Position numbers and translations under genes: made by a program. From Kiloniellaceae bacterium (GTDB lineage: Bacteria > Pseudomonadota > Alphaproteobacteria > Kiloniellales > J153): a DNA stretch of 36,031 nucleotides. Positions 1 through 36,031 of the stretch are shown piece after piece. A model generated the notes under the pieces. The model was given only the letters and a program-made list of their open reading frames with translations, was not told the origin of the DNA and did not search any database. The stretch's first letter is position 1. Every line of letters starts with the position of its first letter. The stretch is taken from assembly GCA_021776215.1 (NCBI GenBank), contig JAJFGI010000404.1, positions 1 through 36,031 on the forward strand, read 5' to 3'.

Positions 1-1104
1 ATCATCGTCGTGCCCGACAAGATGGCGCAGGAGAAGATTTTCCACCTCAAGGCGTTGGGCGCGGAGGTGATCCTGACCCGCTCGGACGTCGGCAAGGGCC
101 ATCCCGAATACTACCAGGACATGGCCGAGCGCATCGCCGGGGAGACCGGCGCCGTCTATGTGAATCAGTTTGCCAACCCGGCCAACCCCCTGGCCCACGA
201 GACCACGACCGGGCCGGAGATCTGGGAGCAGATGGAGCACGACCTGGATGCCGTCGTTTGCGGCGTCGGCTCCGGCGGGACCCTCACCGGGCTCTCCCGC
301 TATTTCGCCAAGGTGGCGCCCCAGGCGGAGATGGTCCTGGCCGATCCGGAAGGCTCGATCCTTGCCGAGTATGTGGCGACCGGCAAGCTGAGCACCGACG
401 TGGGCTCGTGGCTGGTCGAGGGCATTGGCGAAGACTTTCTGCCGCCGGTCGCCGATCTGTCGCGGGTGAACACGGCCTATACGATTTCCGACCGCGAGGC
501 CTTCCAAACGGCACGCGAATTGCTCGCCAAGGAGGGTATTCTCGCCGGCTCGTCCTCCGGCACTCTGATCGCCGCCGCCCTGCGCCATTGCCGAGCGCAG
601 AGCGAGGCCAAGCGCGTGGTCACCTTCGTGTGCGACAGCGGCAACAAGTACCTGTCGAAGATGTACAACGACTACTGGATGCTCGATCAAGGCTTCATCG
701 AACGCGAGCAGTACGGCGATCTGCGCGACCTTGTCGCCCGGCGGCACGCCGAGCATGCCACGGTCACCGTCCGGCCCGACGATACATTGCTGATCGCCTA
801 TGGGCGCATGAAGCTCTACGACATTTCCCAGCTACCAGTGCTCGATGCCGAGGATCAGGCAGTGGGCATCATCGACGAAAGCGATATCCTGCTCTCCGTC
901 ATTGGCGACGAAGGGCGCTTCAAGGAGCCGGTGCGCGGCGCCATGACGGCGCGCGTGCAAACCCTTCAGGCGGATCAACCCATTGAAGCCCTGCTGCCGA
1001 TCTTCGACGCTGGCCACGTGGCGATCGTGGTGGACGGTGACCGTTTCCTTGGCCTGATTACCCGGATCGATCTCCTCAACCACTTGCGGCGGCGGATGCG
1101 ATGA
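1..1104 (+). CDS. cbs: cystathionine beta-synthase, 5' end outside window
   Basis: Fold-type II PLP enzyme that condenses serine (or O-acetylserine) with homocysteine or sulfide in the cytoplasm; with the next gene it would make a transsulfuration route. The frame is open from base 1, so the start and the PLP-binding lysine lie upstream of the window; 367 residues are visible. The glycine-rich phosphate loop GVGSGGTLTG and the later SSSGTL motif are seen in the catalytic part. The last ~115 residues form two CBS modules (from ATVTVRPDDTLL to GLITRIDLLNHL), a regulatory pair characteristic of cystathionine beta-synthase and absent from plain cysteine synthase. The stop overlaps the next start by 4 bases (ATGA), implying translational coupling. 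A cysteine synthase with CBS domains is the alternative reading. Confidence 0.88.
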   Translation: MIVVPDKMAQEKIFHLKALGAEVILTRSDVGKGHPEYYQDMAERIAGETGAVYVNQFANPANPLAHETTTGPEIWEQMEHDLDAVVCGVGSGGTLTGLSRYFAKVAPQAEMVLADPEGSILAEYVATGKLSTDVGSWLVEGIGEDFLPPVADLSRVNTAYTISDREAFQTARELLAKEGILAGSSSGTLIAAALRHCRAQSEAKRVVTFVCDSGNKYLSKMYNDYWMLDQGFIEREQYGDLRDLVARRHAEHATVTVRPDDTLLIAYGRMKLYDISQLPVLDAEDQAVGIIDESDILLSVIGDEGRFKEPVRGAMTARVQTLQADQPIEALLPIFDAGHVAIVVDGDRFLGLITRIDLLNHLRRRMR

Positions 1105-2282
1105 CTGACGTGAGCAACAAGACCCGGCGGCAGAACCGGCCGCAATTCGCGACCCGGGCGATCCACGCCGGCCAGTCGCCGGACCCCAGTACCGGGGCCA
1201 TCATGCAGCCCATCTACGCCACGTCGACCTACGTTCAGGAAAGCCCCGGCGTCCACAAGGGCTACGAGTACAGCCGGACCCAGAACCCGACGCGCATGGC
1301 CTACGAACGGTGCGTGGCCGATCTGGAAAGCGGCAGCGCCGGTTTCGCCTTCGCCTCGGGCATGGCGGCCATGGCTACGGCGCTGGAGCTTCTCGATGCC
1401 GGCAGCCACGTGATCGCCGTGGACGACATCTACGGCGGCAGCTATCGCCTGTTCGAGAACGTGCGGCGGCGTTCGGCGGGGCATACCTACAGCTTCGTCG
1501 ATCTGTCCGACCTGGCTGCCATCGAGGCCGCGGCCCGTCCCGAGACTCGCCTGATCTGGGTGGAGACCCCGACGAATCCGCTGCTCAAGCTCGCGGATCT
1601 GGAGGCGATCGCCAACTTCGCCCGGCGCCGCGGTATCTTGTGCGCCTGCGACAACACCTTCGCGACCCCGTGGGTCCAGCGTCCGCTGGAAGTGGGATTC
1701 GATATCGTCATGCACTCCGCGACGAAATACCTGAATGGCCATTCCGACATGGTCGGCGGCGTCCTGGTTGCCAATGAAAACGCCGACCTGATCGGCCGCC
1801 TGGCCCACCTGCAGAATGCCGTGGGCGCCATTCAGGGCCCGTTCGACAGCTTCCTGGCCTTGCGCGGCCTGAAGACCCTGGCGGTGCGCATGGAGCGGCA
1901 TTGCAGCAACGCCCAGGCCGTGGCCGAGTATCTGGAGGCCCACCCGAAGGTCGAGCGGGTCCACTATCCGGGCCTGGCCAGCCACCCGCAGCATGCCCTG
2001 GCCAAGCGCCAGATGGCATCCTACGGTGGCATGGTCACGGCCATCCTCAAGGGCGGCCTGGCCGAGGCCCGGCGGTTCCTGGAGCGGGTCGAGGTCTTCG
2101 CCTTGGCGGAAAGCCTGGGCGGTGTCGAAAGCCTGATTGAGCACCCGGCCATCATGACCCACGCCTCGATCCCCGCGGAGATCCGAGCCCGCCTGGGGGT
2201 CAGCGATTCCCTGATCCGCTTATCCGTGGGAATCGAGGCCGTGGACGACCTGATCGCCGATCTGGAACAAGCCCTGACCTGA
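1101..2282 (+). CDS. cystathionine gamma-lyase / gamma-synthase family PLP enzyme
   Basis: Cys/Met-metabolism PLP-dependent enzyme of 393 residues, the usual family length. Visible family motifs are YSRTQNPTR near residue 58, the cofactor-stacking region FASGMAAM near 84, DNTFATP near 184, and the PLP lysine K209 in SATKYLNGHSD. The family includes cystathionine gamma-lyase, gamma-synthase and beta-lyase, which cannot be separated safely by eye. The overlap with a cystathionine beta-synthase favours gamma-lyase, completing reverse transsulfuration from homocysteine to cysteine; that functional choice is inference. The start is the ATG inside the upstream stop (ATGA). No strong terminator is visible after the gene before the motA control region. 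Confidence 0.85.
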   Translation: MTDVSNKTRRQNRPQFATRAIHAGQSPDPSTGAIMQPIYATSTYVQESPGVHKGYEYSRTQNPTRMAYERCVADLESGSAGFAFASGMAAMATALELLDAGSHVIAVDDIYGGSYRLFENVRRRSAGHTYSFVDLSDLAAIEAAARPETRLIWVETPTNPLLKLADLEAIANFARRRGILCACDNTFATPWVQRPLEVGFDIVMHSATKYLNGHSDMVGGVLVANENADLIGRLAHLQNAVGAIQGPFDSFLALRGLKTLAVRMERHCSNAQAVAEYLEAHPKVERVHYPGLASHPQHALAKRQMASYGGMVTAILKGGLAEARRFLERVEVFALAESLGGVESLIEHPAIMTHASIPAEIRARLGVSDSLIRLSVGIEAVDDLIADLEQALT

Positions 2283-2329
2283 CCCTCTGCCAAGCCTGGG
2301 TGCCTGGCTCAAACCCCCGGCGAGCCTGG

Positions 2330-2345
2330 TTAAACCGTTCTTAAC
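2330..2345. promoter_or_regulatory. CtrA-binding box (TTAA-N7-TTAAC) upstream of motA
   Basis: TTAA at 2330-2333 is followed by exactly seven bases and TTAAC at 2341-2345, a perfect match to the alphaproteobacterial CtrA consensus, centred about 62 bases upstream of the motA ATG. CtrA controls motility genes in many alphaproteobacteria. A loose -10-like CACAAT lies at 2356-2361. The motif is seen directly; regulation is inferred. Confidence 0.6.
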
Positions 2346-2399
2346 TCCGCCTCCGCACAATGCGGGCGCGGTGGTCCCAGAAGGGTTTTCGGGCGGAAC

Positions 2400-3266
2400 A
2401 TGCTGGTCATTGTCGGAAGCGTGATGGTTGTGGGCATGGTCATGGGCGGCTACATGGCCATGGGCGGCCACTTGGCTGTCCTGATGCAGCCTTTCGAGCT
2501 GGTAATTATCGGCGGCGCCGCCGCCGGGGCTTTTATCACCAGCAATACAAAGACGATCCTCAAGGGCGCCGGCAAGGGCCTTGGCCGCGTCGTCAAGGGG
2601 CCCAGGCATGGCAAGGACGGCTACATGGAGGTGCTGAGCCTGCTCTATCAGCTCTTCAAGCTGGCCCGCAGCAAGGGCAACCTGGCGATCGAAAAGCACA
2701 TCGAAGAGCCGGAAGAGAGCGACCTGTTCGGCAACTATCCCAATATCCTGGCCGATCATCACGTGATGCAATTCCTCTGCGATTACCTGCGCCTGCTCAC
2801 CATGGGAACGGAAAACCCGCACGAGCTGGAAGCGCTGATGGACCAGGACCTGGACGCACATCACAAGGAAGAGATGGCTATTTCTTCGGCCTATCAAACC
2901 ATGGCCGACGGCCTGCCGGCGCTCGGTATCGTGGCGGCGGTTCTCGGCGTCATCAAGACCATGGCCGCGATCACGGAGCCGCCGGAAATCCTCGGCGGAC
3001 TGATCGGCGCGGCGCTGGTGGGAACGTTCCTGGGCGTCTGGCTGGCTTATGGGTTCATTGGCCCCATGGCCACGTCCCTCAAGAACATCATCGAGGCGGA
3101 TGGGCGCATGTACGAGTGCATGAAGGCCGGTATCCTGGCCCACATCGCCGGCCATCCGCCGGCCATCTCGATTGAGTTCGCGCGCAAGACCCTCTCGACC
3201 GACGTGCGTCCCGGCTTCACCGAGCTCGAAGAGTCCTTCGAATCCCTGCCCCCGGTCACCGCCTGA
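2400..3266 (+). CDS. motA: flagellar motor stator protein MotA
   Basis: Inner-membrane stator subunit that, with MotB, conducts protons and drives flagellar rotation. The 288-residue length fits MotA. Functionally important positions align without gaps to E. coli numbering: R90 and E98 in the cytoplasmic loop that contacts FliG, P173 in GLPALGIVAAVLG and P222 in GFIGPMA. Four membrane segments are visible: two near the N-terminus (about 1-22 and 32-48) and two around 172-190 and 198-220. The start is supported by the GGCGGA just upstream of the ATG. motB follows 29 bases downstream. No other flagellar genes are nearby, so the stator pair is separate from any flagellar cluster. Confidence 0.96.
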   Translation: MLVIVGSVMVVGMVMGGYMAMGGHLAVLMQPFELVIIGGAAAGAFITSNTKTILKGAGKGLGRVVKGPRHGKDGYMEVLSLLYQLFKLARSKGNLAIEKHIEEPEESDLFGNYPNILADHHVMQFLCDYLRLLTMGTENPHELEALMDQDLDAHHKEEMAISSAYQTMADGLPALGIVAAVLGVIKTMAAITEPPEILGGLIGAALVGTFLGVWLAYGFIGPMATSLKNIIEADGRMYECMKAGILAHIAGHPPAISIEFARKTLSTDVRPGFTELEESFESLPPVTA

Positions 3267-3295
3267 TCGACGCGCCCAGCCGAGGCTCCTGACGC

Positions 3296-4312
3296 ATGGC
3301 CGACAAGGAAGAAAAGAACACCGCCCCGATCATCATCATCAAGCGGGTGAAGAAAGGCGGCCACGACGCCCACCACGGCGGCGCCTGGAAGGTAGCGTAC
3401 GCCGACTTCGTGACCGCGATGATGGCCTTCTTCCTGCTGCTCTGGCTGCTTCAGGCGACCACCGATGAGCAGAAGCTGGGCATCGCCGATTACTTCTCTC
3501 CGGCCAGCGTTTCGCGCAGCAACAGCGGCTCCGGCGGCATCATGGGGGGGCGAACGTTCACCAAGGAAGGCGCGAAGCCAAACGATCAAACGCCGGTGGG
3601 CGTGATGATCGAGATTCCGGCCGACCCGCCGGATTGGGACAACACCGGCGATCCCGACGAGACCGTAGCGACTGAGGAGACCGGCCCCGGCGGCGTCGCC
3701 GACGGCGCGCCCGAGCCGGAGGAGGATGCGAATCTCGAAGCCTTCCTGGCGCAACGGGAGCAGGAACAATTCGCCGCTGCCGAGCAGGCCCTGCGCCAAG
3801 CCATGGACAATATCCCCGAGCTGCGCAATATGGCCAACAACCTGATCATCGACGAGACCGAGGAGGGGTTGCGCATCCAGCTCGTCGACGAAGCGGGTGA
3901 ATCCATGTTCGCCTCGGGCAGCGCCAATATGTTCGATCATACAAAAAAGCTGCTGGCCCTGGTCGTCGACGTTATCAGGCAGATGCCGCAACAGATCTCC
4001 ATCAAGGGGCACACGGATTCGGTGCCCTATCAGAACTCGAACGGCTACACGAACTGGGAACTGTCCACGGACCGCGCCAATTCAGCGCGGCGGGGTCTCA
4101 TCGAAGCTGGCCTGCCGGCAGATCGCATCGCCGCTGTGGCGGGCCGCGCCGACCAGGAGCACCTGGACGAGGAAAACCCGAACTCGCCACGCAACCGCCG
4201 TATTTCCTTCATTCTTCTGCGGCACGACTCAACCGCCCGGGCACCGTCCACGCCGAGCCTGCGCATTCAGTCGGGCGAACTTCCCGCGCAGACCCCCACC
4301 CCCGCGCAATAG
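3296..4312 (+). CDS. motB: flagellar motor stator protein MotB
   Basis: Peptidoglycan-anchored stator partner of MotA, 338 residues. A short lysine-rich cytoplasmic N-terminus leads into the single membrane helix beginning at AYADFVTAMMAFFLLLWLL; D37 in this helix is the counterpart of the proton-carrying aspartate (E. coli D32). A long acidic, proline-rich linker (about residues 105-150) follows, then an alanine- and glutamine-rich helical stretch. The C-terminal OmpA-like peptidoglycan-binding domain (about 200-315) contains IKGHTDSVPYQ and LSTDRANSARR. GAGG lies a few bases upstream of the chosen ATG. The stator is of the proton type by sequence; sodium use is not excluded by eye. Confidence 0.96.
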   Translation: MADKEEKNTAPIIIIKRVKKGGHDAHHGGAWKVAYADFVTAMMAFFLLLWLLQATTDEQKLGIADYFSPASVSRSNSGSGGIMGGRTFTKEGAKPNDQTPVGVMIEIPADPPDWDNTGDPDETVATEETGPGGVADGAPEPEEDANLEAFLAQREQEQFAAAEQALRQAMDNIPELRNMANNLIIDETEEGLRIQLVDEAGESMFASGSANMFDHTKKLLALVVDVIRQMPQQISIKGHTDSVPYQNSNGYTNWELSTDRANSARRGLIEAGLPADRIAAVAGRADQEHLDEENPNSPRNRRISFILLRHDSTARAPSTPSLRIQSGELPAQTPTPAQ

Positions 4313-4320
4313 GGCCGCCA

Positions 4321-4333
4321 CGCGCCGGGCGCG
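4321..4333 (+). terminator. GC hairpin after motB (weak terminator candidate)
   Basis: CGCGC (4321-4325), a 3-base loop and GCGCG (4329-4333) form a perfect 5-bp stem 8 bases after the motB stop. Only two T residues follow, so intrinsic termination would be weak. It may simply be a processing or pausing hairpin. Confidence 0.25.
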
Positions 4334-4398
4334 CTTGCCATCGGAGTCTCGGGCCCCCATCTGCATATGACTTATGTGTTGTTGAGGATGGGTTTCTC

Positions 4399-4917
4399 AT
4401 GGCCGATCAGGGCAGCAGCCTGCCCAGCCTCCGGCTCGGCACGGCCGACTGGAGCGATGGACCGCCCCACCCGCGGGACGAACCGGCCCTTTACGAGGGT
4501 TTGCTTGTTCGCCGGATGTTCGCCTACGCCGTCGATGTGGTGGCTATCGCCGTTCTCTCGGTGGCGGCATGGGTGGCCTTCGGCATCTTGAGCGTGGTGA
4601 GCTTCGGGCTACTCAGTCCAATCGGCATCATCGTGACCGCCCTGATCCCGGTGTCCTACCACACCTTTTTTCTTGGGAGCCGTGGGGCAACGCCTGGAAT
4701 GCGCTTCTTCGATGTGGAGATGTGGAGCTTGGCCGGAAAGCAGCCGGAGTACGTACAGGCATTTCTAGCCACGGTGCTGTTCTACATCAGCGTCGGCATG
4801 ACGGCGTCCCTGATCCTCGTGGTCGCCTTGTTCAACGACCGGCGGCGAACCTTGCACGACGTGCTCGCGGGCACCGTCGTGTTGCGGCGAACCCAGCCGG
4901 GCGGAAACGCTTCCTAG
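4399..4917 (+). CDS. RDD family membrane protein
   Basis: A 172-residue integral membrane protein of the RDD family, whose molecular role is generally unclear. The family's first conserved segment is visible as LLVRRMFAYAVDVVAIAVLSVAAW, with the R and D positions at the edge of the first helix, followed by a second long hydrophobic segment (about residues 60-95), the conserved GATPGMRFFDVEMWS motif, and a third segment (about 120-150) ending in DRRRTLHDVLAGTVV, also typical of RDD proteins. The ATG at 4399 lies after a GAGGATGGG stretch. It sits 86 bases after motB on the same strand but nothing indicates a motility role. Confidence 0.85.
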   Translation: MADQGSSLPSLRLGTADWSDGPPHPRDEPALYEGLLVRRMFAYAVDVVAIAVLSVAAWVAFGILSVVSFGLLSPIGIIVTALIPVSYHTFFLGSRGATPGMRFFDVEMWSLAGKQPEYVQAFLATVLFYISVGMTASLILVVALFNDRRRTLHDVLAGTVVLRRTQPGGNAS

Positions 4918-5013
4918 CGCGGCGAAATTGGGGTCTGGCCGGATACCGAGCTAAGCTGCGATAATCGGCGATCGGCGCTGCCGCGCCAAGCTCGAGGGAC
5001 CGCTACTACAGTT

Positions 5014-5772
5014 ATGCGACAAGGTCCGGCCTTCACCGTCTGCACTCAGCCGCCGCGCGAGCCCAGCCAGCCGGCGCAGCAATACTATGTCCTGACAGAA
5101 TCCTGCTGCCCCTACCTGCCGGGACGACGCGAGCGCAAGCTGATCACCGAGCTTGGCGACACCCAGGGCACGGCTTTCTACAGCTTGTTGTCCCGCGCCG
5201 GATTCCGCCGCAGTCATAGTTTTGCGTACCGTCCGGCTTGTACGGGCTGTACGGCCTGCGTCCCGGTTCGCGTGGCGGCGGGTGCCTTCACCCCAAGCCG
5301 TTCGCTGCGCCGCGTGGCCCGGACGAACACCGCCTTGGGCACCGAGCAACGGCCGCCCCGCGCGACGCTGGAGCAATACCGGCTGTTCAGCCTCTACATC
5401 GGCACCCGTCACGATGATGGCGAAATGGATGGCATGACCTTTGCCGACTACCGCAGCATGGTCGAGCACACGCGCATCGATACCCGCATGGTCGAGTTTC
5501 GCACCGAACACGGCCGGCTGGTCGCGGCGTGTCTGGCCGATTGGCTGCCCGACGGCCCCTCCGCCGTGTACAGTTTTTTCGACCCGGCATTGGCCCGGCG
5601 TGGCCTGGGCACATACATGGTGTTGTGGCTCATCCAGGCCGCCCGGGATGCCGGGCTGCCGTACGTCTATCTTGGCTATTGGATCGAGCAGTCGCCGAAG
5701 ATGTCCTATAAGACACGGTTTCAGCCGCTGGAGGCGCTCGGACCGGACGGTTGGCGCGAACTGGTTTCTTAG
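5014..5772 (+). CDS. bpt: aspartate/glutamate leucyl(arginyl)-tRNA-protein transferase
   Basis: Bpt/ATE1-type enzyme of 252 residues that adds an amino acid from aminoacyl-tRNA to proteins with N-terminal acidic residues, marking them for ClpS-ClpAP degradation in the bacterial N-end rule pathway. The N-terminal domain contains the family's cysteine motifs: CCPYLPGRRERKL (C31-C32) and YRPACTGCTACVPVRV (C76, C79, C82). The C-terminal acetyltransferase-like domain includes YSFFDP, RGLGTYMVLWLI, PYVYLGYWI and MSYKTRFQP. Bacterial Bpt members characterised so far transfer leucine; ATE-type members transfer arginine, and the donor here cannot be assigned from sequence alone. A purine-rich GAGGGA lies about 14 bases upstream of the start, a rather long spacing. 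Confidence 0.92.
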   Translation: MRQGPAFTVCTQPPREPSQPAQQYYVLTESCCPYLPGRRERKLITELGDTQGTAFYSLLSRAGFRRSHSFAYRPACTGCTACVPVRVAAGAFTPSRSLRRVARTNTALGTEQRPPRATLEQYRLFSLYIGTRHDDGEMDGMTFADYRSMVEHTRIDTRMVEFRTEHGRLVAACLADWLPDGPSAVYSFFDPALARRGLGTYMVLWLIQAARDAGLPYVYLGYWIEQSPKMSYKTRFQPLEALGPDGWRELVS

Positions 5773-5785
5773 TTTGGTTTGGCAG

Positions 5786-5806
5786 CGCGCTTTTGCGCGG
5801 TTTCTT
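5786..5806 (+). terminator. probable rho-independent terminator after bpt
   Basis: CGCGC (5786-5790), loop TTTT and GCGCG (5795-5799) make a perfect 5-bp GC stem, followed by TTTCTT. It starts 13 bases past the bpt stop and would separate bpt from the TRAP binding-protein gene. Confidence 0.5.
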
Positions 5807-5833
5807 GCGTAGCCGCAGCAAGCTCCTTATGCT
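5805..5833 (+). promoter_or_regulatory. possible sigma-70 promoter of the TRAP binding-protein gene
   Basis: TTGCGT (5805-5810) is separated by 17 bases from TATGCT (5828-5833); three and four positions match the -35 and -10 consensus. It would leave an ~80-base leader before the ATG at 5922. Weak by sequence alone. Confidence 0.3.
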
Positions 5834-5921
5834 CCGGCATCGGCAAAAAGGGGCCGTGGGTCCGCCTTGGGCCTGGAATTCCCCAAAATAGAGGCTTCAG
5901 TTCATTGGGAGGTATTTCGTC

Positions 5922-7076
5922 ATGACAGATCAACCTTCGAAGAAGAAAGGGCCCGCCGCCCGCCTCGAGCGTCGCGACTTCATCAAGAAGGCGACCGCCG
6001 GCACGGCCGTCGCCGCGGCCGGTATCGCGGCATCGACGTTCCCCAAACCGAGCCTGTCACAGGGCCGAATGAAATGGCGCATGCAAACGACCTGGCCGAA
6101 GAATTTTCCCGGCCTGGGCACCGGCGCCAATACATTGGCCGAATTCATCGGCAAGGCCTCCGACGGCCGCCTGACCGTCGAGGTCTTCGGCGGTGGCGAA
6201 ATCGTTCCGGCTTTCGAAACCATGGACGCAGTCAACAGCGGCACCATCGAAATGGGCCATGGTGCGCCGTACTACTGGAAGGGCAAGGTCGCCGCCAGCC
6301 AGTTCATCGCCTCGGTCCCCTTCGGCCTAAACCCTGCCGAGCAAAACGCCTGGGTGCAGTTCGGCGGCGGCCAGGAATTGGCCGACAAGGTGTACAAGGA
6401 GATGGGCTGCAAGTTCTTCGTCTCCGGCAATACCGGCGTGCAGATGGGCGGCTGGTTCAACAAAGAGATCCACTCGGTGGAGGACTACAAGGGCCTGAAG
6501 ATGCGCATCCCAGGCCTCGGCGGCGAGGTGGTCAAGGCCGCCGGCGGTAACGTGGTCAACCTGCCGGGCGGCGAGATCCCGCCGGCCCTGGCGTCCGGCG
6601 CCATCGACGCCACGGAATGGGTCGGCCCCTACAACGACCTGGCCTTCGGCCTCTACAAGAGCGCCAAGTACTACTACTACCCGGGCTGGCACGAGCCGGG
6701 GACGGTGCTTGACAACTTCGTCGGCCTGAAAGCCTGGGAAGGGTTGAGCAGCGACCTGCAGGCTATCATCGCGACGGCCAACGCCTACGCCAACCTGTTT
6801 GTGTTCAACGAGTTTAATGCGAACAACAACGCGTCGCTGAACACCTTGGTCAACGATCACAAAGTAGTTCTCAAGAAATTCCCCGACGAGGTGCTCGACA
6901 ACCTCGGCGGCCTCAGCGGCAAGGTCGTCGGCGACCTGGCGGCCGCGGATCCGCTCAGCCGCGAGGTGATGGAGAGCATCGCCACGTTCCGCAAGCAATC
7001 GATCGCCTACGCGAAAATCTCCGAGCAGGCGTTCTACAATGCCCGCGGCCTACCGTTTAAGTGGGTAGATCTCTAA
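5922..7076 (+). CDS. TRAP transporter substrate-binding protein, TakP-like (2-oxo acid), Tat-exported
   Basis: Periplasmic DctP-family binding protein of 384 residues. The twin-arginine signal is explicit: R17-R18 in ERRDFIKK followed by an alanine-rich hydrophobic segment. The mature part resembles Rhodobacter sphaeroides TakP, which binds pyruvate and other 2-oxo acids with a sodium ion: GNTGVQMGGWF (about 169-179), R195 in LKMRIPG, and E232-W233 in IDATEWVGPY, plus the YYYYPGWHEPG stretch. The substrate is therefore inferred to be a 2-oxo or related carboxylate. GGGAGG at 5907-5912 fixes the start. Its membrane partners dctQ and dctM lie immediately downstream but on the opposite strand, converging on this gene. 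Confidence 0.92.
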   Translation: MTDQPSKKKGPAARLERRDFIKKATAGTAVAAAGIAASTFPKPSLSQGRMKWRMQTTWPKNFPGLGTGANTLAEFIGKASDGRLTVEVFGGGEIVPAFETMDAVNSGTIEMGHGAPYYWKGKVAASQFIASVPFGLNPAEQNAWVQFGGGQELADKVYKEMGCKFFVSGNTGVQMGGWFNKEIHSVEDYKGLKMRIPGLGGEVVKAAGGNVVNLPGGEIPPALASGAIDATEWVGPYNDLAFGLYKSAKYYYYPGWHEPGTVLDNFVGLKAWEGLSSDLQAIIATANAYANLFVFNEFNANNNASLNTLVNDHKVVLKKFPDEVLDNLGGLSGKVVGDLAAADPLSREVMESIATFRKQSIAYAKISEQAFYNARGLPFKWVDL

Positions 7077-7089
7077 CCCATACACGTTC

Positions 7090-7157
7090 GGGCCTTTTCG
7101 CAGGCCCTGGAGCACAGAAAGCGCCGGCGGAGATATTTCTTCGTCGGCGTTTTTTTA
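7090..7157 (+). terminator. hairpin plus intrinsic terminator between convergent TRAP genes
   Basis: A perfect 6-bp hairpin GGGCCT/AGGCCC (7090-7095, 7102-7107) is followed by a second stem CGCCGGCG/CGTCGGCG (7122-7129, 7142-7149; one G-T pair) and a run of T at 7150-7156. The second is a classical intrinsic terminator for the plus-strand binding-protein gene. Its minus-strand reading for dctM lacks a good U-tract. Confidence 0.78.
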
Positions 7158-7172
7158 TTTCAGCTCAATGGT

Positions 7173-8747
7173 TTATCCGAATAGTGCTTTGGGCAGCCAC
7201 GTCGCCAGGCCGGGAGCCATGGCCAGGAGAAAGAGCGCCAATACTTGGATCAACACGAAGGGCACGATGCCGCGGTAGATGTCCATGGTGGTGATGCTCG
7301 CGGGTGCCACACCCCGCAGGTAGAATAAGGCGAAGCCGAAGGGTGGTGTCAGAAAGCTGGTCTGCAGGTTGACGGCGATCATCACCCCCAGCCAGATCGG
7401 GTCGATGCCCATGGCCAGCAGGATCGGCCCGACAATCGGCACTACCACGAAGACGATCTCGATGAAATCGAGGAAAAACCCCAGCACGAACATGAGCGCC
7501 ATGACCACAAACATGGCGCCGAAGGCCCCGCCGGGCATGGCATTGAGCGCATCCGAGACGATCTTTTCGCCGCCCAGACCACGAAAGGTCAGACTGAAGA
7601 CCGAGGCGCCAAGCAGGATGACGAAAACCATGGACGAGACCTTCAGGGTCGTGCGCATCACCTCGATCAGAATGCCGCTCTGATACACCCGCCGCAGGCT
7701 GATGCCCACGCCGACAACCAGAACCGCCACGAAGACCATCGCGGCGAAGGCCGCCATGAGATCGTCGGTCGGCACCACGTCGCGCTGCAAGCGCAGATCG
7801 AACGTGGTAACCAGGAATACCAAGGCCAGGAAGCTGATACCGGCGCCGTAGACGGGCCAGGCGCTGCCCCGGTCGTCGGCGCGGCCGGCCAGCAGAAGCG
7901 CCCCGATGGAGCCCATGGCGGCGGCCTCCGTCGGGGTGGCCGCGCCAATGAGGATGGAGCCGAGGACCAGGACGATCAATGCCGCCGGGGGCAGAATTAC
8001 CTGGGCGAAACGCACGGTGGCCGACCGCGCGTCCGGGCTCATTTGCACGGGCGGACAGGCACTCGGCCTGAGCGTCGCCACGATCATGGTCCACAGCATG
8101 TAGAGGCCCACCAAAAGCAGGCCCGGCAGGAACGCCCCGGCGAACAGGTCGATAACGGAAACCGGGTCCGGGGCATAGTTACCCAAGGACAATTGCGCCT
8201 GCGAGTGCGCTCCTTGCATGATGTCGCCAAGGATGACCAGAACGATGGACGGCGGAATGATCTGGCCCAGGGTGCCCGAGGCGCAAATGACACCGCAGGC
8301 CAGTTTCGGATCGTAGCCGTTCTTCAGCATCGAGGGTAGCGAGAGCAACCCCATGGTCACCACGGTGGCCCCGACGATGCCGGTGGAGGCCGCCAGCAAC
8401 ATGCCCACGAAGATCACCGACAGTCCCAGGCCGCCGCGCATCTTTCCGAACATAGCGCCCATGGTTTCAAGAAGTTGCTCGGCGATCTTCGAGCGTTCTA
8501 GCATCACCCCCATGAAGACGAACAGGGGCACGGCAACGAGCACCTCGTTGGACATCACGCCGAAATACCGCGATGGCAGGCTGCCCAGGAGGCTCATATT
8601 GAAGACGCCGAGAATATAGCCGATGCCGGCGAAGAGCAGCGCCGACCCGGCCAAGGTGAACGCCACGGGAAAGCCGAGCAGCAGAATGACGCAGGTCACC
8701 GCGAACATGGTCAGGCTGAGGATTTCGCCGATGAGCCCCGGGTCCAT
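7173..8747 (-). CDS. dctM: TRAP transporter large permease (DctM family), long form
   Basis: Inner-membrane transport channel of the TRAP system, 524 residues with well over ten hydrophobic segments. The N-terminal half shows family features such as GFPVAFTLAGSALLF, the MGVMLERSKIAEQLLE motif and LAASTGIVGATVVTMGLLSLPSM, followed by CASGTLGQIIPPSIVLV; the C-terminal half carries FLDFIEIVFVVVPIVGP and LQTSFLTPPFGFALFYLRGV. It is about 100 residues longer than ordinary DctM because of an extra hydrophobic insertion around residues 265-375, as in the longer subfamily that works with TakP-like proteins. The start at MDPGLIGEI is chosen because the stop of dctQ is only 4 bases upstream; a 16-residue arginine-rich extension would overlap dctQ. 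Confidence 0.9.
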   Translation of the reverse strand: MDPGLIGEILSLTMFAVTCVILLLGFPVAFTLAGSALLFAGIGYILGVFNMSLLGSLPSRYFGVMSNEVLVAVPLFVFMGVMLERSKIAEQLLETMGAMFGKMRGGLGLSVIFVGMLLAASTGIVGATVVTMGLLSLPSMLKNGYDPKLACGVICASGTLGQIIPPSIVLVILGDIMQGAHSQAQLSLGNYAPDPVSVIDLFAGAFLPGLLLVGLYMLWTMIVATLRPSACPPVQMSPDARSATVRFAQVILPPAALIVLVLGSILIGAATPTEAAAMGSIGALLLAGRADDRGSAWPVYGAGISFLALVFLVTTFDLRLQRDVVPTDDLMAAFAAMVFVAVLVVGVGISLRRVYQSGILIEVMRTTLKVSSMVFVILLGASVFSLTFRGLGGEKIVSDALNAMPGGAFGAMFVVMALMFVLGFFLDFIEIVFVVVPIVGPILLAMGIDPIWLGVMIAVNLQTSFLTPPFGFALFYLRGVAPASITTMDIYRGIVPFVLIQVLALFLLAMAPGLATWLPKALFG

Positions 8748-8751
8748 CGGC

Positions 8752-9276
8752 CTAGACCTTCTCCGCCTCTTCCGCCTCGGCGACGAACGCCGCATGTCCG
8801 CGCAGAACCAACAGGTTGCGCGCCGCCAGCGACAGGCCTTGGATCGCGGTCAGCACGCAGAACACCAGGATCACGGACTTGAGCAGGAAGAGACCCGGCA
8901 TGCCGCCCGCCTCCCGGGACTCCTCCAGCATGGACCACGACGACGCGACGTAGCCGAACCCGACCAGGAAGACGAGCGTCACCATCGGCAGCAGCAGCAA
9001 CAGCGAGCCGAGTATGTCGATCGTTGCCTTGTAGCGGAGACTCGCGGGCCGGTAGAAAATGTCGACCCGGACATGGCCGTTGTGCAACAGGGTATAGGCG
9101 GCACCGACCATGAAGACGATGCCGTGCATCCAGACGTAGGATTCCTGTAACCAGACCCAGCCAATCGCGAAGACGTAGCGCAGGATGACCACCACAAAGG
9201 TCACCAGCACCATGGCCAAGGTGAGCCAAGCTATACCGCGCCCAATTTCGTCGTTTAGGCGGTCGGCAAACCGCAC
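8752..9276 (-). CDS. dctQ: TRAP transporter small permease (DctQ family)
   Basis: Small membrane subunit of the TRAP transporter, 174 residues with four predicted membrane segments (about 15-38, 50-66, 92-118 and 130-150). Family-like features are ESYVWMHGIVFMVGAAYTLLHNGHVRVDIFY after the first helix and the overall four-helix layout. It immediately precedes dctM, 4 bases apart, so the two are surely cotranslated. The start is a GTG at 9276; a GGGAGG lies about 20 bases upstream, rather far, and an ATG adjacent to that GGAGG is in another frame, so the exact start is uncertain. No in-frame ATG, GTG or TTG was found in the ~80 bases upstream. Confidence 0.86.
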   Translation of the reverse strand: MRFADRLNDEIGRGIAWLTLAMVLVTFVVVILRYVFAIGWVWLQESYVWMHGIVFMVGAAYTLLHNGHVRVDIFYRPASLRYKATIDILGSLLLLLPMVTLVFLVGFGYVASSWSMLEESREAGGMPGLFLLKSVILVFCVLTAIQGLSLAARNLLVLRGHAAFVAEAEEAEKV

Positions 9277-9412
9277 GAATCGGGAAACGATGGCACATCC
9301 TCCCTTGCCACCGCCGGGCGATCTTCCCGCGCCCGATTCCAGCGGCCCCCCCTTCTAAAGAATTTGGGGGTCCTAATCCAGTCGATTTCCCGTGATCCAG
9401 GCCGACGGCGTT

Positions 9413-10024
9413 CTAAGTCCGTGGGGAGACAATCCTCCAGGCCAGAGGCAAAACCGCCGAGGCCAGCGCCACTTTCGTGACATCACCCAGGATGAAAGGC
9501 GTCAGGCCCCAAGTCAGGATCGGCTTATCCCAGCCGAACAGGATCCCGAGCCAAATCAGACCAGGTATGTAAATCAAGACATTGCCAACGAGCATGGCGA
9601 GCGCCGTGGTGGCCACGTTGCGGTCCCATCCGCGCTCGGCCAACCAACCGCTGGCAGCCGCGGCCAGGATAAAGCCGAACAGATACCCCCCGGTGCTGCC
9701 GGCCATGTAAGCCAGCCCCAAGCCCTTTTCCGGCGTGCCCGAGAACACCGGCATGCCCAGGGCGCCCTCCGCCAGGTACAGAAGCACGGTCGCCACACCC
9801 AACCGCCAGCCGTAAGCCATGCCCAAGGCCAGCACGACGAAAGTCTGCATGGTCATGGGCACCGGATAGAATGGCACATGGATCTTGGCGGACGCCCAGA
9901 GCAACAGCGACCCCAGCACCGCCAATACAACGCCGCGCAAAACCCGCGCGGTGGGACGGTCAACCCCGGCCACCGGCCACACGGTCATCGCCAAGGTGTT
10001 TCTACTGGCAGCGAGCGAAAACAT
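9413..10024 (-). CDS. bioY: biotin transporter substrate-binding component BioY
   Basis: Integral membrane S component of the ECF-type biotin uptake system, 203 residues with about six membrane segments. BioY family features are VPFYPVPMTMQTFVVLALGM, YLAEGALGMPVFSG, AGSTGGYLFGFILAA and the loop GLTPFILGDVTKVALA near the C-terminus. The start at 10024 is supported by GGGAGG at 10033-10038 (minus strand), 8 bases before the ATG; a 28-residue upstream extension in the same frame would be polar and lacks a ribosome site. No bioM or bioN energising genes are adjacent; solitary BioY proteins are known in alphaproteobacteria and may work alone or with shared ATPases. Confidence 0.92.
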   Translation of the reverse strand: MFSLAASRNTLAMTVWPVAGVDRPTARVLRGVVLAVLGSLLLWASAKIHVPFYPVPMTMQTFVVLALGMAYGWRLGVATVLLYLAEGALGMPVFSGTPEKGLGLAYMAGSTGGYLFGFILAAAASGWLAERGWDRNVATTALAMLVGNVLIYIPGLIWLGILFGWDKPILTWGLTPFILGDVTKVALASAVLPLAWRIVSPRT

Positions 10025-10060
10025 CCCGTCATCCTCCCGAATAAGACAGCCGGCAGACCA

Positions 10061-10121
10061 GGGCCAAGGCCCGCCGATGCACTTGAATACGGCAAGCATG
10101 CGGAGCAAGCAAATCTAGATT
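10061..10121 (-). promoter_or_regulatory. possible bioY promoter with adjacent palindrome
   Basis: On the minus strand TTGCTT (10107-10112) and TATTCA (10084-10089) are separated by 17 bases. The perfect palindrome AATCTAGATT (10112-10121) abuts the -35 element, and GGGCC-AA-GGCCC (10061-10072) lies in the would-be leader. It does not match the BioR box TTATMKATAA known from other alphaproteobacteria, so any biotin control here would use another site. Confidence 0.3.
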
Positions 10122-10146
10122 CTGGGATTGGATTCGCCCGGCCCGG

Positions 10147-10977
10147 TCAGCGGGCGGCCGATCTCCGTTGCATAGGGATATCGGAGTCGGGCTCCACCTT
10201 GGCATTCACCAAATGAATCACCAGGCTCCCTAAATCGCTCTCACCCTCGAGACGGACCGGCACTGCCGGTCTCGTATCCGCCACCGACGCCAGCCAGACT
10301 TTGATAACGGCGGGCATGCCGCCTTTGGTCGGCTTGTCGCGGAAGCCGGAAAGCTTGTCGACGGCAACGCGGCACAGCGTCGCCGGACCGCTGTAGGTAC
10401 TGTAACGGCTCGGCGCCAACGGACTCGGCCCGACCAGGCTGACATTCAGATCATAGCGGCGGGCGCCGTCATAGACTGGATAGGCGCCGTCGCACCGGCC
10501 GTTCCGGGTGACCGCGTCGATCACCGCCACGATGGCGCTCGCCGGATCCAGGGTGTCTTGGCGCATCGTCGTCGGAACCGCCTCTTCGTCCTCTTCGGCG
10601 GTACCCGGCGGATCGCTCCAGGTGCGCAGGCTGCCATTGTCGAGATAGGAGATCGCCCGCCGGCTCTCGTCATCGCGCGATCGGGCCAAGGTGGCGAATC
10701 GGTTAGGCCGAAGGCTGGCCCCGCCTAGAGTGCCATCCGCCTCGCCTTCGAGAAGATAGGGGTACAGCCAGCCGATGAAGCCGCGCGTGCGCGCCACGAA
10801 ATCGACGCTGTAATCCTGGCTGCCTTGCGAGAGGCCCGCCTCCAGGTCCAAAGCGTGAAAACCGCCCTTCCAGAGCTCGTAGGAAAGGACCAGGCGCTCG
10901 CTTGCCGCGGCGGCCGCGGAGCCAGCCGTCCCGGTGACGAATATCCAGACGAAACCGGCGAGAAGGACTCGGGTCAT
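10147..10977 (-). CDS. DUF3108 domain-containing exported protein
   Basis: A 276-residue protein with a clear N-terminal signal peptide (hydrophobic core VLLAGFVWIFVTGTAG followed by AAAAASE, cleavage probably near residues 23-26). The rest looks like a beta-rich envelope protein of the DUF3108 family: LSYELWKGGFHALDLEAGL at the mature start, then RTRGFIGWLYPY, DPASAIVAVIDAV, YPVYDGARRYDLNVSL and AVIKVWLASVADTRPAVPVRLEGESDLGSLVIHL. Two cysteines in the mature part could form a disulfide. The function of the family is unknown. It is downstream of parC by 65 bases on the same strand, but has its own TATAAT close to the start (see promoter). Confidence 0.8.
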   Translation of the reverse strand: MTRVLLAGFVWIFVTGTAGSAAAAASERLVLSYELWKGGFHALDLEAGLSQGSQDYSVDFVARTRGFIGWLYPYLLEGEADGTLGGASLRPNRFATLARSRDDESRRAISYLDNGSLRTWSDPPGTAEEDEEAVPTTMRQDTLDPASAIVAVIDAVTRNGRCDGAYPVYDGARRYDLNVSLVGPSPLAPSRYSTYSGPATLCRVAVDKLSGFRDKPTKGGMPAVIKVWLASVADTRPAVPVRLEGESDLGSLVIHLVNAKVEPDSDIPMQRRSAAR

Positions 10978-10982
10978 GGCTC

Positions 10983-10988
10983 ATTATA
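10983..10988 (-). promoter_or_regulatory. consensus -10 box positioned for leaderless start of the DUF3108 gene
   Basis: A perfect TATAAT on the minus strand ends 5 bases before the ATG at 10977. Transcription 6-7 bases after the -10 would begin at about the A of that ATG, giving a leaderless mRNA; no Shine-Dalgarno is visible upstream. The -35 region is poor (TGGATG at 18 bases). Confidence 0.42.
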
Positions 10989-11042
10989 CGCCCATGGACG
11001 CCGGATCATCCACTATCGATTGGAGGTCGGGAAATTATCCAG

Positions 11043-13298
11043 CTAATCGAACTTGTTAGACTTTGGAAATCCCTTCGGAGGCAGCCGTCCGGCGGCGGCG
11101 CGCTTGCCAATCCAGTCGGCCAACCCGGTTTCCGTGCGCATCCGCCCCGCGCCGATCGACCAGGTCAGGCCCCCGCCGCGGGCGAAGGTCTTCACGTCCG
11201 ACAGGCCGCCATCCTTGTATTTCTGCATGATGGTGCCCCGGCCGCGGGTCATTTCCGGCAGCTCGTCGAGCGGGAAGATCAGCAGCTTCCGGTTCTCGCC
11301 GATGCACGCCACCATGTCGCCCTCGACTGGCTTGCACACGGCGGCTTCCGTACCGGCGGCGACGTTGAGGACCTGCTTGCCGTTCTTCGTCTGGGCCACG
11401 ATCTCGTCCTCGGGGACGATGAAGCCGCGCCCGTCGGACGAGGCGACGATCAGCTTTCGGCCGGGTCGATAGGCGAACAGGCTGACGATATCCTGGTCGT
11501 TCGGCAGGTCGATGAACAGCCGCACCGGTTCGCCATAGCCGCGTCCGCCGGGCAGCTTGTCGGCGCCGATGGTATAGCAGCGGCCGTTCGTGGCGAAGAT
11601 CAGGATCTTGTCGGTGGTCTGCGCCTGCAGGACAAACCGGGCGCGGTCGCCTTCCTTGTGCTTGGCGTCGGACACGTCTTCCGCATGCCCTTTCAGAGCC
11701 CGGATCCAGCCCTTCGCGGAACACAGCACGGTCACCGGCTCGCGCTCGACCACCGCCTCGAGGGGGACGATCACCTCGGAGGGCGCATCGCCCAGCTCGG
11801 TGTGCCGGCGGCCCAGCTTGGTCTTCGGACCGAAGGTTACCTTCATGGCCTTGATCTGCTCGCCGATGGCGGCCCACACCCGACCCCCCTCCTCCAGGGG
11901 CTTCTTGGCGTCCTTGACCAGCTTCTTCAGGTCCGACTGCTCGTCGCTGAGGGCCGCGTGCTCGATGCGCATGCCCTCTTCCTCCAGGCGGCGCAAGGCC
12001 CGCAAGCGCATGTTGAGGATGGCCTCGGCCTGCATATCGCTCAGCTTGAAGCGGCGCATCAGGGCCGGCTTGGGCTCATCCTTCTCGCGGATGATGCGGA
12101 TCACCTCGTCGATGTTGAGGTAGACGATGAGATAGCCCTCGAGGACCTCGAGGCGCTGGGCGATCTTGTTCAGGCGGAAGCGCGACCGGCGCAGCAGCAC
12201 CACGTGCCGGTGGTCGAGGAAGGCGCGCAGGACCTGGCGCAGGTCCATGACCCGCGGCGTATTGGTGGCGTCCAGCACATTCATGTTGAGGCTGATGCGC
12301 ACTTCCAGATCGGTCTGCCGGAACAGCGATTCCATCAGCACCTGGGGATCGACGTTGCGGCTCTTCGGCTCCAGGACCAGACGCACTACATCGGTCGACT
12401 CGTCGCGCACATCGGCCAGCATATTCAGCTTGCGCGCCGAAAGCAGTTCGGCGATCTTTTCCACCAGCCGCGATTTCGGCACCTGGAACGGGATTTCCGT
12501 GACTACGATCTGGTAGGTGCCGCCCTTGACCTTCTCGGCCTCCCAGCGGGCCCGCAGGCGGAAGGCGCCGCGCCCGGTCCTGTAGGCTTCGACGATGGAC
12601 TCACGGCTTTCCACCAGCAGCCCGCCGGTGGGGAAGTCCGGGCCGGGCATCAATTCCACCAGCTTGCCGATGGTCGCCTTCGGCGTCTTGATCACATGCA
12701 GAAGGGCGTCGCAGATCTCCGCCACATTGTGCGGCGGGATCGAGGTGGCCATGCCGACGGCGATACCTTGCGCGCCGTTGGCCAGCAGATTGGGGAAATT
12801 CGCCGGCAGGACCACCGGCTCTTCCGATTCACCGTCATAGGTGGCGCGGAAATCGACCGCGTCCTCGTCGATGCCCTCCATGAGCGCGGCGGCCACTTCG
12901 GTCAGCCGCGCCTCGGTGTAGCGCATGGCGGCGGCGTTATCGCCGTCGATGTTGCCGAAGTTGCCTTGGCCGTCGACCAGCGGATAGCGCAGGGCGAAGT
13001 CCTGGGCCAGGCGCACCATGGCGTCATAGATCGCCTGGTCGCCATGCGGGTGGAACTTGCCCATCACGTCGCCGACGACGCGGGCCGATTTCTTGAAGCC
13101 GGACTTCGGGTCTAGGCGAAGCTGCCGCATGGCAAAGAGCAGGCGCCGGTGAACCGGCTTCAGGCCGTCGCGCACATCCGGCAGGGAGCGCGCCATGATG
13201 GTCGAGAGCGCATAGCTCAGATAGCGCTCTTCCAACGCCTTGGGCAGGCGTATGTCGCGAATATCGCCGACTGGTTGGGGCATAAGGGCTTGACCCAT
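11043..13298 (-). CDS. parC: DNA topoisomerase IV subunit A
   Basis: Breakage-reunion subunit of topoisomerase IV, which decatenates daughter chromosomes together with ParE (not in the window). The 751-residue length is normal. The N-terminal winged-helix/tower region contains [18 protein letters not shown] and [14 protein letters not shown]; the catalytic tyrosine is Y127 in [12 protein letters not shown]. The C-terminal third (from about residue 490) is the DNA-wrapping beta-pinwheel, with [15 protein letters not shown] and [14 protein letters not shown]. ParC rather than GyrA is assigned from length, the short tail and the absence of the GyrA box as far as visible. The residue at the quinolone hot spot (E. 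coli S80) is glutamine, Q88, with D92 at the E84 position. Confidence 0.93.
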
Positions 13299-13366
13299 GG
13301 ACGCCTCGAAACTCGTGGAGAATTAGCGGATTCGAGGAAAGTGAGCCAGGAAACCTTGAAACTCTG

Positions 13367-14620
13367 TTAAAACCGGTCCGCCCGGTACGGCGTCATGTCC
13401 AGTCCGGGGTCCCTGTCCGCCGCCAAGGCGGCCACCACGGCCCCCGTCCGAGCCCCCAGAATCATGCCGCAATGGCCATGGCCGAAGGCCAGAAAAACAT
13501 TGGAAAACCGCGGTGATCGGCCAATAACCGGCAGGGAATCCGGCATCGATGGGCGGAATCCCATCCACTGGCTGGCGCCCTCGGTCCGCAAATCGGGGAA
13601 CCAGCGCCGGGCATGTGTGGCCAAAACTTCGGCCCGGGCCCAGTTGGGCGGCGCCTGCAGGCCGCCCAGTTCCACCGTGCCGGCGCAGCGCAGGCCCAGC
13701 TCCAACGGCGTGGCGACAAAGGCCCGCTCGGTGGAGTAGACCGGCAGGCGCGGGGCAATGCCCGGGTCCGGGAACTGCACATGGTAACCGCGCTCGGTCT
13801 CCAGCGGCACCGGGGCGCCGAGTTCGGCCGCCAGGGGCTTCGACCAGGCCCCCGCCGCCACGACCACCCCATCACACGCCACCGGTCCCGCCTCCGTCCG
13901 CACCGCTTGCGGCCCATCCGGCCCGATGTCGAAACCGAGCACGGCGGCGCGATGCACGGTACCGCCATTCCGCTGGAACGCGCCCGCGAGCACCTGCACC
14001 ATGCGCAGGCTGTTCACCGAATGGCCGACCTCGGGATAGTGCACGGCGCGGTCGAAGATCGGCGCCAACGACGGCTCGAGCTGGCGCAGGGCCTCCGGTT
14101 CCAACACCTCGAAGGGAACGCCGCGCCGCCGCTGCAGCTCCAGCATGGGCTGGTAGCGGCGGAAGCCCGCCGCGCTCTCATAGACGCAGACCCAGCCGGT
14201 GCGGCGGATCATGTCGGTCGCGTCGGCCTCTGCCAGCAGCGGCGTATAGGCCGCCAGGGCGCCATCCATCAAGGCCGCCAGGGCGATGGAGATCTCCTCC
14301 ACCCGCCGCGCACCGCCGGCGGCCATGAAACGCAGCAGCCACGGCGCCAAGCGCGGCAAATAGGACCAGCGGATGGCCAGCGGCCCGAGGGGATCGGCAA
14401 GCATCCCCGGCACCCGCCAGAGCATGCCCGGTGTGGCGACCGGTACCACGGCCTCGTCGCCGATGATGGCGCCGTTGCCCGATGAGGCGCCCTCGCCCGG
14501 CTCACCCCGGTCGATCAGAGTAACGCGGAATCCCTCGCGCTGCAGGCTCAAGGCGCTGCACACACCGATGATACCGGCGCCGATGACGGCGATATGACGG
14601 CCCTTGGGTGCGCTGCTCAT
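13367..14620 (-). CDS. DadA-like FAD-dependent D-amino acid dehydrogenase / oxidoreductase
   Basis: A 417-residue FAD enzyme of the DAO superfamily. The N-terminal dinucleotide fold is explicit: IAVIGAGIIGVCSALSLQREG with the downstream acidic residue in VTLIDR. ASSGNGAIIGDEAVVPVA and VVAAGAWSKPLAAELG are typical of DadA-like dehydrogenases, as are ETERGYHVQFP and the C-terminal MGFRPSMPDSLPVIG with GHGHCGMILGARTG (second FAD-binding segment). It probably oxidises a D-amino acid and passes electrons to the respiratory chain; the substrate is unknown. It sits 8 bases after recO, with AGGGG ahead of its ATG, so it is likely cotranscribed with the era-recO block, an unusual position for this enzyme. 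Sarcosine- or glycine-oxidase-like activity is an alternative. Confidence 0.82.
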   Translation of the reverse strand: MSSAPKGRHIAVIGAGIIGVCSALSLQREGFRVTLIDRGEPGEGASSGNGAIIGDEAVVPVATPGMLWRVPGMLADPLGPLAIRWSYLPRLAPWLLRFMAAGGARRVEEISIALAALMDGALAAYTPLLAEADATDMIRRTGWVCVYESAAGFRRYQPMLELQRRRGVPFEVLEPEALRQLEPSLAPIFDRAVHYPEVGHSVNSLRMVQVLAGAFQRNGGTVHRAAVLGFDIGPDGPQAVRTEAGPVACDGVVVAAGAWSKPLAAELGAPVPLETERGYHVQFPDPGIAPRLPVYSTERAFVATPLELGLRCAGTVELGGLQAPPNWARAEVLATHARRWFPDLRTEGASQWMGFRPSMPDSLPVIGRSPRFSNVFLAFGHGHCGMILGARTGAVVAALAADRDPGLDMTPYRADRF

Positions 14621-14628
14621 GGAGACCC

Positions 14629-15351
14629 CTAAGACACCGGCACTGGGAAACGTTCGGCCAGGCGCTGGCGCGCCATGGGCGGCGCCTGGTGATGCGGGGC
14701 GAAGACGTGACGCTCGAGGAAGAAACCGGTCAGCGCCAACCCCTGCGCCACTTCATCGGGACCGCCGCCGCCGCGGTTGCCGAGGAACCCGGGCAGCGGC
14801 AGCAGCCGGTCGCGGTAGGGTTCGCCGGCGGCGAGCGAGACGGCGCGGCCCGTGCGGGGGCTGACGTAGGCAAGCTGGTCGTTCGCCCCGCCGCCGGCAC
14901 AGGCGCTCAAATCCAGGCCAAAGCCGAGCTCGGCCAGCAACGCCAGTTCCCAGCGCACATAGACCTCGGCCCAGTGATCGCCGGAGAGCGCTTCGAGCAG
15001 CGCCAGGAATCCCTCGTAGCAGGCCGCGTGCGGCTCGCGCTCGGGCAGGGCCCGCTCGGACACGGCGGCGGCGGATGTCAGCGCCGCCAAGCGGGACGCA
15101 TCGTCGAGCACGCGGGCCGCGTAGCTTTCCACCAATTCGCCCTCGAAGTTGCCCAAATGATCGGCCAGGCGCCCCGACCAACGCACGGCAACCAGATTGC
15201 CGGGCTGATAGACACCGCTCAGCCGCTTGCCAAAAGCACCGCGCACCAGCCCAGCGTGCCGGCCCTGGTCCCGGGTCAGCAGGTGCACGACCGCCGACGT
15301 TTCGCCATGCGGCCGTACCGAGAGAACGATTCCGCTGTCGCTCCAATGCAT
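14629..15351 (-). CDS. recO: DNA repair protein RecO
   Basis: Recombination mediator of 240 residues that, with RecR, loads RecA onto SSB-coated DNA. The N-terminal OB fold is visible as DSGIVLSVRPHGETSAVVHLLTRD followed by GLVRGAFGKR and the YQPGNLVAVRWSGR strand pair; this is the characteristic RecO start. The C-terminal helical part contains YVRWELALLAELGFGLDLSACA, the conserved signature in which the cysteine often belongs to a zinc site, although the other usual cysteines are not obvious here. It is 21 bases downstream of era, the order found in many alphaproteobacteria. A GGGCGGTAGGG stretch supports the start. Confidence 0.93.
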   Translation of the reverse strand: MHWSDSGIVLSVRPHGETSAVVHLLTRDQGRHAGLVRGAFGKRLSGVYQPGNLVAVRWSGRLADHLGNFEGELVESYAARVLDDASRLAALTSAAAVSERALPEREPHAACYEGFLALLEALSGDHWAEVYVRWELALLAELGFGLDLSACAGGGANDQLAYVSPRTGRAVSLAAGEPYRDRLLPLPGFLGNRGGGGPDEVAQGLALTGFFLERHVFAPHHQAPPMARQRLAERFPVPVS

Positions 15352-15372
15352 CGCCCTACCGCCCGCCCGCTC

Positions 15373-16287
15373 TCACACGTCGAAGTCCAGGCCCCAGTGC
15401 CGGTAGTGCGCGCGGTCCTCCAGCCAATTTTCGCGCACCTGTACCAGGAGGAAAAGATGCACCTTGCGGCCGAGAAGGGTTTCCAGCTCGGCCTGGGCGG
15501 CCTCGCGGACCGCCTTGATCGTGCGCCCGCCCTTGCCCAGGCACATGGCTTTATGGGAATCGCGGAGCACCGTGATGATCTGCGCGATGCGGGCGCTGCC
15601 ATCGTCGAAGTCCTGCCAGTCCTCGGTTTCGACGGTCAGCGAATAGGGCAACTCCTGGTGCAGGTTGAGGAACAGCTTCTCGCGCGTCACCTCGGCGGCC
15701 AGAAGACGCTCGGGCAAATCGGACAGCTCGTCGGCGGGGAACAGCCATGGCCCCTCGGGCATGCGCTCGACCAAGTAGCGCCGCAGGTCCTCGACCCCGT
15801 CACCGCTGAGGGCCGAGACCATGAAGATGCGGGAAAAGACACCTTCGGCCTCGAACGCAGCGGCCAGCGGCAGGAGCCGCTCCCGCTTGCACAGATCCAC
15901 CTTGTTGAGGACCAGGACGGCGGTCCGCCGGCGCGCCTTCAGCCCATCGATGATCAGGCGCGTGTCGCGGTCGATGCCGGATCGGGTGGCATCGACGATG
16001 AGGACCACCTCGTCCGCGTCCTTTGCCTCGCCCCAGGCGCTGGCAACCATGCTCCGTTCGAGACGGCGCTTCGCCGTGAATATCCCCGGTGTATCGACGA
16101 AGACGATCTGGCAGTTGCCGTCGATGACGACGCCGCGCACCCGGCTGCGGGTGGTTTGCACCTTGTGGGTGACGATGGAGATCTTGGTCCCGACGACGCG
16201 GTTCAGCAGCGTCGATTTACCCGCATTCGGTGCGCCGAGCAGGGCGGCAAATCCGCAGCGCGTTGCCCCGGCAGCAGTATCGGACAT
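15373..16287 (-). CDS. era: GTPase Era, 30S ribosome assembly
   Basis: Ras-like GTPase with a KH domain that binds 16S rRNA and acts late in 30S maturation. It has 304 residues, the normal length. G1 is GAPNAGKS at residues 18-25, G3 is DTPG at 65-68, and G4 is NKVD further on (in VLVLNKVDLCKRE). The C-terminal KH domain contains GKGGRTIKAVREAAQAELE. The frame stays open far upstream through rnc, but the family start is clearly the ATG at 16287 (MSDTAAGATRCGF), 11 bases after the rnc stop. Its grouping with rnc reflects shared roles in rRNA maturation. Confidence 0.96.
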   Translation of the reverse strand: MSDTAAGATRCGFAALLGAPNAGKSTLLNRVVGTKISIVTHKVQTTRSRVRGVVIDGNCQIVFVDTPGIFTAKRRLERSMVASAWGEAKDADEVVLIVDATRSGIDRDTRLIIDGLKARRRTAVLVLNKVDLCKRERLLPLAAAFEAEGVFSRIFMVSALSGDGVEDLRRYLVERMPEGPWLFPADELSDLPERLLAAEVTREKLFLNLHQELPYSLTVETEDWQDFDDGSARIAQIITVLRDSHKAMCLGKGGRTIKAVREAAQAELETLLGRKVHLFLLVQVRENWLEDRAHYRHWGLDFDV

Positions 16288-16298
16288 CGCCAACGACC

Positions 16299-17009
16299 TC
16301 AGCCCGCCGTGCCGAGATGTCTTAACAGGCGTTCGGCCGCGGCCTGCTCGGCCAGGCGCTTGGATCGTCCCTCCCCGCGCTCGACCGGTTGGCCTTCCAG
16401 GCGCACCTCGACGGTGAACATGGGCTCGTGCGGCGGCCCGGAACGTTCGACCTCCTGATAGTCGGGTAGGGCCAGGGCGCGCGCCTGCGCCCATTCCTGC
16501 AAGGCGGTTTTGGCATCCTGGGGCGGGTGGCCGGCCGCCGCCAGCATCGGCGCCCAGTGCGCTTCGATCAGCACCCGTGCCGCCTCCAGACCGCCATCCA
16601 CGTACAGGGCGCCGATCAGCGCCTCGCACGCATCGGCCAGCAGAGTGGGATTGTCACGTTCGCCAGCGGCCTCCTCCCCCTTGGCCAGACGCAAGTATTG
16701 ACCGAGATCCAGGCGGCGTCCGACATCCGCCAGGGTTTCCCGGCGCACCAGATCCACATGGCGGAGCGCCAGCGGCCCCTCCGCCTCGTTCGGGTACCGC
16801 TGCAGCAGCATGTCCGCGATCACCAGGCCAAGCACCCGATCGCCAAGAAACTCAAGCCGTTGGTAGCTGTTGTCGCCGGTCCCGTCGGGACGGCGAACGG
16901 CGGCGCTGGGGTGGGTCAGCGCCTCGCGCAGCAATGCCGGCTGCGCAAAGGCATGCCCTATGTGCCGCGCCAAGCCGGTGAGGTCCGTCTCAACTTTACT
17001 CGATTCCAT
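16299..17009 (-). CDS. rnc: ribonuclease III
   Basis: Double-strand-specific endoribonuclease that processes rRNA precursors and structured mRNAs. It has 236 residues. The signature RLEFLGDRVL (51-60) contains the catalytic E53 and D57; the second cluster of acidic residues is in LLADACEALIGALYVDGG. The C-terminal double-stranded RNA-binding domain (from about residue 160) shows DAKTALQEWAQARALALPDYQEV and ends in KRLAEQAAAERLLRHL. The ATG at 17009 is chosen because it overlaps the end of lepB by only 14 bases; longer in-frame extensions would lie deep inside lepB. The overlap implies translational coupling. Confidence 0.95.
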   Translation of the reverse strand: MESSKVETDLTGLARHIGHAFAQPALLREALTHPSAAVRRPDGTGDNSYQRLEFLGDRVLGLVIADMLLQRYPNEAEGPLALRHVDLVRRETLADVGRRLDLGQYLRLAKGEEAAGERDNPTLLADACEALIGALYVDGGLEAARVLIEAHWAPMLAAAGHPPQDAKTALQEWAQARALALPDYQEVERSGPPHEPMFTVEVRLEGQPVERGEGRSKRLAEQAAAERLLRHLGTAG

Positions 17010-17748
17010 CGCCAATGCGGCTGTAACGGATGGCGAAAGGCCACTTCCAGATCTCCCACAGTCGCGCGCTGTCATCGTGCGAAAAGAACAGAAATTCGGC
17101 GCGGCCGACGAGATTCTCGAACGGGACAAAGCCAACCGCCGAGGCGACCCGGCTATCCTGACTGCTGTCGCGGTTGTCGCCCATGGCGAAGTAGTGGTTC
17201 GCCGGCACCGTATAGACAGGCGTGTTGTCCAGCATTTCCGCGTCGCTTCGCTCCCAGATGCGGTGCTTGCGGCCGTTCGGCAGGGTCTCGATGTATTCGG
17301 TGACTTGGGTGGTATAAAGCCCTTGCACCGGCACCGTCATGTCCTCGACCTTCGCCCGCTGCACCGGCTCGCCGTTGATGTTCAGAATGCCGTTTATCAC
17401 CTGAATGCGATCACCGGGCAATCCGACCAGGCGCTTGATATAGTCGGTCTTGTTGTCGGTGGGCAGCTTGAAAACCGCCACGTCGCCGCGCTCCGGCTGC
17501 GACGCAAAGATCCGCCCCTTGATCCAAGGTAAACCCCAGGGCAGCGAATAACGGCTGTACCCGTACGAGAACTTGGAGACGAATAAATAATCCCCGATCA
17601 GCAAGGTCGGAATCATCGAGCCCGACGGTATGTTGAACGGCTCATAGGCGAATATGCGAATGGTTATTGCAATCGCCACCGCGTAGAGAACGGTGCGAAC
17701 CGTCTCCCAGACACTGCTCGACTTCTTTTTTACCATTAAAGAGTCCAT
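16996..17748 (-). CDS. lepB: signal peptidase I
   Basis: Membrane-bound Ser/Lys peptidase that removes signal peptides from exported proteins, 250 residues. A single N-terminal membrane helix (about residues 18-35, VRTVLYAVAIAITIRIFAY) is followed by the catalytic domain. The nucleophile is S44 in PSGSMIPTLLIGD and the general base is K105 in DYIKRLVGLPGD; the conserved GDNRDSSQDSR box is also present. A second ATG four codons in (17736) is an alternative start. No good Shine-Dalgarno is seen for either. The gene sits between acpS and rnc, as in many proteobacterial lep-rnc-era operons. Confidence 0.95.
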   Translation of the reverse strand: MDSLMVKKKSSSVWETVRTVLYAVAIAITIRIFAYEPFNIPSGSMIPTLLIGDYLFVSKFSYGYSRYSLPWGLPWIKGRIFASQPERGDVAVFKLPTDNKTDYIKRLVGLPGDRIQVINGILNINGEPVQRAKVEDMTVPVQGLYTTQVTEYIETLPNGRKHRIWERSDAEMLDNTPVYTVPANHYFAMGDNRDSSQDSRVASAVGFVPFENLVGRAEFLFFSHDDSARLWEIWKWPFAIRYSRIGDGIE

Positions 17749-17801
17749 GTAGTCTATTGCAACCTATCAGTTTATTACAGGCCCGCGAAGATTCGAACGG
17801 C

Positions 17802-18212
17802 TCAGTCCGACAAACCGGGCACGACCGAGATGATGACGATCGCCTGGGCCAAGGGATAGTCGTCGGTCAGTGTCACGTCAATGCGCGCGGTCATGCCCTC
17901 GGGCGTGATCTCGGCAAGGCGGCGGGCGGCGCCCCGGGTCAGGGCCATGGTCGGCTGGCCGCTCGGCAGGTTCACGACCCCGAGATCCCGCCAGTGGACA
18001 CCGCGCCGGGGCACGCCCGTCCCCAGCGCCTTGGCGCACGCTTCCTTGGCGGCGAAGCGCTTGGCGTAGCTGGCCGCCCGGTTGGCCCGGCGGTCGGATT
18101 TCACTTGCTCGACCTCGGTGAAGACCCGGTCGGTAAAGCGGGTGCCGAAACGTGCCAATGTCTTTTCGATGCGGCGGATATCGATCAGATCGTTGCCGAG
18201 GCCGACGATCAT
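17802..18212 (-). CDS. acpS: holo-[acyl-carrier-protein] synthase
   Basis: Transfers 4'-phosphopantetheine from CoA to apo-ACP, activating fatty-acid synthesis. It has 136 residues, typical for the trimeric AcpS type. Catalytic magnesium ligands are visible: D8 in GLGNDLIDI and E57 in [15 protein letters not shown], corresponding to D9 and E58 of the E. coli enzyme. The motif [16 protein letters not shown] is also characteristic. pdxJ lies 25 bases upstream and lepB 53 bases downstream; the pdxJ-acpS pairing is common in proteobacteria. Confidence 0.95.
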
Positions 18213-18237
18213 GGGCGGTCGCCTGCCACGATCCGGC

Positions 18238-19011
18238 TCAGGCGCTGCGGGCGCCGGCGCCGTCGGCGCGCGCCTGGTCCATCAGGACGCGCATCCGCTT
18301 GATGGCGCTGTCCAGGCCACAAAAGATGGCCTCGCCAACAAGGAAGTGGCCGATGTTCAGCTCAACGACACTGCCGATGGCCGCCACAAAGCCGACCGTA
18401 TCGTAGGTCAGCCCGTGGCCGGCATGGCATTCGAGGCCAAGGGCCGCGGCATGCGCCGCCGCCGCTTCGAGGCGTTTGAGTTCCGCCTTGACCGGCGGAC
18501 CCTCGCGATCCTCGAGGAAGGCCTCGCAAAAGGCGCCCGTGTGCAGCTCCACCACCGGCGCGCCCAACGCCTTGGCGGCGTCCAGTTGCCGCGCCTCCGG
18601 GTCGATGAACAGCGAGACGCGGATACCCGCCGCGGCCAGCGCCGTGCAATACGGCCGCAGCAGCACAATCCCTCCCGCCGCGTCCAGGCCGCCCTCGGTG
18701 GTCACTTCTTGGCGCTTCTCGGGGACGATACAGGCGGCATGGGGCTTGTGGCGCACGGCGATCGACAGCATCTCGTCGGTGGCCGCGATTTCCAAATTGA
18801 GCGGCAAATCGATGTTATTGACCAGCCGGTCGATGTCGGTGTCGGAGATATGGCGCCGGTCTTCGCGCAGATGCGCGGTGATCCCGTCGGCGCCGGCCGC
18901 CGCCGCCAGGCGGGCGGCGCGCACCGGGTCCGGATGGCCACCGCCGCGCGCGTTGCGAATGGTGGCCACGTGATCAATGTTCACGCCAAGGCGTAGATGC
19001 TGCGTGGTCAT
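18238..19011 (-). CDS. pdxJ: pyridoxine 5'-phosphate synthase
   Basis: Last step of the DXP-dependent vitamin B6 pathway, joining 1-deoxy-xylulose 5-phosphate and 3-amino-2-oxopropyl phosphate. The 257-residue TIM barrel begins with [17 protein letters not shown] and PDPVRAA, the family signature, followed by [13 protein letters not shown] with the catalytic-loop residues, then [13 protein letters not shown] and HAGHGLTYD near the C-terminus. The start codon overlaps the stop of the upstream DUF2062 gene (ATGA), so the two are probably coupled. Confidence 0.96.
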
Positions 19012-19595
19012 TGGTCCTCCTTGGCCATGTCGGCCACGGTCTTACGAGTGGGATGCCCGCGCCGACTTTTGGCGCGCCGCCGTATCCGCCATCTCCGGGC
19101 CCGCTGATACTCCACCACGGCACCGTGGATTGGCCAGAAAAAGGCGAACCAGGCGACCAACGCGGTCGGTAGGCCGCCGATGGTCATGGGCAACAAGACA
19201 TCGAGCGGCCGATCGAAAATGTAGTGCAAGCTCAGCACATTGGGAAGGTCGGTGGCAACCTCGTTACCGGTCAGCCAGCGGCCAAGGGTATAGATCCAGG
19301 CCCATATGAAGGGAAACGTCCACGGATTGCCCACCGCCGTCCCGATCGCCGATGCGACGACGTTGCCTCTCAGCAATACCGCCAGCAGGGCGGCGCCGAC
19401 GAAATGGAACCCGATAAAGGGGGTAAACGAGATCGCCGCTCCGCACGCGACCCCGGCGGCGATCCGGTAGGGCGTTTCGGGCAGGCGGCGCACCCGGTGC
19501 GCCAGATACGTGGTCGCCCGGCGCCAGCCGGCACTGGGCCATAGAACCTGGCCCAGGCGGTGCAGTAGTGGCAGGGGCGTGCGGCGCTTGAACAT
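19008..19595 (-). CDS. DUF2062 domain membrane protein
   Basis: A 195-residue membrane protein of the DUF2062 family, function unknown. The family core is visible as PYRIAAGVACGAAISFTPFIGFH, then VVASAIGTAVGNPWTFPFIW, each part of a hydrophobic helix pair, with a further hydrophobic segment LLPMTIGGLPTALVAWFAFFW. The C-terminus is a basic tail (RARRWRIRRRAKSRRGHP) likely to sit in the cytoplasm. It lies between relA/spoT and pdxJ, a common alphaproteobacterial arrangement, and its stop overlaps the pdxJ start by 4 bases. Confidence 0.85.
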   Translation of the reverse strand: MFKRRTPLPLLHRLGQVLWPSAGWRRATTYLAHRVRRLPETPYRIAAGVACGAAISFTPFIGFHFVGAALLAVLLRGNVVASAIGTAVGNPWTFPFIWAWIYTLGRWLTGNEVATDLPNVLSLHYIFDRPLDVLLPMTIGGLPTALVAWFAFFWPIHGAVVEYQRARRWRIRRRAKSRRGHPTRKTVADMAKEDQ

Positions 19596-19630
19596 GGGCG
19601 GCGGCTAGACCACTGCTCGGCGGAGCGGCA

Positions 19631-21775
19631 TCAGCCGCGCGCCCGCTCGACGGAGATGACGACCGGCGCCGCACGCAGCGCCGCGATGATATTCGTCAGA
19701 TGCTTCACGTCCTGCACTTCCACATCGACAAGCATCTCGAAAAAATCGATGGACCGGTTGGCGATCTTCAGATTGCTGATATTGCCCTCGTTCTTGCCGA
19801 TGATGGTGGAGAGATTGCCCAGGCTGCCCGGCTCATTGGCGATAACGATCTGCAGGCGGCCGGTATGCGGTTCCGTCCCATCGCCGACGTCCCAGGCGAC
19901 GTCAATCCACCGCTCGGGGGCATCTTGAAACGTCGCCAAGGTCTCGCAATCGATGGTGTGCACGGTCACGCCTTTGCCGGTGGTCACGATGCCAACGATC
20001 CGCTCGCCCGGCAGCGGATGGCAGCAGTGGGCATAGTGTACCGCCATGCCGGGAATAAGTCCCTTAATGGGCACACCGGGCTGCTTGTTCTTGCCCGTTG
20101 CCGGCCGAGTTCGACCGAACGGCCACATGCGGCGCGGCTTTTCCGCGTCCTTGACCCCGGGAAAGACCGCGACCAGGACCTCTCGCGCCGTATGGATGCC
20201 TTTACCGACACCGGCGCACAGATCGCCCGTGCTGTCGGCGCGGAATTTCTTTAGCACCCCATCGAGGGCTTTCTCGGTCAGATCGTAGCCTTCCTCGCGA
20301 AAGGCCTTTTGCAGCATGTTTCGGCCAAGCTCGCTGTACTGCTCCCGCTCCTTCATATGGACGAAACGCCGGATGCGCGCCTTGGCCTTGCCGGTGACGA
20401 CGAACTTCTCCCAGTCGGGCGACGGGGTTTGCGCCTTCGACGTCAGAATCTCCACCTGATCGCCGTTCTGCAGCTCACCGCGCAGCGGCATGATCCGCCC
20501 ATTCACCTTGGCGCCGACGCAGGTATCCCCCACCTCCGAATGCACTGCATAGGCGAAGTCCACGGCGGTTGCCCCGCGCGGCAGGGCAATCAGGTCGCCC
20601 TTCGGCGAGAAGCAGAACACCTGATCCTGGAACATCTCCAGCTTGGTGTGCTCGAGAAATTCCTCCGGGTTCGAGGCGTGCTCGAGAATGTCGAGAAGCT
20701 CGCGCAGCCAGCGGTACTGCCGGCCATCGACCTTCATGTCGCCGTGCTTGTATTTCCAGTGGGCGGCGACGCCAAATTCGGCCACGTCGTGCATCTCGCG
20801 GGTGCGGATCTGCACTTCGATGCGCTGCCGTTCGGGCCCGATCAGGCCGGTGTGCAGGGATTGATAGCCGTTCGGCTTGGGGGTCGAGATGTAGTCCTTG
20901 AAGCGGCCCGGCACCACCGGATAGCGGCTGTGCAGGGAGCCGAGCGCCTGGTAGCACTCGCCGACGTCTCCGACCACCACACGGAAGGCCATGATGTCCG
21001 CGAGCTGCTCGAAGGCGACGTTCTTGTGCTGCATTTTGTTCCAGATGGAAAACGGCGACTTCATGCGGCCGGACACCCAGGCATCGATATCATCGCCGGC
21101 GAGACCCCGCCGTAACTGATCGATAATCAGTGGTGGCAGCGCGTCGCCATGCCCCTTGAGGAACTCGAGACGTGCCAGAATGGACGCCCGGCCGTCCGGA
21201 TTCAGTTCGGCGAACGCCAGATCCTGGAGATCGTCCTTGAAGCGGTGCATGCCGATGCGCTCCGCCAGGGGCGCATAGATGTCCATGGTCTCGCGGGCGA
21301 TGCGCCGGCGCCTTTCGGGCGCCTTGATGTAATGTAACGTCTGCATGTTGTGCAGCCGGTCCGCCAGCTTGACCAGCAGCACCCGGATATCCTCCGACAT
21401 GGCCAGGACGAGCTTGCGGAAGTTCTCGGCGTGCTGGGTCTGCTCCGATTGCAGCTCCAGGCGGGAGAGCTTGGTCACACCGTCGACGAGCCGGGCAATC
21501 TCCTTGCCGAACCGCTTTTCGATGTCCTCCAGCGAGGTATCCGTATCCTCGACCAGATCGTGCAGCAGGGCGGTGATGATGGAGTTGTCGTCGAGCTTGA
21601 GGTCGGTGAGGATGCCGGCGACCTCGATCGGGTGCGAGAAATAGGGGTCGCCGGATTCGCGTTTCTGCGACCCGTGCAACTTCATGGCATACACATAGGC
21701 GCGATTGAGCGCGTCCTCGTCCGCGCCCGGATCGTACGCCTTGACCCGTTCCACAAGTTCGAATTGGCGCATCAT
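19631..21775 (-). CDS. bifunctional (p)ppGpp synthetase/hydrolase (Rsh)
   Basis: Long RelA/SpoT homologue of 714 residues that makes and degrades the stringent-response alarmone. The hydrolase HD domain is intact (H48; H72-D73; ED at 76-77 in LLHDLVEDTD). The synthetase domain shows KSPFSIWNKM, RFKDYISTPKPNGYQSLHT and EVQIRTREMHDVAEFG, also intact, so both activities are expected, as in the single Rsh of most alphaproteobacteria. A TGS domain (VFCFSPKGDLIALPRG) and a C-terminal ACT domain (LQIVIANEPGSLGNLSTIIG) complete the architecture. The start is taken at MMRQFELVERV, typical of the family; an upstream in-frame start would add six residues. No clear Shine-Dalgarno is visible. Confidence 0.94.
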   Translation of the reverse strand: MMRQFELVERVKAYDPGADEDALNRAYVYAMKLHGSQKRESGDPYFSHPIEVAGILTDLKLDDNSIITALLHDLVEDTDTSLEDIEKRFGKEIARLVDGVTKLSRLELQSEQTQHAENFRKLVLAMSEDIRVLLVKLADRLHNMQTLHYIKAPERRRRIARETMDIYAPLAERIGMHRFKDDLQDLAFAELNPDGRASILARLEFLKGHGDALPPLIIDQLRRGLAGDDIDAWVSGRMKSPFSIWNKMQHKNVAFEQLADIMAFRVVVGDVGECYQALGSLHSRYPVVPGRFKDYISTPKPNGYQSLHTGLIGPERQRIEVQIRTREMHDVAEFGVAAHWKYKHGDMKVDGRQYRWLRELLDILEHASNPEEFLEHTKLEMFQDQVFCFSPKGDLIALPRGATAVDFAYAVHSEVGDTCVGAKVNGRIMPLRGELQNGDQVEILTSKAQTPSPDWEKFVVTGKAKARIRRFVHMKEREQYSELGRNMLQKAFREEGYDLTEKALDGVLKKFRADSTGDLCAGVGKGIHTAREVLVAVFPGVKDAEKPRRMWPFGRTRPATGKNKQPGVPIKGLIPGMAVHYAHCCHPLPGERIVGIVTTGKGVTVHTIDCETLATFQDAPERWIDVAWDVGDGTEPHTGRLQIVIANEPGSLGNLSTIIGKNEGNISNLKIANRSIDFFEMLVDVEVQDVKHLTNIIAALRAAPVVISVERARG

Positions 21776-21907
21776 GGCGCCGCCACGCGGCATATCACTG
21801 CCGCCCTCACCCGCTCTATAGGCCTCGAGGGTTTGAGATCCGGGCCCATGGCCCGACGCCGTCGCGCCGCCCGGCTACGATCGGTGGCGGCACCGGCTTT
21901 CCCGGCG

Positions 21908-22324
21908 TCAGGCTGGTTCTTCGTCGCCGCCCTCGGTGTCGGCCACGATCGGCTCGAGACCGGCCTCAGCCATCTCGCTCTCGGCGTCCGCCTCGTCATC
22001 GGCCTGAGCGCCGGCGGCGACAGGCTGTCCCGCGCCGACCGCCATCTCCAAACCAGCGATATCGAACTCGGACTGCTCTTCTTCCGGCTCATCGATCTCC
22101 ACATGGCGCTGAAGGCCCTGAATCAAGGCTGCCTGCAGGGCGTCGATATCGACCGTCTCCTCGGCGATCTCCCGTAAAGCGACCACAGGGTTTTTGTCGT
22201 CGTCTCGATCCACCGTCAGCGGCGCCCCGGCCAAGATATCGCGGGCCCGCTGGGCGGCCACCAACACGAGATCAAAGCGGTTCGGAATCCTAACGACGCA
22301 ATCTTCAACCGTTACACGCGCCAT
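21908..22324 (-). CDS. rpoZ: RNA polymerase omega subunit
   Basis: Small RNA polymerase subunit of 138 residues that helps assemble the enzyme and forms part of a ppGpp site in proteobacteria. The conserved N-terminal core is [30 protein letters not shown] followed by VALREIAEE; the C-terminal half is a long acidic tail (many E and D from about residue 75), typical of alphaproteobacterial omega. The ATG at 22324 is preferred over an upstream TTG because the GGAG lies 11 bases before it. It is directly upstream of relA/spoT, a widespread pairing. Confidence 0.94.
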
Positions 22325-22350
22325 ATGCTGCAAATCTCCGGAATTACTTG

Positions 22351-22367
22351 GGGGATTTAGAATCCCC
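22351..22367 (-). promoter_or_regulatory. stable hairpin in the rpoZ leader
   Basis: GGGGATT (22351-22357), a 3-base loop and AATCCCC (22361-22367) form a perfect 7-bp stem about 27 bases upstream of the rpoZ ATG and just ahead of its Shine-Dalgarno. There is no U-run after it on the minus strand, so it is not a normal terminator; an mRNA-stability or translational role is possible. Confidence 0.45.
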
Positions 22368-22383
22368 TATGCGAGTCCTCAGG

Positions 22384-22412
22384 AATATATGGACGGCGCC
22401 CAGGGAAGGCAA
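22384..22412 (-). promoter_or_regulatory. probable sigma-70 promoter of rpoZ-relA/spoT
   Basis: On the minus strand TTGCCT (22407-22412) and TATATT (22384-22389) are separated by 17 bases; they match four of six and five of six consensus positions. The predicted start near 22377 gives a leader of about 50 bases containing the hairpin at 22351-22367. The -35 overlaps the hairpin at 22398-22425. Confidence 0.52.
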
Positions 22413-22458
22413 GCGTTTCCCAGGCATACCGAGGCTCTCTCCCTGGCTTATTCCAGGG
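22398..22458 (-). other. two hairpins after folK
   Basis: CCCTGG/CCAGGG (22441-22446, 22453-22458) straddles the folK stop with a 6-base loop, and a longer imperfect stem pairs 22398-22407 with 22417-22425. Neither is followed by a U-run on the minus strand. They may slow or attenuate readthrough from folK into rpoZ. Confidence 0.35.
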
Positions 22459-22942
22459 GCGCCGCCGTCTGTCCCGGTGGCAGGCGGGCCGCCATGGCAG
22501 CCGCCGTCTGGCCGCTGGCCGGATGGCGCCAGTCCGGCGCCAGTTCCGCCAGGGGCAGGAGGACGAAGGCCCGGTCGGCCAGGCGGGGATGCGGCAGTTC
22601 GGGCACCTCGCGGGCGGCGCTGACCCGATCGCCATACGCCAGCAAGTCGAGATCGATCACCCGGGCCTCGTTCCGTTGCCGCCGGGTCCGGCCGAATTCC
22701 CGCTCGACCCGGTGCAAGAGCGCCAGCAAATCCGCCGGCGACAGGCTGGTTGTCACCTCGGCAACACCGTTCACGAAGGGCGGCTGGTCCGACGGCGGCA
22801 CCGCGTCGCTCTCGTACCAGCGCGACCGGCGCACGACACGCACCCCACGTGCCGCCAGGGCCGTCAGGGCCGCCTCGCACGTCTGCAGCGGCGAGCCATA
22901 GACCTGGCTGGCTAGGTTGGCGCCAAGGGCGATCAGAATCAC
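22448..22942 (-). CDS. folK: 2-amino-4-hydroxy-6-hydroxymethyldihydropteridine pyrophosphokinase
   Basis: HPPK of folate biosynthesis, 164 residues; it transfers pyrophosphate from ATP to the pterin. Family motifs are IALGANL at the start, the substrate loop QPPFVNGVAEV, the metal-binding signature RVIDLDLLAYGD (preceded by RNEA) and LPHPRLADRAFVLLPLAELAP. The start is a GTG with GGGGGA 8 bases upstream. It precedes rpoZ by 123 bases on the same strand and is divergent from the NYN gene. Confidence 0.94.
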   Translation of the reverse strand: MILIALGANLASQVYGSPLQTCEAALTALAARGVRVVRRSRWYESDAVPPSDQPPFVNGVAEVTTSLSPADLLALLHRVEREFGRTRRQRNEARVIDLDLLAYGDRVSAAREVPELPHPRLADRAFVLLPLAELAPDWRHPASGQTAAAMAARLPPGQTAAPLE

Positions 22943-23123
22943 GAAATCGTTCCCCCAGTCCGGCTAGCCCTTGCCAGGACGTCTAGCGACCATAAATGAA
23001 AGGAGACGCCGAGAGTGTGAGGGCCGTTGCCCGGCCGCCGCCTGACGGGCTGCGGGGAGTGGTGAATTTTGGCTGTGACGGCGGTTGTCATACTGAATAT
23101 TTGGATTTTGTTTTGAGGATTAC
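22943..23123. promoter_or_regulatory. divergent folK / NYN control region
   Basis: This 181-base gap must hold the promoters of both divergent genes, but no convincing pair of -35 and -10 boxes was found. It becomes AT-rich (ATTTGGATTTTGTTTTG) just before the NYN start. An unsupported 43-codon frame (22996-23127, ATG to TGA) runs through it and ends in ATGA overlap with the NYN ATG. Confidence 0.3.
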
Positions 23124-23741
23124 ATGAATTTCTATCCGCAGGAACGCGTCGCCCTATTTATCGACGGCGCAAACCTTTATTCCACGGCCCGGGCCCTGGG
23201 CTTCGATATCGACTACAAGCGGCTTCTCGACCATTTTGCCGGCCAGTGCAACTTGATCCGGGCCTTTTACTACACCGCGCTCATCGACGACCAGGAGTAC
23301 TCGCCCATCCGCCCCCTGGTCGACTGGCTCGACTATAACGGTTACACCATGGTGACCAAGCCCACCAAGGAGTTCACCGACGCGACCGGACGGCGCAAAA
23401 TCAAGGGCAACATGGACATCGAGCTGGCCATCGATGTCCTGGAGATGGCCGGATACCTGGATCATATCGTTCTTTTCTCCGGCGACGGCGATTTCCGCCG
23501 CCTGGTCGAGGCGGTGCAGCGGCGGGGGGTGCGCGTCACCGTGGTGTCCACCGTGCGCTCCCAGCCGGCCATGATCGCCGATGAGTTGCGCCGGCAGTCG
23601 GATGTGTTTCTCGATCTGATGGACCTGCGGGAACAGATTGAGCGTGCCTTGCCCGCCGACCACCCGCGGGCGCGGCCGCGCGGCCCGGCAGCCGACACCT
23701 ATGACGACGAACCGGACTATTACGAGGAAGAGTCGGCGTAG
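23124..23741 (+). CDS. NYN domain protein, LabA/DUF88 family
   Basis: A 205-residue protein with a PIN-like NYN fold, expected to be a metal-dependent RNase or RNA-binding protein. Acidic residues of the active-site pattern are in place: D14 in VALFIDGANLY, D98 and D104 in KGNMDIELAIDVLEMAG, and D121/D123 in LFSGDGDFRRLVEAVQRRG. The final ~40 residues are a low-complexity tail rich in proline, arginine and then acid (DDEPDYYEEESA). GAGG 5 bases before the ATG is a good ribosome site. The gene is followed 10 bases later by a uracil-DNA glycosylase. The RNA target is unknown. Confidence 0.88.
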   Translation: MNFYPQERVALFIDGANLYSTARALGFDIDYKRLLDHFAGQCNLIRAFYYTALIDDQEYSPIRPLVDWLDYNGYTMVTKPTKEFTDATGRRKIKGNMDIELAIDVLEMAGYLDHIVLFSGDGDFRRLVEAVQRRGVRVTVVSTVRSQPAMIADELRRQSDVFLDLMDLREQIERALPADHPRARPRGPAADTYDDEPDYYEEESA

Positions 23742-23751
23742 GGCGGTCTGG

Positions 23752-24411
23752 ATGTCCGCCGCCGGAGCAACCGTTGGCGGTGCCACCGCGCCGGCTCCCG
23801 ATTGCGCGCTGTGCCCGCGTCTGGCCGCCTTTCGGGCCGCCAACCGGGATGTCTTTCCGACGTTTCACAACGCCCCGGTGCCCCCGTTCGGCGACAGCGG
23901 CGCGCGCCTTCTGATCGTCGGATTGGCCCCCGGTCTGAAGGGAGCCAACCGCACCGGCCGGCCTTTTACCGGCGATTACGCCGGCGACCTCCTCTATCCG
24001 ACCATGGTCCATTTCGGCTTTGCCCGTGGCGCCTATGGGCGGGAACCGGACGATGGTTTGACGCTCGTCGATTGCCGTATCACCAATGCGGTGCGCTGCG
24101 TCCCGCCCCAGAACAAGCCTGTCGGCGAAGAGATCCGAAACTGCCGTCGTTTTCTGATCGATGAGATGCAGTCGATGCCAAACCTGGCCGCCGTACTGGC
24201 CCTTGGGGCCGTCGCGCATGGATCGGTGCTGGGCGCGCTAGGGTGCCGCAAATCCCTTTATCCGTTCGGGCATGGCGCGCTGCACGAGTTGCCCGGCGGT
24301 CTGCTGCTCGCCGACAGCTACCACTGCTCCCGCTACAACACCAATACCGGACGCTTGACCGAGGCCATGTTCGTGGCCGTTTTTACCGCGCTACGGCAAA
24401 GGCTTGCCTAG
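23752..24411 (+). CDS. family-5 uracil-DNA glycosylase (Fe-S, UDGb type)
   Basis: Base-excision-repair enzyme of 219 residues. It matches family 5 rather than family 4: motif A is GLAPGLKGANRTGRPFTGDYAG, lacking the polar catalytic residue of other families, and the later motif is SYHCSRYNTNTGRLT. Four iron-sulfur cysteines are visible: C18 and C21 in CALCPRL, one in NAVRCVPPQNKP and one in IRNCRRFL. UDGb enzymes remove uracil, hypoxanthine and related lesions. The ATG at 23752 is chosen because it begins right after the NYN stop; an open frame further upstream overlaps NYN. The ribosome site is weak (GGGCGG). Confidence 0.9.
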   Translation: MSAAGATVGGATAPAPDCALCPRLAAFRAANRDVFPTFHNAPVPPFGDSGARLLIVGLAPGLKGANRTGRPFTGDYAGDLLYPTMVHFGFARGAYGREPDDGLTLVDCRITNAVRCVPPQNKPVGEEIRNCRRFLIDEMQSMPNLAAVLALGAVAHGSVLGALGCRKSLYPFGHGALHELPGGLLLADSYHCSRYNTNTGRLTEAMFVAVFTALRQRLA

Positions 24412-24414
24412 GCG

Positions 24415-24879
24415 CTAGCCCCGTTCGCGCATCAGACGCGCCTTTTGCCGCTGCCAGTCCCGCTTCTTTTCGGTCTCGCGCTTGTCCACCTTGCGCTTGC
24501 CGCGCGCCAGGCCGAGCTCGACCTTGGCGATGCCGCGCGAGTTGAAGTAAATGGACAACGGCACGACCGTGTATCCCTCGCGCTGAATCTGGCCGATCAG
24601 GCGGCCCATCTCGCGCCTGTGCAGCAGCAGCTTGCGCGGCCGCAAGGGATCGTGATTGAAGCGAGTCGCCGCGTCGTACGTGGCGATATGGGCGTTGCGG
24701 AGGTAAATCTCGCCGCCTTCCTCGTGCGCATAGGATTCGCCGATCGAGCAGCGACCCTGGCGCAGCGACTTCACTTCGCTGCCGGTGAGAACCACCCCCG
24801 CCTCCAGGGTATCCTCGATGAAGTATTCGTGGCGTGCCTTGCGGTTCTGCGCGATGACCCGCCGCGCGCCCTCGACCAT
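24415..24879 (-). CDS. smpB: SsrA-binding protein SmpB
   Basis: Partner of tmRNA in rescuing stalled ribosomes, 154 residues. The beta-barrel core shows [34 protein letters not shown], the invariant family start, then [21 protein letters not shown] and [30 protein letters not shown]. The basic C-terminal tail ([28 protein letters not shown]) is the part that enters the empty mRNA channel. The gene ends 3 bases from the end of the converging glycosylase gene and is 19 bases downstream of dapA. The tmRNA gene itself is not in the window. Confidence 0.96.
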
Positions 24880-24898
24880 ATTGAAACGGACCGTCGTC

Positions 24899-25786
24899 TT
24901 AGTTGATCAGGCCGGCGTGGATCATCGCCTCGCGTACCGTCGCCTCTGTCTGCGGCTGCACGCAGACCATGGGCAACCGCAGCCGGTTCTCGCAGAGGCC
25001 CAGCAGGCTGGCCGCGAACTTCACGGGAGCCGGGTTCGGCTCGACGAACAGGGCCTGATGCAGCGGCATCAGACGGCTGTTGAGGCGGCTCGCGGTTGCC
25101 ACGTCGCCACGCTGCCAGGCCTCGTGCAGATCGGCGCACTGCCGCGGTGCCACATTGGCGGTCACCGAGATGCAGCCATGCCCGCCCTGGGCCAAGAACG
25201 GCAGCATGGTCCCGTCCTCGCCACTCAATTGCGTGAACGATTCGCCGCTCGCCACGCGAGTTTTCGGCGGCCGCGCCAGATCGTTAGTGGCGTCCTTGAC
25301 CCCGACGATGTTCGGCAGCTTGGCCAGGCGGCCCATGGTCTCGACACTCATATCCACGATGCAGCGGCCGGGGATGTTGTAGATCAGAATCGGAATCTCC
25401 ACCGCGTCGTGGATGGCCTTGAAGTGCTGGTAGAGTCCCTCCTGAGTCGGCTTGTTATAGTACGGCGTGACGACCAGCACCGCATCCACCCCGGCCTCCT
25501 TGGCACGCCGGCTGAGCGAGACCGCCTCGGCGGTCGAGTTGGAGCCCGTACCGGCGATCACCGGCACCCGGCCGCGCGCCGCCTCGACGCACAACTCTAC
25601 CACCCGCATATGCTCGTCATGCGACAGGGTGGGAGACTCTCCGGTCGTACCGCAGGGCACGACGCCGTGACTGCCCTGCTCGATCTGCCAGTCGACGAAG
25701 CGCTGGAAGGCCGGCTCGTCAACGTGGCCGTTGGAAAAGGGCGTAATAAGGGCCGGTAGAGACCCTCGGAACATCGGGCCGGACAT
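24899..25786 (-). CDS. dapA: 4-hydroxy-tetrahydrodipicolinate synthase
   Basis: First committed step of lysine and meso-diaminopimelate synthesis, condensing pyruvate with aspartate semialdehyde. The 295-residue TIM barrel has the Schiff-base lysine K164 in GVKDAT, Y136 in LIYNIPGR and the [10 protein letters not shown] loop (T47, T48). The start is set at 25786 by AGGAA 6 bases upstream; the frame remains open much further upstream through the intergenic region, but that stretch resembles no family N-terminus. dapA is divergent from the lytic transglycosylase gene and upstream of smpB. Confidence 0.95.
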
Positions 25787-25996
25787 GGCAGTTTCCTGGT
25801 TGAATCCGTTGGCCTGTTGGCAGACTCCAGGCCCACCGTTGAAAACCTTAGCGGCTGCGCCGCGGGGCGGCAAGCATGCGTGGTGGTGCCGGCCCCTCTT
25901 ATTCCTGCTGGCGAATTCGTAAATTCTTGCTAAAGATTCCCCTGATAAGGTTGGCAGCCATACCGCCATACCACCCGTTAGAGAAAGTACACCGCC
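25787..25996. promoter_or_regulatory. divergent dapA / lytic transglycosylase control region
   Basis: The 210-base region drives two genes in opposite directions. A perfect GCGGC-TGC-GCCGC hairpin is at 25851-25863, and an AT-rich patch with CGAATTCG-like symmetry lies around 25910-25950. No promoter could be identified with confidence on either strand. Confidence 0.35.
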
Positions 25997-28069
25997 GTGA
26001 CAAAAGCGCTGCATATAGCTGCTGTTGTGGCCATCCTAGCGCTCGTGCCGGCTGCGGCCCGCCCCGCCTGGGCGACCGCCGAGCCAGGTACGGCGGCGAT
26101 GGAGGGCCCCATTCTCTCGGCGGAGGACGTGACTGCCGGACGGGCGGCATTGGCATCGGCCAAGGCACGGAAGTTCGCCCATGGCCTGGATTTGGCGGGC
26201 AAGGCGCAAAACCAGATGCCGGCAAAAATCGTTCGCTGGCTGGAGTTGACCGAGCCGGGCAGCCGGGGCGATTTCGCCGCCGTGACCGCGTTTATCACCG
26301 AGAATCCCGATTGGCCGGGGCAGGTCGCTTTGCTGCAGCGTGCCGAAGCCTCCCTGCCCGCCGACCTGCCGCACCCGGCGGTGCTGGCGTGGTTCAAGGC
26401 TCGGCCGCCGATCACCCCCGCCGGCGCCATCCGCTATGCCGAGGCCCTGATCGCCGCCGGTGACAGCGAGGCCGCCACCGAGCTTTTGCGTGGGACCTGG
26501 GTCGGCCAGGATTTTCCGGGCGCCGACGAGGCGCCATTCCGCCGTCGCTTCGACAAGGCTTTACGCCGCGAGGACGATCTGGCGCGGCTGGACCGTCTTT
26601 TGTGGGACCGGCAGAGCGCGGCGGCCCGGCGGCAGGCCAGACGCCTGGGCGCCGGTTATGTCGCCCTTGCCGAGGCACGGCTGGCCCTGGCCGCCATGAG
26701 CGGCGGCGTAGATGCCGCGGTGCGGCGGGTGCCGACGGAGCTGGCCGATAATCCGGGCCTGATTTTCGAGCGCGCCCGCTGGCGCCAGCGGAAAGGCCGC
26801 TACGAGGGTGTTCTCGACTTGCTGGATCCGCCGAACCCGGAGGCGCCCCGGCCGGAGATCTGGTGGTCCCTGCGTCATTGGACCGTGCGTCAGGCATTGG
26901 TGAAGGGTGACATCTCCGCCGCGTATCGCGTCGCCAGCCGGCACGGGCTGGTAACGGGCGTTGCGTTCGCCGAGGCCGAATGGCTGGCCGGCTGGATCGC
27001 GCTGCGCTTCCTCGACCAGCCGGAACAGGCATACCTGCACTTCAACCGCCTGCACGATGGCGTGACCACGCCGATCAGCCAGGCGCGGGCCGCCTTCTGG
27101 GCCGGGGAAGCGGCAGTTGCCATGGACAGGCGCGATCCGGACGGCCAGTGGATGACCAGGGCCGGCTTGTGGTATGCGACGGCGGCTCGCTTCAAGACAA
27201 CGTTTTACGGGCAGCTGGCCGCCCGGCAGCTTGGCCTGCCTCCGGCCGCAACCTTCGCGACTGCGCCGGCGCCCGACGGCGATGCCCATGCCGCATTTGC
27301 CGCGCGCGATCTGGTCCAGGCAATCCGCGTCCTCGGCGAACTCGGTGACCAGGAATTGCAACAGCGGTTCTTTGGCCGCCTGGCCACCATTTCGTTGAGC
27401 GAGTCCGACTACATCCTCACCGCGGAGCTGGCGCAGCAGCAGCAGCGGCCCGACCTTGCGGTGCGCACCGCCAAGGCCGCGGTGGCCGACGGTATCCTGC
27501 TGCTCGACCATCTATACCCATTCCCGGCCCTGCCCGAGGGCGAATCACCGGAACCGGCCTTGATCCTCGCCGTGGTGCGCCAGGAGAGCGCCTTCTACAC
27601 CGACGCCGTCAGCGGCGCCGGCGCCCAAGGCTTGATGCAGATCCTGCCCAATACGGCGAAAGGCGTGGCGCGCGGCATGAACCTGCGCTTCAGCAAGAGC
27701 AAGCTACGCACCGACCCCGAATACAATATGCGCCTTGGCCGCGCCTATCTTTCCGATCTCACCGATCGCTATGGCGGTTCGTACATTCTCGCCCTGGCAG
27801 CATATAACGCCGGGCCCAGCCGGGCGAATAGCTGGATTCGCACCTTCGGCGATCCGCGCGACCCGGACGTCGACCCGATCGACTGGATCGAGAGCATCCC
27901 GTTCGACGAGACCCGCAACTACATCCAGCGAATCCTCGAGGGCTTGGTCGTCTATCGCCTGCAGCTCGGCATCGACAATCCCACCGTGGATCCGTTCGCC
28001 AATCTGCCGCGGCCGGCCGCCGCCTGGGCGCAGCCGGACGAGTCGATCGATCTTTCCTGTTGCCTTTAG
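25997..28069 (+). CDS. soluble lytic murein transglycosylase (Slt family)
   Basis: Periplasmic enzyme of 690 residues that cleaves peptidoglycan glycan strands to 1,6-anhydro ends. A GTG start opens a signal peptide (hydrophobic IAAVVAILALVPAAARPAWA). A long alpha-superhelical U-domain follows (about residues 40-490, rich in alanine and arginine). The C-terminal SLT domain contains the catalytic E530 in VVRQESAFY, then GAQGLMQILPNTA, NMRLGRAYLSDL, and ALAAYNAGP. The C-terminus ends in an unusual cysteine pair (SCCL). Divergent from dapA, and followed by the dehalogenase gene 43 bases later. Confidence 0.93.
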   Translation: MTKALHIAAVVAILALVPAAARPAWATAEPGTAAMEGPILSAEDVTAGRAALASAKARKFAHGLDLAGKAQNQMPAKIVRWLELTEPGSRGDFAAVTAFITENPDWPGQVALLQRAEASLPADLPHPAVLAWFKARPPITPAGAIRYAEALIAAGDSEAATELLRGTWVGQDFPGADEAPFRRRFDKALRREDDLARLDRLLWDRQSAAARRQARRLGAGYVALAEARLALAAMSGGVDAAVRRVPTELADNPGLIFERARWRQRKGRYEGVLDLLDPPNPEAPRPEIWWSLRHWTVRQALVKGDISAAYRVASRHGLVTGVAFAEAEWLAGWIALRFLDQPEQAYLHFNRLHDGVTTPISQARAAFWAGEAAVAMDRRDPDGQWMTRAGLWYATAARFKTTFYGQLAARQLGLPPAATFATAPAPDGDAHAAFAARDLVQAIRVLGELGDQELQQRFFGRLATISLSESDYILTAELAQQQQRPDLAVRTAKAAVADGILLLDHLYPFPALPEGESPEPALILAVVRQESAFYTDAVSGAGAQGLMQILPNTAKGVARGMNLRFSKSKLRTDPEYNMRLGRAYLSDLTDRYGGSYILALAAYNAGPSRANSWIRTFGDPRDPDVDPIDWIESIPFDETRNYIQRILEGLVVYRLQLGIDNPTVDPFANLPRPAAAWAQPDESIDLSCCL

Positions 28070-28086
28070 AGCGGCTGGCGTTTGAA

Positions 28087-28103
28087 CTGTCCGGTCTGGA
28101 CAG
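28087..28103 (+). promoter_or_regulatory. hairpin touching the ribosome site of the dehalogenase gene
   Basis: CTGTCC (28087-28092), loop GGTCT and GGACAG (28098-28103) form a perfect 6-bp stem whose last bases overlap the AGGAGG (28102-28107) ahead of the ATG at 28113. It could mask the ribosome site; this role is inferred. Confidence 0.4.
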
Positions 28104-28112
28104 GAGGTGGCG

Positions 28113-28799
28113 ATGGGTAACCCGGCCTTTGCCGATATTGGTGCATGTGTTTTCGATGCCTATGGCACGCTTTTTGACGTGCACTCAGCCGTGCGCCGCG
28201 GCGGCGGCGCCCTGGGCGACAAGGCCGACAAGGTTTCCGCGCTATGGCGGCAGAAGCAGCTAGAGTACACGTGGCTGCGCAGCCTCATGGGGGCGCACGC
28301 CGATTTCTGGCAGGTGACGTCCGAAGGCCTGGACTATGCCCTGACCGCCAACGGCATCAAGGATTCCAAGCTGCACGCCAGGCTGATGGACCTGTATCTC
28401 AGACTGGATGCCTATCCCGACGTCACCGATGCCCTGACGCGATTGCGGGCCGGCGGCAAAAAAACCGCCATCCTCTCCAATGGCGCGCCCAAGATGCTCG
28501 AAGCCGCCGTCGCCTCGGCGGGCTTGACCGACCTTCTCGATGCGGCGCTGTCCGTCGAGGACGTCGGCATCTACAAGCCGGACCGGCGTGTCTATCAATT
28601 GGCCGTCGAGCGCCTGGCGATGGCGCCCGGTCGGATCTGCTTCGTTTCCACCAATGCCTGGGACGCCGCCGGCGCCGCGCATTTCGGCTTCCGTGTCGCT
28701 TGGATGAACCGTTTTGGGCAGATACCGGAGCGGCTGCCCGGTAAACCCGCTGCGGTGATCGAATCGCTGAGCGAGTTGCCCGCATTACTCGGACTCTAG
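28113..28799 (+). CDS. (S)-2-haloacid dehalogenase, HAD type II
   Basis: HAD-superfamily hydrolase of 228 residues. All residues known to be needed in L-2-haloacid dehalogenases are at matching places: nucleophile D15 and T19 in FDAYGTLFD, R56 in TWLRSLMG, S122-N123 in ILSNGAP, K155 and Y161 in YKPDRRVYQLA, and S179, N181, D184 in VSTNAWDAAGA. It would hydrolyse (S)-2-haloalkanoates such as 2-chloropropionate to (R)-2-hydroxy acids; the physiological substrate is unknown. The ATG at 28113 is preferred over a GTG two codons upstream because AGGAGG ends 5 bases before it. Its stop lies inside an 18-bp tandem duplication. Confidence 0.9.
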   Translation: MGNPAFADIGACVFDAYGTLFDVHSAVRRGGGALGDKADKVSALWRQKQLEYTWLRSLMGAHADFWQVTSEGLDYALTANGIKDSKLHARLMDLYLRLDAYPDVTDALTRLRAGGKKTAILSNGAPKMLEAAVASAGLTDLLDAALSVEDVGIYKPDRRVYQLAVERLAMAPGRICFVSTNAWDAAGAAHFGFRVAWMNRFGQIPERLPGKPAAVIESLSELPALLGL

Positions 28800-28826
28800 G
28801 GGGGTGGCGGACTCTAGGGGGGTGGC
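28791..28826. repeat. perfect 18-bp tandem duplication at a gene junction
   Basis: GGACTCTAGGGGGGTGGC occurs twice head to tail (28791-28808 and 28809-28826). The first copy contains the dehalogenase stop codon (TAG), and each copy holds a GTG that could start the next gene, in the same frame because 18 is divisible by three. Confidence 0.95.
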
Positions 28827-29682
28827 GGGCGCGAGATTTCGGGAGCGGCGCATCGGCGCACGCGACGGGCTCGATCTCTATGTGCGGGACTATGGTGATC
28901 CGTTGGCGGACGGCGTGCCGATGCTGTGCCTTGCCGGTCTGACCCGCAACTCCAAGGATTTTCATACGCTTGCGAGCCGCGTGGCGACGCACCGGCGGGT
29001 GATTTGCCCCGACTACCGGGGCCGCGGTGAATCGCCACATGATCCGAATTGGCGCAACTACCGGCCCGAGGCCATTCTCGACGACATCTTTCAGGTATTG
29101 ACCGCCTGCAACGCTCATCCGGTGGTCGTGTGCGGCGTCTCGTACGGCGGCCTGATGGCGATGGCGTTGGGTGCCCTGGCGCCGACGCTCCTGGCCGGAG
29201 TCATCCTCAATGACGTTGGACCGGAACTGGATCCTAATGGGTCGCGCCGCATCATGGCCTACATCGGCCGCGACCGGCCGCAGCCGGACTGGCCCTCGGC
29301 GATCGCCGAGACGAAGCGGACCCTGCCGACCCTGGCGCTACCCGACGACGATGCCTGGCGTCGCTTTACCGAGGCGACCTATCGGCTGGGCACCGATGGG
29401 CAATTGCATTTCGACTGGGATGTGTCCCTGGCCAAGGCGCTGTCTCAGCCGGAAAATACACCAGATCTCTGGCCGCTTTATCGGACCCTGCAGAACTTGC
29501 CATTGCTGGTATTGCGCGGCGGCCTCTCGGACGTGCTCAGCGAACAGACACTCGCCCGCATGGCCACGGAGAAGCCGGATCTGCTACAATTGACCATTCC
29601 GGAGGTCGGCCATGTCCCCTCCTTCGAACACCCCGTCGTGGAGCGCGCCATCGATGAGTTCCTCACCCGCGTTGATGCCTGA
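28804..29682 (+). CDS. alpha/beta hydrolase
   Basis: A 292-residue alpha/beta-hydrolase-fold enzyme. The nucleophile elbow is GVSYGG with S113 (counted from the first GTG); the catalytic acid is probably the aspartate in RGGLSDVLS and the catalytic histidine is H270 in PEVGHVPSF. The serine nucleophile argues against a haloalkane or fluoroacetate dehalogenase, which use aspartate. The reaction and substrate are unknown; an esterase or C-C hydrolase is plausible. The start is either of two GTG codons created by the tandem duplication (28804 or 28822); neither has a normally spaced ribosome site, so the choice is uncertain. It probably forms an operon with the dehalogenase upstream and the dehydratase downstream. 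Confidence 0.82.
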   Translation: MADSRGVAGARFRERRIGARDGLDLYVRDYGDPLADGVPMLCLAGLTRNSKDFHTLASRVATHRRVICPDYRGRGESPHDPNWRNYRPEAILDDIFQVLTACNAHPVVVCGVSYGGLMAMALGALAPTLLAGVILNDVGPELDPNGSRRIMAYIGRDRPQPDWPSAIAETKRTLPTLALPDDDAWRRFTEATYRLGTDGQLHFDWDVSLAKALSQPENTPDLWPLYRTLQNLPLLVLRGGLSDVLSEQTLARMATEKPDLLQLTIPEVGHVPSFEHPVVERAIDEFLTRVDA

Positions 29683-30682
29683 CGACCCCGCCGTTGTTTT
29701 GCCCACGTTCGCGGAAGTCGAAGCCGCTGCCAAACGCCTGCGCGGCTTGGCGGTACGCACACCGCTGCTCGAATCGCCGGCCCTCAACGACCGTGTGGGC
29801 GGCCGGATCCTGCTCAAGGCGGAGACCCTGCAACGCACGGGATCGTTCAAGTTTCGCGGCGCCTACAACCGCATCAGCCAAATCCCCGAGGCGGCCCGTC
29901 CGGCCGGGGTTGTCGCCTTTTCTTCCGGCAATCACGCGCAAGGGGTCGCCGCGGCGGCGGCGCTGCTCGGTCTGCCGGCGACCATCATCATGCCGGCGGA
30001 CGCGCCGGCCATGAAGCTGGCCAACACCCGAGCCTATGGGGCCGAGGTCGTCCCGTATGAGCGCGATTCGGCCTCGCGCGAAGCTCTGGCGATGGAGATC
30101 GCCGAGCGCCGCGGCGCCACCATTGTCAGGCCTTTCGACGATGCGGGTGTCATCGCCGGGCAAGGGACCTGCGGCCTGGAGATCGCCGAGCAGGCGGCGG
30201 CGCTGGACGCCCGGCTCGATGCCCTGCTGGTCTGCTGCGGCGGCGGCGGGTTGACGGCCGGCTGCGCCCTGGCCATGGCCGCGCGGAGCCCGGGCACCGC
30301 CGTCTACCCGGTCGAGCCGGAGGATTTCGACGATACCCGCCGCTCCCTGGCCGGCGGCGAGCGGGTCAGCAATGCCGAGGGCGGCCAATCGTTCTGCGAT
30401 GCCCTGCTCTCACCGACGCCGGGACATCTGACCTTCGCCATCAACCGGCGCCACACCGCCGGCGGCCTGGCGGTCAGCGACGCCGAAGTGGCCGAGGCGA
30501 TGGCATTCGCCTACCGCACCCTCAAGCTGGTGATCGAGCCGGGCGGCGCCGTGGCCTTGGCCGCCGTCCTGGCAAATCGTCTGGAGACACGCGGTAAGAC
30601 CATCGCCGTCGTGCTGTCGGGCGGCAACGTCGATCCGCAGACCTACGCCGAGATTCTCGCCGGTCGACCCGGCCCGGTTTAA
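29675..30682 (+). CDS. threonine/serine dehydratase (PLP, no ACT domain)
   Basis: Fold-type II PLP enzyme of 335 residues that deaminates threonine or serine to 2-oxobutyrate or pyruvate; serine-racemase-like activity is also possible. PLP lysine K59 is in TGSFKFRGAYN, the phosphate loop is CCGGGGLTAG, and SSGNHAQGVA is the substrate asparagine loop. The absence of a C-terminal ACT or Thr-dehydratase regulatory domain points to a catabolic or racemase-type enzyme rather than isoleucine biosynthesis IlvA. The start at 29675 (MPDDPAVVLPTF) overlaps the hydrolase by 8 bases. An ATG at 29612 has a far better ribosome site (GGAGG, 6 bases) but lies 71 bases into the hydrolase gene; its extra 21 residues are serine- and proline-rich and not family-like. 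Confidence 0.87.
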   Translation: MPDDPAVVLPTFAEVEAAAKRLRGLAVRTPLLESPALNDRVGGRILLKAETLQRTGSFKFRGAYNRISQIPEAARPAGVVAFSSGNHAQGVAAAAALLGLPATIIMPADAPAMKLANTRAYGAEVVPYERDSASREALAMEIAERRGATIVRPFDDAGVIAGQGTCGLEIAEQAAALDARLDALLVCCGGGGLTAGCALAMAARSPGTAVYPVEPEDFDDTRRSLAGGERVSNAEGGQSFCDALLSPTPGHLTFAINRRHTAGGLAVSDAEVAEAMAFAYRTLKLVIEPGGAVALAAVLANRLETRGKTIAVVLSGGNVDPQTYAEILAGRPGPV

Positions 30683-30696
30683 TCGCGGGCCAGGCC

Positions 30697-30760
30697 TAGA
30701 GCAGATCCGGGTCGGATGGAATCGCCAAAGGCGATCCATCGACCCGGTGAATCTGCTCTA
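30697..30760. repeat. 64-bp palindromic repeat, element A
   Basis: Begins TAGAGCAGAT and ends ATCTGCTCTA. The arms pair for about 28 bases around an AAA loop (30728-30730 region); the right arm carries an extra TCA/TGA triplet and the left arm an extra A. It lies 14 bases after the threonine dehydratase stop, between convergent genes, so it may also act as a transcription barrier. It is the partner, in opposite orientation, of the element at 30772-30835. Confidence 0.85.
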
Positions 30761-30771
30761 ACTAAATGGTG

Positions 30772-30835
30772 TAGAGCGGATTCACATGTTTTATCGAAAC
30801 CACAAAGTGGTTCCGAGAAAACATGATCCGCTCTA
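30772..30835. repeat. 64-bp palindromic repeat, element B
   Basis: Begins TAGAGCGGATTCAC and ends GATCCGCTCTA; the arms pair over about 28 bases around an AAA loop, with an unpaired TCA in the left arm and one mismatch. It is exactly as long as element A, 11 bases away, and shares its ends but not its interior. Its last three bases (30833-30835) are the stop codon of the bactofilin gene. The style is that of dispersed alphaproteobacterial REP-like elements. Confidence 0.87.
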
Positions 30836-31321
30836 GTCGTCGTAAAGCTTTGCCGGCGTATTGGCGCCGTAGCCGGAGGATGCCGGTGTGCCGGCAGCGG
30901 TGCCGCTGCCGCCGATCGGCCGTTCCAGGCGCTTGATCTGGCCGGCGAGCGAGGCCCCCGCCTCCATGGAGAGGGTACCGTGGGTAATATCGCCATCCAC
31001 TTTCGCGGTACTGGCCAAGACCACCGAGTCGGCGGTGATGGTGCCCGATACGGCACCGTAGACCCGGATCGTTTCGGCGACCAGGGCGCCATGCACCGAG
31101 GCGCCGTCGCCCACGGTCAGGCCGCGGCTGGTCACATCGCCCTCGACGGCCCCGTCGATTTGAACATCACCGCTGCTGATCAGGTTTCCTTCAACCTTGA
31201 GATCGGGACTGATGATGGAGGGGATGCCGCTGCCGCCGCGCTTACCCCCGCCCCGCTTACTGTCGTCCGGCCCCTCTGACACAGCAACGCTTGGCGCCGG
31301 TTTGCTAGCCTTTGAAAACAT
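30833..31321 (-). CDS. bactofilin (polymer-forming cytoskeletal protein)
   Basis: A 162-residue bactofilin that forms non-nucleotide-dependent filaments at the membrane. The central beta-helix (about residues 33-130) shows regular hydrophobic-glycine repeats: SPDLKVEGNLISSGDVQIDGAVEGDV, GLTVGDGASVHGALVAETIRVYGAVSG and the rest in the same rhythm. The N-terminal ~32 residues are disordered with a lysine- and glycine-rich patch, and the C-terminal ~30 are disordered. Its start overlaps the end of the upstream M23 peptidase gene by 17 bases. This pairing recurs in alphaproteobacteria, where bactofilin scaffolds position the peptidase to shape the cell or stalk. The stop codon lies inside the palindromic repeat. 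Confidence 0.92.
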   Translation of the reverse strand: MFSKASKPAPSVAVSEGPDDSKRGGGKRGGSGIPSIISPDLKVEGNLISSGDVQIDGAVEGDVTSRGLTVGDGASVHGALVAETIRVYGAVSGTITADSVVLASTAKVDGDITHGTLSMEAGASLAGQIKRLERPIGGSGTAAGTPASSGYGANTPAKLYDD

Positions 31322-32915
31322 GCTCGCCCGCCTTGATGAACTTCATGGGGTCTACCGCCCGTCCCTTATAGCGTACTTCGTAGTGCACGTGGGGTCCCGT
31401 GCTGCGGCCCGAACTGCCAAGCAGGGCAATCTTGTCGCGATGGCCGACCTCTTGCCCGACCTTGACCAGGATCTTCTTGAGATGGCCGTACCGCGTGCGC
31501 ACGCCGTTACCGTGGTCGATATCAATGGCCCGCCCATAGCGGCCGCGCCAGCCGGCGAAAACCACCTTGCCGGGCGCCGGCGCGTAGATCGGGCGGCCCA
31601 TCGGGGCGGCGAAGTCGATACCCTGATGCTGGCCCTTGCGTTTGTTCACCGGATCGCGCCGTTCGCCGAACCCGCTACTCACCCGGTACTCGTCCAGGGG
31701 CGCCGCGAGGGGCAGTGTCCGCACGACCTCACGCAAGGCCGTCCACCGGTCGAGCTGCTGGTCGAGCATGGATACCGAGGCCTCGAGTTGCAGGCTCGGC
31801 TCGAATGCCGCGGCGCCGCCGTCCGCGGGAACGAACGGACCGCCTTGCCCCAGGGCCTCGCCATCGATACTGGCGAGCAGGCCGTTGACGTCCAAACCGG
31901 TCATCTCGACGGTCTTCTCGATGACCTCCATGCTGGTCTTGGCGCGGGCGCTCAAGCGCTCCATGACCGTCTGACCGGCATCGCGTAGATCGACCAGACG
32001 CTGCTCCAGCCCGCCGACCCGGCGCTGCAGGAATACCCGCTGATTCTCGATTTGGCTGTTGCGATCGATCTCTTGCGCCAGAGAGGTCTGCAAGCTCGCG
32101 ATCTGGTCTTGCAGCTTGGCCTGGCGGCCACCCGACTGCTGCACCTGCCGAGCCACCTCGGCCAGACGCTTGTTCAGCAGCGATTTCTCGTCGGTCAACT
32201 GCTTTCGGTTGTCTGCAGATGCAGCGAGATCCTGCTGCATGCCGGCGACAACCGATTCCAATTGCCACTTGTCCTGGGTGACCGCGGCGAGCTCGCTTTC
32301 CAGCTCGGCCAAGCGATTCACCAAGCGCTCGCGCGCCGCCGCGACCTTGTTGACGTCGGCCCGCGAATTTTCAACCAACGACCGGATCTGCGCAACCTGG
32401 GCCCGCAACGTCTCGTCGTGATCACCCATATCGCGCATCTGGTCGGCGAAGCGCTCCATCTTTTCGCGCAAGCCCTCGCGGGCGACGAGAACCCGCGCCC
32501 GCTCGTCCTCGGATGCCTTCAGACGCCGCTGAACAGCATCGATGTCGTCGCGCGACTTCGGCGATTTCTCCAGTAAGGACAGCAGATAGACCTGATTCTC
32601 CTCCAGGTCCCGGGCGATGTTGGAGAATTGGGTATTATACTGGTTGGCCTCGTTCAGCAGGTCGAAGTAGGCCAGGTTCTGACGCTCGATCTCCCGCTCT
32701 TTTCCGGCCAACATGACGTTGTGGACCACATAGGCACCACTCGCATAGAGCACCCAGCCGCCTGCCGCCACGGCGAGAACAAACGCCGCCTGTTGCAGGC
32801 GCCGCGAGACCCGGAAGTGATGGAAGCGGTCGCCCGAGCGGAAAAACACCTCGCGCGGAACGAATGCTCGCTCCATGAACGCCACAACGAGGCGCAATAG
32901 ATTCTTCACTTTCAC
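31305..32915 (-). CDS. M23 family peptidoglycan endopeptidase with coiled coil
   Basis: A 536-residue inner-membrane-anchored protein. A basic cytoplasmic N-terminus (~40 residues) precedes one membrane helix (AAFVLAVAAGGWVLYASGAYVV), then a long coiled coil (about 75-330) and a C-terminal LytM/M23 domain. Zinc ligands are complete: H430 and D434 in HQGIDFAAP, H511 in HVHYEV, with H478 in YGHL and H509 also present, so it should be an active DD-endopeptidase rather than a degenerate activator. The start is GTG at 32915 with GGGAG 7-8 bases upstream. Overlap with bactofilin (17 bases) suggests the two act together, as in the BacA/LmdC-type modules. Confidence 0.93.
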   Translation of the reverse strand: MKVKNLLRLVVAFMERAFVPREVFFRSGDRFHHFRVSRRLQQAAFVLAVAAGGWVLYASGAYVVHNVMLAGKEREIERQNLAYFDLLNEANQYNTQFSNIARDLEENQVYLLSLLEKSPKSRDDIDAVQRRLKASEDERARVLVAREGLREKMERFADQMRDMGDHDETLRAQVAQIRSLVENSRADVNKVAAARERLVNRLAELESELAAVTQDKWQLESVVAGMQQDLAASADNRKQLTDEKSLLNKRLAEVARQVQQSGGRQAKLQDQIASLQTSLAQEIDRNSQIENQRVFLQRRVGGLEQRLVDLRDAGQTVMERLSARAKTSMEVIEKTVEMTGLDVNGLLASIDGEALGQGGPFVPADGGAAAFEPSLQLEASVSMLDQQLDRWTALREVVRTLPLAAPLDEYRVSSGFGERRDPVNKRKGQHQGIDFAAPMGRPIYAPAPGKVVFAGWRGRYGRAIDIDHGNGVRTRYGHLKKILVKVGQEVGHRDKIALLGSSGRSTGPHVHYEVRYKGRAVDPMKFIKAGEHVFKG

Positions 32916-33340
32916 CCGACTTCTCCCTCACTCAACCGCAATCGGCGCCTGATTCGCATCCGCACTGCGGCGGCGTTTGCGCCAACGTCGCCAGAATCGG
33001 CGTATCGCGCATCTTCCCCGCCCACTCACCTCGACGGGATTGCCCTCAACTCGGGTGTCCCCTGATGCCCCTGATTTTTCTTGGGGCGTTCTGGACGGGC
33101 GGGCCAGCGAACCGGCACCCCGTCTTCGTGGGCCAACCGTATCGTCGGAAGCTTAACAAGACAAGTCTTAACCAGTTGCAAACATTGAATTTGTGTCAAT
33201 TCGAGAGGCTTCGGGTTCGGTTGGTGAAACAGGGCCGAATCAACATGTTAACGGGTCGAACTGACGATCATGGTTAAGAATGCTTCACAATGTTTGGATC
33301 TTTTCGCGGCAATTCGCCGCCCCTTTTGGGGGAAGCCGCC
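32916..33340. promoter_or_regulatory. 425-base gap upstream of the M23-bactofilin genes
   Basis: No convincing gene was found here. The part from about 33150 to 33300 is distinctly AT-richer than its surroundings. CTTAAC occurs twice as a direct repeat (33152-33157 and 33167-33172) around AAGAC-AA-GTCTT; TTAA motifs also occur at 33246 and 33273 regions, but none has the exact 7-base CtrA spacing. On the minus strand a perfect -35 TTGACA sits at 33194-33199, without a good -10 at 16-18 bases. The region is probably the promoter of the M23-bactofilin pair. Confidence 0.45.
33306..33331 (-). terminator. double hairpin after cysNC (weak terminator candidate)
   Basis: Going down the minus strand from the cysNC stop, CCCC-AAAA-GGGG (33320-33331) is followed by GCGGC-GAATT-GCCGC (33306-33320). 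Both stems are perfect but share one base and no U-run follows, so termination would be inefficient or Rho-assisted. Confidence 0.35.
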
Positions 33341-35284
33341 TCAGGTCGGCGCGGCCGGCGGCCGGCGCGCGCCACGACCGCCGTTGGTCGGCGTCAGGGC
33401 GATGACCGATTCAACGTAGTCGACGATCTGCGCCACACACTCGTCGACAGGCTGCGTTTCGGTATCGACAACCATCTCCGCGCTGGCGGGGGCTTCGTAG
33501 GGTGCGGAGATGCCGGTGAAGGCCGCGATCTCGCCGGTGCGCGCCTTCTTGTAGAGGCCCTTGGGGTCCCGCCGCTCGCAGGTTTCCAGGCCCGCCTTGA
33601 TATAGATTTCGTGGAAGGCGCCGGGAGCCGACGTGCGGGCCCGGTCGCGGTCGGCCTGATAGGGCGAGATGAAGGCGGTGATGCAAATCAGGCCGGCGTC
33701 CGCGAACAACGCCGCCACCTCGCCGACCCGGCGGATGTTCTCGGCCCGGCCTTCCGGCGAGAAGTCGAGATTGGCGTTCAATCCCCGGCGCACATTGTCG
33801 CCATCCAGCACATAGACCTGGTAGCCCCTGAGAAATAGGCGCTGCTCCACCTCCATGGCCAAGGTCGACTTGCCGGCGCCGGAGAGGCCGGTAAACCAGA
33901 GCACGCCACCGGCATGGCTATTGCGCACGGCACGGCTGGTGGCGGTAACGCGGTGTTCGACACCCGTGAGGTTGGTACCCTTGATCGAAAGGGTCTGCCG
34001 CTGGTCGGGATATCCCTCCATGGAGACCGTGCCGCCGGCCACCGTGTCATATCCATCGACCAGCACGCAGCGCCCACAGGCCGGGATGACCGTATGCTCG
34101 TCGAGGGCAAGGACCTGGCGGCTGCGCAGCACCACTTTGGCGACGGCGTTGCGGTCGACCATCTCGCCGGCGTGATCGGCTAATGTGTCCGTGTCGACGA
34201 TGCGCTCGATCGACTGAACGGTGACCGTCGCTTCCTGGGTGGCGAGCTTGAGCTTGTAGGACTTGCCCACCAGCAGCGGCGACCGGCCAAGCCAAAATAG
34301 AGTGGCGCGGAAAACCGTCGAGAGCTGCGGCGGTTCCTCGGCGTGGCTGACGATCTCGCCCCGTTCGACAAAGATCTGCTCGTCGAGGGTGATGCCGATG
34401 GATTCTCCGGGATGCGCCTCGACCGGCAACTGGTCCACGTGCCAAGCCTCGATGGAGCGGACCCGCGCGGTCTTGTTCGATGGCGAGAAAAGCAATTCGT
34501 CGCCGACACGCAGAACGCCGGCCTCCACCCGACCGGCCAGGATGCGCCGTTGGTCGAATTTATAGACATCCTGAATGGGAAAACGCAGCGGCAGGTCGGC
34601 CGGCCGGGCCGCCTCCGGCAGGTCATCCAGCGCCTGCACGATTCCCGGCCCCTGGTACCACGGCATGTGCACCGAGCCTTGCGCGATATTGTCGCCGTCG
34701 CGACCGGAGATCGGCACCATCGCCGTCGCGGCAATGCCCAGCCCGGCCAGGTATTTCCTGACGTCCTGCGCCACCGCCTGAAAGCGGTGCTCGTCGTAGC
34801 CGGCCAGATCCATCTTGCTGATCGCCACCGCCACGTGCGGGATGCCCAACATATGCAGCAGATAACCGTGCCGGCGCGAGGTCTCGCGCAGGCCCTCGAC
34901 CGCGTCCACAACCAGGACCGCGGCATCGGCGCTGGCGGCGCCGCTGATCATGTTCTTGAGAAACTCGCGGTGCCCCGGGGCGTCGATCAGCACATAGTCG
35001 CGCCGCGCCGACTTGAACCAGATTTGCGTCGAATCGATGGTCACCGCCTGGTCGCGCTCGGCCTGGAAGGCATCGAGCATGAACGACCATTCGATGGGCA
35101 TACCGCGCTTGGCCGACGCCGCCTTCAGCTCCTCGAAGCGGCCCGCCGGCAAGGCCCCGGTGTCATGCAGCAGACGGCCGATGAGGGTCGACTTCCCGTG
35201 ATCCACGTGGCCGACGACGACGATGCGCAACGCCGGCCGTAGCCCAGGAACAACGGCTGGGACAGCCGTGGATGTCTGGCTCAT
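33341..35284 (-). CDS. cysNC: bifunctional sulfate adenylyltransferase subunit 1 / APS kinase
   Basis: Fusion of CysN and CysC, 647 residues. The CysN part is an EF-Tu-like GTPase: P-loop [10 protein letters not shown], the [12 protein letters not shown] motif and NKxD-equivalent AISKMDL; it drives ATP sulfurylase CysD to make APS from sulfate and ATP. The C-terminal ~190 residues are APS kinase with P-loop [21 protein letters not shown] and [13 protein letters not shown], producing PAPS. The product pathway is assimilatory sulfate reduction or sulfation. The ATG at 35284 is used; a GTG at 35299 directly after the cysD stop is an alternative. The gene follows cysD on the minus strand and continues sulfur assimilation together with it. 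Confidence 0.95.
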
Positions 35285-35302
35285 GTTGCCCACGTCCACC
35301 GC

Positions 35303-36031
35303 CTACATGTACCCGTCGGCGCGCAGGCGCTCGAAGGCGTCCTCGCGCTCGTGGTCCATGGCCCGGCCGGCGCGCTCCGCCGTGGTCGTGGTTTCCAGCT
35401 CGATAATGATCTCGGCCACGGTGGCGGCATGGGAGTCGATAGGGCTGGTGATGTCCTGATCGCCCAGCGAGCGGTAGCGCTTGCCGCCGCGGGCAAAATA
35501 CAAAGGGACCACCGGAATATCCTCGCGTTCGATATAGCGCCAGACATCCAGCTCGGTCCACTGCAGCAGCGGGTGGATGCGCACATGGGCGCCGGCCGGG
35601 AAATCGGTCTTGAACTGGTCCCAGAACTCCGGCGGCTGGTCGCGGAAGTCCCACTGCCCGGTGGCATCGCGCGGGCTGAACACCCGCTCCTTGGCGCGGG
35701 TGGCCTGCTCGTCCCGGCGGATGCCGGCGATCACGCCCTTCAGCTTGTACTGCTCGATGGCAGCCCGCAGGCCGTGCGTCTTGCGCGCCGCCGAGCGGGC
35801 CGCCGGCGGCAGAGTCGGGTCGATGGCCTCGATGGGCGGGCATTCCTCGCGCCACAGGTCCAGGCCCCACTCCTCGACGTAGCGGTCGCGAAAGGCATAC
35901 ATCTCGGGGAATTTCTTGCCCGTATCCACATGCAGGAGCGGAAATGGCACATGTCCGAAGAAGGCCTTGCGGGCGAGCCAGACCATCACGTTCGAATCCT
36001 TGCCCAACGACCACAGCATGGCCAGCGGCTC
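35303..36031 (-). CDS. cysD: sulfate adenylyltransferase subunit 2, 5' end outside window
   Basis: ATP-sulfurylase catalytic subunit, which with CysN adenylates sulfate to APS. The frame is open to the window edge (EPLAMLWSLGKDSN), so the N-terminal part is missing; 242 residues are visible. The PP-loop motif SLGKDSNVMVWLARKAF is present near the visible start, followed by PFPLLHVDTGKKFPEMY, GIRRDEQATRAKERVFS, HPLLQWTELDVWRYI and the C-terminal YRSLGDQDITSPI, all typical of CysD. The stop is separated by 18 bases from the ATG of cysNC, so the two form one transcription unit. Confidence 0.95.
   Translation of the reverse strand, partial: EPLAMLWSLGKDSNVMVWLARKAFFGHVPFPLLHVDTGKKFPEMYAFRDRYVEEWGLDLWREECPPIEAIDPTLPPAARSAARKTHGLRAAIEQYKLKGVIAGIRRDEQATRAKERVFSPRDATGQWDFRDQPPEFWDQFKTDFPAGAHVRIHPLLQWTELDVWRYIEREDIPVVPLYFARGGKRYRSLGDQDITSPIDSHAATVAEIIIELETTTTAERAGRAMDHEREDAFERLRADGYM

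Follow-up and report, generated by a model that had tools for sequence, protein, structure and literature searches.

The motAB operon of this Kiloniellaceae bacterium very probably starts from a CtrA-activated promoter at positions 2329-2361 of the window (the whole stretch of 36,031 nucleotides analyzed here, which is the complete contig C340), and it appears to share its promoter class with the family's early flagellar operons. Overall, this is a real and conserved CtrA-type promoter that looks functional, a new instance of an ordinary kind. The first-pass annotation had proposed that the stator is switched by CtrA independently of the rest of the flagellum. The CtrA-type box before motA bears out the CtrA part of this proposal, whereas the independence part is left unsupported by the presence of similar boxes at fliL, flgB, cheY, and fliF. 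On the sequence evidence, joint control of motor and flagellum is most likely, rather than a separate switch for the motor.

The motAB pair and its upstream box

The features of the locus are as follows.

1101-2282, forward strand: upstream gene, encoding a cystathionine gamma-synthase-like PLP enzyme (PF01053, 496.2 bits)
2329-2345, forward strand: CtrA-type full site GTTAA-N7-TTAAC, symmetric, exact on both strands and found in 8/8 family genomes with a full-length motA orthologue
2356-2361, forward strand: putative -10 element CACAAT, with the A at 2357 as -11 and ACAAT invariant in 8/8, in the Rhodobacter sphaeroides layout
2368, forward strand: predicted transcription start, a G, placed from the position of the -10 element and the spacing of 23-24 bases in PMC6180460
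2400-3266, forward strand: motA, stator subunit, 288 aa (TIGR03818 MotA1, 383.7 bits, cut-off 303.8)
3296-4312, forward strand: motB, stator subunit, 338 aa (NF006548 MotB, 267 bits, cut-off 277)

Both genes match curated stator models: MotA scores above its cut-off, and NF006548 is the best NCBIfam model for MotB, yet 10 bits short of the cut-off. The closest named relative is a Kiloniellaceae MAG (L001), whose motA is 88% identical. No flagellar or chemotaxis family besides motAB was detected among the 23 distinct window ORFs scanned (130 listed), so the remark in the first-pass annotation that no other flagellar genes lie nearby holds for these ORFs of the 36-kb contig. The gene order cystathionine gamma-synthase, motA, motB, RDD protein and arginyltransferase is found in all seven other family genomes with an orthologue, with stretches of it also seen in less closely related alphaproteobacteria. 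The solitary location of motAB is an ordinary one, an old conserved neighborhood, and a solitary chromosomal place is not the same as independent regulation. A second, distant MotA/PomA-like gene (L063 4072-4911, on contig C166 of the same genome) lies in the fliF-fliG-flbD-flhA region and matches NF006527 PomA with 222 bits, below the cut-off of 341. Hence, the genome encodes two stator-A-type proteins, of which the window motA is the MotA1 type.

A pattern search of the window recovered TTAAACCGTTCTTAAC as an exact match at 2330-2345, confirming the earlier observation of an exact TTAA-N7-TTAAC box ahead of motA. The full TTAA-N7-TTAA site of CtrA-activated promoters occupies 2330-2344, and the preceding G makes it symmetric (GTTAA-N7-TTAAC), so that the match is present on both strands. 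The box begins 47 bases after the end of the cystathionine gamma-synthase-like gene and ends 54 bases before the motA ATG. There is no second match within the window, and 100 shuffles gave a mean of 0.04 matches, with 1/100 reaching 2. The 3.85-Mb assembly contains 32 TTAA-N7-TTAA sites in total, versus 19 for the reversed control pattern, and the fully symmetric form is present at six places. An exact TTAA-N7-TTAA therefore carries little weight by itself, its genome-wide enrichment being only mild.

Conservation and layout of the motA promoter

Some MotA match was obtained in 50 of the 58 related genomes searched. Within the family, a full-length motA orthologue is present in eight of nine genomes (own genome counted); none was found in G005, which is 81% complete. 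For these comparisons, L001 and L017 are the same locus and were counted once, G020 was left out as its motA is split over two contig ends, and G005, G019, G026, and G054, which gave weak paralogue matches only, were dropped as lacking a motA orthologue. Second motA copies in G008 and G023 (L046 and L047) were counted apart.

In all eight family genomes with an orthologue, motA is preceded by GTTAA-N7-TTAAC, whose first TTAA lies 67-74 bases upstream of the start codon. The first-pass annotation had counted absence of the box upstream of motA in relatives as grounds for rejecting its reading; within the family the box is there in 8/8 genomes, and it is missing or unrecognizable only in some more distant lineages. 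In a 70-column alignment of the eight family motA promoters, anchored on the box, only GTTAA, a single spacer T, TTAAC and ACAAT are invariant, and no flank column is. In all eight, ACAAT begins at a fixed distance, 16 bases downstream of the first base of the second TTAA. These columns would represent the footprint of a promoter, namely two half-sites and a -10 element. A chance match could be argued from the 32 exact sites in the genome, several of which adjoin genes with no obvious or known CtrA link (e.g., a sugar transferase and an outer membrane efflux protein), but retention of the box in 8/8 family genomes despite diverged flanks leaves this explanation a negligible probability.

The arrangement also resembles promoters that have been mapped experimentally. 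In R. sphaeroides, the site of mapped CtrA-activated promoters is described as ending 23-24 bases before the transcription start, with an invariant A at -11 (PMC6180460). Before motA, the box would lie near -35 of a sigma-70-type promoter whose -10 element is about 11 bases further on, and the start predicted at 2368 would be 24 bases downstream of the last base (2344) of the second TTAA. This predicted layout agrees with that of the mapped CtrA-activated promoters. A sigma-70 scanner gave no match at the motA promoter, which is the expected outcome if transcription depends on an activator and a -35 element is lacking.

We also considered a late flagellar promoter, dependent on sigma-54/FlbD or on sigma-28, in which the box would be incidental. 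FlbD is encoded in the genome (759.7 bits, cut-off 750), so a late promoter class likely exists. Nevertheless, in the 120 bases before the window motA, the best sigma-54 match has 4/10 mismatches and the best sigma-28 match 5/12 mismatches to the consensus, the place of such matches is not conserved among the eight family genomes, and the invariant columns of the motA promoter are those of the box and the -10 element. A late promoter is accordingly highly improbable here.

Outside the family, the motA upstream regions of some other alphaproteobacteria (L004-L008, L011, and L012: Pacificispira, Elstera, and MAGs) are without the box. Those of L006-L008 have another conserved stretch in common, which may mark a different promoter class or simply reflect close relatedness.

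Other flagellar promoters and the CtrA regulon

Flagellar loci from all nine family genomes were scanned for boxes with at most one mismatch. No exact box other than that of motA occurs in the flagellar loci examined in the own genome, and a scan by exact box alone proved misleading, as it would have favored the claim of an independent stator; the one-mismatch scan together with conservation across genomes reversed that picture. In the own genome, the promoters of fliL (TCAATGAGTTCTTAACC), flgB (TTTACCGTTTCTTAAC), cheY (TTTACGCAGTCTTAACC), and fliF (TTAACGGCAACTTTACC) each have a box with one mismatch to TTAA-N7-TTAA. A -10-like element follows at the same distance as in motA for fliL, cheY, and fliF, and about one base further for flgB. 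Such near-box promoters are found in 7/9 (fliL), 9/9 (flgB), 9/9 (cheY), and 8/9 (fliF) family genomes; as these four were picked for having a near-box, they demonstrate a shared layout, not how common promoters of this kind are. The scan of flagellar operons for the same box, which the first-pass annotation had suggested, thus leaves independence unsupported: near-boxes with the same layout stand before these four genes. In the one-mismatch scan, the N7 spacing gave 56 of 281 family-by-genome matches, versus 5 for N5, 29 for N6, 31 for N8, and 17 for N9. We think that the N6 and N8 counts are too high because the same A/T runs match again in a shifted register, and since the spacing controls are not clean, our case does not rest on the one-mismatch count.

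Two further features of the cheY promoter were seen. It is present on two contigs (L144/L122 near 15063; L143 near 1976), with the second half-site reading TTAA once and GTAA once, and one copy lies near the very end of contig C314. The two versions are probably a strain variant or an effect of the assembly edge.

A matrix trained on the 33 fliL, flgB, cheY, and fliF promoters, with no motA site included, served as the independent test. The place that it scores highest in the window is the motA box (14.7), against 10.7 for the top site elsewhere. When 160 bases before motA were scanned at p ≤ 0.01 (500 shuffles), matches were obtained in 8/8 family genomes, 27/37 genomes of other families in the order, 2/2 second motA copies, and 6/14 further motA loci from other genome contigs. 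The site is thus conserved upstream of orthologous genes within the family and in most of these other-family genomes. For eight of the ten same-order misses, 7 to 26 of the 500 shuffles reached the score; for the remaining two, L050 and L051, 241 and 73 did so. The 8/14 further loci without a site, which include Pacificispira and, with no more than 88 bases of upstream sequence, Elstera litoralis, indicate that this wiring is not universal.

Taken with the near-boxes, the matrix result bears on the proposal that CtrA switches the stator separately while another regulator governs the rest of the flagellum. In its favor are the isolation of motAB among the ORFs scanned on the contig, the lack of an exact box at any other flagellar promoter examined in the own genome, and a known case of a stator gene wired separately: in Phaeobacter inhibens, ctrA and cckA mutants are reported to have the orphan second motA upregulated and the other flagellar genes silenced (PMC12363192). 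Given that fliL, flgB, cheY, and fliF have near-boxes with a -10 element spaced almost as in motA, and that a matrix built from these promoters finds the motA site, separate switching is very unlikely.

The regulator is encoded in the genome. Its CtrA scores 426.8 bits with NF045991 (cut-off 350), and the receiver domain also matches the solved CtrA structure 4qpj. A ChpT-like phosphotransferase (PF10090 HPTransfase, 77.8 bits, cut-off 22.9) is present, as is a SciP-like DUF1153 protein (136.7 bits, cut-off 23.5) adjoining the fliF operon; DUF1153 is the SciP family. Exact boxes in the own genome (L073 1572-1727; L070 1786 and 3081) precede a CpdR-like response regulator gene and three SpbR-like genes, all from families with a link to the CtrA pathway, which suggests a wider CtrA regulon. 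Use of the box by another regulator with a TTAA-rich site could be argued from the shortness of TTAA-N7-TTAA and from the 11 Trans_reg_C matches in the genome, of which one is CtrA and 10 are further proteins. A regulator other than CtrA is nevertheless very unlikely to use the box, considering the exact boxes before genes of the CpdR-like and SpbR-like families, a box-to--10 spacing that fits mapped CtrA promoters, and a CtrA well above the model cut-off.

Several additional boxes were observed during these scans. A near-box reading TTAA-N7-TCAA and a -10-like TAGTCT belong to the SciP-like gene next to fliF (L148, minus strand, near 2588); near-boxes precede this gene in 6/6 family genomes that have it in the examined loci, where the control spacings N6 and N9 match too. 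In 4/4 genomes of genus g3, an exact box precedes by about 60 bases a 274-aa gene near the flagellins (L130 16766, L104, L139, and L141); the one copy tested had no Pfam match. Tandem overlapping TTAA-N7-TTAA boxes stand before two similar short genes on two contigs (L069 3271-3307 and L081 1980-2004), one of which is followed by an ORF that looks transposase-like by eye; this is possibly a mobile element carrying CtrA-like boxes.

A proposed mechanism and its place among known systems

We infer CtrA binding, activation, the start site and timing at motA from the arrangement described above. A CtrA~P dimer would bind the TTAA half-sites at 2330-2333 and 2341-2344, which would straddle the -35 position of a promoter without a recognizable -35 hexamer. 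Bound CtrA would then bring in the housekeeping RNA polymerase at the -10 element CACAAT, and transcription would begin near 2368, giving a leader of about 32 bases before motA. In such a scheme, the stator would be made in the same CckA-ChpT-CtrA wave as fliL-fliM, flgB, the flagellar cheY-like gene and the fliF operon with flbD, with SciP as the likely brake on this wave.

The motAB promoter adds a new case to a promoter class that is already known. The fla2 promoters of Rhodobacter (Cereibacter) sphaeroides are described with the same elements, i.e., a CtrA-type site near -35, a -10 element with a fixed A at -11, and 23-24 bases to the start, and the best predicted CtrA sites of that species include the regulatory regions of motA2 and motB2 (PMC6180460). 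According to the same source, motA2 and motB2 lie inside the fla2 cluster, whereas the window motAB stands alone between metabolic genes; the R. sphaeroides flgB2 and fliI2 sites have a spacing of six bases, whereas the motA box has the standard seven. The class II flagellar promoters of Caulobacter crescentus, as outlined in the Background of PMC6180460, are alike in their TTAA-N7-TTAA sequence, its spacing and its position near -35; unlike those promoters as described there, the window box precedes a stator operon.

At a broader scale, Rhodospirillum centenum and Magnetospirillum magneticum (Rhodospirillales) offer a parallel in which CtrA is wired to flagellar genes in an early-branching group (PMC8116508). 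The same paper reports CtrA control of flagellar genes in all studied orders, Rhodospirillales included, and proposes that CtrA first served to control motility; its passages on CtrA and motility consulted here do not mention Kiloniellaceae. Cell motility is among the enriched categories of predicted CtrA regulons (PMC2877005). No published account of a CtrA-controlled motAB operon in Kiloniellaceae was found among the papers screened, as judged by titles and abstract openings.

One refinement arises from box quality. The perfect symmetric motA box in 8/8 family genomes contrasts with the imperfect boxes at basal-body promoters, and no other flagellar promoter examined in the own genome has an exact one, so that the stator could conceivably respond to a different CtrA~P threshold. 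That the stator, within the common CtrA regulon, is turned on at lower CtrA~P or held longer than the rest of the flagellum is an idea that we hold as rather doubtful; if true, it would mean control of timing or torque through box affinity, without a separate regulator. The quality of the box at motA relative to basal-body promoters is a simple, testable lead on expression order.

The probable CtrA-activated promoter described here would make the Kiloniellaceae stator genes part of the CtrA flagellar regulon, which fits the published view of motility as the ancestral role of CtrA. It would also mean that a solitary stator operon can stay tied to the flagellar program through promoter type alone.
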